DNA of 64,000 nt from an uncultured Candidatus Puniceispirillum sp. (GTDB lineage: Bacteria > Pseudomonadota > Alphaproteobacteria > Puniceispirillales > Puniceispirillaceae), in contig CAJJBY010000009.1 of the NCBI GenBank assembly GCA_905182545.1, positions 1-64,000 of the forward strand, given 5' to 3'. Under the pieces are notes generated by a model that worked only from the letters and a program-made list of their open reading frames with translations, ran no database searches and had not been told where the DNA came from. Of the stretch, positions 1-64,000 are shown piece after piece. Within the stretch, counting starts at the first letter, position 1. The number at the start of each line of letters is the position of its first letter. The position numbers and the translations under genes were made by a program.

Positions 1-5
1 CATTC

Positions 6-233
6 ATGATGGATAGACAAAAATGGCTTGAATGGACGGGTGTTGGAACAGCAATTCTGTATTCAATGCTGATTGCGTTGAATATCGGCGCGGAATTTAT
101 CGGCTTCCTGCTTCTGTTTCTGTCGGCAGGCCTGATTGGACTATGGGCCTATTTTGGCAAACACCGCGGCATCATGCTTCTTCAGGTATTTTATGCCACT
201 GCCGGGCTGATTGGCATGTTTCGCTGGTTTTAA
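6..233 (+). CDS. small three-helix membrane protein, function unknown
   Basis: This 75-residue protein is almost entirely hydrophobic, with about three membrane segments (roughly residues 9-28, 31-49 and 54-72) separated by short charged turns such as GKHRG. Its size and the placing of Trp/Tyr at helix ends resemble the short PnuC-like or DUF-type inner-membrane proteins common in alphaproteobacteria, but I cannot name a family with certainty. The start could be either of two adjacent Met codons. It lies at the left edge of the window, so any operon partner upstream is not visible. The downstream gene begins more than 100 bp later and is probably separate. Confidence 0.6.
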   Translation: MMDRQKWLEWTGVGTAILYSMLIALNIGAEFIGFLLLFLSAGLIGLWAYFGKHRGIMLLQVFYATAGLIGMFRWF

Positions 234-350
234 TTGAGAAAATCAGGCCAAATGCCCTTGGCTTGCCATGATCAAAATATTACTACTACCTAGTATTATT
301 AGCCTGAGATTGATCGGTGGTGCTGAGTATATTTCCGTCTTTTTTTAATT

Positions 351-1184
351 TTGGTTCAATATATCTATGAAAATTACAAAAACCTCATGAACCAATATTT
401 TTCAAAATTCTTCTTGCATTGGTTTGTGCTTATTTTTCTTGCCTATCTTGGCTTGATCGCAGTCCAATATCTGGTCATCATGCCGATTGAAACAATGATG
501 GTGAAACGCAATGTCGCTTTTGTCAGCCTTTTGTACCTACCCCATGCGGTAAGGGTGCTGGGGGCATGGATGGTTGGGCCAAAATCGGTTTTGGCGCTTA
601 TTCCCGCCTCGATCTGCGTCTATTTTGCGACGCGCCCTGACACTGGGCCATTGACGCCGGCTGATTTTGTCATTCCGATGGTTGGCGCATTATGCGCACC
701 GGTTGCGTTCGAATTGATGCGTTTTGTCCGGATTGATGTTTACCCGAAGTCAACTGGTTTGATTAGCTGGCGAACGCTGGTTTTTGCCGGATTTTTAAGC
801 TCGATTATCAATTCCTTTTTCTCAACCCTGTTTCTTGAGGGTCGGGTTCCGATTGAGGATACTTTTGATGTGCTAACGCGTTTCATTATTGGCGATGTTA
901 TGGGACTTGTGATAGTATTATTCTTTATTGGATTGCTAAAATTGTTTAGGAGATTTGTCAAGTGTCTAGTCGCCTTGTGTTTGCACGATTGCTTGAAACC
1001 ATTACCGACATGGAAAAAGACGTTGGCTTGGCTGATTTTACCGCAAATGAACAGCAAGTTTATGCAGCCGTCGTACTGCTATCAAATGATACTAACGAGC
1101 CAATATCAATTCATGATATCCGATCGCATTATCTGGTTCGTGCCATTCCAATGCCAACAGTTTACCGGTCATTCAACCGGCTGA
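351..1184 (+). CDS. multi-helix membrane protein, sensor-domain-like (MASE1-like), 3' end uncertain
   Basis: Residues 1 to about 204 hold six predicted membrane helices ending in a basic FRRF sequence, reminiscent of MASE1-type integral membrane sensor domains but with no attached output domain. The open frame starts at a TTG; an ATG at 387 in the same frame is an alternative, neither with a clear ribosome site. After about residue 205 the frame runs on to 1184 through the next gene (start GTG 962) in a different frame, and that tail reads as non-hydrophobic, Cys-rich noise. A TAG at 967-969 in a third frame would end the protein just inside the next gene, so a single-base error near 930-960 is likely and the true protein is probably about 205 residues. 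The function is unknown. Confidence 0.5.
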   Translation: MVQYIYENYKNLMNQYFSKFFLHWFVLIFLAYLGLIAVQYLVIMPIETMMVKRNVAFVSLLYLPHAVRVLGAWMVGPKSVLALIPASICVYFATRPDTGPLTPADFVIPMVGALCAPVAFELMRFVRIDVYPKSTGLISWRTLVFAGFLSSIINSFFSTLFLEGRVPIEDTFDVLTRFIIGDVMGLVIVLFFIGLLKLFRRFVKCLVALCLHDCLKPLPTWKKTLAWLILPQMNSKFMQPSYCYQMILTSQYQFMISDRIIWFVPFQCQQFTGHSTG

Positions 1185-1249
1185 TTAGCGCGGAAAAGAT
1201 CACCCATATTGGTGGAGAGCGGTCAGGGCTTTATGCCATCACCGCCTAG
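962..1249 (+). CDS. winged-helix (MarR-like) transcriptional regulator, small
   Basis: This 95-residue protein looks like a single winged helix-turn-helix. A helical N-terminus is followed by FTANEQQVYAAV (helix 1), an SIHDIRSHY helix, an MPTVYRSFNRLISAEKI recognition helix and a short beta-wing ending GLYAIT. This is the MarR/PadR-like layout without a dimerisation or ligand domain. The GTG start at 962 is supported by TAGGAG at 948-953, nine bases upstream. It probably forms a translationally coupled pair with the preceding membrane protein, which suggests a membrane sensor and regulator unit, but that is inference. The comD-like gene starts about 300 bp downstream and could be a target. 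Confidence 0.65.
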   Translation: MSSRLVFARLLETITDMEKDVGLADFTANEQQVYAAVVLLSNDTNEPISIHDIRSHYLVRAIPMPTVYRSFNRLISAEKITHIGGERSGLYAITA

Positions 1250-1557
1250 CGGTATGTAGCAGCTTTTTATTGGGGCATGTCCCAAAAGGATCATTAATGT
1301 CATGTCGGCATGCCCCTTTCGGGTTGGATAGGTGATGGCATAAACCTGCCTTATAATCGGTCAAACCCAACGCAAAGTCTCAAGAAATAAATCTTTTTAG
1401 ACCGCGTGTCGCAAAGCAAAAATTTGCGCTTTGTATTGCCTAAACTTTATGTTTTACTCCGCCCAAACGGAAGATATTTCCAGTCCCAAAAAATCAAATT
1501 TACGTTGCCAATACCGCAACGCCTCGGTAAAAATGAGCCAGAAAGAGTGCTGCTCCC
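1250..1557. other. intergenic region with inverted repeat
   Basis: I see no convincing gene in these 308 bases. An 8-bp inverted repeat, GGGGCATG at 1272-1279 and CATGCCCC at 1309-1316, lies 23 bp after the regulator's stop codon. The second arm is followed by TTTC, so it may be a weak terminator or an operator. The A+T-rich part from about 1380 to 1470 probably contains the promoter of the decarboxylase pair, but no -35/-10 pair stands out. Confidence 0.4.
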
Positions 1558-2055
1558 ATGTCTATAAACCAAAAAATTGTTAATGATTTTATCAAAAATA
1601 AAATCGAATTTGTGACTACTGTGCCATGTAAACAGCTCGCTGGCGTCATTGACGAGATCGAAGGTTCGAAAGACATTTATCATATTCCATCAAATAAGGA
1701 AGATGAAGGGATGGGGCTTTGCGCTGGTGCCTATATGGGCGGTAAACGCTCGGCGATCATCATGCAGAATACAGCGATCGGCGTCACCATCAACACGCTG
1801 GTGACGTTGATCCAATATTACAATATTCCGCTGCCGATGCTGATCAGCTATCGCGGTGAAATTGGCGAGCCTGTTGCCTGTCAGGTCGAAATGGCGGTTC
1901 ATACAAAGGCATTGTTGGACCAGTTGAATATTCCAACCTACCATTTTCACACAAAAAGCGACGCTGACGAGCTGGACGCTATTTTAAACCACAGCTTTAT
2001 GGCGAAAAAGCCTGTTGCCATTCTTACCGATGCCAGCTTTTGGCAGGGAGCATAA
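1558..2055 (+). CDS. comD: ThDP-dependent decarboxylase alpha subunit (sulfopyruvate/phosphonopyruvate decarboxylase, ComD-like)
   Basis: This 165-residue protein matches the N-terminal (Pyr) domain of thiamine-diphosphate decarboxylases. It has the PSNKEDEGMGLCAGAY motif at residues 44-59, whose Glu normally activates the ThDP aminopyrimidine, and QNTAIGVTINTL at residues 70-81. Its length fits the alpha chain of the two-subunit sulfopyruvate decarboxylase family (ComDE), which converts 3-sulfopyruvate to sulfoacetaldehyde and CO2. Phosphonopyruvate decarboxylases are close relatives but are normally a single chain of about 380 residues. Three bases separate it from the beta-subunit gene. 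The ribosome site before ATG 1558 is weak. Substrate choice between sulfopyruvate and phosphonopyruvate cannot be made from the sequence. Confidence 0.82.
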   Translation: MSINQKIVNDFIKNKIEFVTTVPCKQLAGVIDEIEGSKDIYHIPSNKEDEGMGLCAGAYMGGKRSAIIMQNTAIGVTINTLVTLIQYYNIPLPMLISYRGEIGEPVACQVEMAVHTKALLDQLNIPTYHFHTKSDADELDAILNHSFMAKKPVAILTDASFWQGA

Positions 2056-2058
2056 CCG

Positions 2059-2622
2059 ATGATTAGAAGCGACGTTTTAAAAACACTGATCCCAATGATT
2101 TCTGATCAATTGGTTGTCTCTAACATTGGTTTGCCATCACAAGAATTGCATCTGCTTGATGACCAGCCAACCAATTTCTACATGCTTGGCACAATGGGGC
2201 TTTCCTCATCAATCGGCCTTGGCCTTGCCCTAGCGCAAAAAGCCAAGGTGATTGCGATTGATGGCGATGGTTCGGTTCTGACCAATTTTGGGACATTGCC
2301 AACAATTGCCAATAATCCTGCTGATAATTTCATCCTGCTGATTATCGATAATGGCAGCTATGGCTCAACCGGTGATCAGCCAACCTATGCTGGCATGAAA
2401 ACATCGCTTGCCAAAGTTGCCGAGGCTTGCGGTTGTGATAATGTTGTTGAATGTCCAGCCGAAGACACTGCGGCGGCGGTTAAAGCGGCGCTTGACGGTG
2501 ACAAGATGACCATCATTGTCAGCAAATGCGAGTCAGGCAATATCAAGGTGCCTGTTATTGACATGGATGCACCGGTTATCCGCCATCGCTTTATGGCCGA
2601 AGTCAGCCGGCGTAACGCGTAA
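2059..2622 (+). CDS. comE: ThDP-dependent decarboxylase beta subunit (sulfopyruvate/phosphonopyruvate decarboxylase, ComE-like)
   Basis: This 187-residue protein is the cofactor-binding (PP) domain partner of the preceding gene. It has the ThDP/Mg motif, with GDG at residues 69-71 and DN at 97-98 about 27 residues later, and the GTMGLSSSIGLGLA stretch typical of the PP domain. Together the two chains make one complete decarboxylase active site. In cysteolate, sulfolactate and dihydroxypropanesulfonate degradation this enzyme makes sulfoacetaldehyde. In phosphonate metabolism the equivalent reaction makes phosphonoacetaldehyde. No xsc, suyAB, pepM or aminotransferase gene is next to it here, so the pathway is open. 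Confidence 0.82.
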   Translation: MIRSDVLKTLIPMISDQLVVSNIGLPSQELHLLDDQPTNFYMLGTMGLSSSIGLGLALAQKAKVIAIDGDGSVLTNFGTLPTIANNPADNFILLIIDNGSYGSTGDQPTYAGMKTSLAKVAEACGCDNVVECPAEDTAAAVKAALDGDKMTIIVSKCESGNIKVPVIDMDAPVIRHRFMAEVSRRNA

Positions 2623-2685
2623 ATATGATCCATCAGCCCGCCAGCATAGATATCCAAACAAAGCTGTCTTTTACACCACTGTTTC

Positions 2686-3255
2686 ATGGTGGTGTTGCGG
2701 TTTGGAAAGCTGGCGGCGCTTTTATCTCTTTTGCTTTTGGCGGTCAATCTGCCGGCGCGGGCTGATGATGGCCGGTTTGACGGCACGGTTATTTTCCTGC
2801 GTCATGCCTTGGCACCTGGCAATGGTGATCCAGCCAATTTCAATCTGAAAGATTGCCAGACCCAGCGCAATCTTGACGAGACTGGACGCAGGCAGGCGCG
2901 CGGCATTGGCAAACGCATCGCCGCGGCCAATCTTAATTTGGCGGGTGTTCATTCCAGTGAATGGTGCCGCTGCCTTGAAACCGCCCTTTTGCTGGATCTT
3001 GGCCCAGTCACCCCGTTTATTGGGCTGAATTCATTTTATGAAAACCACGCCCCGCGCGATGCAACCTTGACCAAGCTTCAGGCCAAGCTGGACAGCCTGC
3101 CCCGTGACGGCGCACCAGTCATTATGGTGACGCATTATGTAACCATTCAGGCCATCACCAATATAGCGGTACCTTCAGGTGGTGCGGTGCTGTTTGATCT
3201 TGCCACAGGCTACGCACGCGAATTGTCGTTATTGGCTTTTTCCCCTGCCAACTAA
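2686..3255 (+). CDS. secreted histidine phosphatase superfamily protein
   Basis: The protein begins with a signal peptide (basic MVVLRFGK, a hydrophobic stretch to about residue 22, then an ARA cleavage-type site). The histidine phosphatase (branch 1) core follows: FLRHALAPG with Arg39 and catalytic His40, SSEWCRCLETA near 90-100 supplying Arg95 and Glu98, and MVTHYVTI with the second His at 150. At 189 residues it is a compact, probably periplasmic member. These enzymes hydrolyse phosphomonoesters through a phosphohistidine, and the substrate cannot be told here. There is no clear ribosome site at ATG 2686 and nearby GTG/TTG codons are alternatives. Its 3' end overlaps the convergent DUF3422 gene by 27 bp. 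Confidence 0.75.
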   Translation: MVVLRFGKLAALLSLLLLAVNLPARADDGRFDGTVIFLRHALAPGNGDPANFNLKDCQTQRNLDETGRRQARGIGKRIAAANLNLAGVHSSEWCRCLETALLLDLGPVTPFIGLNSFYENHAPRDATLTKLQAKLDSLPRDGAPVIMVTHYVTIQAITNIAVPSGGAVLFDLATGYARELSLLAFSPAN

Positions 3256-4592
3256 CACTTGCCAATTAGCCTGCCGCCTAGCTAGGCCGAGCGATCTGCC
3301 GCGCCGAGTGGCAATATCTTTGACCCGCCGGATGGCTGCCCAGACCAAAAAGGCAATAACCGGCACCGACACAGCCTTGATATCGATCAATGACACCCCC
3401 CATTCGGCAATTGGCAAGGCTGACAGCAACATAGCCAACAAGCCCGACCCCGTAATAGGTAACCGCAGCAATCGATAATCGTTCAACCATCTGCTGAAGC
3501 CGAAGCTGATGCTTGGCGCGTTCATCCATTGATTTCAGCAAATCCCGATTTTGGCGTTGAATGACCAATTCGGTTTGGGTGCGCAGCAATTCACCAGCGC
3601 GGCTGATCCGCCGCGACAGGCTTGCAAGCCGCTCAGAAAACGCCGAACAGCTTTGCATCGCCGGCGCCATACGCCGATCAAGAAAACCGCGAACACCCTG
3701 AAAACCGGATAGGCGCGTCATCTGCATCCGGTCAAGACGCGACGTCAGAATATTCAGATAGGCCGTTGTCGCCGCCAGCCGGTACGAGGTTTTGGAATAG
3801 ATATCTTCCACCTCGGCGGCCTGTGACGACAATACCGACAACAAGGCCTGAACCTTGCCATCGGGAAGCTTGATCTGCTCGGCAAGGTCATTGGTCAATG
3901 TGCTGAGCAACATCTTCGATTAGGCCAACTCGACCCGAATATTCCTTAACCGTTGCCAACCCCAGCAATGCCAGCAGCCGGTAGGTTTCAACCTCGACGA
4001 CGCGTTGCACAACGCGCCCCATTCGGGTCGCCTCAATAGCATCGTTGAAAATCACCACCCGCGAAAAACCAGCATCATCAATATCAAACGCAAAATGTAC
4101 CTGTGCTGCATCATCACTGAACTGGTTTGCCGCCACCACGCGGCTTTGCAGAATCTCCAGCATGCGTGGCTGATCTAGCCCGCGCAGCGGCTTGCCGCCA
4201 ACCTCGACCCAGATTGCATGAAACAGCGGGGCTGGCGCATTCCGCGCCCAAGAAAACGGCATATGTTCAAGCGCTGTTTCATCAAAGGCATTCGCTGCTA
4301 GGCCATTTTTCGCTCGCAAGCTTTTTTCAACAAAGCTGATTGACAGAAATTCAGTGTGGCGTTCAATACGAAGCGCATAGCCAGCCATGTCATGGCGACG
4401 GAATTTTTCGCTTGCATCAATTGGGCTTAGGCCTTCGGCAGATAGGAATTTATTGATATAGGCAAGAATTTTGCTGTCGTCACCGCCAACCAGAAAAACA
4501 AAGCGAATAAACCGGCCAGCGCCATCAAAATCGTGAAAGGCACGCGCATGTAACTCGTCTGATAAAACGCGGCGAAGGGCATATTCCTGCAT
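3229..4592 (-). CDS. DUF3422 family membrane-anchored protein, split by two frame changes
   Basis: Joined, the pieces give the full DUF3422 layout. The N-terminal part has SDELHARAF and a WERHTEF-like RIERHTEF motif; a central region follows; the C-terminal coiled coil (ISRAGELLRTQTELVIQRQN, then KSMDERAKHQLRLQQMVE) leads into two membrane helices. The family is widespread in proteobacteria and its function is unknown. I chose ATG 4592 (MQEYALRR) because family members begin just before this motif. The frame changes once near 3890-3910 and again near 3420-3435, where the reading moves into the frame coding LPIAEWGVSLIDIKAVSV. Each needs only a one- or two-base correction, so sequence error is more likely than decay. 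Confidence 0.75.
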
Positions 4593-4687
4593 GCAAAAAA
4601 ATCCTAAAAATGAATTCAAAGCAGAGTGCTTTTTAGCAAACTGTCCAGCCCCAAAGCCCAAACCTGCGGCGAAATGCGCCACCGATA

Positions 4688-5530
4688 TCAGGCCATCCGC
4701 AAAACAATGACCCCACTGAAAATCATCAAGATGATGCCAGCTTTAAACCATGTCATTTTTTCTTTTAAGAACAGAACACCAAGCGCCACCGCAAACAGAA
4801 CCGAGGTTTCGCGAAGCGATGACACCACCGCAACAGGCGCCGACAGACAGGCCCAAAGCACCGCAACATAGGCAAAATAAGACGCCGCTCCGCCAATCAC
4901 AAAGGTGCGTGGCGCATCGCTATACATGCGCGTCAAAACCGTTGGATGAAACCGTGCCAGATACAGCCCCAATAAAACCGCATTGGCCGTGGTCGATGCG
5001 CCATAATAGCTGATCGCGCTTTGCGTCAAGCGCGTGCCAGCTGCATCGACAATCGAATAGCTGGCGATAAAACAGCCCGTGATTACCGCCAAAACGATCC
5101 CGATAATGCCAACTGCCTTGTTGCGATATTGAACAATGCCATAGGTCATGATCGCCCCCGACACCATGATCACGCCAATCACCTCCATTGGCTTTAAAAC
5201 ACCCGGAACAGTGATCATGGTAAATAGGGTAATCAACAGCGGCGATGCCCCTCGAGCAACCGGATAAATCTGCGTCAGCTCGCCAAAGCGATAAGCATTT
5301 AACAAAAATACCTGATAGCCAAGATGCAACACCGCACTTGCCATCACATAAGGCCATGCGCCTTCGGGCGGCAGACCAGCATAGAAAAGACCTATAAAAG
5401 CCAGCGGCAAATGGCCAAACATAACCGCCGCCATGCCAAGCGCCTTGTCATGCGTACCACGAACCAGAAAATTCCAAAAAGCGTGCAAAAAGGCCGCGCC
5501 AAGCACCACAAGAACAATGCTGATGTCCAT
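4688..5530 (-). CDS. EamA (DMT superfamily) transporter
   Basis: The protein has about ten hydrophobic helices in two EamA-type halves, with the conserved helix-start pattern AAFLHAFWNFLVRG near the N-terminus and the terminal helix after LKEKMTWFKAGIILM. It belongs to the drug/metabolite transporter superfamily, whose members export metabolites or amino acids; the substrate is not predictable. The start at 5530 (MDISIVLVV) is preceded by an AAAGG site and begins directly with the first helix. An upstream in-frame ATG at 5593 would add a basic, non-family leader. The gene is followed by about 95 bp before the start of the DUF3422 gene, so the two may be co-transcribed. Confidence 0.78.
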   Translation of the reverse strand: MDISIVLVVLGAAFLHAFWNFLVRGTHDKALGMAAVMFGHLPLAFIGLFYAGLPPEGAWPYVMASAVLHLGYQVFLLNAYRFGELTQIYPVARGASPLLITLFTMITVPGVLKPMEVIGVIMVSGAIMTYGIVQYRNKAVGIIGIVLAVITGCFIASYSIVDAAGTRLTQSAISYYGASTTANAVLLGLYLARFHPTVLTRMYSDAPRTFVIGGAASYFAYVAVLWACLSAPVAVVSSLRETSVLFAVALGVLFLKEKMTWFKAGIILMIFSGVIVLRMA

Positions 5531-5671
5531 AAACAGCCCAACCTTTTGTCTTTTGCGGCTTTTGCGCCCATTATTGGAATAATGACGCGTCAAACACCAT
5601 CACGCCGGAAATATCAGCATAAACTAGCACATAAAGTCAGCGGGAAAAGCGAAATAGGACGGTCAGATAGA

Positions 5672-6234
5672 TCACTTGGCAAGCGCGGTTTCAATGGCCT
5701 TGCGAAGACGGCCACTTTTCGGGCCAGTGGTCGAGGCAAACCAATCAACCAAATCACCATTGCCATCGATCACATGTTTATGAAAATTCCAGCGCGGCAC
5801 GGCAAGGCCGCCATGCGCATCGGCAATCCATTTATAATAGGGATGCGCGTTTGGGCCTTTGACATGAACAATATTGGCCATCGGGAAATCAATACCGTAA
5901 TTCAGCGTGCAGAATTCCTTGACCTTTTTGGCATCATCCAATTCCTGCCCGCCAAAATCATCGCTTGGCACACCAAGAACGACAAGCCCCTTATCCTTAT
6001 ATTCAGTCCACAGGCTTTGCAGCCCTTCATATTGGCCGGTAAAGCCACACATCGACGCGGTATTGACCAGCAAAACCACTTTGCCACGATATGTTTCCAA
6101 TGGCAGATCACCACCATCAATGCTGGTAAAACTAAAATCATGGGCAGTCTAGCAGCAGCGGCAGGCATGATGCCCCCTTCCAGCATAAATAGGGCAAGAA
6201 GCAATAAAAACCGATGGGTGAGTTTGCGTGTCAT
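5672..6234 (-). CDS. glutathione peroxidase family protein, Cys type, secreted; one frame change
   Basis: The thioredoxin-fold GPx signature is complete: the active-site Cys in NTASMCGFT, the KGLVVLGVPSDDFGGQE segment (Gln in the catalytic set) and the WNFHKHV motif. The active residue is Cys (not Sec), so it probably reduces peroxides with thioredoxin. ATG 6234 gives a signal peptide (MTRKLTHRFLLLLALFML ending in an Ala-rich cleavage region), indicating a periplasmic enzyme. The frame changes near 6145-6155, between the signal peptide and the segment that should read HDFSFTSIDGGDLPLETYRG; a one-base correction restores a normal protein of about 185 residues. Confidence 0.82.
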
Positions 6235-6370
6235 GATCGGTAAATGGTGATCATATTTCACAAGCGCAAGCCCCTTTGCATCATCACCCCGCAAAAACCT
6301 AGTGACAGGTGATGATTTTGTTCCTAGGCTTATCCCCATCGTTGCAACAAATTGAAAAGGAGGTGATCTG

Positions 6371-6451
6371 ATGTCTAGTGATAAACGGTTTGGTTCGAAG
6401 GACTTGGTTTCTGTTTGGCGGGCTGAGGAGCAGCCTTCTGGGTGCGCCTAG
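6371..6451 (+). CDS. very small ORF (26 codons) with extended Shine-Dalgarno sequence
   Basis: An ATG at 6371 opens 26 codons, beginning MSSDKRFGSK and ending at TAG 6449-6451. It is preceded by AAGGAGGTGATC at 6357-6368, a 12-base match to the 16S rRNA 3' tail and far longer than any other site in the window. A strong intrinsic terminator follows at 6507-6535. The unit stands alone between two minus-strand genes. It may encode a short peptide, be a leader peptide without a downstream gene, or be a small RNA whose SD-like segment acts in another way. TGATCT (6364-6369) can pair with AGATCA (6450-6455), which could mask the ribosome site. I do not recognise the peptide. Confidence 0.5.
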   Translation: MSSDKRFGSKDLVSVWRAEEQPSGCA

Positions 6452-6506
6452 ATCAGAAATTGACGGGCATTTCCCCGTAAAACAGGTCTTTTGATGACCG
6501 ATCACG

Positions 6507-6535
6507 AAAAGGGGGGCCAAAACCCCCCTTTTTTT
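6507..6535 (+). terminator. intrinsic terminator of the small 6.4-kb unit
   Basis: GGGGGG at 6511-6516 pairs with CCCCCC at 6523-6528 around a CCAAAA loop, followed by seven T residues. Four A residues before the stem would let it also stop minus-strand transcription. It lies 55 bp after the small ORF. A second small hairpin (ACGGG...CCCGT, about 6462-6478) precedes it. Confidence 0.8.
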
Positions 6536-6597
6536 CTGCCTTCGCCTTGTGGCGACAGATTTTGATTATTGGCCTTTTCGGACGCTTGCCCAAAGCC

Positions 6598-6972
6598 CTA
6601 GCCTTCAGACTTGCCACCAGCGGCAATCCAATCGGAAATACCGCCAACATTGCACACATTCTGATATCCCATTTCCTTTAGCGTCTTGCCAGCCAGCGCG
6701 GCCTGTCCACCAGCACCGCAAACAAGAACAATATCGGCATCTTTGCTTAGGCCTGCATTGAAATAGGGCAGGTTTTCATCAGCCGCAAATTCCAAAAATC
6801 CGCGTGGAATCCGAAGCGCACCAGCAATTGTGCCGCTTTTGGCAATATCGCCGCTATCACGAACATCAATGAACAGGCTGTTACCAGCACCATGTTTGGC
6901 AATGCCATCAGCGGCGGAGATACGCGGAACGACAGCATTGGCTTCTTGGAGGAACTGTTTGGCATCTTTCAT
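6598..6972 (-). CDS. rhodanese-like sulfurtransferase domain protein
   Basis: This is a single-domain rhodanese of 124 residues. LFIDVRDSGDIAKSGTIAGALRI gives the CH2A-type first motif, and VLVCGAGGQAALAGKTLKEMG carries the catalytic Cys at about residue 85, followed by NVGGISDWIAAGG. Such proteins carry persulfide sulfur or help in thiosulfate or cyanide turnover. I chose ATG 6972 because it opens directly on the domain helix and has AAAGG upstream; the longer frame to 7086 would overlap the neighbouring gene's end. It lies just downstream of the homocysteine methyltransferase gene in the same direction, so co-transcription and a link to sulfur metabolism are plausible. Confidence 0.82.
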   Translation of the reverse strand: MKDAKQFLQEANAVVPRISAADGIAKHGAGNSLFIDVRDSGDIAKSGTIAGALRIPRGFLEFAADENLPYFNAGLSKDADIVLVCGAGGQAALAGKTLKEMGYQNVCNVGGISDWIAAGGKSEG

Positions 6973-7078
6973 GGGTCGGCCTTTCGGTTTCAGTTGTTTC
7001 AGGTTGGTTTTTCGCAAAATTATAAACTTTGTCTGGCTAGTCTGGCAAATCTCAAAAAGCACTGCCAATGGCAATATC

Positions 7079-7972
7079 CTAGCCAATTAAACGGGTTTTC
7101 ACCTCGTGCAAATGATCGGGTGAGATACCGCAACAGCCGCCAATAATGCCAGCGCCCGATGCCGCCCATTTCACCGCATAATCAGCATAGGCAGACGGGG
7201 TTATATCGGCACGCAGATCATGTAGGCTGGCATTTGCCCCGCCATATGTTTTTTCGATCAAAGGAAAGGCATTGGCCAAAACCCCAACAAGCGGCGGCGT
7301 GGCCTTGCCAGCAAAATGTGCAACCACTGTCCGTATTGCATCATCCATCACTTCAGGCTGGCTGCAATTAAACAAAACAGCCGATGGTGGCGCGTCTTCT
7401 TTTGCTGCCAATAAATCGGTCAATGGCTCGCCTGACCGTAATTGCGGCGTTCCAGCAAGCGGGTTGGCATCTTCCAATGTGAGTGACAGCCAAACAGGCT
7501 TGTCACAATCGGCAAACCCCGACAGAAAACACAAAGCTTCGGCAATCGAGCTATGGGTTTCAGCCATGAAAAAATCGGCATAGGGATCAAGCTTTTGGCG
7601 AAACAGCCCAATCATCTCGGCGGCACGGCCAGCGTCAAATTTATCGGGCTGATATGATCCAAACATTGGCGGCACACCTGCGGCGACCTGTACCGGATAC
7701 GGTGCCGCATCGGCCGCATCACGCGCCAATTGGCCAGCCAAATCCAGTAAAGCACCAGCCTGATCGCGAAACAAATCCTCACCAATATGAAATGGCACAA
7801 CCGCATAGCTGTTGGTCGTGATAATTGTGGCACCAGACTCGATAAAGGCATCATGCGCGGCGCGCACAAATTCCGGCCCCTCCATCAGCGCCAATGCCGA
7901 CCATTCCGGCTGGCGAAACGGCGCTCCCATCGCTTTTAACTGGCGGCCAAGCCCCCCATCAAGAATAATCAT
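7079..7972 (-). CDS. homocysteine S-methyltransferase family protein
   Basis: The protein is a TIM-barrel methyltransferase of about 297 residues. It begins with the LDGGLGRQL motif and has the zinc-ligand cysteines of the family in FNCSQPEV (about Cys203) and GGCCGISP (about Cys280-281). The family moves methyl groups from S-methylmethionine, betaine-like donors or other S/N-methyl compounds to homocysteine, giving methionine. The exact donor cannot be read from the sequence, so I give no gene symbol. ATG 7972 starts immediately before the first strand; an ATG at 7993 would add seven residues. A rhodanese gene follows in the same direction. Confidence 0.82.
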   Translation of the reverse strand: MIILDGGLGRQLKAMGAPFRQPEWSALALMEGPEFVRAAHDAFIESGATIITTNSYAVVPFHIGEDLFRDQAGALLDLAGQLARDAADAAPYPVQVAAGVPPMFGSYQPDKFDAGRAAEMIGLFRQKLDPYADFFMAETHSSIAEALCFLSGFADCDKPVWLSLTLEDANPLAGTPQLRSGEPLTDLLAAKEDAPPSAVLFNCSQPEVMDDAIRTVVAHFAGKATPPLVGVLANAFPLIEKTYGGANASLHDLRADITPSAYADYAVKWAASGAGIIGGCCGISPDHLHEVKTRLIG

Positions 7973-8167
7973 ATGCGCACCTTTTCTTAACAATGATAGA
8001 CTAGCCCAGACGCGATCTTTGCCATGACAAGTGATCGACAGAAGATAACCTAACGCTAATCGATCGATCCGTCATGATGTTTTCGTGCCACGGCTGGCCG
8101 TTACATCATTTCGCGATGATGATCGCCATTTTGTTCTCGGAGCCACCTAAATTATCTTGGAGTCACT

Positions 8168-8506
8168 ATGTATGACCGCGGCCTTGCCACCCGATTACAT
8201 GAATTGACGGCAACGCTTTTCGACCTTGAAGAAACCCGAATGTTTGGCGGGCTGACCTATATGATGAATGAACATATCTGATTTGCTTTATGGGATGATT
8301 ATCCGGTCATCCGCGTTGGCAATGAAAGCGCCAGCAAGCTTGTTGGAGATGATCCGCATGCGCGCCTATTTGATCTTAATCACAAAACAAAGAAGGGATG
8401 GGTGATGATTGCCACCGACGCACTTGGCGAGGAGGATAATTTACGGAACTATATCGATATTGCAATGTCGTTTACCTTCGCATTTCCGCCAAAAACCACA
8501 AAATAG
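8168..8506 (+). CDS. TfoX N-terminal domain family protein with an in-frame TGA at a usual Cys position
   Basis: Translated through one TGA, the 112-codon frame matches the TfoX_N family across its length: an N-terminal helix, RMFGGLTYMMNEHI, then TGA, FALWDDYPVIRVGNE, DPHARLFDL, and a C-terminal helix ending FAFPPKTTK. In the family the position of the TGA (8279-8281) is normally the first Cys of a CC/CF motif. The frame is the same before and after, so this is not an indel. Eleven bases downstream, GGATGA (8293-8298) and TCATCC (8307-8312) form a 6-bp hairpin with an 8-base loop. The choices are selenocysteine, a substitution error from TGC/TGT, or an inactivated gene. TTGGAG precedes ATG 8168. 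The function of these short TfoX-like proteins is unknown. Confidence 0.6.
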
Positions 8507-8535
8507 ACACCGAAAAGAACGCGGCGCAAAGCTGA

Positions 8536-8712
8536 TTAATTCAGCGTAAACCCGCACATTGCGGCAATCTGGCGAACAATTTCGCTATTGCGAACCGCAA
8601 AAGGCAAAATCGCCACCGCCAACAGCACCATGCCAAGCCAAATCAACCATACCGAACGATCGGCAGGGCGAACCAGCTTTTGGTCATCATTCTGCTGATC
8701 AGTTTGGGTCAT
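8536..8712 (-). CDS. small single-helix membrane protein
   Basis: This 58-residue ORF starts MTQTDQQNDDQK, followed by one hydrophobic segment (about residues 22-40, SVWLIWLGMVLLAVAILPF) and a short basic-to-neutral tail. AAGGA lies about six bases before the ATG. It begins 24 bp after the stop of the preceding minus-strand small gene and ends shortly before the convergent TfoX-like gene. It is probably the last gene of the plsC-led unit. The family and function are not recognised. Confidence 0.6.
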   Translation of the reverse strand: MTQTDQQNDDQKLVRPADRSVWLIWLGMVLLAVAILPFAVRNSEIVRQIAAMCGFTLN

Positions 8713-8736
8713 CAAAATCCTTACCCCAGCGTGTTG

Positions 8737-8934
8737 CTAGCTTCGCATGACAAATTCAAGACCTGATTGGCTGCCAACATAAAGACCCGGTTTTTTCATA
8801 TAAAGCGAGATCAGCAAACCGCCCTGATCAAGCGCGACATCGACACGGTTTCCCTGAATCCGCACAATTTTGCCCTTGGCCACCTTATCGGTTTCGATAC
8901 AGGTCAAATCCACTTCTTTGTCTAAGCTTAACAT
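8737..8934 (-). CDS. small conserved protein, PilZ-like fold possible
   Basis: This 65-residue protein has an alternating beta pattern (VDLTCIETDKVAKGKIVRI, RVDVALDQGGLLISLY) and a closing GLYVGSQSGLEF segment, which resembles small PilZ-like beta-barrel proteins seen in alphaproteobacteria. It lacks the RxxxR c-di-GMP signature, so no ligand is claimed. AAGGA lies about ten bases before the ATG. It sits in a tight minus-strand run behind plsC and a DUF2237 gene. Confidence 0.6.
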   Translation of the reverse strand: MLSLDKEVDLTCIETDKVAKGKIVRIQGNRVDVALDQGGLLISLYMKKPGLYVGSQSGLEFVMRS

Positions 8935-8984
8935 GGGCTGTTATCCTTTTCCATCTGTGAAATCTGACCCGCCGGCATTCCCGA

Positions 8985-9377
8985 TTAATTCAGATCAATT
9001 GCATGCGCTTTCAAATCATCAAGCTGGCACACGGCAAGCGTTACCTGATTGGTTGCCGCAAGCCGAACCTTTGGTGCCTTGCCATCAGCCCGCGCTTGCT
9101 CCCACCGCGCCGCGCATAAACACCATTGATCACCCGCTTTCAAACCGGGGAACCCGAATTCGGGATGCGGCGTTGACAGATCATTGCCAGCGGCTTTGCT
9201 ATATTCAAGAAACGCATCGGTCATAATCGCGCATACGGTATGTAGCCCGCGGTCAGATGGGCTTGTATTACAACAGCCATCGCGGAAAAATCCGGTAACC
9301 GGATCATGCGAGCAACTGGCAAGTGGGCTGCCAAGAACATTCATTTGCCCTTGCGGGCGACCGGCTGATCCATCCAT
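8985..9377 (-). CDS. DUF2237 family protein
   Basis: This 130-residue protein matches DUF2237 closely, with the segments NVLGSPLASCSHDP, GFFRDGCCNTSPSD, GLHTVCAIMT and FGFPGLKAGDQWCLCAARW. The family is rich in conserved Cys residues (a C-C pair and a CLC motif), suggesting metal binding or redox chemistry, but no function is established. ATG 9377 is two bases after the plsC stop codon and has GAAAAGG upstream, which supports the start and coupling to plsC. An internal ATG at 9344 is an alternative closer to the conserved region. Confidence 0.8.
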   Translation of the reverse strand: MDGSAGRPQGQMNVLGSPLASCSHDPVTGFFRDGCCNTSPSDRGLHTVCAIMTDAFLEYSKAAGNDLSTPHPEFGFPGLKAGDQWCLCAARWEQARADGKAPKVRLAATNQVTLAVCQLDDLKAHAIDLN

Positions 9378-9379
9378 TT

Positions 9380-10106
9380 TTATGCCTTTTCCTGATTTTT
9401 TATATAGGGCGCATCAAGAATTTCCATACGATCCTCAATACGCTGTTTAAGGGTTGCCATGAAGCTTTTTCGGTCAAGCCCGGGGTCAATTGGATCGAGA
9501 AATTCGACCGTCACAAGCCCCGGATATTTCATCCAGCTATTGCGCGGCCAAACATAACCCGAATTCAAGGCCACCGGCACAACCGGCAATCCGGTTGCCT
9601 CATATAGCGCGAAAACACCAATCTCATAAGGGTGATCAATACCGGGCGCAATGCGGGTTCCTTGCGGGAAAATCAGCATTGACCGCCCTTTGGCGGCAAG
9701 CGTCTTGCCAGCAACGCGCATATCACGAAGCGCCTTCATGCCAGCTGACCGATCAACCGGGATACAGCCGGTTTTCAAAAAGAACCAGCCAATAATTGGC
9801 AAGCGCAGCAATTCCCGCTTTAGCACAAAGGCTGGCGCTGATAACAGCCAGCTTAGAGTAATCGTTTCCCATGCCGATTGATGCTTGACCGCATATAAAA
9901 CCTGCCCGGTCAAGATGGCGGTTACCATGAACCGATTGTTTGATGCCAATCATCGCCAGCAACAAATAGGTCATATAGCCCCAAAAACGCGCAACAGCCC
10001 GCGCAAAGCGCGATGGCAACAGCAGCACCGGCCCCATGACAATCACCAAAACACCGGTGCCAACATAGAACAAGCTGTTAAAAACAAGAGATTTCAGATA
10101 AACCAT
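9380..10106 (-). CDS. plsC: 1-acyl-sn-glycerol-3-phosphate acyltransferase (PlsC family), one frame change
   Basis: The restored protein has an N-terminal membrane helix (LVFNSLFYVGTGVLVIVMG) and a second hydrophobic stretch, followed by the acyltransferase motifs: KHQSAWET (motif I, His-X4-Glu in place of the commoner Asp), GCIPVDRSAG (motif II), IFPQGTR (motif III) and VVPVALNSG (motif IV). It would transfer a second acyl chain to lysophosphatidate at the inner membrane. The frame changes near 9900-9912, just before motif I, where one frame reads GNRHLDRAG and the next begins YAVKHQSAW. A run of G and T bases at the site suggests an indel error. DUF2237 and two small genes follow closely. 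Confidence 0.8.
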
Positions 10107-10250
10107 GGGCGGATGTTAGGCACAAACCGGTCTGGCTTCAATAGCCAAAACACCGAAAAAACCGGAAAATATCCAGCCTGAACGGCTGGTTTTGGTTGAT
10201 CATGGATTTGGCCGCATAGGGCGCCAACCTGCCAAGAAGGAACGCATTTG

Positions 10251-10607
10251 ATGCCGCCGTCAACAAATCAGGATCATGTCTGGCAAAGCCGCGCCGAAAT
10301 GGCGCTAGCCTCAGCCACAAGCCTTGGCCGGATGGTAACCTATGCTGAAATGGCCGATGCGGCTGATATTCCGGCACCGCAACGCATTCATAAATTGACC
10401 CTTTGGCTTGAATCAACCATGCGGCAAGACCATGCCGCCGGCCAGCCAATGCGGGCGGCATTGGTCATATCACGCAATCGAAACGGACTTCCCGCACCCG
10501 GGTTTTTTCTGCTTTGTCAGGAACTTGGAATTTATCAGGGAGCCGAAACCGGCGCTGATGCGGCGCAGTTTCATCAAACTATGCTTGCCGCGCTGATGCC
10601 GCACTAG
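10251..10607 (+). CDS. conserved small protein with predicted winged-helix motif, function unknown
   Basis: This is a protein of about 118 residues. An N-terminal helical part is followed by MVTYAEMADAADIPAPQRIHKLTLWLE, which has helix-turn-helix spacing, then a RAALVISRNRNGLPAPGFFLL segment and a C-terminal helix. The segment recalls the DNA-binding wing of alkyltransferase-like proteins but has no PCHR active site, so a methyltransferase activity is not supported. AAGGA about ten bases upstream of ATG 10251 sets the start. It is divergent from plsC across about 145 bp. I do not recognise a named family. Confidence 0.55.
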   Translation: MPPSTNQDHVWQSRAEMALASATSLGRMVTYAEMADAADIPAPQRIHKLTLWLESTMRQDHAAGQPMRAALVISRNRNGLPAPGFFLLCQELGIYQGAETGADAAQFHQTMLAALMPH

Positions 10608-10619
10608 GCTGATCGGCTG

Positions 10620-10898
10620 TTAGGCAAGCGCTTTGGCGATACGCATGGTAAAAACACCGTCTTTTGCAACGCTTTCCAGCAGGTCATGGCCACCGGTTTG
10701 GCAAAAATGATCAAAATCCAAAGGCGCTGCTGGATCATCGGCAATCACCACCAAAATACCACCGGCGGGCATCTGGCCAATTTGACGGCGCGCCTTTAAA
10801 ACCGGCAACGGACATTTTAGGCCAGTCAGATCCATGGTGATCAATCCGGCATCATCACCGTCAATCGGCATTGCTTGGGTATTTTTTGTGTCATTCAT
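10620..10898 (-). CDS. TusA family sulfur-carrier protein
   Basis: This 92-residue protein carries the TusA hallmark MDLTGLKCPLPVLKARR, with the catalytic Cys at about residue 29 in a CPxP motif. The rest has the two-layer alpha/beta pattern ending VFTMRIAKA. TusA-like proteins shuttle persulfide sulfur for tRNA thiolation, molybdopterin synthesis or sulfur oxidation, and the partner here is unknown. ATG 10898 is the nearest start to the domain; an ATG at 10940 would add 14 residues. It converges on the preceding plus-strand gene with only 12 bp between. Confidence 0.82.
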   Translation of the reverse strand: MNDTKNTQAMPIDGDDAGLITMDLTGLKCPLPVLKARRQIGQMPAGGILVVIADDPAAPLDFDHFCQTGGHDLLESVAKDGVFTMRIAKALA

Positions 10899-11025
10899 AA
10901 TCGCACCATAAATCCAGCCGAGGCGAATTGCCAGCCCCATTTTTGCGAATTCGCCTTGTTGGGTTTCCTAGCAGAACCGCGTGATAAATCTTGCCTTTCG
11001 CACCCGTTGCCAGCTAGATAAGGCC

Positions 11026-11748
11026 ATGAGCATTTGGGGCATCATTATTGGCGGCACTGCAGGGTTTGCCCTTGGCGGGCCAATTGGCGGATTGCTTGGC
11101 GCGGCGGCTGGTCATGCGGTCGAGTCCAAATTTGTGCCATCTCGCCCTGACCCGCAAGCCACAAAGCGTGTTGCCTTTACCGTTGCAGTGATCGCGCTTT
11201 CGGCAAAAATGGCCAAGGCCGATGGCATTGTGACGCGTGATGAAATTGCCGCTTTTCGTGCGCGTGTCCATATCCCGCCATCCGAGGTAAAACAGGTTGG
11301 CCGTTTTTGGGATTTGGCGCGCCAAACACCCGACGGGTTTGAAGATTACGCCAAACAGGTGGCACGGCTGTTTGTTCCACGCGCGCCAGTGCTGGAACAA
11401 TTGCTTGATCTATTGTTTCACATTGCCAAGTCAGATGGTGACATCACCGGCCCAGAATTATCCTATCTGGCAACGGTTGCTGGGATTTTTGGCTTTGATG
11501 AGGCCGATTTTGACCGGCTTTTGGCACTGCATCAGTCACATGGCCCCTCGCCCTATGAAATTTTGGGGGTCAGCAGTGACATTGATGATCAGGCGCTTCG
11601 CAAACATTGGAAACATCTGGCGCGGACCCATCACCCCGATACATTGACTGCCGATGGCATGCCCGAAGAATTTATCGCCGCCGCGAATGACCGGCTGGCC
11701 AAGATCAATGCGGCCTATGATGCCATTGCGCGCCAGCGCGGCCTGTAA
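11026..11748 (+). CDS. djlA: DjlA-like protein: TerB-like domain plus C-terminal J domain
   Basis: The 240-residue protein opens with a glycine-rich hydrophobic stretch (IIIGGTAGFALGGPIGGLLGA) that could insert in the inner membrane. A TerB-like helical domain follows (about 45-165, with AKMAKADGIVTRDEI and AKSDGDITGPELSYL acidic motifs). It ends with a J domain (SPYEILGVSSDIDD through ARTHHPDTL) whose HPD stimulates DnaK ATPase. This order is that of DjlA co-chaperones. ATG 11026 is preferred because it starts at the membrane segment; the open frame begins earlier at 10981. The ABC-F gene follows after 18 bp. Confidence 0.82.
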   Translation: MSIWGIIIGGTAGFALGGPIGGLLGAAAGHAVESKFVPSRPDPQATKRVAFTVAVIALSAKMAKADGIVTRDEIAAFRARVHIPPSEVKQVGRFWDLARQTPDGFEDYAKQVARLFVPRAPVLEQLLDLLFHIAKSDGDITGPELSYLATVAGIFGFDEADFDRLLALHQSHGPSPYEILGVSSDIDDQALRKHWKHLARTHHPDTLTADGMPEEFIAAANDRLAKINAAYDAIARQRGL

Positions 11749-11766
11749 CCGGTCAGGATAATTATT

Positions 11767-13643
11767 ATGGCACCCCCTCTTTTGACCATTGCCGATGCTG
11801 GCGTCAATCTTGGCGACCGCTGGCTACTTCGCGATGCCGATCTATCGCTTCACGCTGGTGACCGACTGGCGCTTGTTGGGCCCAATGGCGCCGGAAAATC
11901 AACCTTGATGAAACTTCTTGCCGGTCAGGGCGAGATGGATGAAGGCACGCTATGGATGTCGCCTGGTGCCGAAATTGCCTATTTGCCACAAGCCCCGCAA
12001 ATTCCGCCGGGCATGAGTCTTCGCGCGCTTGTCACCGCCGGCATGGAAGATGCCAAAATCGGCCATAAGGCCGATGCCATGTTAATGCGCATGGGACTTG
12101 ATCCGTTGCGGATGAGTGACGGGCTGTCGGGCGGCGAGACGCGGCGCGTATCTTTGGCACGCGCGCTTTACACCGAGCCTGATATCCTGCTTCTTGACGA
12201 GCCGACCAACCATATGGATTTGCCAACCATTGAATGGATGGAAGACATGCTTCGCCAGCATCATGGGGCGCTTTTGGTGGTCAGTCACGACCGCGCCTTT
12301 TTGCGCAATCTTGGTACTGGCATCATCTGGCTTCATAACAGCAAGCTGCGCCGCCGTGATGGGCATTTTGACGAATTTGAGGCATGGTCAGATGGTATTC
12401 TTGCAGATGAGGCGGTGGTGCTTCACAAGATGGATCGCCGCATCGCCAGCGAGACCAAATGGGCGCGCGAAGGCATTTCGGCAAGACGCAAACGCAATCA
12501 AGGGCGGCTTCGCGAACTTGCTGGCATGCGGCGCTGAACGCGCCAAGGCTGGCGGGCTTGTCCAACGCACCATGCGCATGGAAACCGGTCCGGCTGATGG
12601 CGGTGGTCAATTAGTTCTAGAGGCGATTGACCTTTGCGCCAGCGTGCCAATCACCCAGCATGGCGCGAAAGAGGACGACACCAGCACCGCACTCGAACAA
12701 CGCCGACAATTGCTGCAACATTTCAATTTGCTGGTGCGGCGAACCGACCGGATTGGCATTGTCGGGCCGAACGGCGTTGGCAAATCAACGCTGGTAAGAT
12801 TGCTGCTGGATATCACCAAACCCGATAGCGGGCGCGTGCGCCAAGGGTTTGGCCTAATACCTGCCTATTTTGACCAACGCCGCGAAGCACTTGACCGCGA
12901 TCAATCGCCATGGACAATCCTTAGCGAAGGCGGAAGCGATATGATCGAAGTTGCCGGTCAAAGCAAACATGTCACCAGCTATCTTCGTGATTTCATGTTT
13001 GATGATGTGAAAATGACCCAGCGCGTATCCACCCTGTCGGGCGGTGAGCAAAACCGGCTGTTGCTTGCCAAGCTATTTGCCCAGACCCATAATTTTCTGG
13101 TTCTTGATGAGCCGACCAATGATCTGGATATTGAAACGCTGGAATTGCTTCAAGAAGTGATTGCCGATTATGACGGCACGGTTCTGATCGTCAGCCATGA
13201 CCGCGATTTTCTGGATCGCACCGTCACCGGCATTCTGGCTTTTGAAGGCGAGGTAAAGATTGTTGCCCATGCTGGCGGCTATTCTGATTACCTGGCGCGA
13301 AAAAAAGCCGCCAAAGCGCGCCAAAACGATAAATCAGACAGCAAAAAACCAAAAAAATCAGCACCTAAAAAACCCAAAACCAACCGGCCTAGCCGCCTGA
13401 GTTTCCGCGACAAGCACCGGCTTGATACTTTGCCTGATGAAATTGCCACGATTGACGCCGAAATCGCCGCGATTGAAACCAAACTGACCGTGCCTGATCT
13501 GTTTCAAAATGACCCTGACCTGTTTAACCAGCTGTGTAGACATGCTTGCCGCGCAAAAGGACAGCAAGGATCAAAAGGAAATGGAATGGCTGGAAGCGGC
13601 CGAAAAGGCCGAAGCCTTGGAACAGGACGTCAATCATGACTAG
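11767..13643 (+). CDS. uup: ABC-F family ATPase (Uup-type), two frame changes
   Basis: The gene encodes two ABC ATPase domains in one chain without membrane segments, as in ABC-F translation factors. Domain 1 has GPNGAGKSTLMKL, LSGGETRRVSLARAL and [10 protein letters not shown]; domain 2 has GPNGVGKSTLVRL, LSGGEQNRLLLAKL and [12 protein letters not shown] Lys-rich linker (KSDSKKPKKSAPKKPK) and a charged C-terminal coiled coil follow, which points to Uup. The frame changes near 12530 (after LRELA, into AERAKAGGLVQ) and again near 13530-13540, after which the tail reads DMLAAQKDSKDQKEMEWLEA and ends at TAG 13641-13643. Both need one base and are probably sequence errors. Confidence 0.82.
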
Positions 13644-13727
13644 GAAGGCGGCGCAAAAAGCAATTTTTGTTACATGATGGCTCCGGCCGAAACCGCCAAT
13701 CCGATAGGCGGTATCACGCGTCTAATA

Positions 13728-13757
13728 TTGACGCCATGCCCCGCCCCGCCCTATAGT
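13728..13757 (+). promoter_or_regulatory. sigma-70-type promoter of rnpB
   Basis: TTGACG at 13728-13733 and TATAGT at 13752-13757 are separated by 18 bases and lie just 6 bases before the 5' arm of the RNase P RNA. This is the best -35/-10 pair I can see in the window, as expected for a constantly expressed stable RNA. Confidence 0.7.
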
Positions 13758-13763
13758 CCAGGT

Positions 13764-14150
13764 CTGTCAGATGGTCGGGTGACTGCTGCCCCAAATCGTA
13801 AGATATGGGGGAGAGGAAAGTCCGGGCTCCACAGGATCAGGATGCCGGGTAACGCCCGGCGGGGGCAACCCTAGGGAAAGTGCCACAGAAAATATACCGC
13901 CATGGCGTGCCATGGTAAGGGTGAAATGGTGCGGTAAGAGCGCACCGCCGGTCTGGCAACAGAACGGGCATGGTAAACCCCATCCGGAGCAAAACCATAT
14001 AGGGACATGGGAACGGCTTGTTCGTTCAGATGCGGTCCTGCATCATATCCGGGTAGGTTGCTTGAAGCGGCTGGTAACAGCCGTTCTAGATGAATAGTCG
14101 CCAATGCTGGTAACAGCGTTACAGAACCCGGCTTACAGACCATCTGACAG
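13764..14150 (+). ncRNA. rnpB: RNase P RNA, bacterial class A
   Basis: The catalytic RNA of RNase P, which matures tRNA 5' ends. The ends are set by helix P1: CTGTCAGATGG at 13764-13774 pairs exactly with CCATCTGACAG at 14140-14150, followed by six T residues as terminator. The universally conserved GAGGAAAGTCCGGGCTCC (P3/P4 region) begins at about 13811, the ACAGAAAATA-type element is near 13885, and the GGTAACAGCC and AACCCGGCTTACAGACC 3' elements are present. Length is about 387 nt. In many alphaproteobacteria rnpB lies directly upstream of mraZ, as here. Confidence 0.97.
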
Positions 14151-14352
14151 TTTTTTCTATGCGTGATTTCCCAAAATCACCCTACAGGCATTGGCCTGAG
14201 ACAAGCTTTCCAGAAAATAGAACAAAAGCAGAACATAATATATAAAACTAATATATATTGTTATGATTCAGTGGGTTGTTGAATATTCCTTATTTTTAAT
14301 ATTAACTTACTGAAATAATTAGCTTTTCCCATAAAGAACAAGTCAAACCCCA
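14151..14352. other. A+T-rich spacer between rnpB and the dcw promoter
   Basis: No gene is visible. The rnpB U-tract is at 14151-14156. A small hairpin GTGATTT (14163-14169) with AAATCAC (14174-14180) follows. At about 14235-14265 there is an imperfect A/T palindrome (ATAATATAT, short centre, ATATATATT) that could be a protein-binding or melting site. The region is clearly richer in A+T than the coding sequence around it. Confidence 0.5.
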
Positions 14353-14392
14353 TTGACGTCCATCAATTCCCATGTTATCCCATAATATCCCA
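14353..14392 (+). promoter_or_regulatory. mraZ operator boxes with overlapping promoter elements
   Basis: Three exact copies of TCCCA (TGGGA on the other strand) lie at 14368-14372, 14378-14382 and 14388-14392, spaced exactly 10 bp, one helical turn. MraZ is known to bind such TGGGN repeats in front of its own operon. A -35-like TTGACG at 14353-14358 lies immediately upstream and the boxes cover the place where the -10 region should be (TTATCC or TAATAT), which fits autorepression of the dcw operon. The boxes end about 138 bp before the mraZ start. Confidence 0.75.
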
Positions 14393-14530
14393 GTTTCGGG
14401 TTTTCTTGCGGATTTTGGCATTTCTCCCTAGCCAACCCCGCTGAAACCCACAAAAAAACTGGGCCGGGCGGTTTTGGCAACCTTGGTCCCGGATTGGCCG
14501 GCACGGGGATGAATAGGAGCTTTGGGTATC

Positions 14531-15010
14531 GTGGATTTATTTCTATCCACATTTGAGCATCGCATAGATAAGAAGGGGCGCCTGTCCGTGCCGGCTCCTT
14601 TTCGGTCTGTGCTTGAGCGCCGCCGTGACCCGCTTTATCTGTTTAAGTCACTCACCGAACCATGCCTTGAGGGCTGTGGGCCCGAGCGCATTGGCCAGAT
14701 CGTTGACGCGATTGACTCAATGGACAGCCTGTCAGCCGAAGTCGCCACATTGCAAACCATGCTGTCAAGCGCGCAGGAAATGAAGCTTGATTCCGAAGGC
14801 CGGATCATGCTGAACGCTGATTTCATGGCCTTTGCCGAATTGAATGATGCCGCGCTTTATGCCGGTATTGGCCGGTCTTTTCAAATTTGGCTGCCCGACC
14901 GCTATCGCGGCCGTGAAGCCGAAGCGCGCGCACGCGCCAAAACCAATGGATTGCCGGGCCTTCGCCTTGGCCGAACCAGCCCAACCTCCTCTGATAACGG
15001 GGGCAGCTGA
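14531..15010 (+). CDS. mraZ: transcriptional regulator MraZ
   Basis: MraZ is a ring-forming DNA-binding protein of the AbrB-like swapped-hairpin fold that controls the dcw operon. The first of its two repeats starts FLSTFEHRIDKKGRLSVPAPFR, containing the DxKGR motif. The second carries MKLDSEGRIMLNADF, with the matching DxxGR motif. I chose GTG 14531 because AGGAG at 14515-14519 is 11 bases upstream and family members begin right before FLSTFE. A TTG at 14522 is only two bases from that site. The protein is about 159 residues and its last base overlaps the rsmH start. Confidence 0.93.
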   Translation: MDLFLSTFEHRIDKKGRLSVPAPFRSVLERRRDPLYLFKSLTEPCLEGCGPERIGQIVDAIDSMDSLSAEVATLQTMLSSAQEMKLDSEGRIMLNADFMAFAELNDAALYAGIGRSFQIWLPDRYRGREAEARARAKTNGLPGLRLGRTSPTSSDNGGS

Positions 15011-16032
15011 TGTCTGGACAGACGCTTCACCAATCTGTTCTGTTAAACGAGGTGGTGGATGCGCTTGGCCCGCAAAATGGCGGTTGCTATCTTGACGCAA
15101 CCTTTGGTAATGGCGGCTATAGCCGCGCCATTCTTCATACCGCCAGCTGCACCCTTCTTGCCATTGACCGTGATCCAGACGCCATTGCCCGTGGCGCGCC
15201 AATGCTTGCCGAATATGACGGCCGGTTTCATCTTACCGAAGGTTGTTTTTCCGATATGACCGCGCTGTTGCAGGCGCAATTAACCGGCTTTGATGGGTTG
15301 GATGGCGCTGCCTTTGATCTTGGCGTTTGCTCAACCCAGCTTGACCAGCCCGAGCGCGGCTTTTCCTTCCGCGCCGATGGGCCGCTTGACATGCGCATGT
15401 CAAAATCAGGACAAAGCGCCGCCGATATCGTTATGCAAACCGACGAAGCCGACCTGGCGCGTATCCTCTGGGAATATGGCGAAGAAAAAGCATCACGCCG
15501 CATCGCTAAGGCCATTTGCCGTGTTCGCGAGGAAACCGAAATTACCAGTACCGGCCAATTGGCCGCCATTATCCATAGTGCCATGCCAGCCAAACGACCC
15601 GGCCAGATTGATCCGGCAACGCGCAGCTTTCAGGCCTTGCGCATTTTCGTCAATCGCGAACTTGACGAATTGACCGCTGGGCTTGAGGCGGTTGAACGCC
15701 TGCTGCGCCCGGGCGGTGTTTTGGCGGTGGTTTCCTTTCATTCGCTTGAAGACCGGATCGTCAAACGCTTTTTGGCCAGCCGCGGCCAGCACGCATCACG
15801 GCCATCACGGCACCGGCCGGTGATTGACGGCCCCGCGCCCAGCTTTGAAATTCTAAGCCGCAAGGCCATTCTGCCAATTGAAGATGAGCGCAATCAAAAC
15901 AGCCGCGCACGTTCAGCCAAATTACGCATTGCCCGCCGCACCGACGCGCCGCCTCTTGGCATGGCCGCAGCACCCTATTCGACCACAAACCAAGCCATCA
16001 GATCCCAAAAGGAGCCAAAGCAATGCGGCTAA
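15010..16032 (+). CDS. rsmH: 16S rRNA (cytosine-1402 N4) methyltransferase
   Basis: RsmH (MraW) uses S-adenosylmethionine to methylate N4 of C1402 in the 16S rRNA decoding centre. The SAM-binding motif is DATFGNGGYSRAIL (residues 29-42). AAFDLGVCSTQLD, the ERGFSFRADGPLDMRM stretch and VVSFHSLEDRIVKRF are all family signatures. The 340-residue length is usual. Its ATG shares one base with the mraZ stop (TGATG), so translation is coupled. The C-terminus overlaps ftsL by 10 bp. Confidence 0.95.
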   Translation: MSGQTLHQSVLLNEVVDALGPQNGGCYLDATFGNGGYSRAILHTASCTLLAIDRDPDAIARGAPMLAEYDGRFHLTEGCFSDMTALLQAQLTGFDGLDGAAFDLGVCSTQLDQPERGFSFRADGPLDMRMSKSGQSAADIVMQTDEADLARILWEYGEEKASRRIAKAICRVREETEITSTGQLAAIIHSAMPAKRPGQIDPATRSFQALRIFVNRELDELTAGLEAVERLLRPGGVLAVVSFHSLEDRIVKRFLASRGQHASRPSRHRPVIDGPAPSFEILSRKAILPIEDERNQNSRARSAKLRIARRTDAPPLGMAAAPYSTTNQAIRSQKEPKQCG

Positions 16033-16370
16033 TTCTGCTAAGCGCGCTTATCTTGGTTGGATTGGGAACCACCCTATATCAGGTCAAAACCGGTATTGAC
16101 GAACGTCAAGACCGGCTGCAGCGGCTTGAGCTTCGCATTGCCGACACCAAACGCGATATCGCCGTTCTCGAGGCCGAATGGGCCTATCTGTCACGCCCCG
16201 AGCGGGTGATGACGCTTTCTGGCGATCTGTTGCAGATGAAGCCTATCGGACAAGACCGGATTTTGCCGCTTGATGCCATTCCAATGCGCATTGAATTTGG
16301 CCAAACCGACCTCAAGAAAATCGTTTTTGACTCTGCAATTCAGCCTCGAAAGAAAGATCAGGCCGAATGA
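16023..16370 (+). CDS. ftsL: cell division protein FtsL
   Basis: This 115-residue bitopic membrane protein has an N-terminal helix (about 3-19, LILLSALILVGLGTTLY), followed by a periplasmic coiled coil with leucine heptads (about 25-60, DRLQRLELRIADTKRDIAVLE) and a short Pro-containing tail (YLSRPERVM). This is the FtsL pattern; with FtsB it links the early divisome to FtsQ and activates FtsWI. Sequence similarity in this family is weak, and position between rsmH and ftsI is the strongest argument. It overlaps both neighbours. Confidence 0.88.
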   Translation: MRLILLSALILVGLGTTLYQVKTGIDERQDRLQRLELRIADTKRDIAVLEAEWAYLSRPERVMTLSGDLLQMKPIGQDRILPLDAIPMRIEFGQTDLKKIVFDSAIQPRKKDQAE

Positions 16371-18076
16371 ATGCGCCGCTGCAGAAATTACGGCAGCTAA
16401 TTTTGCCGCCACGCCCCGATCCGGCTCGTTCGCGCCGCATCGCCGAAGGGCGTTTGATGATCGGCTGTCTTGTCGCCTTAGGGATTTTCATCACCATTGG
16501 CGTGCGAATCGTTGGCCTTGCCGATGCCAGTGCCAGCACCCGCCTTGCCCAAAGCGCCGCCGCCATCACCACCGAACGCGGCCGCATTCTTGACCGCAAA
16601 GGTCGTTTGCTGGCTGGTAATCTGCCAATTACCGTTCTTCATGCCGACCCTAGCGAGATTATGGATGTGCGCGATGCGGCTGCCAAATTGGCACCCTTAT
16701 TGAACCAGCATGACCATGCCAGCCTGATCAAATTACTGACCAAGAAAACCCGCTATGTCGAGCTTGACCGGCAATTGCCACCAAAGCGTCATGCGCAAAT
16801 TCTGCAACTGGGGATTCCGGGGGTCTATTTCGCCAAGGGCGCAATTCGCGTCTATCCGCGCGAACATGCTGCGGCGCATATTCTTGGCCATGTCGATACT
16901 GACAATATTGGCATTGCCGGAATCGAAAAATCACTTAACGCCAAGCTGGTGGCAGGCGAAGATGTCACCTTGTCGATTGATCTTGGCTTGCAAGCGGTGA
17001 TCCGGCATGAAATTCAACAGCAGATTGACTCGTTCAAAGCCATTGGCGGTGCTGGTATTTTACTTGATGTCAAAAGCGGTGAAATGTTGGCGGTCGCATC
17101 ACTTCCCGATTTCAACCCTAATCAGTTTGCGCTTGCTAGTGATGATATGCGTTTCAATCGCGCCACCAAAGGCCTGTATGAAATGGGGTCTACCTTCAAA
17201 GTGCTGAATACTGCCATCGCGCTGGAATCTGGCGCGGCGACAACCAACCAGCGTTTTGAAGTGTCAAAACCAATGCGGGTCTCGCGCTTTACCATCACCG
17301 ATTACCACCCACATAACAAACCATTGAATGTGCCTGAAATTCTGATCTATTCTTCAAATATCGGATCAGCAAGAATGGCCGAGGCCATTGGTGCCGAAAC
17401 CCAGCGTGCCTTTATGGACAAGCTTGGGCTGCTTGATCGGCTAGGGCTTGAAATTCCCGAAACATCACGCTCGCTTTCGCCTAGAAGCTGGCACCGCACA
17501 ACGACAGTTACCGTTTCCTACGGGCATGGCATTTCGATTTCACCAGCCCATCTTGCCAGCGCGGTTGCTGCCGCATCAGGCAATGGTCACTGGATTCAGC
17601 CAACCTTGTTAAAACGCCAGACCGGTGACAGCCCCTTGCGTCTTCGCGTCTTTTCCGAACAAACAGCGCGTGCCGTGCGGTCAATGATGCGGCTGGTTAT
17701 CTCGCATGAAGATGGCACCGGCAATTTAGCCGAGGCCCGCGGATATATGGTTGGCGGCAAAACCGGTACAGCCGAAAAAATTCAGGTTGGCGGCTATAAT
17801 AAAAAGGCCAATCTTGCCACATTTGTTGCCACCTTCCCCGTTCATGACCCGCGCTATGTGATTGTCATTCTTGTTGATGAGCCCAAAGGACAGAAGCATT
17901 CGCACGGTTATGCGACCGCTGGCTGGGTTGTCGCACCGGCCATTCGCCGGATTGTCGAACAGATTGCGCCAATGCTTGGGGTTCTTCCTGTTGACGAAAA
18001 ATCGCCGCTAATTCGCCAAAAACTGCTGCTTGACTTCACGATTGGTAATGAGGAGGCAACACTTGCATCTTACTGA
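16367..18076 (+). CDS. ftsI: peptidoglycan transpeptidase FtsI (PBP3)
   Basis: This septal class B penicillin-binding protein crosslinks new peptidoglycan with FtsW. A short basic cytoplasmic tail and one helix (about 31-50) are followed by the dimerisation domain (TTERGRILDRKGRLLAGN at 68-85). In the transpeptidase domain the nucleophile Ser275 lies in GSTFK (SxxK), SSN is at 329-331 and KTG at 465-467. The 569-residue length is normal. The start overlaps ftsL by 4 bp (ATGA) and the 3' end overlaps the likely murE start by 14 bp. Confidence 0.95.
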   Translation: MNAPLQKLRQLILPPRPDPARSRRIAEGRLMIGCLVALGIFITIGVRIVGLADASASTRLAQSAAAITTERGRILDRKGRLLAGNLPITVLHADPSEIMDVRDAAAKLAPLLNQHDHASLIKLLTKKTRYVELDRQLPPKRHAQILQLGIPGVYFAKGAIRVYPREHAAAHILGHVDTDNIGIAGIEKSLNAKLVAGEDVTLSIDLGLQAVIRHEIQQQIDSFKAIGGAGILLDVKSGEMLAVASLPDFNPNQFALASDDMRFNRATKGLYEMGSTFKVLNTAIALESGAATTNQRFEVSKPMRVSRFTITDYHPHNKPLNVPEILIYSSNIGSARMAEAIGAETQRAFMDKLGLLDRLGLEIPETSRSLSPRSWHRTTTVTVSYGHGISISPAHLASAVAAASGNGHWIQPTLLKRQTGDSPLRLRVFSEQTARAVRSMMRLVISHEDGTGNLAEARGYMVGGKTGTAEKIQVGGYNKKANLATFVATFPVHDPRYVIVILVDEPKGQKHSHGYATAGWVVAPAIRRIVEQIAPMLGVLPVDEKSPLIRQKLLLDFTIGNEEATLASY

Positions 18077-19571
18077 TCTATGTCATGATCTGATCAACAT
18101 CCCCGATCAAACCGGCGCCATTATGGTGACCGGTCTTGCGGTTGATTCAAAACGCGTTACTGCTGGTAATCTGTTTTTTGCGCTTGCTGGCAGCCACCGT
18201 GATGGTCGTGACTTTATTGGTGATGCAATCAAGGCTGGCGCAGCGGCGATTGTAACCGGCATGGCGCCCCTGGCAAAAGATATTGCCAAGCTAGCGCAAC
18301 AGGCGGCAATCCCAATCCTGCAATGCGAAAACCCACGCCGCGTGATGGCCAAAATGGCCGCCATTCATTGGTCGTCACAACCTGGCATGGTTGCCGCTGT
18401 TACCGGCACGAATGGCAAAACATCGACCACCGAATTTTTACGCCAGCTATGGCAACGCGCCACATGGCAGGCCATTGCGGTTGGCACGCTTGGCATCACC
18501 GGCACCGATATGATCAAATCTGACGGGGCGCTGTTAAGCCTGCCGCCCCTGACCACGCCAGATAGCATCAGCCTTCACGCAACATTGGCACCCCTGACCA
18601 AGGCCGGTGTCACACATCTTGCGCTTGAGGCAAGCAGTCACGGCCTTGAACAGCATCGTCTTGATGGGCTGAATATCCATATTGCCGCCTTTACCAATCT
18701 AAGCCGTGACCATCTTGACCATCATATTGATATGGATCGTTATTTTGCCGCCAAACACCGGCTATTTACCGATCTTCTTAGCGAAGGCGGCGCAGCCATC
18801 GTCAATCTTGATGACCAATATAGCGCGGCAATCATCGACAGTTTGCAAGACCGTCACATTGTCATCAAAACATTTGGCTATGCTGAAGATGCTGATTTCC
18901 GCATCCTATCCATCACCCCATCAGGTGACGGTCTTGATATGAAAGTGATCTATCAAGATCAGACATGGGATATTCCGCTGGCACTTTCCGGCACATTTCA
19001 GGCGATTAATGCCCTGACCGCTGCCGTCATGGCGCATCTTAGTGGCTTGCCGCTTCATGATGCGCTTGGCGCTTTGCCATATCTAAAAGCTGCACCAGGC
19101 CGTATGCAAACAATCCATGGCCATCCCGCAGGGGCGCGTGTCATTGTTGATTATGCCCATACGCCCGATGCGCTTGCCGCAGCACTTGGCGCTTTGCGCC
19201 CTGAGGCCAGTGGCAAGCTTGTTGTGCTTTTTGGCTGTGGCGGCGACCGTGATCCGGGCAAACGCGCAATGATGGGCAAGGTTGCCTGTAAAATTGCCGA
19301 TGACGTCATCATCACTGATGACAACCCACGAAGCGAAGACCCTGCCAGCATTCGCAGTGCCATTTTGAAATCTTGTGATAAGGCCACCGAAATTGTGCCA
19401 CGCGATAAAGCCATTGCCAGTGCGCTTGACAATCTTGTTGCTGGCGATGTTTTGCTGATTACTGGCAAGGGCCATGAAACTGGCCAATTGATTGGTAATG
19501 AAACCCTGCCATTTGACGATGCGTCGGTTGCCAATAACAAAATCCGAACCATACGGGAGGCCTTGCAATGA
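18063..19571 (+). CDS. murE: UDP-MurNAc-L-Ala-D-Glu:meso-diaminopimelate ligase
   Basis: MurE adds the third amino acid to the peptidoglycan stem in an ATP-dependent reaction. The Mur-ligase P-loop is TGTNGKTS (around residue 115) and the conserved SSHGLEQHR and SRDHLDHH motifs follow. DNPR at about 420-423 is the signature of meso-diaminopimelate (not lysine) specificity. I chose TTG 18063 because AGGAGG at 18050-18055 sits the right distance upstream and the protein then opens HLTDLC; an in-frame ATG at 18030 lies deep inside ftsI. The length is about 502 residues. It overlaps murF by 4 bp. Confidence 0.94.
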   Translation: MHLTDLCHDLINIPDQTGAIMVTGLAVDSKRVTAGNLFFALAGSHRDGRDFIGDAIKAGAAAIVTGMAPLAKDIAKLAQQAAIPILQCENPRRVMAKMAAIHWSSQPGMVAAVTGTNGKTSTTEFLRQLWQRATWQAIAVGTLGITGTDMIKSDGALLSLPPLTTPDSISLHATLAPLTKAGVTHLALEASSHGLEQHRLDGLNIHIAAFTNLSRDHLDHHIDMDRYFAAKHRLFTDLLSEGGAAIVNLDDQYSAAIIDSLQDRHIVIKTFGYAEDADFRILSITPSGDGLDMKVIYQDQTWDIPLALSGTFQAINALTAAVMAHLSGLPLHDALGALPYLKAAPGRMQTIHGHPAGARVIVDYAHTPDALAAALGALRPEASGKLVVLFGCGGDRDPGKRAMMGKVACKIADDVIITDDNPRSEDPASIRSAILKSCDKATEIVPRDKAIASALDNLVAGDVLLITGKGHETGQLIGNETLPFDDASVANNKIRTIREALQ

Positions 19572-21010
19572 CGGCACCGCTATGGACTTGTGACGATTTG
19601 CTTGCCGGATGCGGCGGCGTATTATTTGACTCTGCTTTTGCTTGCGGTTCGATTTCAGGCATTGAAATTGACAGCCGTAATTGCAAATCGGGTGATTTGT
19701 TTGTCGCGCTTGTTGGTGACACACAAGATGGGCATGATTTCATCACCAAGGCCGCCGATGCTGGCGCGGCGGCTTGTCTTGTTAGCCGTCCAAGCGCTGA
19801 TGCCCCGATTGCGCAAATCATTGTCGATGATCCGCTTGGCGCGCTGGCGCGTCTTGGGCGGGCTGGCCGAAACCGCTTTGCCGGCAAAATGGTTGGCATC
19901 ACCGGTTCGGTTGGCAAAACTGGCAGCAAAGATATGTTGGCGCATGCTCTTACCGCTTTTGGCAAAACCCATGCCAGCCAGCGCAGCTTTAACAATCACA
20001 TTGGCGTGCCCATCACCCTTGCCACACTTGCCGATGATTGCGATTTTGCCGTTCAGGAAATGGGCATGAATGCAGCAGGCGAAATTGCCGCCTTGACCGC
20101 GCTGGCACGCCCCAACATTGCCTTGATTACGCGGATTGCCAGCACGCATGGTGGCTTTTTTGACAGCCTTGATGATATCGCCAAAGCCAAGGCCGAAATT
20201 TTCCAAGGCTTGAATGCTGGCGGAACAGCCATCTTGAATATTGATGATCCGTTCTATGACCAGCTTGCCAGCGCGGCAACCAATGCAGGCGCGGGACGCA
20301 TTATCAGTTTTAGCCGCAAGGATGACGCCGAGTTTTGTCTTCTTGAGGCACGCCAGCATGAAAATGGCATGACAGTCCATGCCGAAATTGCGGGGCGTGA
20401 ATTGCGTTTTGAAATGCAAATGCATGGCATTCATTGGGCGCAAAATGCGCTTGGCGTTCTGGCCTGTATCGACGCGCTTGGCTTGTCGGTTGATGACGCT
20501 GCGGCACGGCTTGCCAGCTGTCCAACACCAAAGGGACGCGGCGGGCGTTTATCTGGCCGCTATCAAGATTGCAAGATCACGCTGATTGATGACAGCTATA
20601 ATGCCAGCCCAGCATCAATGGCCGCTGCCTTTGCCAGCATGACAGCAACAGCGCCAACAATCATGATTCTAAGCGAAATGCGGGAATTGGGCGATGCCAA
20701 CGCAACCGAACATGCGGCGCTGATGCCGCAAATCAATGGCCTATCGCCACGGCTTGTCATTGCCTTGGGATCGGCCATGCATGATGCGCTTGGTGGGCTG
20801 GATGACGCCATCGCCACCATCGCCGCGCCAGATACAAAAGCTGCGGTGCAGAGTCTCGAAGATGCCGTTGAAGATGGTGACATCATCTTTATCAAAGGAT
20901 CGCTTGGGTCGGGATCATGGCGCGTTCGCGATGCCATTCTTGCCAGTTTCGACACCGCATCATCACCCGACACATCATCACAAAATGGAGGGAACAGCCA
21001 TGCTGCCTGA
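19568..21010 (+). CDS. murF: UDP-MurNAc-tripeptide:D-Ala-D-Ala ligase
   Basis: MurF completes the UDP-MurNAc-pentapeptide by adding the D-Ala-D-Ala made by Ddl. The ATP loop [12 protein letters not shown] lies at about 110-121. [26 protein letters not shown] and [13 protein letters not shown] are MurF signatures. The 480-residue length is usual. ATGA overlap with murE at the start, and an 11-bp overlap with mraY at the end, indicate coupled translation. The last 20 residues are Ser/Asn rich and contain the mraY ribosome site in the DNA. Confidence 0.94.
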
Positions 21011-22088
21011 CCTGCTTGTTCCTTTATCTGATCATTTTCAGCCCTTTAACCTGTTCCGCTATATCACCTTCCGGACAGGCGGGGCGACAATCACGGCGCT
21101 GTTGATTGCCCTAATCTGCGGGCCTGCCTTTATCCGCTGGCTTAAAACGCATCAGGCCGAGGGCCAGCCAATCCGTGATGACGGGCCACAATCGCATCTT
21201 CTTACCAAAATTGGTACGCCAACAATGGGCGGGCTGCTGATCCTGATTGCCTTTGCCGTTTCAACACTTTTATGGATGCCACTATCCAACCCCTATTTAT
21301 GGCCGGTTCTTCTAATCTCGCTTAGTTTTGGTGCGATTGGCAGCCTTGATGATTGGATGAAACTGCGCAAACGGTCGCATAATGGCATGTCGGCACGCAT
21401 GAAAATGCTGTTACAGCTTGTAATCGCCTTTTTCGCCACTTTGATTTTCATCGAATTATCGCCAGAACAGCTTCGCTATGGTGTAGCCGTGCCGTTTTTC
21501 AAAGACACGCTGCTCGCCATGGGGATGTTTTATGTGCCTTTTTCGATGATGGTTATCGTTGGCGCGTCAAATGCGGTGAATCTCACCGATGGTTTGGATG
21601 GGCTTGCCATTGTGCCGGTGATGATTGTCGCGGCCTGTTTTGCGCTGATCGCCTATCTTGCCGGAAATTATAATTTCGCCACTTATCTGCAAATCAATTT
21701 TGTTCCCGGTACGGGTGATCTGGCGGTGATGTGCGGTGCCTTGATCGGTGCCGGTCTTGGCTTTTTATGGTTTAACGCTCCGCCGGCGCGGGTATTTATG
21801 GGCGATACCGGATCGCTTGCTCTTGGCGGCACCTTGGGCGCGATTGCGGTGGCAACACGTCACGAGCTGGTGCTGGCCATTACGGGCGGCCTGTTCGTTG
21901 TTGAAACCCTGTCAGTTATCTTGCAGGTGGCCTCGTTCAAATTGACCGGCAAACGGATTTTCCTGATGGCACCACTTCATCATCATTTTGAGAAAAAAGG
22001 TTGGGCCGAGCCAACAATCGTCATTCGTTTCTGGATTATTGCGGTGGTACTGGCTGTGGCTGGCCTGTCATCGCTAAAGCTGCGTTAG
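21000..22088 (+). CDS. mraY: phospho-MurNAc-pentapeptide translocase MraY
   Basis: MraY moves phospho-MurNAc-pentapeptide from UDP to undecaprenyl phosphate, forming lipid I in the inner membrane. The roughly 362-residue protein has about ten helices and the family motifs [26 protein letters not shown] (catalytic Asp pair), [25 protein letters not shown] and [14 protein letters not shown] (HHH motif). I chose ATG 21000 because GGAGGG lies eight bases upstream and the family N-terminus begins there; the open frame extends far back into murF only by chance. Confidence 0.95.
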
Positions 22089-22101
22089 GGGAATGGTCTG
22101 A

Positions 22102-23422
22102 ATGCTGATTCCACATGACATGAACGGACAGACAGTCGGGGTCTTAGGCCTTGGCGGGTCCGGTGTTGCCGCAGTTGCCGCATTGCAGGCAGCCGGTGCG
22201 CATGTCGTTGCCTTTGATGATGGGAAACACCAGCAGGATCTTCCGGCAATTCAGATGACCGATTGGCGCGACTGGCCGTGGCAGGATATGGCGGCAATGG
22301 TGATCAGCCCAGGCATCCCGCATCTTCATCCAGAACCGCATCCTGCGGCGGCCCATGCCAACAGCCTTCAAATTGACGTGATCAGCGAAGTCGAACTCGC
22401 CTTGCGGGCAAAACCACAAGCCCAGCTTGTTGTGGTAACGGGCACCAACGGTAAATCAACAACAACGGCGTTGATTGGCCATTGCCTTGCAACCGCCGGA
22501 CGCGCCCATGCGATTGGTGGCAACCTTGGTGATCCAGCCTGCTCGCTTGATGATCCGGGTAAAGATGGCGTTCTTGTTCTTGAACTATCCTCTTATCAGT
22601 TGGAAGCCACCTCATCATTGGCACCCGATATCTCGATCCTGCTGAATATCAGCCCCGACCACCTTGACCGGCATGGCGGCATGAACCGCTATATCGCAGC
22701 CAAGGCCTTGGTTCTTGACCGGCTTGGGACAGATTGCCTAGCGATTATCGGGGATGGTGATGAGCATGTGAAAACGCTTGCCGCCGCAACCCGCAAGCGC
22801 GGAATCAAAACCATGATTGCCAGCCCTGATGACGCCCCCGATGCGCAGCGTCAGTCAGCATCACTTGCCGGATTGCATAATGCCGAAAACGCCGCTGCCG
22901 CGGCCTTTGCGCTTGCCGCGCTTGGGATTGATATCGCGATGATCAATCGCGGCGTCAAAAGCTATACCAGCCTGCCACATCGTCTGCAAACCGTTGCCCA
23001 CTGTGGTAAAATCCAGTTTGTGAATGACTCAAAAGCCACCAACGGCGTTGCTGCGGCAAAGGCATTATCCAGTCTTTGATAATATTTATTGGGTGGCTGG
23101 CGGTCTTGCCAAACAAGATGGGCTGGCACCGGCAATGCAACATCTTTGCGCGGTCAAAAAAGCCTATTTGATTGGCGCGGCAGCCACCGAATTTGCCAAA
23201 AGCCTTGATGGGCAATGCCCAGCCGCGATTTGTGGTGATCTGGAAAAAGCAACACGCGCTGCATTTGATGATGCCAGCGCGGCAATTGACGGCGGCACCA
23301 TTCTTTTGGCACCGGCGGCAGCGTCATTTGATCAATTTACCAGCTTTGGTGCCCGCGGCGATGCGTTTGCCGCACTTGCCCAAAATCTTTGCGCCACCAA
23401 CGCAGGAGGCAATCATGCTTGA
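22102..23422 (+). CDS. murD: UDP-MurNAc-L-Ala:D-glutamate ligase, one frame change
   Basis: MurD adds D-Glu to UDP-MurNAc-L-Ala. The protein starts with a Rossmann-type GLGGSGVAAVAALQAAG motif, followed by the Mur-ligase P-loop VTGTNGKSTTTAL, ELSSYQLEAT and NISPDHLDRHGG. The frame changes at about 23073: one extra T in TCCAGTCTTTGAT breaks ALSSFDNIYWVAGG, and removing it restores a protein of about 439 residues ending at 23422. The distal part (GGLAKQDGL through the ASFDQFTSFGARGDAF motif) is the normal MurD C-terminal domain. The stop overlaps the ftsW start. I take the break as a sequence error, since murD is essential. Confidence 0.92.
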
Positions 23423-24539
23423 TCGCACCGATCGTTCGCTTGTTGGTATCTGGTGGTGGACTGTTGATAAATGGCTTTTGGCCAGTGCCTTGCTGATAAT
23501 GACCCTTGGCGTGATTTTGGTAATGGCCGCCAGCCCTGCGGTGGCCAGCCTGATCAATCTATCATCCCAGCATTTCATTGTGCGCCAGCTTATCTATCTT
23601 GCACCGGCGGTGTTGATCATGCTGTTGGTTTCGATGCTCGAGCCGCGCCCCATTCGCGCCTTGTCGCTTGTCGGGCTTGTTCTGGTGATTGGGTTGATGA
23701 TCCTTGCCATTGTTGTCGGCAGTGAAATCAAGGGCGCAACAAGATGGATATCGGTTGCAGGCTTTACATTACAGCCATCTGAACTGGCCAAACCTTTATT
23801 TGCCATTGTTTCGGCATGGTTGCTGACGCTTTGGCGCGAGGGGCAGGATTTCCCGGGCTGGGCCTATGCATCAGGTCTTGCCGCGATCATTGTTGGCATT
23901 CTGGTGGCTCAGCCCGATATCGGCATGACAGCTTTGATCTTGATAACATGGGGCTTTCAGATGTTCCTTGCTGGCATGCCAATGCTGTTTGTCATTGGCG
24001 CCGCCGGTCTGGCACCAGTTGGGTTCTATCTTGCCTATTTGAACCTGTCGCATGTTCAGCTTCGTGTTGATAAATTCTTTGAGGGCGGGTCATGGCAGGT
24101 TGAACGCGCCAAAGAAAGCTTTGCCGAAGGCGGCTATTTTGGCGTTGGGCCGGGTGATGGTGTGGTCAAGCTGCATCTACCTGACGCCCATTCCGATTTC
24201 ATCTTTGCCGTTGCTGCCGAGGAATATGGTGCCATCGCTTGTCTGGCCTTATTGGGGCTATATGGATTTGTGATCATTCGCGGTTTTGCCCGCGCCCTAT
24301 CGGGTGAAGGGCTTTTCTGTCTGATCGCCACGGCCAGTTTGGTCATGCAATTTGGCGTTCAGGCCAGCATTCATATGGCATCATCGGTCAATCTGATCCC
24401 AACCAAGGGCATGACCTTACCTTTTATCAGCTATGGCGGCTCATCCTTGCTTGCAAGCAGCCTGACTATGGGATTAATCCTTGCCCTGACCCGCAAACGC
24501 ACCACTATTGATCACTTTGCCGATGGAGGCCGGTCATGA
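23415..24539 (+). CDS. ftsW: peptidoglycan polymerase FtsW
   Basis: FtsW is the SEDS-family glycosyltransferase that polymerises lipid II at the septum with FtsI. About ten hydrophobic helices are present, with the SEDS motifs GATRWISVAGFTLQPSELAK, LVAQPDIGMTALI (catalytic Asp region), LPDAHSDFIFAVAAEEYG and GMTLPFISYGGSSLLASS. I chose ATG 23415 because it starts the family N-terminus, has GGAGGC upstream and overlaps the murD stop by 8 bp. The length is about 374 residues. It overlaps murG by 4 bp. Confidence 0.95.
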   Translation: MLDRTDRSLVGIWWWTVDKWLLASALLIMTLGVILVMAASPAVASLINLSSQHFIVRQLIYLAPAVLIMLLVSMLEPRPIRALSLVGLVLVIGLMILAIVVGSEIKGATRWISVAGFTLQPSELAKPLFAIVSAWLLTLWREGQDFPGWAYASGLAAIIVGILVAQPDIGMTALILITWGFQMFLAGMPMLFVIGAAGLAPVGFYLAYLNLSHVQLRVDKFFEGGSWQVERAKESFAEGGYFGVGPGDGVVKLHLPDAHSDFIFAVAAEEYGAIACLALLGLYGFVIIRGFARALSGEGLFCLIATASLVMQFGVQASIHMASSVNLIPTKGMTLPFISYGGSSLLASSLTMGLILALTRKRTTIDHFADGGRS

Positions 24540-25651
24540 GTGCGGGTATCATCTATCTTGCCGCAGGGGGCACAGGCGGCCATATTTTTCCAGCGCTTGC
24601 CGTTGCCGAAGCCATGAACGCTAAGGGCTATCAGACTTGTCTTTTTACCGATAAACGCGGCGCGGCGCTTTTGGCCGATATCGAAAAACTACCGGCTCGC
24701 CTTCATGTGATCAGCGCCGCCTCGCCGTTCCAATCGGGCATTTTCCGCCGGATCATGGCGCTTACCAAACTTGGCATGGGAGTGTTACCCTGCCTATGGC
24801 ATATTGGGCTTCGCCCACCAATGGTGATGATTGGCTTTGGCGGCTATCCATCTTTTGCACCGCTTTTGGTTGCGCGTCTTTTCGGCGTGCCGGTAATGGT
24901 GCATGAACAAAATGCCTATCTTGGACGCGCCAATCACGCCCTTGCTGCCCATGCGCGGCTCATCGCGGTTAGCTGGCCGCAAACAAAAAACCTGCCTGAT
25001 GGCGTTGCAGCCCATATTACCGGCATGCCGGTTCGCACCGCTTTTTTTGCTAAACGGCGGCCTAGCTGTGCTGGTGACAAGCTAGTTCTTAGCGTTCTTG
25101 GCGGATCACAAGGTGCAACCATTCTTGGCACGCTTGTGCCGGATGCGCTTGAGATGATTGACACGCCATTGCGCGATAATATCAAAATCTATCAACAAGC
25201 CCGCCCCGAACAGATTGATAATCTAAAGGCTCGTTATCGGGCCTTGGGCATCACCGCATCGATCAACTCATTTTTCACCAATATGCCTGATCTATTGGCC
25301 AAAAGTGATCTTGTGATCAGCCGGTCAGGGGCATCATCAATTGCCGAACTTGCCGCAACCGGCCGCGCCTCGTTGATGCTGCCTTTGCCAAGCGCGATGG
25401 ATAACCACCAAAAAGCCAACGCCCTGCAAATGGAACAGGCTGGCGGCGGCTATTGCCTTGACGAAGCCACTATCAGCCCTGCCTTTTTGGCAACACGCAT
25501 CATGCAGCTATTTGAAGCCCCTGCCGAGCTTGGCAAAATGGCCGCCAATGCCACTAGCTTGGCAAGCCCGCAAGCCGCCAGTGACATCGCCAATCTTGCC
25601 GAGGGGCTGATCACCAAACGCAACGCACCACATTTAGGAGCTGTCGCATGA
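24536..25651 (+). CDS. murG: lipid II synthase MurG (N-acetylglucosaminyltransferase)
   Basis: MurG transfers GlcNAc from UDP-GlcNAc to lipid I on the inner face of the membrane. It has the GT-B fold with the N-terminal glycine-rich [15 protein letters not shown] loop, [12 protein letters not shown] and [13 protein letters not shown]. The second domain opens with [10 protein letters not shown] and carries the UDP-GlcNAc site [15 protein letters not shown] and a closing [13 protein letters not shown]. The 371-residue length is typical. The start overlaps the ftsW stop (ATGA) and the end overlaps murC by 4 bp. Confidence 0.95.
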
Positions 25652-27068
25652 GTGAATTGCCACTATCCATCGGCACCATGCATTTCACCGGCATCGGCGG
25701 CATCGGCATGAGTGGGATCGCCGAGATTCTGTTCGAGCTTGGCTATGCTGTTCAGGGAAGTGACATGTCTGACAATGCCAATGTCAGGCGGCTACGCGCC
25801 AAGGGCATTCCGATTGTCACCGGCCAAGCTGCGGAAAATATCGATAATGCGGCCTTGGTGGTGATTTCAACCGCGATCAAACCTGACAATCCAGAAGTTG
25901 TTGCCGCCCGCGCCAAATTCTTGCCAATCGTGCATCGCGCCGAAATGCTCGGCGAATTGATGCGGCTTCGCTGGTCTATCGCCGTTGCCGGAACGCATGG
26001 CAAAACCACAACGACCAGCCTTGTTGCCACCTTGTTAAACAGTGCCAAGATTGATCCAACCGTTATCAATGGCGGCATCATCACCGGATGGGGCAGTAAT
26101 GCGCGTCTTGGCAAAGGAAGCTGGATGGTGGTCGAAGCCGATGAAAGCGACGGATCTTTTGCCAAGTTGAAACCAACCGTTGCTGTGGTCACCAATATTG
26201 ATCCCGAACATCTGGATCATCATGGCAGTTTTGAAGCGTTGGAAGCCGCCTTTTTAAATTTCGTTGCCTCGATCCCATTTTACGGCTTTGCCACCCTATG
26301 CATCGATCACCCATCAGTTCAGCGCTTGTTGTCAGGCATCAAAGACCGCCGGATCATCACCTATGGCATGAGCGCCAATGCCGATGTGCGGGCGATCAAT
26401 CTTCGCGTTGATCAGGGCGCCATGCTGTTTGATGTCCAGCTATCCGACCGCATTCAGGGCGATAGTGCCGCCCTGCAAAATGTTCGGTTCCAATGCTTGG
26501 CGATCATAATGTGCAAAATTGCCTTGCGGCTATTGGTGTGGCGCTGGAAATGAATATCGATGCATCACGCATTCTTGGCGCATTGGCCGAATTTGGCGGG
26601 GTTGGCCGCAGGTTTGAAACCAAAGGCATCAGCAATGGCGTCACCATCATTGATGATTACGGCCATCATCCGGTTGAAATAAAGGCCGCGTTGAAAGCGG
26701 GAAGAATGCTTAGCGGCCATCACAAGCTGATCGCCGTTGTTCAACCGCACCGCTATAGCCGCCTTGCCGATCTATTTGCCGATTTCTGCAGTTGTTTTAA
26801 TGATGCTGACGAAGTTTTGGTAGCCGATATCTATGCTGCTGGCGAAGCCCCGATTGAAGGCGCTGACAAGGCATCCTTGGTTAACGGATTGCGCGACCAT
26901 GGGCACAAAGCCGCTGCAGGCCTTGACGGGCCGGACAAGCTGGCTGCCGAAATTGCCGCACGAACATCATCAGGTGATGTGGTGATGTGTCTTGGCGCTG
27001 GCGATATCACCGCATGGGCCGCCGCCTTGCCGCATGAATTGGATAAATTGGCAGGAGAGAGCGCATGA
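25648..27068 (+). CDS. murC: UDP-MurNAc:L-alanine ligase, one frame change
   Basis: MurC starts the stem peptide by adding L-Ala. The N-terminal [16 protein letters not shown] Rossmann motif, the P-loop [23 protein letters not shown] and [12 protein letters not shown] are clear. The frame breaks at 26490-26491: one C is missing in CGGTTCCAATG, where CGGTTCCCAATG would read [12 protein letters not shown], the conserved start of the third domain. The rest ([28 protein letters not shown]) follows in the other frame to 27068. The restored length is about 473 residues. A lost base in a C run of an essential gene points to an assembly error. Confidence 0.93.
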
Positions 27069-27982
27069 CCTCGATCCTTGACTGGCTTCCAGATGTGCGC
27101 GGCAGCTACACGCCAAATGATTTGATGGCGCGCCATACTTGGTTTGGCGTTGGCGGGCCTGCCGATATTCTGTTCAGCCCACTTGATGAACAGGATCTTG
27201 CCGCCTTTCTGGCTGATTGCCCAGATGATATTCCGCTATTTGCCGTTGGCGCCGGATCGAATTTGCTGGTTCGTGATGGCGGTGTTGCTGGTGTCGTGAT
27301 CAAGCTTGGCACCCATCTGAACGCCATCCGCCATGACGGTACGTGCATCATTGCCCAAACCGGTGCAACCGATGCCGATGTTGCCCGCTATGCTCAAAAA
27401 GCTGGCATCGCCGGTTTGGAGTTCTTGATCGGCATTCCGGGAACGATTGGCGGCGGCCTGCGGATGAATGCCGGTGCCTATGGAAGCGAATTCAAAGATG
27501 TGACAAGCCTTGCGCATGGGTTTGACCGTGCTGGCAAACCTGTTACCGCCACGCCAAGCGCAATGGGCATGGCCTATCGCCATAGCGACGCGCCAGCCGA
27601 TTGGATTTTCACCTCTGCCGAATTACAGGGGCATGACGGTGATCCGGCTGCCATCAAGGCGCGCATGAGGGACATCATTGCCAGTCGCGGCGAGGCACAA
27701 CCACGTGGCGTCCGGACAGGCGGCAGCACATTTGCCAATCCTGGTGGCGGCAAAGCATGGCAGGAAATCGAAAAAGCAGGCTGTCGCGGACTTCGCATTG
27801 GCGGCGCGCAAGTGTCGGAAAAACACTGCAATTTCTTGATCAATACAGGCACCGCCACAGCCGAAGATATTGAAACGCTTGGCGAGACGGTTCGCGGACG
27901 CGTGCTTGCCGGTGGCGGGCCGTCATTAAGATGGGAAATTCGCCGGATTGGACGCAACCAGACCGAGGGGGCAACCGAATGA
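27065..27982 (+). CDS. murB: UDP-N-acetylenolpyruvoylglucosamine reductase
   Basis: MurB is the FAD enzyme that reduces UDP-GlcNAc-enolpyruvate to UDP-MurNAc with NADPH. The NTWFGVGGPAD-like opening (ARHTWFGVGGPADIL) and AVGAGSNLLVRDGG flavin motif are followed by GIPGTIGGGLRMNAGAYG. GGSTFANPGG contains the proton-donor Ser, and GLRIGGAQVSEKHCNFLIN is the substrate-binding end. The 305-residue length fits the compact MurB type usual in alphaproteobacteria. It overlaps murC and ddl by 4 bp each. Confidence 0.95.
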   Translation: MTSILDWLPDVRGSYTPNDLMARHTWFGVGGPADILFSPLDEQDLAAFLADCPDDIPLFAVGAGSNLLVRDGGVAGVVIKLGTHLNAIRHDGTCIIAQTGATDADVARYAQKAGIAGLEFLIGIPGTIGGGLRMNAGAYGSEFKDVTSLAHGFDRAGKPVTATPSAMGMAYRHSDAPADWIFTSAELQGHDGDPAAIKARMRDIIASRGEAQPRGVRTGGSTFANPGGGKAWQEIEKAGCRGLRIGGAQVSEKHCNFLINTGTATAEDIETLGETVRGRVLAGGGPSLRWEIRRIGRNQTEGATE

Positions 27983-28890
27983 CCGATAATCGTGACCGCG
28001 TCGCCGTTTTGATGGGCGGATGGACATCTGAAGCCGCGGTTAGCCGCGTTTCGGCAAGCTTTTGCGGGCAAGCCGCACGCAATGCCGGCTGGGATGCGAT
28101 CGAGGTTGAGGTTGACCGCGACATTGCTGCCAAACTGAAAGAGCTGAACCCGTCACGCGCCTTTAATGCGCTTCATGGGCAGATTGGCGAGGATGGCAAT
28201 ATTCAGGGTCTGCTGAATATCATGAATATCCCCTATACTCATAGCGGCCTAACCGCATCGGCCATTGCCATGGACAAGCTGTTGGCAAAAACGCTGCTTG
28301 CCGGTGCCGGTATTTTGGTGCCGCCAACCTTGGCCTTGGTCGAAGACAGCCATGTCTACCCTGAAGACAGCACCGGTGCCCATGTGATCAAACCACGCAA
28401 TGACGGATCGAGTTTTGGCGTGGTGATTGTGCCAGATGCCAAAGCACGCCCACCTGCCCGCAACACATGGCCTGCCCATACACAATTGATTTGCGAGCCT
28501 TATATCCCGGGGCGCGAATTAACCGTTTCGGTTCTTGATGGCACCGCACTTTGCGTTACCGAAATCACTTCTGAGCGCGAATTTTACGATTTTGACGCAA
28601 AATATGCCGTTGGTGGATCAAAACATATTCTGCCTGCCGATATCCCCGAGCCAGTCAGCCTAAAAGCCTGTCTTTGGGCCGAACATGCCTATCGCCAGCT
28701 TGGGTGCCGCGGGATCATCCGCGCCGATTATCGCTGGGACGATAAAAATGACCAGCTATTCATGCTTGAAGTGAATACCCAGCCGGGCATGACCGCAACA
28801 TCGCTTGTACCTGAACAGGCACGCTTTGTCGGCATGTCAGGTGAAGAGTTGGTGAATCATCTATTGGAGATTGCACGATGCGACGACTGA
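27979..28890 (+). CDS. ddl: D-alanine:D-alanine ligase
   Basis: Ddl makes the D-Ala-D-Ala that MurF uses. The ATP-grasp protein of about 303 residues has the N-terminal VLMGGWTSEAAVS motif, ALHGQIGEDGNIQG, PYTHSGLTASAIAMDK, the ATP-binding VIKPRNDGSSFGV strand and the metal site LEVNTQPGMTATS. I chose ATG 27979 because it overlaps the murB stop (ATGA) and starts at the conserved N-terminus. The 3' end overlaps ftsQ by 13 bp. Confidence 0.94.
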   Translation: MTDNRDRVAVLMGGWTSEAAVSRVSASFCGQAARNAGWDAIEVEVDRDIAAKLKELNPSRAFNALHGQIGEDGNIQGLLNIMNIPYTHSGLTASAIAMDKLLAKTLLAGAGILVPPTLALVEDSHVYPEDSTGAHVIKPRNDGSSFGVVIVPDAKARPPARNTWPAHTQLICEPYIPGRELTVSVLDGTALCVTEITSEREFYDFDAKYAVGGSKHILPADIPEPVSLKACLWAEHAYRQLGCRGIIRADYRWDDKNDQLFMLEVNTQPGMTATSLVPEQARFVGMSGEELVNHLLEIARCDD

Positions 28891-29693
28891 TTGGATGGAT
28901 CAAACCACAATCCCAACCACACAGCCTGTCGCCGCAGACCAGCTTGTGGCGCCGGATCAAGATTGGTTTTTTATCGCTTTTTGCGGTTGCAACAGCAAGC
29001 ACCATTGGCATGGCGATGCTGGATCGTGAAAAATTGACCAACGATCTTTTGACAATGAGCGGGAACGCCGGATTGGTGTTGACCGATATTCAGGTTCGCG
29101 GCCGCGCCCATACGCCGCAATCGCGCCTGTTGGCAGCGTTGAATTTGCAAATTGGTGCGCCAATCCTTGGCATTGATCTGCAAAATCTGCATCGCAATAT
29201 GAGCCAGATTGGCTGGGTTGAGGATGCCATTATTGAGCGTCGTCTTCCCGGCACGATCCATATCACCCTTCGCGAGCGTGTGCCGATCGCCCTGCTGCAA
29301 AATAAAGATAAACATAAATTGATTGATCGAAGCGGTGCCATTATTGATGGCGCTGATCCAAGCCAATTTACCCATCTGGCAGTTGTTGCCGGTGACAGCG
29401 CCGCGCCACATGCTGCCGCCATTTTGTCGATTTTGAAAACCGAACCGGAATTATTCAGCGAAGTTTGGGCGGTAAGCTATCGATCAAAGCGGCGCTGGGA
29501 TGTTCATCTGAAAAACGGCATGGAAGTGCGGCTTCCCGAAATTGATCCCGTATCAGCATGGTCACGTCTTGCCATGATTGATCGCAAAAAAGCCATCACC
29601 CATCGCGATCTGGCCGTCATTGATATGCGCGTTCCACAACAATTGATTGTCGAGCCAAATATTCCGGTAAGAGGAAGGGGAAGCAAAACATGA
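28878..29693 (+). CDS. ftsQ: cell division protein FtsQ
   Basis: FtsQ is a bitopic inner-membrane protein that binds FtsL/FtsB in the divisome. Its basic cytoplasmic tail (about 1-27) contains the WRRIK sequence. One membrane helix (about 29-47) is followed by a POTRA domain (LTDIQVRGRAHTPQSRLLAAL to WVEDAIIERRLPGTIHITLRER) and a beta domain ending near residue 260. The 271-residue length is normal. The start overlaps ddl and the stop overlaps ftsA by 4 bp. Confidence 0.92.
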   Translation: MRRLIGWIKPQSQPHSLSPQTSLWRRIKIGFLSLFAVATASTIGMAMLDREKLTNDLLTMSGNAGLVLTDIQVRGRAHTPQSRLLAALNLQIGAPILGIDLQNLHRNMSQIGWVEDAIIERRLPGTIHITLRERVPIALLQNKDKHKLIDRSGAIIDGADPSQFTHLAVVAGDSAAPHAAAILSILKTEPELFSEVWAVSYRSKRRWDVHLKNGMEVRLPEIDPVSAWSRLAMIDRKKAITHRDLAVIDMRVPQQLIVEPNIPVRGRGSKT

Positions 29694-30988
29694 TCCTTAG
29701 CAAAACCAAAGCCATTACACGGCGCCCCTTTGCGGTTCTGGATATCGGATCGTCAAAAATCTGCTGCATGATTGGCGAGGCCGACGGCGCGGGCGGGGTT
29801 CGGCTTCTAGGTCATGGAACGCATGCATCAGCTGGCATACGCAGCGGTGAAGTCAGCGAATTAGAGGCGTTAAGCACGGTGATTGGCAAAACCGTTCAAG
29901 CAGCCGAGCGTGATGCCGGTATTTCAGTTACATCAGTCACCGTTGTTGCCCCGGGTGGCACGCCATTTTCAAGCATCTGCAAAAAATCGGTCAGGCTAAG
30001 TGATGCGGTGGTTCGGCGGCGTGATATCGACCGGCTAATGGCGCGCAATGACAATTGCAATATTCCAGAAAACTATCAGCCGATGCATCTTCAAACCTTG
30101 CAATATGGGCTTGACGATGTGCGCGGCATTGCCGACCCCCGCGGCATGCGCGGCACCAATCTTTCCGTAGATTACACGCTTGTTTGCGGCCTTCGCAGCT
30201 CGCTTGCCAATTTGCGTGAAGCGCTGGCGTTAAACCATCTTGAAACCGATCGGTTCCTGCATTCAGCCTATGCAAGCGGTCTTGCCTGTCTTAGTGCCGA
30301 AGAGCGCGATCTTGGCAGTGTCATTGTTGATATGGGCGGCGGCACAACGTCAATTGCCATCTTTATGGAAGGCAAGCTTGTTTATGTCGACACGATCAAA
30401 ATTGGCGGCAACCGCGTCACCACCGATATTGCACGCATTCTATCAACCCCGCTTGCCGATGCTGAAAGGCTAAAGGCGATTGACGGATCGGTCATGCCAA
30501 CCGATATCACCGGCGTTGCCCCAGATTCACTTCGCGAAGTCGTTCGGCTTGGCCGAAGTGACAATATCACCATTCCCGCGCTTGGCACGACCACCGAAGT
30601 GGCCGGCCAAACCATTGAACGCAATTTGCTAAGCGCGATCATCCGGCCGCGCATCGAAGAAATTCTGGAATTACTGCATGGCCGCATGGAACGCGCCCGC
30701 ATGGAACATACCGCTGGCAGCCGTTATGTGCTGACCGGTGGTGCCAGCCAGCTTACTGGTCTTGCCGATCTATTTGCCAAACAGGCAAAGAAATCAGTTG
30801 GCCTTGGCAAACCTATCGGCATTGCCGGTCTTGACGAGGATAGCAGCGGCCCCGGCTTTGCCGCCAGCATTGGCGCGCTGATCCATGTCAGCCGGATTGA
30901 GGAAAATGACCCAACAGACAGGCAGACCCGCACCCTGCCACATGGGCCATTCGAACGTATCGGTGCGTGGCTTCGTGACAATCTTTAA
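29690..30988 (+). CDS. ftsA: cell division protein FtsA
   Basis: FtsA is the actin-like ATPase that tethers FtsZ to the membrane. The phosphate-1 loop is AVLDIGSSKICCMIG, the 1C domain spans about 85-165, VIVDMGGGTTSIAIF is phosphate-2 and YVLTGGASQLTGLADL the adenosine motif. The last residues, FERIGAWLRDNL, can form the amphipathic membrane-binding helix. It is 432 residues long. It overlaps ftsQ, but is followed by a small ORF instead of running straight into ftsZ. Confidence 0.95.
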   Translation: MILSKTKAITRRPFAVLDIGSSKICCMIGEADGAGGVRLLGHGTHASAGIRSGEVSELEALSTVIGKTVQAAERDAGISVTSVTVVAPGGTPFSSICKKSVRLSDAVVRRRDIDRLMARNDNCNIPENYQPMHLQTLQYGLDDVRGIADPRGMRGTNLSVDYTLVCGLRSSLANLREALALNHLETDRFLHSAYASGLACLSAEERDLGSVIVDMGGGTTSIAIFMEGKLVYVDTIKIGGNRVTTDIARILSTPLADAERLKAIDGSVMPTDITGVAPDSLREVVRLGRSDNITIPALGTTTEVAGQTIERNLLSAIIRPRIEEILELLHGRMERARMEHTAGSRYVLTGGASQLTGLADLFAKQAKKSVGLGKPIGIAGLDEDSSGPGFAASIGALIHVSRIEENDPTDRQTRTLPHGPFERIGAWLRDNL

Positions 30989-31003
30989 GCGAGGAGACGA
31001 TTG

Positions 31004-31162
31004 ATGATCATATGTTCAAATCCAATTTTCCGCTGGCGACCCGTCCAGCACCATTTAGGACTCCAGCAGATCCACCCTGTCAGTTCCAGCAGTTTATTGC
31101 GCCCAAAAAAATCCATTTCAACCCAGAATATCTTAATCCTCAATGAAGGGAGTCAGTCATGA
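31004..31162 (+). CDS. small ORF (52 codons) between ftsA and ftsZ
   Basis: ATG 31004 is preceded at the right distance by GAGGAG (30991-30996), and the frame stays open for 52 codons, ending in a TGA that overlaps the ftsZ start codon (ATGA, 31159-31162). The peptide starts [17 protein letters not shown], is rich in Ser, Gln and basic residues and has no membrane segment. The codon mix is less G+C-rich at third positions than in ftsA or ftsZ. It could be a real small protein, a coupling or leader peptide that sets ftsZ translation, or chance. The same stretch may also hold an ftsZ promoter. I do not recognise the peptide. Confidence 0.45.
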
Positions 31163-32868
31163 CAATCAACCTAACCGTTCCGCAAACAATGCAAGAGCTT
31201 CGTCCCCGCATCACCGTTGTCGGCGTTGGTGGCGCTGGCTGTAATGCCGTGAACAATATGATCAACGCCAATCTTGAGGGTGTTGATTTTCTGGTCGCCA
31301 ATACTGACGGTCAGGCGCTTGCCCATTCACTTTCAAGCCGGAAAATCCAGCTTGGCAGTGCCATCACACAAGGCCTTGGCGCAGGATCAAAGCCCGAGAT
31401 TGGCCGGTTGGCCGCTGAAGAAAGCCTGCAAGATGTGATGGCTGAATTGGCTGATTGCAACATGGTTTTTATCACCGCAGGCATGGGTGGCGGCACCGGC
31501 ACAGGCGCCGCACCGGTTATTGCCCGCGCTGCCCGTGAACGGGGCATTCTGACCGTTGGCGTTATCACCAAGCCGTTTGAATTTGAGGGCCAGCGCCGGA
31601 TGAAACAGGCCGACGAAGGCATTGAAGAATTGCAGGCCTATGTTGACACGCTGATCGTCATTCCAAACCAGAATCTGTTCAGACTGGCGAATGAGCGTAC
31701 CACCTTTGCCGATGCATTCCATATGGCAGATGCGGTTCTGCACCAAGGCGTGTGTGGTGTCACCGATCTGATGATCAAGCCAGGTCAAATCAATCTTGAT
31801 TTTGCCGATATTCGCGCTGTTATGGGCGAAATGGGCAAGGCAATGATGGGAACTGGCGAGGCATCAGGCGACGCCCGCGCAACGCAGGCCGCCGAAGCCG
31901 CAATCAATAATCCGCTTCTGGACGACACCACAATGAAAGGTGCCAATGCGGTTCTGATCAACATCACCGGCGGTCTTGATATGACCCTGTTTGAAGTTGA
32001 CGAAGCTGCCAACCGTATCCGCAAAGAAGTTGATCCAGATGCAACCATCATCTTTGGTTCGGCCTTTGATGATAAATTGGAAGGCGTGATGCGTGTATCG
32101 GTTGTTGCAACCGGCATTAGCGGTGCCACCCAAATCAACAACCGCCCAAACATGATGCCGCAAAAAACCGAGGCCGTTTCGCCGCGGCCAAGCACAATTC
32201 TGCCAAACCCGCTAAGCAGCTTTTTAAGCCCAGCGCGTGAAGCAGGTGCCAAGCCAGCCACTGAATCAATGGCTGATGACACCGCTGATATGCTTGATAG
32301 CCAGCTTAGCAATGAACTTGCCAGCGAAGCGATTGCCGAAGTGATCAACACGGCTGAAGATACCGGCCAGCAGATGGATATCACTGATGCCATCAATGCC
32401 GCCGCACAAGAGACGGCACCCGCTGATCTTGATCCGGCAGCATCAATTGAAAGTGACGTGCCATCGGCGTGGGGAGACGCACCAACAATGCAGTTAACCA
32501 TTGCCAATGACGAAGCAGCAGCACCACGGGCAAAGTTTATTCCGGCAGCACCAACAAACATGCCGGACGAAGAAAGCGTAGATGTGGCAGCCCAAACACC
32601 GGTCACACGTCCATCAAGCCTGATCAATAGAATTTCGGGATTATGGTCAAGCAAGCCGGAAAGCAAACCTGCCGAATCAAGCGATCAAAGCCGCAGTGAG
32701 CCTGCCTTAGACGAAGCTGCAGCCAAAGAGCAGATTGCTGTTTCAATCCTTGATTTGTCACGGTCTGATATGGTTGGAAAAGCGTCAGAAACAGCCCCTG
32801 CCAAGGCGCCGAATGCTGATGAAGATGATCTTGATATTCCAGCATTTTTACGCCGTCAGGCCAATTAA
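31159..32868 (+). CDS. ftsZ: cell division GTPase FtsZ, with long C-terminal linker
   Basis: FtsZ is the tubulin-like GTPase that forms the Z ring. [15 protein letters not shown], the GGGTGTG signature loop at 110-116 and the T7 loop region ([14 protein letters not shown]) are intact. The GTPase core ends near residue 325. A linker of about 230 residues follows, rich in Ala, Glu, Asp and Ser, then the conserved tail [12 protein letters not shown] at the very end, which binds FtsA and regulators. The total of 569 residues is long compared with E. coli (383), but long linkers are common in alphaproteobacteria. GAAGGGAG about eight bases upstream is the ribosome site. Confidence 0.96.
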
Positions 32869-32875
32869 CAATGCG

Positions 32876-32899
32876 GCAATGGCAAGCGTTTGCCATTGC
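32876..32899 (+). terminator. perfect 10-bp hairpin after ftsZ, possible terminator
   Basis: GCAATGGCAA (32876-32885) pairs perfectly with TTGCCATTGC (32890-32899) around a GCGT loop, beginning eight bases after the ftsZ stop codon. There is no U-tract after it, so it may act as an mRNA 3' stabiliser or a partial terminator. About 200 A+T-rich bases, with possible promoter sequence for lpxC, lie between it and lpxC. Confidence 0.5.
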
Positions 32900-33100
32900 T
32901 ACAAACTGTAACCAAATGTGATTTGGAATGACCTAAGGAAAAGAGTAATCGTATTTTAGGTTTTCGATGGCTCATTATTTTTGGCTAAGACTGTTTAGTA
33001 ACAGTCCTTTAATATTAGCCTTTGAATTCAAAAATATAGATTTTCGCGATCGGGTTACCCCCCTCGTGATGGCAACAGATGAGAGAGTTACCGCGGCCCC

Positions 33101-34063
33101 ATGCCTGATACGCTTTCCTACAATATGTTTGTTGAACAGCCGTTTCAAACAACGGTTCGCCAGATCGCGCATCTTGAGGGCATCGGCCTGCATTCGGGGC
33201 GGTTTGTTCGCATGGCCATTTGCCCTGCCCCTGCCAATAGCGGCATAAAATTTCGCCGCATAGACATTGATGGCCAGCTACAAACAGTTATTGCCCATTC
33301 CAGCTATGCCGAACGCGCACGCTTGTGCACACGCATTGTGAATAGCGAAGGCATCACGCTTGAAACCATCGAACATCTGATGGCCGCCTTTGCCGGTGTC
33401 GGGCTTGATAATGCCATCATCGAAATTGACGCATCTGAAGCGCCTATTCTAGATGGCAGCAGCCAGCCTGTTCTGGACGCGCTGAACAATGCCGGCCTCG
33501 AAATTCTGCCAGCGCGGCGCAAATATATGATCGTCACCAAACCGGTTGACGTTCAGCTTGATTGCGGCGCTTGGGCGCGGCTTGAGCCAGCCGACCAATT
33601 GCAAATTGATGTTAAAATCGAATTTGCCGATAGTGCTATTGGCAATCAAAGCTTTAGCTACAGCCATAGCGATGGCAGTTTTGCTGCCGAATTGGCAACC
33701 GCGCGGACATTTTGCCAATTGCGGGATGTTGAATTGATGCAGAATGCCGGACTTGCGCTTGGCGGATCATTGAATAACGCCATTGTTGTTGATAATGGCA
33801 AAATATTGAATGAAGGCGGCTTGCGCATTGATCATGAATTCGTGCGTCACAAGGTGCTTGATTGTCTTGGCGATCTGTTTTTGATCGGTATGCCGGTCAA
33901 AGCCAAAATGACCGCATCACGCCCAGGTCATGCGCTTAGCACCAAATTGGTGCAAACATTATTGAATGACCCGACCGCCTACAAGGTGATCGAGGCTGGC
34001 AGTGAACATAGCCGGTCAGACAGCTTTGCCATGCCCGAGCTTGCCGCCGCCGCAATGGCCTAA
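33101..34063 (+). CDS. lpxC: UDP-3-O-acyl-N-acetylglucosamine deacetylase
   Basis: LpxC carries out the committed step of lipid A synthesis. The zinc ligands are visible: His92 in ETIEHLMAAF, and His250 and Asp254 in VRHKVLDCLGD; the catalytic His277 is in RPGHALSTK. The N-terminal GIGLHSG motif is present at about 27-33. The length of 320 residues is typical. The ATG at 33101 has no strong ribosome site nearby; ATG 33125 (MFVEQPFQ) is an alternative. Position at the end of the dcw cluster, after ftsZ, is the usual one in proteobacteria. Confidence 0.95.
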   Translation: MPDTLSYNMFVEQPFQTTVRQIAHLEGIGLHSGRFVRMAICPAPANSGIKFRRIDIDGQLQTVIAHSSYAERARLCTRIVNSEGITLETIEHLMAAFAGVGLDNAIIEIDASEAPILDGSSQPVLDALNNAGLEILPARRKYMIVTKPVDVQLDCGAWARLEPADQLQIDVKIEFADSAIGNQSFSYSHSDGSFAAELATARTFCQLRDVELMQNAGLALGGSLNNAIVVDNGKILNEGGLRIDHEFVRHKVLDCLGDLFLIGMPVKAKMTASRPGHALSTKLVQTLLNDPTAYKVIEAGSEHSRSDSFAMPELAAAAMA

Positions 34064-34235
34064 GCAAACGCCAGTTGATATCTGGCAAAACAGCCTAAAA
34101 TCCATGCAAAGTTTTGTGAATATGCTACCATTAGCAACGCGCTCTTTTCAGTAAGCTTTTATCGGGCTATTGTGGGGGCTATCGGGATGCGTCTATCCCT
34201 TCTATCTTTATCGAAAGCCGCCAGCGGAGCCGGAT

Positions 34236-35048
34236 GTGACCAGTCAAAAGAAAATCCTGATGTTTGCCGCCTGCTGTCTTGTGGCCGCATGTTCAACCAG
34301 CCCCGAAATTGTTGAACAGGCCGAACAGCCGGTTGATGTTTTATATCGTGATGCGCTGAATACGGCCATCGTTGGTGATCCAAAAGCCGCTGCGCCAAAA
34401 TTTGAAGAAGTTGAACGCCAGCATCCCTATTCCGAACTGGCCACCCGCGCCCAGATCATGGCGGCATGGTCATTTTATGAGGCTAATCAATATGCACGCG
34501 CCATTCCAGCAATTGATCGGTTTGTCGAGCTAAACCCGGCCGATCCGCTGGTTGAATATGCCTATTATCTGAAGGCCTTGAGCTATTACGAACAGATTGT
34601 CGATGTTGAGCGCGATGCGGAAATGACCAAATTGTCGCTCGCCGCCTTTGAAGAACTGGTTCGCCGCTTTCCCAAGGGCACCTATGCTCGTGATGGACAG
34701 TTGAAAATCGACCTGACAAAATCGCATCTTGCTAGCAAGGAAATGGCGGTTGGCCGGTTTTATCTGGAGCGCGAGCAATATACCGCCGCGATCCGCCGGT
34801 TTAATATCGTTATCAAGATCTATGACACCACCAATCAGGTGCCTGAAGCCCTTTACAGGACTGCCGAAGCCTATTATGCGCTTGGCCTTTCCGATCAATC
34901 CGAGCGTCTTTATCAGGTTGCCCAATATAACTATCCGGAATCCGTCTGGACAGAACGGCTGGCCAGTTTGCGTGCCGACCCAGAACAGCCCCCAGAAAAG
35001 GGTATGTTTGAGCGATCCATTGACGTGATTACCGATATTTTTAACTGA
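34236..35048 (+). CDS. bamD: outer membrane assembly lipoprotein BamD
   Basis: BamD is the essential TPR lipoprotein of the BAM complex that inserts outer-membrane beta-barrels. The protein starts with a lipoprotein signal (basic SQKK, hydrophobic stretch, lipobox LVAAC with Cys19). It then has helical repeats: LYRDALNTAIVGDPKAA, FEEVERQHPYSELATRAQ, FVELNPADPLVEYAYYLKAL and RRFPKGTYARDGQLKID. I chose GTG 34236 because it puts the signal peptide at the N-terminus and CGGAG lies upstream; the frame extends back to 34170 without a better start. recN follows two bases after the stop. Confidence 0.92.
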   Translation: MTSQKKILMFAACCLVAACSTSPEIVEQAEQPVDVLYRDALNTAIVGDPKAAAPKFEEVERQHPYSELATRAQIMAAWSFYEANQYARAIPAIDRFVELNPADPLVEYAYYLKALSYYEQIVDVERDAEMTKLSLAAFEELVRRFPKGTYARDGQLKIDLTKSHLASKEMAVGRFYLEREQYTAAIRRFNIVIKIYDTTNQVPEALYRTAEAYYALGLSDQSERLYQVAQYNYPESVWTERLASLRADPEQPPEKGMFERSIDVITDIFN

Positions 35049-35050
35049 CC

Positions 35051-36712
35051 ATGCTGAGAAGCCTGACTGTTTCCAACATTGTCCTGATTGAGCAATTAAC
35101 TTTGCAATTCGCACCGGGGTTGACGGTATTGACTGGCGAAACCGGTGCTGGCAAATCGATTCTGCTTGATGCGTTGGGGCTGGCGCTTGGAAGCCGCGCC
35201 GATTTTGGCCTGATCCGGCAGGGGCATGACCAAGCCCATGTCAGTGCCAGCTTTGCGCTTCCAGCAAATCATCCAGCATGGCAGCGTGTCGAAGAGGCAG
35301 GCATCATACAAGAAGATGAGATGATCCTGCGTCGTCGCCTGAAAAGTGACGGCAAATCATCAGCCAGCATTAATGACATCGCCGTATCGGCTGGTCTATT
35401 GCGGCAGGTTGGTGATTTACTGGTTGAAATTCAGGGGCAGTTCGAAGGGCGCGGGCTTTTGGATATTTCGACACATATGACGCTTCTTGATCGCGCCGCA
35501 GGGCATCATGATTTACTGGCCAAAACCAGAGAAGGCTGGCAGCAATGGGATATTGCCCGCAAGGCACTTGAGGCGGCGCGTGATGCGCTGGTCAAAGCCA
35601 AGGCCGAAGAAGACTGGCTTCGTGACGCGGTTGACGCACTTGACCGGCTTGCCCCCGAAACTGGCGAAGAAGACAGCCTGATCGCCCAGCGCACCCTTTT
35701 GGCCAATGTCTCGAAAATCGGTGAAAGCCTATCATTGGCTGAAGAGGCTGTTTTTGGCGAAGTTGGCGCACAAGCAGGGCTTGGCCGTGCCTTGGCTGCA
35801 TTGGAAAAGGTCGCACCGCTTGCTGGTGGCAAGCTTGATCAGGCGCTTGACGCATTGGCACGCGCTGATGCCGAACTTAGCGAAGCGAACAGCGCCATTC
35901 AATCTGCCGGGCATGCGCTTGAGGCCAATCCTAACCTGCTGCAACAGCTCGATGACCGGCTTCATGAATTGCGTCAACAGGCGCGTAAACATGATTGCCA
36001 CCTCGATGATTTGCCAGCAATCCACCAAACATTGGCAAGCAGACTTGCCGCCATTGAAGATTCATCTGGCATGCTTGGCAAGCTTGGTGAGACAGCGCAG
36101 AAATGGCAGGATTACTATCTGGATATGTCAAGCCAGCTTGATGCCAGCCGCAAAAAGGCGGCCATCAACCTTGATCAGGCTGTGCTTGCCGAATTGCCGC
36201 CACTGAAACTTGATGGTGCGCGATTCACCACCGCCATCACCCCACTTGATGATGCGCAATGGGGGCCGCGCGGCACCACCGCCGTTCGCTTTGAAGCCAG
36301 CACCAATGACGGCATGAATGCAGGGCCAATTGACCGCATTGCCTCAGGTGGTGAGTTAGCCCGCTTCTTACTTGCGCTCAAAGTCTGTTTAGAAGAAAGC
36401 AGTCATCCGCGAAGCCTGATTTTCGATGAGGTCGATTCAGGTGTTGGCGGCGCTGTTGCCGCTGCAGTTGGTGATCGGCTAAGCCGTCTTGGTGCCAGCA
36501 CACAAACCCTTGTCATCACGCATTCACCGCAAGTGGCCGCCCGCGCCAACCAGCATTTGCGCATTGCCAAAACCGCCACTGATAGCGGCGTTGTCAGCGC
36601 CACACGCGCATTAAGTGACGACGAAAGAATGGAAGAAATCGCCCGTATGCTAGCTGGAGAAACCGTCACTGCCGAAGCCCGAGCCGCCGCCGCGGCGCTG
36701 CTTGAGGGTTAG
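35051..36712 (+). CDS. recN: DNA repair ATPase RecN
   Basis: RecN is an SMC-like ATPase acting in double-strand break repair. The N-terminal Walker A is TGETGAGKSILLDALG (about 28-43), with the central coiled-coil arms between about 160 and 370. The C-terminal half carries the ABC signature ASGGELARFLLALK, Walker B SLIFDEVDSGVGG and the TLVITHSPQVAA switch. The length of 553 residues is typical. It sits two bases after bamD and three bases before ligA, an order shared with many alphaproteobacteria. Confidence 0.95.
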   Translation: MLRSLTVSNIVLIEQLTLQFAPGLTVLTGETGAGKSILLDALGLALGSRADFGLIRQGHDQAHVSASFALPANHPAWQRVEEAGIIQEDEMILRRRLKSDGKSSASINDIAVSAGLLRQVGDLLVEIQGQFEGRGLLDISTHMTLLDRAAGHHDLLAKTREGWQQWDIARKALEAARDALVKAKAEEDWLRDAVDALDRLAPETGEEDSLIAQRTLLANVSKIGESLSLAEEAVFGEVGAQAGLGRALAALEKVAPLAGGKLDQALDALARADAELSEANSAIQSAGHALEANPNLLQQLDDRLHELRQQARKHDCHLDDLPAIHQTLASRLAAIEDSSGMLGKLGETAQKWQDYYLDMSSQLDASRKKAAINLDQAVLAELPPLKLDGARFTTAITPLDDAQWGPRGTTAVRFEASTNDGMNAGPIDRIASGGELARFLLALKVCLEESSHPRSLIFDEVDSGVGGAVAAAVGDRLSRLGASTQTLVITHSPQVAARANQHLRIAKTATDSGVVSATRALSDDERMEEIARMLAGETVTAEARAAAAALLEG

Positions 36713-38811
<2,099 letters not shown>

Positions 38812-38842
38812 CGCCTTGCCAATATCGCTTATAGCAATGGCG

Positions 38843-40630
38843 TCACAATAGTTGGCGGCAGGCGGCCTCTAACCATGATCTGGCCATTGGCGATAGATGC
38901 GGGTGTAATTGCGCGTAAACCGCGCGATGATAGCGGTCAATCCAGTCTATCTCGCCAGCATCAAGAATTGTTTTATCAATCAGGCGGCGATCAAGCGGGC
39001 AAAGGGTAATTGTTTCAAATTCCAGAAACCCAGTTTGTTTCGCTGGTGTCACAGCGATCAGATTTTCAATCCGAATGCCCCAATCACCTGTCTGGTAATA
39101 GCCCGGTTCATTCGATAAAACCATGCCCGCTTCAAGCGCCACTTCACCGCGTTTGGAAATACTGGCAGGCCCTTCATGAACCGATAGAACATGACCAACA
39201 CCATGACCGGTGCCATGCGCAAAATCCAGCCCCGCCGCCCATAGCGGCGCACGCGCAATCGCATCTAGCTGTTTGCCATTGGTGCCTGCTGGAAATTTCG
39301 CCATGGCCAGATGAATATGGCTTTGCAAAACATGGCTATAGGCCGCAACCGCGCCGTTGGGCGGCGTTCCAATAGCGATGGTACGAGTAATATCTGTTGT
39401 GCCATCACGGTAATGGCCGCCCGAATCCAACAATAAAAGATCATCGCTTGCCAGTTCGCGATCCGCCCCCGCAATCGCGCGATAATGAACAATGGCACCA
39501 TTCGAGCCTGATCCGGAAATGGTGTTAAAGCTTGGTGCCAGAAATCCGTCTTGTTGTTGGCGAAACGCCAATAATTTATCGGCAAGGTCACTTTCGGTAA
39601 TGCTGGCAGATGGAACGGATACAGCCTGATCAAGCCAGCATAAAAATTCAACCATCGCCGTGCCATCACGCTGGTGCGCGGCGCGAAACCCACGCAATTC
39701 AGCCGGTGTCTTGCGGGCTTTTTCAATGGTCAGCGGACAATCAGCCTCAAATGTTTGCACACCGCTTGCCACAATCTGTTCAAACAGCATTTTTGGAAGG
39801 CTTGCCGCCTCAATCATCAAACGGCCATCACCCATATCACCAAGCATTGCCGGTAATTGGGTCAAAGGCGCAACGGTGATATCGGGCGTTAAAACCGGCT
39901 GGAAGCGCGATTCATCTCCCAAAAGGCAAAGGCCGGTTTCGCGGTGATAAAGCGCGAAACACAGATTGACTGGCGTACAGGGCAAATCTCCGCCCCGCAT
40001 ATTTACCAGCCAATTCACCGAATCCACCCGCGTTAGCAGAACTGCAGCGCACTCTTTGGCATCAAGATAGGCGGCAAGATCATCGCTCTTTTCGGCAAGT
40101 GACTTACCGGCATTTTCAACCGGCATTTGCCAGCTTGCCGCAGGCGGCAAAGCCGGACGATCATGCCATTGCTGATCAAGCAGATTTTCTTGATGACAAA
40201 CAAGCGTTCCACCCGCCGCAAGAACTGATTTTTCAGAGCGTCTAAAGCCTGAAACCGTGACAAGCCTTCCGTCAATGGCGATGATTGCACCACTGGCTAG
40301 CCCCACTGTTTTCAGCCAATCTTCGCATGTCACATCGGGAATCGTGTTACAATCCCACTCGGCCGAATTGGTTTGCGCGGGCATTTGCAAACTATAGCGG
40401 CCATCACTAAACAGCCCTGCCCGATCGCCAAGCACCACCGCAAAGCCAGCCGATCCGGTAAATCCGGATAAATAGGCAAGCCGTTCATCACCAGCCGGTA
40501 CTTCTTCGCCCTTATACATATCTTCGCGGCCAATAATCCAGCCGTCAAATCCGGCCGCAGCCATAGCGCCGCGAAGCGTTTCTAACCGCTTGGAGCGGGT
40601 TTGATCCTGCTGGCTCACCGTCCACCCCAT
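38843..40630 (-). CDS. Xaa-Pro aminopeptidase (M24 family, XPNPEP1-like)
   Basis: This metallopeptidase removes N-terminal residues that precede proline. It has two creatinase-like N-terminal domains (about 1-310) and the pita-bread catalytic domain. The metal ligands are in LLLLDSGGHYRDGTTDITRT (two Asp), HGTGHGVGHVLSVHEGP (His), SNEPGYY (Glu) and GIRIENL (Glu). At about 595 residues it is the long type found in alphaproteobacteria and eukaryotes, rather than the 440-residue PepP of E. coli. ATG 40630 is favoured; an ATG at 40705 would add 25 residues. The N-terminus overlaps the end of prmA by 16 bp. Confidence 0.88.
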   Translation of the reverse strand: MGWTVSQQDQTRSKRLETLRGAMAAAGFDGWIIGREDMYKGEEVPAGDERLAYLSGFTGSAGFAVVLGDRAGLFSDGRYSLQMPAQTNSAEWDCNTIPDVTCEDWLKTVGLASGAIIAIDGRLVTVSGFRRSEKSVLAAGGTLVCHQENLLDQQWHDRPALPPAASWQMPVENAGKSLAEKSDDLAAYLDAKECAAVLLTRVDSVNWLVNMRGGDLPCTPVNLCFALYHRETGLCLLGDESRFQPVLTPDITVAPLTQLPAMLGDMGDGRLMIEAASLPKMLFEQIVASGVQTFEADCPLTIEKARKTPAELRGFRAAHQRDGTAMVEFLCWLDQAVSVPSASITESDLADKLLAFRQQQDGFLAPSFNTISGSGSNGAIVHYRAIAGADRELASDDLLLLDSGGHYRDGTTDITRTIAIGTPPNGAVAAYSHVLQSHIHLAMAKFPAGTNGKQLDAIARAPLWAAGLDFAHGTGHGVGHVLSVHEGPASISKRGEVALEAGMVLSNEPGYYQTGDWGIRIENLIAVTPAKQTGFLEFETITLCPLDRRLIDKTILDAGEIDWIDRYHRAVYAQLHPHLSPMARSWLEAACRQLL

Positions 40631-41542
40631 AATTGCGGCATTGTGCCGGCCGCCGATGGCAGCATCATGATTGTTGTCCAATCGCCAATACGGATTCGGT
40701 GCCACACACGAAGCCGCTGTTGTCGATAGGCCACCTCAACCGCGGTTGCCTGTCCATTTAGGACACCTGACAAAATAAGCCAGCCACCCTTTGCCAATCG
40801 TGGCGCAAGATCGGGTGCCATCTGGCATAGCGGGCCTGCCAGAATATTGGCAAGCACCAAATCATAAGGCGCATGATTGCAAACAATGCGGCTGCCAAAT
40901 CCTTGCGAAACGGCAAGCCGCATTTTTGCCGGTGCAATGGTATTCAGCGCCCGATTATGCGCCGCAACCCGAACCGCAACCGGATCATTATCAGCAGCAA
41001 TTGTCTGGCAGGATGGCCAGAAGTCGCGATGCCGCCATTGCCAGAATTGCCGACCCACAGCCCATATCAAGAACCCGCCGCGGGGCAATCCGCCGGATCA
41101 TCTGCATGGCGCGCAAACAGCCTTCGGTTGTCGGATGCGTTCCCGAACCAAAGGCCAAGGCAGCATCAATCAATAAAGGCAGGCTTGCCGCCGGACGGGG
41201 CATGGTGACATGACTTCCGTAAACCCAAAAACGGCCAATATGCAATGGCGGAAAGGCGGCCCGATTTTCGGCAAGCCAGTCGCGCTGTTCAACCGGTGAT
41301 ATAGTGATTGGAACCGGGGTAATCGATTCACGCTGATAAAGCGGCGCTAGCATCTGATCGATCATGGCCGCATCAGGGGTGAATGTGAACAGGGCTTCGA
41401 TCTGCCAATCGCCAGCATCATCGCGCTGAAATGATGTGGCGGCGCTGTCCAAAAGCTCGCTAAAAACACCTTCAAAGGCAGCCATTGCCCGATCATCAAG
41501 CCGCGCCGGCAGGGTGAGAACAACTGATTGAAGTGCGGTCAT
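40615..41542 (-). CDS. prmA: ribosomal protein L11 methyltransferase, one frame change
   Basis: PrmA trimethylates ribosomal protein L11 using S-adenosylmethionine. The N-terminal substrate-recognition part is followed by LAFGSGTHPTTEGCLRAM, the SAM motif VLDMGCGSAILAMAA, IAADNDPVAVRVA and the ANILAGPL motif (normally NILA). The frame changes near 41005-41030, between the SAM loop and IAADNDP, and a one-base correction restores the usual length of about 308 residues. The start overlaps the uvrD stop by 4 bp (ATGA), so translation is coupled. Confidence 0.88.
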
Positions 41543-43805
41543 GGCTTCCTCACAAATCCTGATACCACTTTTTTATGGCCCGCTTTATCAAATGCAATCA
41601 ATAGCTTATCTCCATCAATTGTCAAAATATTGCCCATGCCAAATTTCTGGTGAAACACACGGTCGCCGGTTGTAAATTCGGTCTTGTTATTGGCTGGTTC
41701 CCAATTGCCATCAGCCAGTTCGGCGCGCCGCGCCGCCATCCGCCGCCAACCCGCACCATAGCCGCCAGCACTATAAGCGCCAGCCCCATAGCCGCATTCG
41801 CGCCAAAGCCATTCATGCCGGATTCGTCACCAAGCCGCGCCGCAGTCACACGGCCAAGCCCCATGCCTTGTGCCATATCTTCGATAATATTTTCGGGCGG
41901 CAATTCCTGAACAAAGCGTGACGGGATTGACGATTGCCATTGGCCATGGATACGCCGGCTGTTGGCAAAGCTGATGAAAAGATCGCGCCGCGCCCGGGTG
42001 ATGCCAACATATGCCAAGCGGCGTTCTTCTTCGAGACCAACAGCGCCATTTTCATCCATTGTGCGTTGGCTTGGGAAAACCCCTTCTTCCCAGCCGGGTA
42101 AAAACACTGCGTCAAATTCCAGCCCTTTAGCCGCATGAAGTGTCATCAGCGTCACCTCGCCATGTTCAGGGTCGGCATCACCATCGGTAACAAGCGCGAT
42201 ATGTTCCAAAAACCCCTGAAGCGAGTCAAAATCCTGCATCGCATTGATTAATTCGGTCAGATTTTCCAGTCGGCCTTCGGCATCGGGTGACTTATCACGC
42301 TGCCACATTTGTGTATAGCCCGACTCATCAAGCACCATTTTGGCAAGATCAGCCTGATGCGTTGATCCGGCAAGATCGCGCCAGCGTTTGATATCCTGCA
42401 CAAAACTGCCAAGCGCATGACGCGCCGCAGGGCGCAATTCTTCCGTTTGCACAAGATCAATCGCCGCCGCCAAAAGTGGCTTATCCGACGACCGCGCCTG
42501 AATATGAACCGCTTGTAAACTAGCCGTGCCAAGGCCGCGTTTCGGCGTATTGATAATCCGCTCGAACGCCAGATCATCGGCGGGTTGGGCGATAAGCCGC
42601 AAGTAGGCAATGGCATCGCGAATTTCCGCGCGTTCATAAAACCGCGCACCAACCACCCGATAAGGAAGGCCAATCGTAATAAACCGTTCTTCAAATTCGC
42701 GGGTCTGAAATCCGGCACGAACCAGAACGGCAATTTGCGAAAGATGAACGCCATCTTTCATCTTTGTTTCGATCTGGCTAGCGATGTTTCGCGCCTCGTC
42801 AGGCCCATCCCAATAGCCATTGACCCGCAGTTTTTCGCCGTCATCCGCCGATGTATATAAGGTTTTGCCAAGCCGCGTTTCATTACGCGCAATGATTTTG
42901 GACGCCGCAGCCAGAATATGACCGGTTGACCGGTAATTTTCTTCAAGCCGAACCGTTTTGGCACCGCTAAAATCGCTTTCAAAGCGCAAAATATTGCCAA
43001 CTTCGGCACCACGCCAGCCATAGATCGACTGATCATCATCGCCAACACAGCAAAGATTGTTCCGGTTGCCGGTCAATAGCCGCAACCACAGATATTGCGC
43101 AACATTCGTATCTTGATATTCATCAACCATAATATGGGTGATGCGGTTTTGATAATCGGCCAAAACATCGGCATGGGTGGTGAAAATGCTAAGCATATGA
43201 AGCAGCAAATCACCAAAATCGACAGCATTCAGTGCGATAAGGCGGGTCTGATAGCGTTCGTAAAGCGCCCGAACACGGCCATTGGCAATATCACCCGCTT
43301 CGGCAAGCCCCACTTTTTCTGGCGGCAGGCCACGGTCTTTCCACCGCGAAATCACACCGCCAAGCATCCGCGCTGGCCAACGTTTGGGATCAATATCTTC
43401 AGCTTCCATCAATTGTTTCAGCAGCCTGATCTGATCATCGGTATCAAGAATGGTAAAATCAGAACGCAAACCAACAAGATCGGCATGACGGCGCAGCATT
43501 TTGGCAGCAAGCGCGTGAAAGGTGCCAAGCCATACTTGCTCGGCCATCGGCCCAACCAGACTTGCAACGCGCAATTTCATCTCGCGCGCGGCCTTGTTGG
43601 TAAAGGTCACCGCCAGAATATTCCACGGCTTTGCCGTGCCGCTGGCAACCAATTCAGCAAGGCGCGAGGTCAATACACGCGTTTTACCTGTACCGGCACC
43701 CGACAAAACCAGTAATGGCCCATCAAGGGTTTTCACAGCTTCGCTTTGTGCCGTATTTAGCCCATCAAGCCATGGGCTGGCTGGCGTTTTTACAAGTTCG
43801 TTCAT
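41539..43805 (-). CDS. uvrD: UvrD/PcrA-type DNA helicase, one frame change near the 3' end
   Basis: This superfamily 1A 3'-5' helicase acts in nucleotide excision and mismatch repair. Walker A is SGAGTGKTRVLTSR (about 35-48), followed by the QxWLGTFHALAAKMLRR motif Ia region, DEYQDTN (motif II), GDDDQSIYGWRGA (III), LEENYRSTGHI (IV) and TLHAAKGLEFDAVFLPGWEEG (V). The last part of the frame departs near 41790-41800; the other frame reads GYGAGWRRMAARRAEL, then TTGDRVFHQKFGMGNI, the normal C-terminal Tudor-like domain, ending at 41539. It is the first gene of a uvrD-prmA-pepP run. Confidence 0.9.
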
Positions 43806-43981
43806 GATGTGTTCAAACTCGCAAATGCAGATGGGTGGGTCAATCGCAATGCGATGTCTTGGGTCACTTATTTTTTCATAATTTTACCAGATTTCTATTT
43901 GCATAATGTTGAATCATTTTTGCATTCAGCCTTTATTGCGATATATTAGATTTAACGTTTCATAACCACGAAGAGACAGTT

Positions 43982-44758
43982 ATGTTTGCCTTATCAAAAT
44001 GCAGCCTGAACCGCATTTCGGTCGCCCCTTTTGCGGCTATCTTGCTTTTGGCGGCATGCAGTTCTGTTCCAGACGCCGAAAAAACGGATGCGCGCGACCC
44101 TTATGAAGGTTCGAATCGCAAAGCCTTTGCCTTTAACATGGGTCTTGATACGCATATTTTAGAACCAGCCGCCAATGGCTATCGCAATGTCATGCCACCG
44201 GTCGGACGCCGCGCCATTGATAGCCATATTGACTGGACAGGCCTTCCGGCCACGACATTCAATTCAACATTGCAGGGTCGGTTTGAAAATGCGGGTCTAT
44301 CGGCAGTGCATTTTATCGTCAACAGCCTGACCCTTGGATTGGTTGATCTGACCGAAGATCCAAAGGCGGTCAAAAGTCAGGATTTTGGCCAGACCTTGGC
44401 ATCGTTTGATGTGCCTGAAGGCAATTATCTGATGGTGCCTGTTCTTGGTCCAAATACCAGCCGAAGCCTAACCGGCCGGGTTGTGGACTCGGTAACCAAC
44501 CCGATGGCGTTTCTAAAAGCTGGTGATGCCATCCAAACATTGCAAACCTTGCGCCCGCCAGTTGCGGCTGTATCAACGCGGGCCAATCTGTTCAAAGCAT
44601 TTAATGATGTGAAATATAACTCGCTTGACCCTTATTCCCGCACCCGCTCGCTCTATTATCAGAGGCGGGCTGCCCGCATCAATGCCATGGTCGGAAAACC
44701 AACCAATAATCGCACCGCTGATGACCAGTTTGAATCATTCCTTGAGGATCCGAAATGA
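43982..44758 (+). CDS. mlaA: phospholipid-transport outer membrane lipoprotein MlaA
   Basis: MlaA (VacJ) is the outer-membrane component that removes misplaced phospholipids from the outer leaflet and passes them to MlaC. The signal peptide ends in a lipobox LLAAC (Cys26). The family core follows: DPYEGSNRKAFAFNMGLD, NNxLQ-like FNSTLQGRFENAG, FIVNSLTLGLVDL, DFGQTLASFDVPEGNYLMVPVLGPN and the C-terminal DPYSRTRSLYYQRRAARI. The length is 258 residues. An AAGAGA site precedes the ATG and mlaC overlaps by 4 bp. The Mla permease genes are not in this window. Confidence 0.92.
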   Translation: MFALSKCSLNRISVAPFAAILLLAACSSVPDAEKTDARDPYEGSNRKAFAFNMGLDTHILEPAANGYRNVMPPVGRRAIDSHIDWTGLPATTFNSTLQGRFENAGLSAVHFIVNSLTLGLVDLTEDPKAVKSQDFGQTLASFDVPEGNYLMVPVLGPNTSRSLTGRVVDSVTNPMAFLKAGDAIQTLQTLRPPVAAVSTRANLFKAFNDVKYNSLDPYSRTRSLYYQRRAARINAMVGKPTNNRTADDQFESFLEDPK

Positions 44759-45417
44759 CACGCAAAAGCCAAATTGGAATTTTGACCGCTGATTTGCGGG
44801 CTTGGATTCGCAGCGGATTTGTTTGTCTATGTCTGTTACCGCTGTTTTTGACCACTTTGCCAGCGCGTGCCAGCGACCAGATTACTGCTGCCAATAATGT
44901 CATCACAAGCATGATCAGTGAAGTTGAAACCTATCTGGAAACAGACCCGGGCGATATTGAAAAACGAACCGAAAATATTACAAAACTTCTCGATACACAT
45001 TTCGATTTACCAGCGATTGCCCGCTTTTCTGCCGGGCCTTACTGGCGCGCCGCCAATGAACAAGAACGTGTTGATTATGTCCAAACCATGCGTGATGTTG
45101 TGGTTGACACCGTCGTTCGCAATTTCGATCAATTATCGGGTCTGCGCTTTACCACAATTGATAGTCAGGTCAAGGGTGACAAGATGGTTCTGGTTCGCGG
45201 TACATTTAATGACTCAACCGGCAAGCGCCCGCCTGTTTCAGTTGGCTGGCGCGTCATTACACCAGCGATGGCACCGGCAAAGGTTCTGGATGTCGAAATC
45301 GAGAATATCTCAATGCTGGTGACCCAGAAACAGGAAAACATCACCATCATCCGCCAGAATGAAGGCCGGTTTTCAGCGCTGATTGAGGCAATGCGCAAAC
45401 GCCAGCAAGCCCCATAA
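44755..45417 (+). CDS. mlaC: periplasmic phospholipid-binding protein MlaC
   Basis: MlaC carries phospholipids across the periplasm between MlaA and the MlaFEDB permease. A 39-residue signal peptide (hydrophobic VCLCLLPLFLTTL, cleavage after ARA) is followed by the Tol_Tol_Ttg2 domain (ITKLLDTHFDLPAIARFSAGPYWRAA, then MVLVRGTF and PVSVGWRV). It is 220 residues long and its start overlaps mlaA, so the two are co-translated. The pair lacks the other mla genes nearby, which are probably elsewhere. A bidirectional terminator follows. Confidence 0.9.
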   Translation: MTRKSQIGILTADLRAWIRSGFVCLCLLPLFLTTLPARASDQITAANNVITSMISEVETYLETDPGDIEKRTENITKLLDTHFDLPAIARFSAGPYWRAANEQERVDYVQTMRDVVVDTVVRNFDQLSGLRFTTIDSQVKGDKMVLVRGTFNDSTGKRPPVSVGWRVITPAMAPAKVLDVEIENISMLVTQKQENITIIRQNEGRFSALIEAMRKRQQAP

Positions 45418-45439
45418 ACCAGCCCGTAAAACTGCCATC

Positions 45440-45467
45440 AAAAAAGCCGGAACATTCCGGCTTTTTT
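45440..45467. terminator. bidirectional intrinsic terminator between mlaC and ettA
   Basis: AAAAAAGCCGGAA (45440-45452) pairs with TTCCGGCTTTTTT (45455-45467). The GC core with a U-tract on one side and an A-tract on the other allows termination in both directions, and it sits between two convergent genes, 23 bp after mlaC and 38 bp after the ettA stop. Confidence 0.88.
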
Positions 45468-45505
45468 CATAGGCGTGATATCTGCGGGCTTTTCAGATTA
45501 TCTGA

Positions 45506-47185
45506 CTAGCGCGAGATTGGCTTATATTTAATGCGGGTTGGCCGATCAGCATCGGCACCAAGGCGCCGCTTTTTATCCACCTCATAGGCTTCATAATTGC
45601 CTTCAAACCATTCAACATGGCTGTCGCCTTCAAAGGCCAGAATATGCGTTGCAATCCGGTCAAGGAACCAACGGTCGTGGCTGACCACAACCGCACAGCC
45701 GGCAAATTCTAAAAGCGCCTCTTCAAGCGCACGAAGCGTGTCGACATCAAGATCATTTGTCGGCTCATCGAGAAGCAGCAGATTGGCCCCCGATTTCAAC
45801 ATACGCGCCAGATGCACCCTGTTGCGCTCACCGCCTGATAGCTGGCCAACGGTTTTTTGCTGATCGCCGCCCTTGAAATTAAACTGTCCGACATAGGCAC
45901 GCGATTGCATGGTGCGTTTGCCAAGCTCAATTTCTTCCATACCATCCGATATGACCTGCCAAACCGTCTGTTTATCATCCAACGCATCACGCGACTGGTC
46001 GACATAGCCGAGCTTGACGGTATCACCAACGGAAAAATCACCTTCATCAGGCGCTTCATCGCCAGTAATCATGCGGAATAGCGTGGTTTTCCCTGCGCCG
46101 TTCGGGCCAATCACCCCAACGATACCACCGGGTGGCAGGCGGAAAGATAAATCATCAATCAACAGCCGATCGCCAAACCCCTTACGAAGCCCATTGGCAT
46201 TGATCACCACATCGCCAAGCCGTGGGCCAGCCGGAATCGAAATCCGCGCCACATCAACCTGTTTCTGCAGATCATCGGCAAGCAACTTTTCATAGGCATT
46301 GATCCGCGCCTTGGATTTGGCCTGACGTGCCTTTGGTGCCGCACGCACCCATTCCAATTCGCGTGACAATGATTTCACCCGCGCATCATCGGCGCGACCT
46401 TCTTGTTCAAGCCGTTTTTGCTTTTGTTCAAGCCACCCCGAATAATTCCCCTCATAGGGAATACCGGCACCGCGATCGAGTTCAAGAATCCAGCCAGCAA
46501 CATCATCAAGGAAATAACGATCATGCGTAATGGTGACAACGGTACCCGGGAAATCATGAAGGAATTTTTGCAGCCATGCGACAGATTCGGCATCCAAATG
46601 GTTTGTCGGCTCATCAAGGAGCAACATGTCAGGCGCGCTAAGCAATAGCTGGCAAAGCGCAACACGGCGCTTTTCACCACCTGATAATTTCGTGACATCG
46701 GCATCGCCCGGCGGCACGCGAAGCGCATCCATCGCAATTTCGGCTTTGCGCTCTAGATCCCATGCGTCAATGGCATCAATTTCTTCCTGCAACTCGGCCT
46801 GTTCGGCAATGACGGCATTCATTTCGTCATCGCTCATTTCTTCGGCAAATTTCGCACTCACTTCGTTAAACCGGTCAACAAGCTGTTTGGCACGACCCAT
46901 GCCAGCAAGAACATTCCCGGTCACATCCAAAGACGGATCCAATTCAGGTTCTTGCGCAAGATAACCAACTTTGACGCCATCGGCAGCCCATGCTTCACCC
47001 TGAAATTCGGTTTCGATTCCAGCCATGATTTTCAGCAAGGTTGATTTACCCGATCCATTCAGACCCAAAACGCCAATTTTGGCACCTGGCAAAAATGACA
47101 GGCTGATATTTTTCAGAACCTCCTTACCACCGGGCCATGCCTTGCTTAAGCGGTTCATTACATAAACATATTGATGGCTAGCCAT
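45506..47185 (-). CDS. ettA: energy-dependent translational throttle protein EttA (ABC-F)
   Basis: EttA is an ABC-F ATPase that binds the ribosomal E site and gates the first peptide bond according to energy level. The 559-residue protein matches EttA length. Domain 1 has [30 protein letters not shown] and [10 protein letters not shown]; the arm and linker region ([17 protein letters not shown]) is intact. Domain 2 has [29 protein letters not shown] and [10 protein letters not shown], and the C-terminus ends with the [15 protein letters not shown]-type stretch. No frame problem is seen. About 280 bp without a clear gene precede it. Confidence 0.95.
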
Positions 47186-47468
47186 GATTTTTCCAGTTCT
47201 CTTTCCGGTCGCGTCTGGGTTTTCGACAAAGCATTTTCAATGATGCGTGGCGTGTCAAAACAGGTAAATTCAGCCCCGCAATGACCAATCGGCAATCGCA
47301 TCTACTTATGTATCTTTTTTTGACGCATTATACCAGCCCCCGATCAATTCTGGTTGCCGCTTTTCATCGCGCGGGTACAGGATCTTAGGCTTGCATTACG
47401 CCCTTTATTCAGTTTTTATGGTGGCAGATACAGCTCGGCATCAATGCTCGCGATTTGGAACCATTTAC

Positions 47469-47814
47469 ATGATTACAACCACCCCTCCAATTGGCATTTT
47501 GATTGACCTGCCTTTTGGTTTGTTGATGTGGACTAGCTTTGTGCATTTTCTGCTGATCATCGTGATGAATGAAGGATAGTGGCTTTTCGCTGCTTCGGCT
47601 GTTGCGCGGGCTAAATGCCCCAATCTATGCCGCGATCAGCTTGATCAAGCCAGCCTTTATCATCAGTCGGCTCTTGCCGCTTTACGCTGCGGTAATCCTG
47701 TTTATCATTCGTTATTATATTTTGCCGCTGGCGCTAGGATTTGACGTGTGGAGCTTTGACGACATGCCTCTGGAACGGCTGCTTTTATCGGCCAAATCCG
47801 ATTTGAGCCTATAG
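47469..47814 (+). CDS. YggT-like small membrane protein, probably broken by a frame change
   Basis: Two adjoining open frames together resemble a YggT-type inner-membrane protein. The first half (start ATG 47469) has the LIDLPFGLLMWTSFVHFLLII helix. The second, in another frame from about 47570, has LLRLLRGLNAPIYAAISLIKP, then the SRLLPLYAAVILFIIRYYIL helix and a short acidic tail. The change at about 47570-47580 (MNEG versus the following SGFSLLRLL) needs one base. Alternatively, these are two very small coupled proteins, since ATGAATGAAGGATAG contains a stop-start overlap. The function is unknown. Confidence 0.5.
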
Positions 47815-47840
47815 GCAACTAAATGCGTGATTGGCAGATT

Positions 47841-48218
47841 TTACCGCTGGGGCGCAATGCGGGTTTTGCGCTGAATTTTACCAGATCCATCAAGTTGCCA
47901 TAATTGCTGGCCAGTTTTATCTTCGATAATGACAAGCATTTTCCCCTTAGCGCCAAGGCTGGCACCGGTGATCCGGCTATCAGCAGGAATCACAAGCTCA
48001 TTTTGCTGGATTGCCTTGGCCGAATTGGCGGCGGTAAGCCGGCTATAGATTGTCACGATAATGACCGCCAATGCCGCCACGATCAAAACCGCCATGATTA
48101 TGGCCATTGCCTTGATCAGCCTGAGGTTTCGAACAACAGCCGATGGTGCTTCGGTGTTTGTTTCAGATGATTGTGGGGCTATTGTGTTTGTCACTTTTGC
48201 TTTATTGTCCTGATCCAT
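47841..48218 (-). CDS. DUF6476-like single-pass membrane protein
   Basis: This 125-residue protein has a polar N-terminal part (about 1-32), one membrane helix (about 35-58, LIKAMAIIMAVLIVAALAVIIV) and a periplasmic part with a short beta-rich segment (KMLVIIEDKTGQQLWQLDGSGK). The layout resembles DUF6476 proteins of alphaproteobacteria; no function is known. AGAGGAA lies about eight bases before its ATG. Its start codon overlaps that of the divergent rluD gene. Confidence 0.6.
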   Translation of the reverse strand: MDQDNKAKVTNTIAPQSSETNTEAPSAVVRNLRLIKAMAIIMAVLIVAALAVIIVTIYSRLTAANSAKAIQQNELVIPADSRITGASLGAKGKMLVIIEDKTGQQLWQLDGSGKIQRKTRIAPQR

Positions 48219-49257
48219 GACCTATTCCTCTGACGATCCAACAACCCGTCTTGTTCATCTTGCCGCTGATGATACCCCTGCCAACCGTATTGACCGGTTT
48301 CTGGCAGCCCATTTTGGCACGCCAAGCCAGCCTTTGTCACGCAGCCGGATCAAAGCGCTTATCCTTGATGGGCAGCTAAGCGAAGATGGGCGCACCCTAA
48401 CCGATCCATCAGCACCGGTCAAACCCGGCGCAAGCTATGCGCTGATTTTGCCGCCGCCAGTTGATGCGGTGCCAAAGGCCGAAAATATCGCGCTTGATAT
48501 TCTGTTTGAAGATTCACATTTGATTGTTTTGAATAAACCGGCAGGGCTGGTTGTGCATCCAGCACCAGGGTCGCTAACCGGCACTTTGGTGAATGCGCTG
48601 ATTGCCCATTGCGGGCCATCGCTTACCGGCATTGGCGGGGTCATGCGGCCGGGCATTGTCCACCGTCTTGATAAAGACACATCCGGCACAATGGTTGTGG
48701 CCAAAACAGATGCGGCGCATCACGGCCTGACAGGAATGTTTGCCGCGCATGATATTGACCGGCGATATCAAGCGCTTGTCTGGGGAACAAGTGTTGAACG
48801 TGACGGCACCATTGACCAACCGATCGGCCGCGCCAGCTATGACCGCAAACGCCAAGCCATCACCACCAAAGGCCGTAACGCTGTAACGCATTGGCAATTG
48901 CTGCGCCGTTTTCCACCTTTTGGTTCGCATATTGAATGCCGCCTTGAAACTGGCAGGACACATCAGATTCGTGTTCATATGGCGCATATTAATCATGGGG
49001 TGATCGGCGATCCATTATATGGGCGGACACCACGTTCGGGACAAATGCCGGATAATCTAGCGCGTGCCGGCCTGTCGCAGATGCGCGATTTTGGTCGTCA
49101 GGCGCTGCATGCTGCGCGGCTTGGCTTTGCCCATCCGATTACAGGCGAGGCACTGCATTTTGAGACACCGCTTCCCGACGATATGGCGGGCCTCCTCGCC
49201 TTGATGGAACGCACTGTTTCCGACCGTGCGACTGGCAAAACCCATCCTTCTGGCTAG
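48217..49257 (+). CDS. rluD: 23S rRNA pseudouridine synthase RluD family
   Basis: The protein joins an N-terminal S4 RNA-binding domain (RIDRFLAAHF to SRSRIKALILDGQL) to an RluA-family pseudouridine synthase domain. The catalytic Asp is at about residue 152 in HRLDKDTSG. LNKPAGLVVHPAPG and RTHQIRVHMAHI are the other family motifs. RluD modifies helix 69 of 23S rRNA. At 346 residues the length agrees. The ATG at 48217 has no visible ribosome site and shares two bases with the ATG of the divergent gene, so a later start or leaderless translation is possible. Confidence 0.88.
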   Translation: MTYSSDDPTTRLVHLAADDTPANRIDRFLAAHFGTPSQPLSRSRIKALILDGQLSEDGRTLTDPSAPVKPGASYALILPPPVDAVPKAENIALDILFEDSHLIVLNKPAGLVVHPAPGSLTGTLVNALIAHCGPSLTGIGGVMRPGIVHRLDKDTSGTMVVAKTDAAHHGLTGMFAAHDIDRRYQALVWGTSVERDGTIDQPIGRASYDRKRQAITTKGRNAVTHWQLLRRFPPFGSHIECRLETGRTHQIRVHMAHINHGVIGDPLYGRTPRSGQMPDNLARAGLSQMRDFGRQALHAARLGFAHPITGEALHFETPLPDDMAGLLALMERTVSDRATGKTHPSG

Positions 49258-49472
49258 AATTGATTTTTGCTATTACTGCGCGTAATCTTTGGTTTTTAAC
49301 CGTCTATATGTGCGAAAATTAGAATTATTGAAAAAGAGTTTTGCAAAAAATGGTCTTAATCTAGCCCCGATTAATGGTTAGTTTCGCAGAATTAAATTTC
49401 GTGCGCATTAACGTCGCGCTTATTGATGCAAAAATGCCTTACGTAATAGTTTGATCCCGAGGAGAAATGAAG

Positions 49473-50384
49473 ATGGCTGCAAAATCTATGCTTCCGGCGA
49501 TTAGCCCAGATGGAAATCTGTCGCGCTACCTTGAGCAAATTCGTACCTTCCCAATGCTGGAACCGAGCGAAGAATATATGCTTGGCAAAATCATGGAAAG
49601 ATAAAGGGACGTCAAGGCAGCGCACAAGCTGGTGACCAGCCATTTGCGGCTTGTCGCCAAAATCGCAATGGGGTATCGCGGCTATGGCCTTCCGGTTGCC
49701 GATCTGATCTCCGAGGGCAATCTTGGCATGATGCATGCAGTCAAAAAATTTGAGCCTGAAAAAGGTTTTCGGCTTGCCACCTATGCTATGTGGTGGATCA
49801 AAGCGGCCATTCAGGAATATATTTTGCGGTCATGGTCGCTGGTAAAAATCGGCACCACCGCCGGTCAAAAGAAGTTGTTTTTCAATCTGCGCCGCATCAA
49901 AGGACAGATCCAAGCGATTGAAGATGGCGATCTAAAGCCCGAACAGGTTACCCAGATTGCCACCCAGCTAGATGTGTCCGAAACCGAAGTGATTTCGATG
50001 AATCAGCGTATGGCTGGCAATGACCGGTCGTTGAATGTTCCGCTTAGCCGTGATGGCGAGGGCAGCGGCGAATGGCAGGATTGGCTGGAAGATGACAGCG
50101 TGGATCAGGAGACCACCTTTGCCGAACAGGAAGAATATGGCGCACGCCGCAATCTGATGGTTGATGCGATGCAGGGGCTAAACCAGCGTGAACAACGTAT
50201 TCTTGAAGCGCGACGGCTTGCTGAACCGCCGCTAACACTCGAAGATTTGGCCGCTGAATTTAGCGTCAGCCGCGAACGGATTCGCCAGATTGAAGTTCGC
50301 GCCTTTGAAAAGCTGCAAAAAGCCGTCCGCGACAAGGCCGAAGAAATGCAGCTATTGCCGCACCACAGCGAAGCTGAGGCCTAG
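49473..50384 (+). CDS. rpoH: heat-shock sigma factor RpoH, with two compensating base errors
   Basis: RpoH (sigma-32) directs RNA polymerase to heat-shock promoters. Region 1.2 ([17 protein letters not shown]), region 2 ([45 protein letters not shown]), the RpoH box [12 protein letters not shown] and region 4 ([19 protein letters not shown]) are clear. An in-frame TAA at 49602-49604 sits in the normally conserved linker. Reading [17 protein letters not shown], which fits the family, needs one G fewer near 49584 and one G more near 49608, so two homopolymer errors cancel. GAGGAG at 49459-49464 supports ATG 49473. Its stop overlaps the purA stop. Confidence 0.92.
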
Positions 50385-51680
50385 CCTTCAAACGGGTCTC
50401 GAACCAGAATCGTATCATCGCGTTCGGGACTTGTTGATAACAGCGTGACCGGCAATTCGGTCAATTCTTCAACACGGCGGATATATTTGACCACATTGGC
50501 TGGTAATTCGGCCCAGCTACGTGCGCCATAGGTGCTGTCTGACCAGCCGGGCATTTCTTCGTAAATTGGCTTGCAGGCGGCCTGTACGCCAGCATCGGAT
50601 GGGAAAGTAATCCAGAAATTTGTCACTGCCGTCGATTTGATAACCAACGCATATCTTTAAAACGTCAAACCCATCAAGAACATCAAGCTTGGTCAAAGCC
50701 ATGCCGGTGATGCCAGCAACATGACCTGCCTGACGAACCATAACCGAGTCAAACCAGCCACAACGCCGCTTGCGTCCTGTTACAGTGCCAAATTCACGTC
50801 CACGTTCGCCCATACGGTCACCATTGGCACCAAAATCTTCGGTAGGAAATGGGCCACTGCCAACACGGGTTGTATAGGCCTTGGTAATGCCAAGAACAAA
50901 TCCGATATCGGTTGGGCCGGTACCCGCACCGGTTGCGGCCTGACCTGCTACAGTATTGCTTGAGGTCACAAAAGGATAAGTGCCGTGATCAATATCAAGC
51001 ATCACCCCTTGGGCGCCTTCAAACAAAACCCGCTTACTTGCAGCGCGCGCATCGGCAAGGCAACGCCAGCTTTGACCAGTATAGGTCAGCAACTCGTCAC
51101 GCATCGCCAAAAGATCGGCCTTCATCTTGTCAGCATCGGCAAGCGGCTGTTCGGCGGCGGCAAGCCAGACATTGTGATGCGCCACAAGCGCCGCCAGCTT
51201 TTCCGTTAGAACCTTTTCCGATGCCAAATCGCCAAGACGAACCGCGCGGCGGGCAATTTTATCCTCATAGGCAGGGCCAATACCGCGACCGGTTGTGCCG
51301 ATTTTACCAGCACCGCGCAACGCTTCACGCGCCGCATCAACCGCCTGATGAACCGGCAAGATCAAAGCCGCAGATTCAGATACCAAAAGGCTTGCTGGGC
51401 TGATCGCCGCGCCCTGACTGCGCAAAATGCCAATTTCCTTGAGCAAATGCGCCGGATCAATCACAACGCCATTGCCAATGACCGACAATTTCCCCGGCCG
51501 TACAATGCCGGATGGCAAAAGCGATAATTTATATTCAACACCGTCAATGACAAGCGTATGACCCGCATTATGGCCACCTTGAAATCGGACAACAACATCG
51601 GCGCGGCTTGACAGCCAATCGACAATCTTGCCTTTGCCCTCATCACCCCATTGCGCACCAATTACCGCTACATTTGTCAT
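50381..51680 (-). CDS. purA: adenylosuccinate synthetase, one frame change
   Basis: PurA joins IMP and aspartate, using GTP, in AMP synthesis. The N-terminal [16 protein letters not shown] contains the catalytic Asp and GTP loop. [49 protein letters not shown] and [10 protein letters not shown] are present. The frame breaks at 50601-50603, where one extra C in TTTCCC (coding strand) turns [19 protein letters not shown] into an early stop. The other frame continues through the YEEMPGW and [12 protein letters not shown]-terminal motifs. The restored length is about 432 residues. It follows the serC-serA block after 270 bp. Confidence 0.93.
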
Positions 51681-51949
51681 GAAAAACCCTTTGTCCCACC
51701 GAGGGGATCGACATCAAGATCGAAAGACAGGAAAGACGCCATGCCGCTGCGCAATTGCAACAGGTCAAGGACGCCTACCTTGAAACCATAGATCATGCCG
51801 ACGGGCCGCATGAACCGCGGCCGTTTATAGCAGAGTTCACGCGGCAAAGGCAACGGTGCCATGCCAGTGGCAAAGGTTAATCTATCAGTCCCACTTGCCA
51901 GCCATAGCCACAGCCGAAAAGCAGCCTATCCACCAACGAAAAATGCCGG

Positions 51950-53527
51950 TTAGATATCAAGCGCGAAATGCAGCGCATCGGCGCGCACCACCTGATCCAG
52001 CGCGCGGATTTCAGGCAACATGGTTTTGGGCAAACCGCCATCAATCTCGACAAGGGCAATCGCCTCGCCGCCTGCTTCACGCCGCCCAAGGTGGAAGGTC
52101 GCGATGTTGATTCCATGCTTGCCACAAAGGCTGCCAAGATCACCAATGAAGCCCGGCTTGTCATAATTGCGAAGGTAAAGAAGATGTGGCGGGAAATCTG
52201 ATTCGACGGCGATATGCTGCACCTCGACAATCCGCGGCTTATTACCACCAACCAAGGTTCCAGCAATCGTTCGATCACCCGATTTATGCGAGACCGTTAC
52301 CCGAAGCAAAGTTTCATAATCGCACTGGCGATCATGGCGAACTGTTGATACGGCAATGCCATTTGACGAGGCGACCGCAGCGGCATTGACCATATTGACC
52401 GATGCCATTGCTGGTCCAAGAAGCCCTGCCAAAGTTGTAGCCACAACCGGTTCTGGATTTAGCGCGGCTGCCTTGCCGTCAAATTCGATCACCACCGCGG
52501 TGATGCCATCAGCTTCGACCTGACCCAGAAAGCTGCCAAGCAAGCCGCCAAGCGCCATGTAGGGCTTTAGAATCAGGGCTTCTTCGGCTGAAACAGATGC
52601 CATGTTTAAGGCGTTGGTGACTGCCCCTTTCATCAGATAATCAGCCATTTGTTCAGCCACCTGAAGAGCCACTTTTTCCTGCGCTTCGGTTGTGCTGGCA
52701 CCAAGATGCGGCGTTGCAATGACATTATCAAAACCGAAAAGCACATTATCGGTGGCGGGTTCTACCTCAAACACATCAAAGGCGGCACCAGCGACATGGC
52801 CGCTTTTCAATGCTGCCGCCATCGCCAGTTCGTCAACAAGACCACCACGCGCACAATTGACGATCCGAACGCCTTTTTTGGTTTTGTTCAACGCATCGGC
52901 GCTAATGATATTACGCGTCGCATCGGTCAATGGCGTGTGAAGGGTGATAAAATCTGCCCGCGCCAATAATTCATCAAGCTCAAGCTTTTCAATGCCAAGC
53001 CGGGTTGCATTTTCGGGGCTAAGATAAGGATCATAACCAACAACCCGCATTTTCAGGCCTTGCGCGCGTCAGCAACAATCGTTCCGATATTGCCACAGCC
53101 AATCAGACCTAATGTTTTGCTGGTAATTTCAGTTCCCATACAGCGAGATTTTTCCATTTACCAGCTTTGGTGGATTCGTTGGCATCGGGAATTTGCCGCG
53201 CCAAGGACAGCATCAAGGTAATGGCATGTTCGGCGGTTGTAACCGCATTGCCATCGGGGTTCATCACATCACACCGCGTTTGGTTGACGCCGCAATATCG
53301 ACATTTCCACCCGATCCAGCCGGCCAACACTTTCAGATTTGTTGCGCGTCCAAAATATCAACCGTAACCTTGGTCGCTGAACGGATCGCCAGCCCATCAT
53401 AATCGGCAATAATGGCCTTTAACTCATCAGGTGAAAGCCCCGGCTTGACATCAACATCAATGCCATGTTCCTCAAAAATCGTCGCCGCACGCGGGCTTAA
53501 TTTGTCACTAATCAATACTTTTGGCAT
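51950..53527 (-). CDS. serA: D-3-phosphoglycerate dehydrogenase, with at least four frame changes
   Basis: SerA makes 3-phosphohydroxypyruvate in serine synthesis. The N-terminal frame (MPKVLISDKLSPRA to LAIRSATKVT), the middle (TTAEHAITLMLSLARQIPDANEST), the Rossmann part (LGLIGCGNIGTIVAD) and the catalytic part (YDPYLSPENATRLGIE, THTP-type, NCARGGLVDE) are all there. They lie in different frames, with breaks near 53339, 53260-53310, 53150-53160 and 53070. Each can be repaired by one base, for example GACGCGCG to GACCGCGCG near 53070, which reads ADRAQGLKMR. The C-terminal ASB and ACT domains (about the last 200 residues) are normal. Restored length is about 525 residues. Confidence 0.9.
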
Positions 53528-53648
53528 GGTCTCATCTCATTCATTAACTGGCCCCAGAAACAGGGCAATGCATGGCTATCAAAATTCTTATCAATACAGA
53601 ATTGATATGATGCCAGTCCCGCAGGGTTGCGGTCGTCGATATCACAGA

Positions 53649-54821
53649 TTAGGCAGCAGCCGATTCAGCTTGCCGGATTTCGGCATAGGCCCAATCCAGC
53701 CACGGCAATAACGCCTCGACATCACTTGGCTCAACCGTTGGGCCAGCCCAGATGCGCAACCCGGGAGGCGCATCACGATATGATGCGGCGTCAAGCGCAA
53801 CCCCCTCTTTTTGCAAGGCTTTTTCAAGCCGCGAAGCGACCGCCTTTTTTGCCGCATCATCTAACGCGACAAACCAAGGATCAGTGATCGACAGGGTGAT
53901 GCCGGTGTTTGAAATTGTCGCTGGATCTTCTGCCAGAAACCCAAAATATGGCGTTTTATCGACCCATGATTTAACCGCATCTAGGCTGGCATTTGACCGC
54001 GCGATTAAAGCTGGCAATCCGCCAATTGATTTTGCCCAATTCAGCGCGTCAATCGCATCTTCAACCACCAGCATTGATGGCGTATTGATCGTTGCAGCGC
54101 CAACAATGCCTTCATTCAATTTGCCCTTAGAGGTCAAGCGGAACAATTTTGGAATTGGCCATGACGGGGTGTAGCTTTCAAGCCGTTCAACAGCCCGCGG
54201 TGACAAGATCAGCACACCATGCCCACCTTCACCGCCAAGCGATTTCTGGAAGCTAAAGGTTACAACATCAAGCTTTTGCCATGGCAAATCCATCGCAAAA
54301 CAGGCAGATGTTGAATCGGCAATGGTCAAACCGGCACGATCATCGGGGATCCAGTCACCGTTCGGCACTTTGACGCCAGCCGCGGTACCATTCCAAGTGA
54401 AAATGACATCATTATTGAAATTGACCGCATTCAGATCAGGCAATTGCCCATAAGGGGCGACATGTGTGACCGGATCAATTTTCAACTGGCTTACCGCATC
54501 GGTAATCCAGTCTTTGCCAAAGGCTTCCCACGCCAAAAGTTCAACGCCGCGAGCGCCAAGCATTGACCACATTGCCATCTCAACCGCGCCCGTACCCGAG
54601 CCGGGAACAATGCCGATGCGGTAATCATCAGGCAGACCCAGAATCTCGCGGGCGAGGTTCATCGCTGTTTGGATTTTATCTTTTGCAGGTGCTGAACGAT
54701 GCGACCGACCGGTGCAAGCATCTTCAAGTGCAGCTGGAGACCATCCCGGACGTTTCTTTGTCGGTCCGGAAGAAAAATACGGCGTAACCGGACGGTTTGC
54801 CGGTTTGGCATATGTTGACAT
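53649..54821 (-). CDS. serC: phosphoserine aminotransferase
   Basis: SerC converts 3-phosphohydroxypyruvate and glutamate to phosphoserine and 2-oxoglutarate, with PLP. The class V aminotransferase has the substrate-binding [14 protein letters not shown] segment, [16 protein letters not shown], the [16 protein letters not shown] region and the PLP-lysine in [14 protein letters not shown]. At about 390 residues it is the type found in alphaproteobacteria and archaea, not the E. coli type. ATG 54821 is the start nearest the domain; ATG 54836 adds five residues. serA follows after 121 bp. A hairpin leader lies upstream. Confidence 0.92.
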
Positions 54822-54845
54822 AACACATTCTCGCACTCAGATTTG

Positions 54846-54865
54846 GCTATCCGTTGGGGAATAGC
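54846..54865 (-). promoter_or_regulatory. hairpin in the serC leader, candidate serC-motif RNA
   Basis: On the coding strand, GCTATTCC pairs with GGATAGC (one bulged T) around a CCAAC loop, ending about 25 bases before the serC start. A structured serC motif is known in leaders of serC-serA operons in alphaproteobacteria, and this position and operon agree with it. I cannot compare the consensus here, so this is a candidate only. A TTGACT sequence about 50 bases further upstream could be a -35 element. Confidence 0.4.
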
Positions 54866-54975
54866 GGCCCGCCAAAAGAAGTCGCATAAAATGATATCGC
54901 AAGTCAACATGCTGCCTGACCGGTAAAGGGAAATAAATTCCTATCCAGACAAGCATCTGTTTTTAATCATTTTTA

Positions 54976-56325
54976 TTAAGACTCAACTGTAATGCGCAAA
55001 ATTAACGCGTCCATTGCCTCGGTTAAAAGCGCTTCACTTTCGGCTTCGACCATCACGCGAACCAAAGCTTCGGTTCCGGATGGGCGTACCAGAACACGCC
55101 CCTTGCCGTTTAGATTAGCCTCAATGTTGGCAAGGTCGGATTGCAACTTTTTGTCCTGAAGAATAGCCGGATCAATTCCACGCAGATTTTCCAGCCTTTG
55201 GGGAATTGGCGAAAAGCTGTTGAACAGCGTGCTGGCTTTTTTGCCGCTTGTCTTGAGCAGGGTTAGCATTTGCAATGCAGTCAGCAAGCCATCACCCGAC
55301 CGTGCAAAATCGGTCATCAGCATATGGCCTGACGGCTCGCCGCCAAGATTCAGCCCATCTTGCCGCATTTTTTCAAGAATATAACGATCACCAACAGCGA
55401 CACGGTGCAAATCAATCCCCGCCTTGCCAAGTCTTGTTTCAAGGCCGCGATTGGTCATCACCGTGCCAACAACCGCGTCTTTGACAAGCGTTCCGCGTTC
55501 CTGCATGGCAAGGGCAAGACAGCCCAGAATCTGGTCACCATCAATGATTTTGCCCGTTTCATCAGCCATGATCAGCCGGTCAGCATCACCATCAAGGCAA
55601 ATCCCCGCATCGGCGCCATGCGCCACCACTGCTGCTGCCATCACCTGCGGATGAACAGCACCGCAATTTTCATTAATATTGAAACCGTCAGGCGATACCG
55701 CCAACGGCACAATTTCGGCACCAAGTTCATGAAGCGTATCCGGTGCGGTGCGGTAGGCAGCGCCATTCGCACAATCAACAACCAGCTTTAGCCCATCAAG
55801 ACGGGTGCGCCCGGGCAGGGTGGATTTGGCAAATTCAACATAGCGACCAACCGAATCAAGCATGCGGCGGGCGCGGCCAAGATCAGGCGCGTCAGCAAGC
55901 GAAATTGAACCGGCAGCCAATGCCGAAATTTCAGATTCGATCTTGTCATCAAGCTTGAACCCATCGGGGCCAAACAGCTTGATGCCATTGTCATGATGCG
56001 GATTATGGCTTGCCGAGATCATCACGCCCAATTCCGCCCGAAGCGAGCGTGTTAAATGCGCCACCGCTGGCGTTGGGATTGGGCCAAGCAACCGGCAATC
56101 AAGTCCTATTGAGGTAAAGCCCGCAACCAATGCTGATTCCAACATATAGCCCGAAAGACGCGTATCTTTGCCAATGACAACAATCGGGCGTGCATGGCTG
56201 AACCGGTCATTTCGATCAGCAAACCAACGCCCCGCAGCCAAAGCCAGTCTTACAACGGCTTCGGCAGTCATCGGCCCCGTATTGATACGCGCGCGTACGC
56301 CATCGGTACCGAATAATCCTGCCAT
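54976..56325 (-). CDS. glmM: phosphoglucosamine mutase
   Basis: GlmM converts glucosamine-6-phosphate to glucosamine-1-phosphate, the precursor of UDP-GlcNAc for peptidoglycan and lipid A. FGTDGVRARIN is the start of domain 1. GVMISASHNPHHDNGIK holds the phosphoserine (about 104-106), CLDGDADRLIMAD the metal site, GGEPSGHM the sugar-binding loop and VRPSGTEALVRVM the phosphate-binding loop. The 449-residue length is normal. ATG 56325 opens directly at the conserved N-terminus. The gene lies 121 bp after folP, in the order usual in alphaproteobacteria. Confidence 0.95.
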   Translation of the reverse strand: MAGLFGTDGVRARINTGPMTAEAVVRLALAAGRWFADRNDRFSHARPIVVIGKDTRLSGYMLESALVAGFTSIGLDCRLLGPIPTPAVAHLTRSLRAELGVMISASHNPHHDNGIKLFGPDGFKLDDKIESEISALAAGSISLADAPDLGRARRMLDSVGRYVEFAKSTLPGRTRLDGLKLVVDCANGAAYRTAPDTLHELGAEIVPLAVSPDGFNINENCGAVHPQVMAAAVVAHGADAGICLDGDADRLIMADETGKIIDGDQILGCLALAMQERGTLVKDAVVGTVMTNRGLETRLGKAGIDLHRVAVGDRYILEKMRQDGLNLGGEPSGHMLMTDFARSGDGLLTALQMLTLLKTSGKKASTLFNSFSPIPQRLENLRGIDPAILQDKKLQSDLANIEANLNGKGRVLVRPSGTEALVRVMVEAESEALLTEAMDALILRITVES

Positions 56326-56446
56326 GATGTTTCCTTTGTTATTCTGTCGATCACATTTCGGCAATCGCATTTGCGGCCAAATGGCTGCTTGGGTTTAGGA
56401 TAGAATAGCTTGCCCCTATTTCACAAGCATTCAAAATAATCCAAAA

Positions 56447-57541
56447 TTAGCTGTCGGTGGCACGCAATGCTGCCTCGACCGCCAGCGCCTGTGCCGTTTC
56501 GGCAACATCGTGAACGCGGATAATCTGTGCGCCCTGCCGCCATGCCGCTGCGGCCAATGCCAATGAACCGGCAAGCCGCGCTTCGGCCGGTTCGCCAGCC
56601 GATATTTTCGCGATTGATGATTTACGGCTGGCACCAAACAGAACAACGACACCAAGCCCATGAAATAGTGATAACCAATTCACCAATTGCAGATTATGGG
56701 TCACTGTCTTGCCAAAGCCAAAGCCAGGATCAATGGCAATTGATGCTGCCGGAATGCCAGCAGCAATGGCCGCCGCAACGCGCTGTTTCAAAAATTCGTA
56801 AATTTCTGCCGGTGCAAAATCATAAACCGGATCCTGCTGCATGGTGTCAGGCGTCCCCTTCATATGCATCATGACCACTGGCGCACCGCTTGCCGCTGCG
56901 GCCTCCATGGCATCTTCGCCCTGCAATGCTTCAACGTCATTTATGATCGCCGCCCCAGCCGCTGTTGCCCGTGTCATTACCGCGGCATGGCGGGTATCAA
57001 CCGAAATAAGCAGATCAGCCCGCGCCAGCGCGGTAATTGGCGGCAGAATACGCGCCAATTCCTGATTACGGCTAACCGGCTCGGCGCCCGGACGGGTTGA
57101 TTCGCCGCCAATATCAATGATTGACGCGCCTGCCGCTGCCATCGCCCTGCCAGCGGCAATTGCCTTGACTGGGCCAAGATTAACCCCGCCATCTGAAAAG
57201 CTGTCAGGGGTCACATTCAGCACCCCCATCAAATGCGATTGGCCCATATCAAGACCCGCAAAATTCGGCCGCGCAATGGTCAAATCATCAATGGCCTTGC
57301 TTGCCATATTTCGATCATCGGCAAGGGCACAAAGCTGTTCGCAATCCATCCGGCTTGCCACATATCCATCATTGCCATCAGCCATGACAACATCAAGTTG
57401 GCTAAAGCTGGCATGTCCGCCTGCCAATTTATGCTGGCCGCCAGATGTGATGATGGGACGAAGCCATGTTGGCTGGCAAAAAGGCGGCACTTTTGGCGCC
57501 GCCTCATAGGCTAGTTTAGATGTCGCGTCTGTGTTCATCAA
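56447..57541 (-). CDS. folP: dihydropteroate synthase
   Basis: FolP joins p-aminobenzoate to dihydropterin pyrophosphate in folate synthesis and is the target of sulfonamides. LMGVLNVTPDSFSDGG (about 104-119), IIDIGGESTRPGA, VSVDT-like LISVDTRHAAV, INDVEAL, VVMMHMKGTP, DPGFGFGKT and GASRKSSI are the family motifs. The 364-residue protein carries an N-terminal extension of about 100 residues compared with E. coli FolP, of unknown role. It starts ten bases after the ftsH stop, so it belongs to the ftsH transcription unit. Confidence 0.93.
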   Translation of the reverse strand: MMNTDATSKLAYEAAPKVPPFCQPTWLRPIITSGGQHKLAGGHASFSQLDVVMADGNDGYVASRMDCEQLCALADDRNMASKAIDDLTIARPNFAGLDMGQSHLMGVLNVTPDSFSDGGVNLGPVKAIAAGRAMAAAGASIIDIGGESTRPGAEPVSRNQELARILPPITALARADLLISVDTRHAAVMTRATAAGAAIINDVEALQGEDAMEAAAASGAPVVMMHMKGTPDTMQQDPVYDFAPAEIYEFLKQRVAAAIAAGIPAASIAIDPGFGFGKTVTHNLQLVNWLSLFHGLGVVVLFGASRKSSIAKISAGEPAEARLAGSLALAAAAWRQGAQIIRVHDVAETAQALAVEAALRATDS

Positions 57542-57550
57542 AATACAGGC

Positions 57551-59467
57551 TTAGGCAGGTTCGCTGCCCGGCTTTTTCGGCCGACCGGTACCAGGAAGGC
57601 CAGTCCGCGATTTGCGTTTTGGCTTTTGATTGATTGGCGTGTCCTCGGCATCTTTGCGAACAAGCGTGCCACCTTCAACGATAATCTTGATTTCATTGCC
57701 ATCAAGCGTTTCATATTCAAGCAAGCCCTGCGCCAAGCGTTCAAGCTCAACATCGTTCTTTTTAAGGATTTTGGTGGCGTCTTTAAAGGCCTCATCAACA
57801 ATCCGGCGCACTTCATTATCAATGATCGCCGCAGTTGCATCAGCAACATTCTTTTGCTGCGATACCGACCGGCCAAGGAAAACTTCTTGCTCATCGGCGC
57901 TATAGGCCATAAAGCCCAGCTTGTCAGACATGCCCCATTCAGTGACCATCCGGCGTGCCATATCGGTAACCATACGGATATCAGATGACGCACCAGTGGT
58001 AATTTTGTCATGACCAAAGATCAGATCCTCGGCAATCCGGCCACCACATGCCACCCGCAAATCAGCGTGAATTTTATCACGCGCCAGTGAAATACGATCG
58101 CCTTCTGGAAGCCGCATCACCATGCCAAGCGCACGTCCGCGCGGAATGATGGTGGCTTTATGAATTGGATCAGATGCAGGGCAATGCAATGCGACAACAG
58201 CATGTCCCGCTTCGTGATAGGCAGTCAGGCGCTTTTCCTCGTCAGTCATCACCATTGACCGGCGTTCGGCACCAAGCATGACCTTATCCTTGGCCTCTTC
58301 AAATTCGGCCATCGAAACCGTACGGCGGCCTTTACGCGCTGCCAGCAATGCCGCCTCATTCACCAAATTGGCGAGGTCAGCACCCGAAAAACCGGGGGTG
58401 CCACGGGCGATCACGCGCGGCTCGACACCTTCGGAAAGTGGTGTTTTGCGCATATGAACCTTAAGAATTTTTTCGCGGCCAACTACATCTGGATTTGGCA
58501 CAACAACCTGCCGGTCAAAACGACCCGGGCGAAGCAATGCCGGATCAAGCACGTCAGGACGGTTGGTTGCTGCGATCAGGATCACCCCTTCATTCGCCTC
58601 AAAACCATCCATTTCAACAAGCATCTGGTTCAACGTCTGTTCGCGTTCGTCATTGCCACCACCAAGACCGGCACCGCGATGCCGTCCAACCGCGTCGATC
58701 TCGTCAATGAAGATGATACAAGGCGCATTTTTCTTGCCCTGTTCAAACATATCGCGAACACGGCTGGCACCAACACCAACAAACATTTCGACAAAATCAG
58801 AACCTGAGATCGTAAAGAAGGGCACATTGGCTTCGCCAGCAATCGCCTTGGCAAGCAAGGTTTTACCAGTACCCGGAGGGCCAACAAGCAAAACACCTTT
58901 TGGAATTTTGCCGCCAAGACGCTGAAACTTGCCCGGATCCTTGAGGAATTCGACAACTTCTTCCAATTCGGTTTTGGCTTCATCAATACCAGCCACATCT
59001 TCAAAAGTGACGCGGCCTTGATGTTCGGTTAGCAATTTCGCCCGCGATTTGCCAAAGCCCATCGCGCCGCGTGACCCGCCCTGCATTTGCCGCATGAAGA
59101 AAATCCAGATGCCGATAAACAGCAACATCGGGAACCATGACAGCAAAATCGAGAAGAAGCTTGGCATGCCGCTATCTTCAGGGGTTGCAACGATGCGAAC
59201 ATCATTTTCATCTAAAATTTTCACAACATCAGTTGATGGTGGCATCACCGTTGTGATGACCCGTCCGGCGCTGGATTTACCGCGCAAATTGCGACCATCG
59301 ATCAATACTTCTTCGATCTGGTTGGTTTTGACCTTCGCCATAAAATCAGAATAGGCCACCTGATCGGCCGGTGTTCCGGTTGATGGGGTTTGGAACATAT
59401 TGAACAGCCCCATCAGAGCCGCGCCAAAAATGAGCCAGATGATGATATTGCGTGCCAAATTATTCAC
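57551..59467 (-). CDS. ftsH: ATP-dependent zinc metalloprotease FtsH
   Basis: FtsH is the membrane-anchored AAA+ protease that degrades misfolded membrane proteins and regulators such as RpoH and LpxC, both encoded in this window. Two N-terminal helices (about 6-25 and 105-125) flank a periplasmic part. The AAA domain has Walker A GPPGTGKT (196-203), Walker [10 protein letters not shown] and the second region of homology [18 protein letters not shown]. The zinc site is HEAGH at 418-422. It is 638 residues long. tilS lies five bases upstream and folP follows closely. Confidence 0.96.
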
Positions 59468-59472
59468 CAGAT

Positions 59473-60870
59473 TTATCCTATCAATGTATCTGCAAGAAAC
59501 GTTGGACGTCTTGCCATCCCTAAAAACCGAACGGCCATAGTGGCTGGTGGTTGTTCAATTTCATCTCCTTCTAATTGGGGATAAATCGACCCGCCGTCAA
59601 GGGTTGTTAATACAGGAATTGCCTGTCTTGCGCGATGCGGCAGCAAATACCACCCACCCGGCATGGGTTTAGCATGCAAAGCAGCGCCGGAATCGCCCTG
59701 TGTTTGCGGTGTATCAGCCGATGCATGCACCATTCCCGCCTGCGCGCTTTTGACCAACCAGCAACCGGCAAAAACCAGCTCTTGGCCAGCGGCGATCGGC
59801 ATGGCAATCAGCTTGCGGCCAGTTTCGCGAAACAGATGATAGCTAGCCGCTGATGCTTGGCGTGGTGATGGTGCGGTAATCGGACTGAAATGACAGCCGC
59901 CAATCGTTGCCGAAACGCCATCATCACAACGCTGGCGAAGCTGATCTAGCGCCATCTTTGCCGCGCCATATTGCCCGCCGCCAACCGCCATAATTAACCG
60001 GCGCATGACAAGCGCCCAAAATGATTGTGGCAGATCGGCAAAGTCGACCATTGTCACGCTGGCATAACCCGCCGGATGCCATTCAACCGCTTGGTCAATA
60101 ATCCGATCACAAACTCTGTCAGCCGCCGCGCTTAGCCGCGCTGCGCCAGCGCCAAGACGGCGCAATTGCCCCGAAGACAGCGCGATATCACCGGTTGCGG
60201 CATCTTGGTGATCAAGATCAGCTAGCAATTTACGGATGCGAACGCGTTCAAACTGGTGATTCTGATTGCTTGGATCAATTTCAAAATCGCAATCAAGATG
60301 ATGGCAAACCGCCTTTAACTGATCTGGCATCCAGCCCAGAACCGGCCGCGCAACAACAACATCATGCTGCATTCGGTGGCAAGCAATCCCGCCAAGACCG
60401 TTTAAACCCGATGATTTTAACAAGCGCATTGCCACTGTTTCAGCCTGATCGCCGGCATGATGCGCAAAAAGCAAAGCGGCCTTTTTTTGCCGTGCCGCTG
60501 ATAACAGCGCGTGATGCCGGTTGATCCGCGCCCACTCCTGCAGTCCGGCTGTCGGACGCGGGTCGGTAATCTGGATAATATCGTTGGCAATGCCAAAGCG
60601 GCGAAAACGCGTTTGCACCCTTTCCGCCTCATCGCCCGAACCATCGCGCAAACCATGATCGACAATCACCGCATGATGGTGCTTGCCAGTTGCATCGGCA
60701 TAACGCTGCGTCAACAAAGCCAGCGCAGTACTATCCGGCCCACCCGACAATGCCGTGACATAGCCTGTGCATTGATCAAGCCCCAGCCTCGCCATGACAG
60801 CGGCGAAACTGGCGTCAAAAGCAGTAATCGGGCTAGCTTTTACACTTGGCAGCATCACTAAGGGCGGCAA
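59473..60870 (-). CDS. tilS: tRNA(Ile)-lysidine synthetase
   Basis: TilS modifies the CAU anticodon of tRNA-Ile2 to lysidine so that it reads AUA. The PP-loop ATPase motif [12 protein letters not shown] lies at about 40-51. [16 protein letters not shown] and [28 protein letters not shown] are the N-type ATPase core signatures. The C-terminal part (to residue 465) is less conserved. The first Met at 60870 overlaps the end of cpoB by 38 bp; ATG 60855 is an alternative start. ftsH follows after five bases. Confidence 0.92.
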
Positions 60871-61960
60871 TCTGGGTCATGAAAGTTTCAGGCGGCGTAT
60901 CAAGAAGCTTTGGCAAGGATGCATAGATTTCACAGGCTTGTTCCGCCGGTGCGAAATGCGAAACTGATTCGGCAATCCACATGGTCGTATCAACAAGCCG
61001 TGCATCACCCGGATAGGTGCTGTTAAATTCGGAAAATGTCATTGCGGCCTTTTCATATTCACCGCGCATGAACTGCACCCGCCCCAGCCAGAAAGTGGCA
61101 TCAGCCTGACGTTCGTGATCCTTGTTTAAGACCCGAAATTCGGCAAAGGCTAATTCGGCTGTTTCCAAATCATTTTGCAAGGCTCGCCCAAGCGCAAAGC
61201 GATATTGCTCTTCAGGGCTAACCGCAGGCAAAACCTCAGGTTCGGCAGGTGCCGCAGGAACGGCAGGCGCATCATTTACCGCGACATCCGCGTTTAGGGT
61301 GCTTGCATCGCCAGAAACCGTATTATCAGCAGGCAATGCGCTGTTACTGGCTGTTTCAACACCATCTTTGGCGGCAGCGGCATCGGGTGTGTTGGCGGTA
61401 TCTAATGTCTCAAGCTCGCGGTTAAGCGCGCCTTTTTCAACCGACCATTTGGTAACACCGCTATTGCTTTCGCGGGTCATTTGTACATTTGCTGGCGCAT
61501 CGGCAGCAGTTGTTTCTTGCTGTGCTGCCGCACTGGCAAGCTCACTGCCACCAAGCGAGATCAGCGTTTGCACCCGCTTTTCCAGACGAAGCAAACGGAA
61601 TTCGGTATCAGATGTGATTTCAAGTGTGCGTTCCATCCGGCGACTGGTCATTGCCAATGTATCATTCAGCTTTTCCATCTCATTGCGAAGCGCATTCAGA
61701 TCGGCCACCTGAGCGGTGCCAGCCTGTGCCGAGCTTGACCCAAGCTGTTCAACCTTAAGCTTGATTTCGCGAAGATCCTGTTCAATAACCCCGCGGATTT
61801 CTTTCAAACCCTGTTCCAGAATATCCATGCGTTGCTGCTGGCGTGTTAACAGCGCGCTGGCATTTGACGATATCGCATTATCGCTTGCCGCGCTTTGCGC
61901 CATCGCATTTGCTGGCAGTAGCAAACTGGCCAACACCAAAAAGACTATCCGTTTATTCAT
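60833..61960 (-). CDS. cpoB: Tol-Pal associated periplasmic protein CpoB (YbgF)
   Basis: CpoB coordinates outer-membrane constriction with septal peptidoglycan synthesis. After a signal peptide (NKRIVFLVLASLLLPANAMA) comes a coiled coil (about 35-120, with regular Leu/Ile spacing). A linker of roughly 120 residues rich in Ala, Asp, Asn and Val follows, then a C-terminal TPR domain (EEQYRFALGRALQNDLETAE, FWLGRVQFMRGEYEKAA). I chose ATG 61960 because it puts the signal peptide first. The gene lies downstream of pal, as in most alphaproteobacteria. The long linker is unusual compared with E. coli. Confidence 0.88.
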   Translation of the reverse strand: MNKRIVFLVLASLLLPANAMAQSAASDNAISSNASALLTRQQQRMDILEQGLKEIRGVIEQDLREIKLKVEQLGSSSAQAGTAQVADLNALRNEMEKLNDTLAMTSRRMERTLEITSDTEFRLLRLEKRVQTLISLGGSELASAAAQQETTAADAPANVQMTRESNSGVTKWSVEKGALNRELETLDTANTPDAAAAKDGVETASNSALPADNTVSGDASTLNADVAVNDAPAVPAAPAEPEVLPAVSPEEQYRFALGRALQNDLETAELAFAEFRVLNKDHERQADATFWLGRVQFMRGEYEKAAMTFSEFNSTYPGDARLVDTTMWIAESVSHFAPAEQACEIYASLPKLLDTPPETFMTQIAALSDAAKCKS

Positions 61961-62096
61961 CACTTCAATTCCCAACGCCAAAGAAAATTTGATGATTGCC
62001 ATCATCTGTTGCAATCATAGTAAAGGTGGTTTTAGGCAGAAATTAGGCAAAAAAAAGAGGAGCGATTGCCCCCCTTTTTCAATCAGGTCAAACTGT

Positions 62097-62613
62097 TTAG
62101 TTCAGAACAGTTGCAGCACGGCGGTTCTTTGCCCATGATTCTTCATTCGAACCAGAAACCGCTGGACGCTCTTTGCCGTATGATACGGTGCGGACACGGG
62201 CGGCGTTCAGACCTTTGGCAAGAAGATAATCACGAACAGCCACGGCGCGGCGATCGCCAAGCGCAAGGTTGTATTCGCGGGTGCCACGCTCATCAGCATG
62301 ACCTTCGATGATGACAACCATGGTTGGGTTCACATTCAAGAAGGCGGCCTGACGATCCAGAGTGGCTTGCGCCTCACCGGCCAGCTCAGAGCTGTCAAAT
62401 CCAAAATACACCGTGTTACCAACCTGTGCCAGCTTTTCAGCGTCGCTCATCTGTGTTGCTGTCGTTGACTCTTGATGAGCTGCTTCCTGCTCCAGCAGCT
62501 GTTGCACTGCTTGATGAACTGCCGGAGGCACTGTCAACGGCGACGTTTGAGGCGGTTTCACAGGCGGTGAAAAGGAAAGCTACTGCACAAATAGCGAGAA
62601 ATCGTTGAAACAT
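62097..62613 (-). CDS. pal: peptidoglycan-associated lipoprotein Pal, one frame change
   Basis: Pal anchors the outer membrane to peptidoglycan and works with TolB. The N-terminal lipoprotein signal (MFQRFLAICAVAFLFTAC, lipobox FTAC with Cys18) is followed by a Ser/Ala-rich linker. The OmpA-like domain has VYFGFDSSELAGEA, VVIIEGHADERGTREYNLALGDRRA and VRTVSYGKERP. The signal and the domain lie in different frames, with a change somewhere between about 62460 and 62560 in low-complexity sequence, where I cannot place it exactly. The restored length is about 172 residues. Confidence 0.88.
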
Positions 62614-62976
62614 CTGTATGCTCCCAAATTGTTTGTCCGGCACACCGGATGGTTTCTAGTTCGCGTTATTAGGTGACCAGCATAAACAACTCGTCATCTA
62701 AATGTCACGATATTCATCTAACGGTCGCACCCACAAGACCAGACTCTAGTGGTCTAAATAATGTGTTCTCTATAGCGCAAATTCATAGCAATTGAAACCA
62801 AAAAATTGACCAATCACCTATAAAACTAGAATTTTTTGGAAAGACCATCTATCTTCATCGTCAATTAGCATGACGATCATGGCCTTGTCCAAACATCATC
62901 AGACAAACGAAAACCCTTCTCCCAAAGCTTGCAAACAGAGATTGTAAAATTTCTTTAACTCGCCAAATTCGTTTGG
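62614..62976. other. A+T-rich intergenic region between pal and tolB
   Basis: About 360 bases with no convincing gene. It is A+T-rich and contains a 6-bp hairpin AGACCA...TGGTCT (about 62736-62755). Coding-strand TATAGA near 62770 could be a -10 element of a pal promoter, so pal may be transcribed separately from tolB. tolB and pal are usually close together, and the gap here is longer than usual. Confidence 0.45.
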
Positions 62977-64000
62977 TTAGCGCAATATAGGAGACCATGC
63001 TGGATCAGACGCATCCGATGGGGTAATGATGCGCTTTTCGTTAAACCCAGTGATATCGATGCGGTAAACATGCGTATCGCCACCACTGCCATCGGTTTCA
63101 AAGGGCTGTTGCTTGAAATACATCAAGACGCGGCCATTTGGCGCCCAAGTCGGCCCCTCAACAAGAAACCCGCTTGCAAGAAGCCGCTCACCAGACCCAT
63201 CAACATTCATCACGCCAATGTAAAATTGGCCATTCGCCATTTTGGTAAAGGCAATGATATCGCCGCGGGGCGACCAAACCGGCGTTGCATAGCGGCCTTG
63301 GTTAAAGCTAATGCGCCGGACATTGGCACCATCAGCATCCATCACATAAAGCTGCTGGCTGCCACCACGATCAGAATTGAAAACGATTTTGGAACCATCA
63401 GGTGAATAGGATGGCGATGTGTCAATTGACGCTGATTGCGTTAGGCGGTTAATCGCTTGGGTTCGCATATCCATTTCATAGATGTCGGTCATGCCATTTT
63501 GCGCAAGGCTCATAATCAATTTATCACCTGATGGTGCAAAGCGGGGCGCAAAGGTCATGCCCGGAAAGGAGCCAAGACGTTCGGTGCGCCCTGTCGCAAT
63601 TTCGAACAGATAGACATTTGGTTCATCATTGAAATAGTTCAGATAGGCAATTTCATTAGCTGTCGGTGAAAAGCGCGGGGTCAAAACCAGATCAGCACCT
63701 GAGGTCAAAAACTGGTGATTATGTCCATCTTGATCCATAATGGCCAACCGCTTTAAACGACGGCTTTGCGAACCCGATTCAGCAACATAGACAACGCGCG
63801 TATCAAAATACCCCCTGTCACCAGTGAATTCTTCATAAACAAAATCGGCAATCTGATGCGAAATCCGGCGAATAGCATTTTGATCGGCATTGCCGCCACC
63901 GCCAGTGATATTGCGCTGGATCACCACATCCCACAGCACAAATTCCACCTGCAACATGCCCGCCGAATCAACATAGGCCGACCCGACAAGAAGCCCCTTG
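62977..64000 (-). CDS. tolB: Tol-Pal system protein TolB, 5' end beyond the window
   Basis: TolB is the periplasmic beta-propeller that links TolA and Pal. The visible part begins inside the N-terminal domain ([15 protein letters not shown]) and runs to the stop. It contains the propeller blades with repeated S-P-D-G-S/K-I motifs: [61 protein letters not shown] and [13 protein letters not shown]. The frame is open to the window edge at 64000; about 100 residues including the signal peptide are missing. No frame problem is seen. Confidence 0.93.

Follow-up and report, generated by a model that had tools for sequence, protein, structure and literature searches.

A family of short alphaproteobacterial RNAs with an extended Shine-Dalgarno sequence, probably related to CC2171, in which translation rather than the encoded peptide may be under selection

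The window, by which we mean the whole stretch of 64,000 nucleotides that was analysed, carries a compact unit of approximately 190 nt on the forward strand (6346-6536), composed of a leader, a Shine-Dalgarno (SD) sequence, a short open reading frame and a terminator. The two flanking ORFs, which by sequence reading alone are glutathione-peroxidase-like and rhodanese-like, both lie on the opposite strand, the next gene downstream being convergent, and the unit thus stands alone, as a preliminary description of this DNA had proposed. The sequence around the SD and the start codon is TTGAAAAGGAGGTGATCTGATG. Since the 16S gene of the host ends in ...GGCTGGATCACCTCCTTTCTAAGG, the extended SD AAAGGAGGTGATC (6356-6368, forward strand) pairs perfectly with the 3' tail of the 16S RNA of the same genome over 13 bases; the match to the 16S tail that had been described is thus real, and it is 13 bases long rather than 12. 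The genome of 2,006,995 bases contains two exact copies of the 12-mer AAGGAGGTGATC, one at this locus and one antisense to the end of the 16S gene; the position and conservation of the match exclude a chance origin. The ORF (6371-6451, forward strand) starts with ATG at 6371-6373, runs for 26 codons to a TAG stop at 6449-6451 and encodes the peptide MSSDKRFGSKDLVSVWRAEEQPSGCA; across related loci its length is kept and its peptide sequence is not. A Rho-independent terminator follows on the same strand (6507-6536, stem 6507-6532), identified from sequence and fold, with the arms AAAAGGGGGG and CCCCCCTTTT and a T-run, so that start, codon number and terminator are all found where they had been placed. 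The RNA folds much better than its own shuffles (z -4.86).

Searches at the DNA level gave a match in 38 of 61 genomes, this one counted. Matches from the same genus cover nearly the whole unit, whereas the alignments from other genera span only some 20-60 bases around the SD and the start codon; an ORF of 24-30 codons was present at the SD block in all 30 of the 30 loci retrieved. The pattern GGAGGTGATCNNATGTCNAGT, with at most two mismatches, was found in 75 of 386 genomes of the class (this one counted) and its reversed control in 5/386, and therefore a few of the two-mismatch matches are due to chance. AAGGAGGTGATCNNRTGTC was found exactly in 78/386 class genomes, again with this one counted, and no match to its reversed control was seen in the rows for these 386 genomes. 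Among named genomes there were at least 120 matches, and among the 80 matches listed, 76 are alphaproteobacterial by reading and four are labelled “Proteobacteria bacterium”. In another draw of class genomes the pattern was present in 22/41, and a covariance model built from 27 sequences of the branch of the window (R1) finds the family in 34/115, with this genome included in both counts. The prevalence within the class is thus partial, and the copy number is usually one per genome. One genome (G071) has two copies of different branches on contig C1, at 805114 and 2922049 (L079 and L080), the ORFs being 24 and 18 codons long. Four further versions (L221, L222, L228 and L232) lie on contigs from a viral collection and have ORFs of 14-16 codons of the VSY.KRCHLA type; they are either prophage-borne copies or bacterial flanks.

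In the other classes, 109 genomes gave four matches, three of which are by reading the coding starts of an oxidoreductase-like protein. The fourth, L276 (G453:C4:2095900-2096400), has TAAGGAGGTGATCATATG, an ORF of 18 codons (MSRVKVFGQAAMSEGRSS), a terminator and, by eye, a CGAG/CUCG pairing, and it is matched by model R1 with an E value of 8e-11. It is the sole match among 59 genomes of its own order. L276 is likely a true relative outside the class, perhaps acquired by horizontal transfer.

The loci were collected by SD-start patterns that contain neither the ORF length nor the pairings described below, and the conservation of the SD block is therefore partly the result of selection by the search. 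A first scan of 100 loci included six without the relaxed motif, and viral loci were excluded from the counts. Of the 207 loci that had sufficient flanking sequence, 115 were retained as non-redundant; four of these, with ORFs of 56-69 codons (L032, L035, L088 and L144), which are perhaps other genes, were counted as misses in the test of ORF length and then excluded, leaving 111. In three of these four (L032, L035 and L144) the SD-start block heads ORFs of 56-58 codons with signal-peptide-like starts, which are either other genes or cases of a captured start region. A terminator is present at 103/111 loci, to be read against noisy controls of 49/111 on the opposite strand and 30/110 upstream. 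When conservation in relatives, which the preliminary description had put forward as a check, was examined in this way, the SD and the terminator proved to be kept and the peptide did not. Upstream of the unit, a putative sigma-70-type promoter was read from the sequence on the forward strand (6302-6330), with GTGACA at 6302-6307, a 17-base spacer and TAGGCT at 6325-6330. This promoter is missing from the list that a consensus promoter scan produced for the window, and an upstream TTGACA match with 5-6 of 6 bases was found at 40/111 loci versus 13/111 when shuffled, which leaves the promoter with weak to moderate support. The leader element AACAA (6346-6350, forward strand) lies two bases farther upstream of the start codon than its counterpart in the consensus of the class, where positions -23 to -19 are A91 A90 C80 A82 A90 percent in the 111 loci; AACAA belonged to the pattern that recruited L101-L220, and its conservation is therefore partly due to selection as well.

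A scan of pairing registers showed that positions +7 to +13 of the ORF pair with the bases that immediately precede the terminator, forming a helix that we call P1. In the window its 5' strand (6378-6388, forward strand) lies in codons 3-6 of the ORF and consists of GTGAT (6378-6382), an AAA bulge and CGG (6386-6388), and its 3' strand (6498-6505) lies directly before the terminator and consists of CCG (6498-6500) and ATCAC (6501-6505). Perfect 6-mers were found in 33/103 loci at +7..+12 and in 37/103 at +8..+13, compared with 1.3-1.7% when the arms were swapped between loci and, after shuffling of the 3' region, with averages of 2.0 and 3.1 among the 103. There are 23 different arm pairs, for example CATTGT/ACAATG, CATGGT/ACCATG and ATGAGA/TCTCAT. 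The test counts perfect 6-mers only, so that the bulged helix of the window is itself uncounted, and at the four offsets examined 53/103 loci lack one altogether. Further into the ORF, +18 to +28 is also enriched, though to a lesser degree (5-17/103 versus about 3%), and the start-codon region from -5 to +6 was a pairing partner in only 0-1 of the 103 loci. The SD core (-12 to -5) has complements near the terminator in 7-9/103 loci versus means of 1.5-3.4, a small excess, so that some loci, a minority, may have a masked SD. Three 18-codon versions of the Rhodobacteraceae type (L107, L174 and L072) contain in their 3' half the sequence CACCTCC, a possible pairing partner for the SD of the same RNA. 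At 99/100 loci the ORF ends before the 3' strand of P1 begins. Eight loci without a found terminator were excluded from the register tests (leaving 103) and three more from the ensemble folding (leaving 100). A pairing across the ORF had been proposed in the preliminary description between TGATCT and AGATCA (6364-6369 and 6450-6455); a pairing of this kind does exist but its place is different, the conserved helix being that of GTGAT (6378-6382) with ATCAC (6501-6505). The original candidate was rejected, with AGATCA changed to AGAGCA in L006 and to AAAACA in L009, both from the same genus.

Thermodynamic folding was less decisive than the register scan. In the ensemble, P1 has a mean pairing probability of 0.36 per base in the window and exceeds 0.5 in 45/100 loci, while the SD has a mean unpaired probability of 0.40, and folding alone thus does not give a clean picture with an open SD and a closed P1. 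Duplex energies between the start of the ORF and the pre-terminator region gave median z values of -1.21 against other loci and -0.93 against shuffles, which we think are weak because related loci have similar arms; this test was superseded by the register scan for perfect 6-mers.

The layout of a short leader ORF followed by a terminator is also that of a leader or attenuator acting in cis on a gene downstream, an element that would then just happen to stand alone in this genome, and at some loci, for example L105 and L135, a same-strand gene seems by reading to be close downstream. We give this explanation hardly any credence. Neighbours were counted at 49 loci with long flanks, 15 of which are overlapped by a mechanical ORF of at least 90 aa, and at the 46 with neighbours on both sides the downstream ORF has the same orientation in 19 and the opposite one in 27; no fixed downstream gene was found among these 46 loci, the next gene in the window is convergent, and the 3' strand of P1 precedes the terminator stem instead of lying within it. 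A conserved gene downstream on the same strand is thus not a feature of the family.

Besides P1, the RNA of the window has a hairpin with a covarying stem and a CAGC or CAAC loop (AGGAG-CAGC-CTTCT, 6426-6439, forward strand), which we call the CARC-loop hairpin. The motif GAGCAGCC resembled a conserved piece of the peptide (EQP) and turned out to be this hairpin. It occupies frames 0, 1 and 2 in 24, 2 and 12 of the 38 loci with the motif, four of which have stems of a single pair, and a hairpin with a stem of at least five pairs is present at only 32 of the 111 non-redundant loci. The loop begins 54-60 nt after the start codon, with one extra case at 29 (in the branch of the window the hairpin is placed at about 58 nt), and in three 18-codon versions the hairpin lies after the stop codon. 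The commonest tetraloops are CAGC (25 loci) and CAAC (7), the next being found at five. Loop bases CAGCC and a 16S GGCUG could form a five-base link, for which the 16S pattern matched in 1/13 genomes, namely this one. For an alignment of P1 together with the hairpin, 31 loci were hand-picked mostly for the CARC motif, two fell out and L029 and L099 were omitted, which left 27 sequences. In these 27, 89.4% of the cells are paired and the covariation is 0.572, whereas the best slid register gives 0.153 and shuffles give 0.243 (0.572 being reached in 0/500), figures that lean towards the hairpin by selection of the loci, P1 being unselected. Pairs changed on both sides number 10 versus 7.8, a level reached by 19/500.

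At the Rfam cut-offs nothing was found at the locus, the only match being RNase P RNA elsewhere in the window (bacterial class A, 13767-14151, 337 bits), and no match was found in 40 related loci. The locus scores 13.6 bits against RF01867 (CC2171), for which the gathering cut-off is 75, and by covariance-model score it is therefore not a member, although the alignment spans the model from its first to its last position. A search of the genome of the window with RF01867 gave no match at E<=1. In 20 genomes bearing GTG starts, hand-picked from those with the motif, the best RF01867 match is the motif locus in 20/20 and lies over the cut-off in 11, and at E<=1 the model also matches 6/14 named control genomes, one of them over the cut-off; weak RF01867 matches, that of the window included, therefore mean little. 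Other weak Rfam matches (Atu_C4 with E 0.0082, CrcZ, sraA, ar9 and others) were rejected as far below the cut-offs and mostly over the terminator. In the opposite direction, model R1 recognises 19/19 of the RF01867-type loci given to it (E 7e-6 to 1e-12), three of them over 30-36 bases of the SD block only, a block that supplies much of the score elsewhere. It also matches 15/15 other motif loci, including those of Rhodobacteraceae and Sphingomonas, all 34 loci having been hand-picked from the motif-bearing ones. Given this cross-recognition, the branch of the window and CC2171 look like branches of one family, the RNA of the window having diverged too far to score formally as RF01867.

A comparison of features points in the same direction. 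CC2171 shares the 5' block (cAAcaAucGAAAGGAGGUGAUCCAGUGUCU) and a 3' hairpin with the RNA of the window. The block of RF01867 reads AACAA-GAAAGGAGGUGAUC-RUGUCU, and the window has AACAAATTGAAAAGGAGGTGATCTGATGTCT, with two extra bases before the SD and CT for CC; the start of the CC2171 consensus, cAAcaA, aligns from 6346. By our own translation the CC2171 consensus encodes GUG plus 21 codons before UAA. A closing helix joins the codons after the start to the bases before the terminator in both, as CAUuGuC/GaCaAUG in CC2171 and as GTGAT/ATCAC at the corresponding place in the window, although the RF01867 alignment itself does not assign this helix to the window, where most of its pairs are marked as non-standard. 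The RNA of the window differs from CC2171 in having the CARC hairpin and in the sequence of its P1 strands. CC2171 is catalogued in Rfam as an uncharacterised sRNA gene, in an entry where we saw no mention of an ORF, and the Caulobacter sRNA reportedly comes from Landt et al. 2008. In the accessible part of the Rfam 15 report, RF01867 is among the families with an improved structure and gained one additional covarying pair (PMC11701678). The literature we could consult, which includes few of the subscription papers, gave no description of an ORF in the CC2171 family or of its spread through the class.

The length of the ORF is conserved. Its stop codon comes after 16-36 codons at 111/115 non-redundant loci, the shortest ORF having 18, whereas in the two alternative frames this happens at only 25/115 and 22/115, and a Markov null gave a fraction of 0.230 with a maximum of 0.348 in 200 rounds. 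RNA structure alone has no means to explain a bias that is specific to one frame, and the frame is therefore very probably translated. This also bears on the reading that the RNA is an ordinary trans-acting, base-pairing sRNA, whose seed would lie in the loop of the CARC hairpin, in the strands of P1 or in the 3' region and whose ORF would be incidental. CC2171 is catalogued as an sRNA, and the hairpin loop is conserved. A Mesorhizobium relative, the RF01867 sRNA MH_s33, is listed with a 215-nt RNA-seq transcript in the accessible part of PMC5596092. Structure alone cannot, on the other hand, yield closure in 111/115 loci against the expected 23%, a bias absent from the other frames, and we regard an sRNA with an incidental ORF as unlikely.

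The amino acids, in contrast to the length, show no sign of being kept. In 55 disjoint sequence pairs, in which no sequence was used twice but some pairs share branches, the differences at codon positions 1, 2 and 3 were 132, 133 and 123, the synonymous fraction was 0.254 versus 0.275 expected, and the dN/dS-like ratio was 1.12. As a positive control, the neighbouring rhodanese-like gene from the same genomes gave ratios of 0.04-0.17 in seven comparisons (with differences of, for example, 10/7/58). Between L001 and L006, 8.6% of the ORF stretch differs, compared with about 20% of the rhodanese-like gene. The start codons of the 111 loci are ATG in 63, GTG in 44 and TTG in 4, and the GTG and TTG starts argue against selection for maximal output. 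A gene for a functional, highly translated 26-residue micropeptide, as suggested in the preliminary description, would accord with the very strong SD, its good spacing and the preserved ORF, and the peptides are indeed recognisable within genera. It is nevertheless largely refuted by the flat codon-position counts and the absence of purifying selection (1.12 against 0.04-0.17), by the best-conserved internal motif, which is the hairpin and is kept across frames and at three loci even beyond the stop codon, by the GTG or TTG starts at 48/111 loci, and by peptides that look unrelated between the main branches, and we consider it very unlikely.

An ORF length that is preserved where the peptide is not suggests that being translated is what matters and not the product. 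The explanation that we favour, with slightly better than even confidence, is a structured, ribosome-recruiting RNA in which translation rather than the peptide is selected and the output is a translation-dependent state of the RNA itself; its role would probably be that of a translation-gated switch. The extended SD would capture 30S subunits. In traversing the ORF, a ribosome would inevitably open P1 and also the hairpin, whose place is within the ORF or immediately behind it, and it would depart ahead of the terminator. Since the passage of the ribosome would unwind P1, the RNA would alternate between a folded, untranslated and an opened, ribosome-occupied form according to the ease of initiation. 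The peptide would be a by-product, and the output could be the stability of the RNA or the exposure of the hairpin loop or the P1 strands to a partner. A narrower version, a ribosome-gated riboregulator that senses the availability of 30S subunits through its near-full complement of the 16S tail and refolds upon ribosome passage, is a plausible but tentative proposal to which we give somewhat less than an even chance. It had already been suggested that the RNA might bind the ribosome, and this fits well with the complementarity to the 16S tail being the most conserved element of the family. In the accessible part of a 2014 study of Caulobacter, ncRNA regions were mostly untranslated and two earlier predicted ncRNAs were translated (PMC4117421), and in Staphylococcus aureus an extended SD pairing close to the start codon is reported, in the portion of that article open to us, to govern initiation (PMC13009471).

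The simplest rival to selection for translation itself is a 30S trap or ribosome sink, in which the over-long SD holds 30S subunits and lowers or buffers initiation elsewhere and the ORF provides a clean exit. In the conserved block, complementarity reaches almost to the end of the 16S tail. L276, the one relative from another class, has TAAGGAGG, which would suit the 16S tail of its host if that host is a gammaproteobacterium. A Sinorhizobium oligonucleotide for the 16S tail, of the same letters, appears in the accessible part of PMC6943124. A trap would, however, have no need for an ORF held at 18-36 codons or for a covarying P1 and a hairpin inside and after the ORF, and a single copy per genome is the usual case; we hold it to be rather unlikely.

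An RNA catalogued as one Caulobacter sRNA thus proves to be widely spread in the Alphaproteobacteria, and its ORF, in which openness and a set length are selected and the amino acids are not, separates “translated” from “coding”. This makes it possible to test directly whether bacteria retain ORFs in order to have them translated. A natural, very long SD together with its start site and structure should also be useful for studying the effects of over-long SD pairing on initiation.

The dual-function sRNAs Spot 42/SpfP and SgrS/SgrT encode functional peptides. In rnTrpL/peTrpL, the small RNA likewise encodes a peptide, peTrpL, to which the accessible part of PMC10117765 assigns a function. The RNA of the window resembles these three in being a small RNA with a short ORF that is very probably translated, but whereas their peptides are functional, its family shows no detectable constraint on the peptide. 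Leader peptides and attenuators have a short translated ORF followed by a terminator and a long-range pairing, and the family has a short ORF, a terminator and a long-range pairing as well; unlike attenuators it has no fixed downstream gene, and there is no competition between its pairing and the terminator stem. In fold-back mRNAs of the hok type, the region of the start codon is paired with the 3' end and the ORF is short. The RNA of the window is similar in that a region near the start pairs with the 3' end and the ORF is short, but it is codons 3-4 that pair, complements of the SD occur in only small excess, and there is no toxin-like conserved peptide. If the proposal holds, a ribosome-gated riboregulator would form a separate category alongside the dual-function sRNAs and the attenuators.
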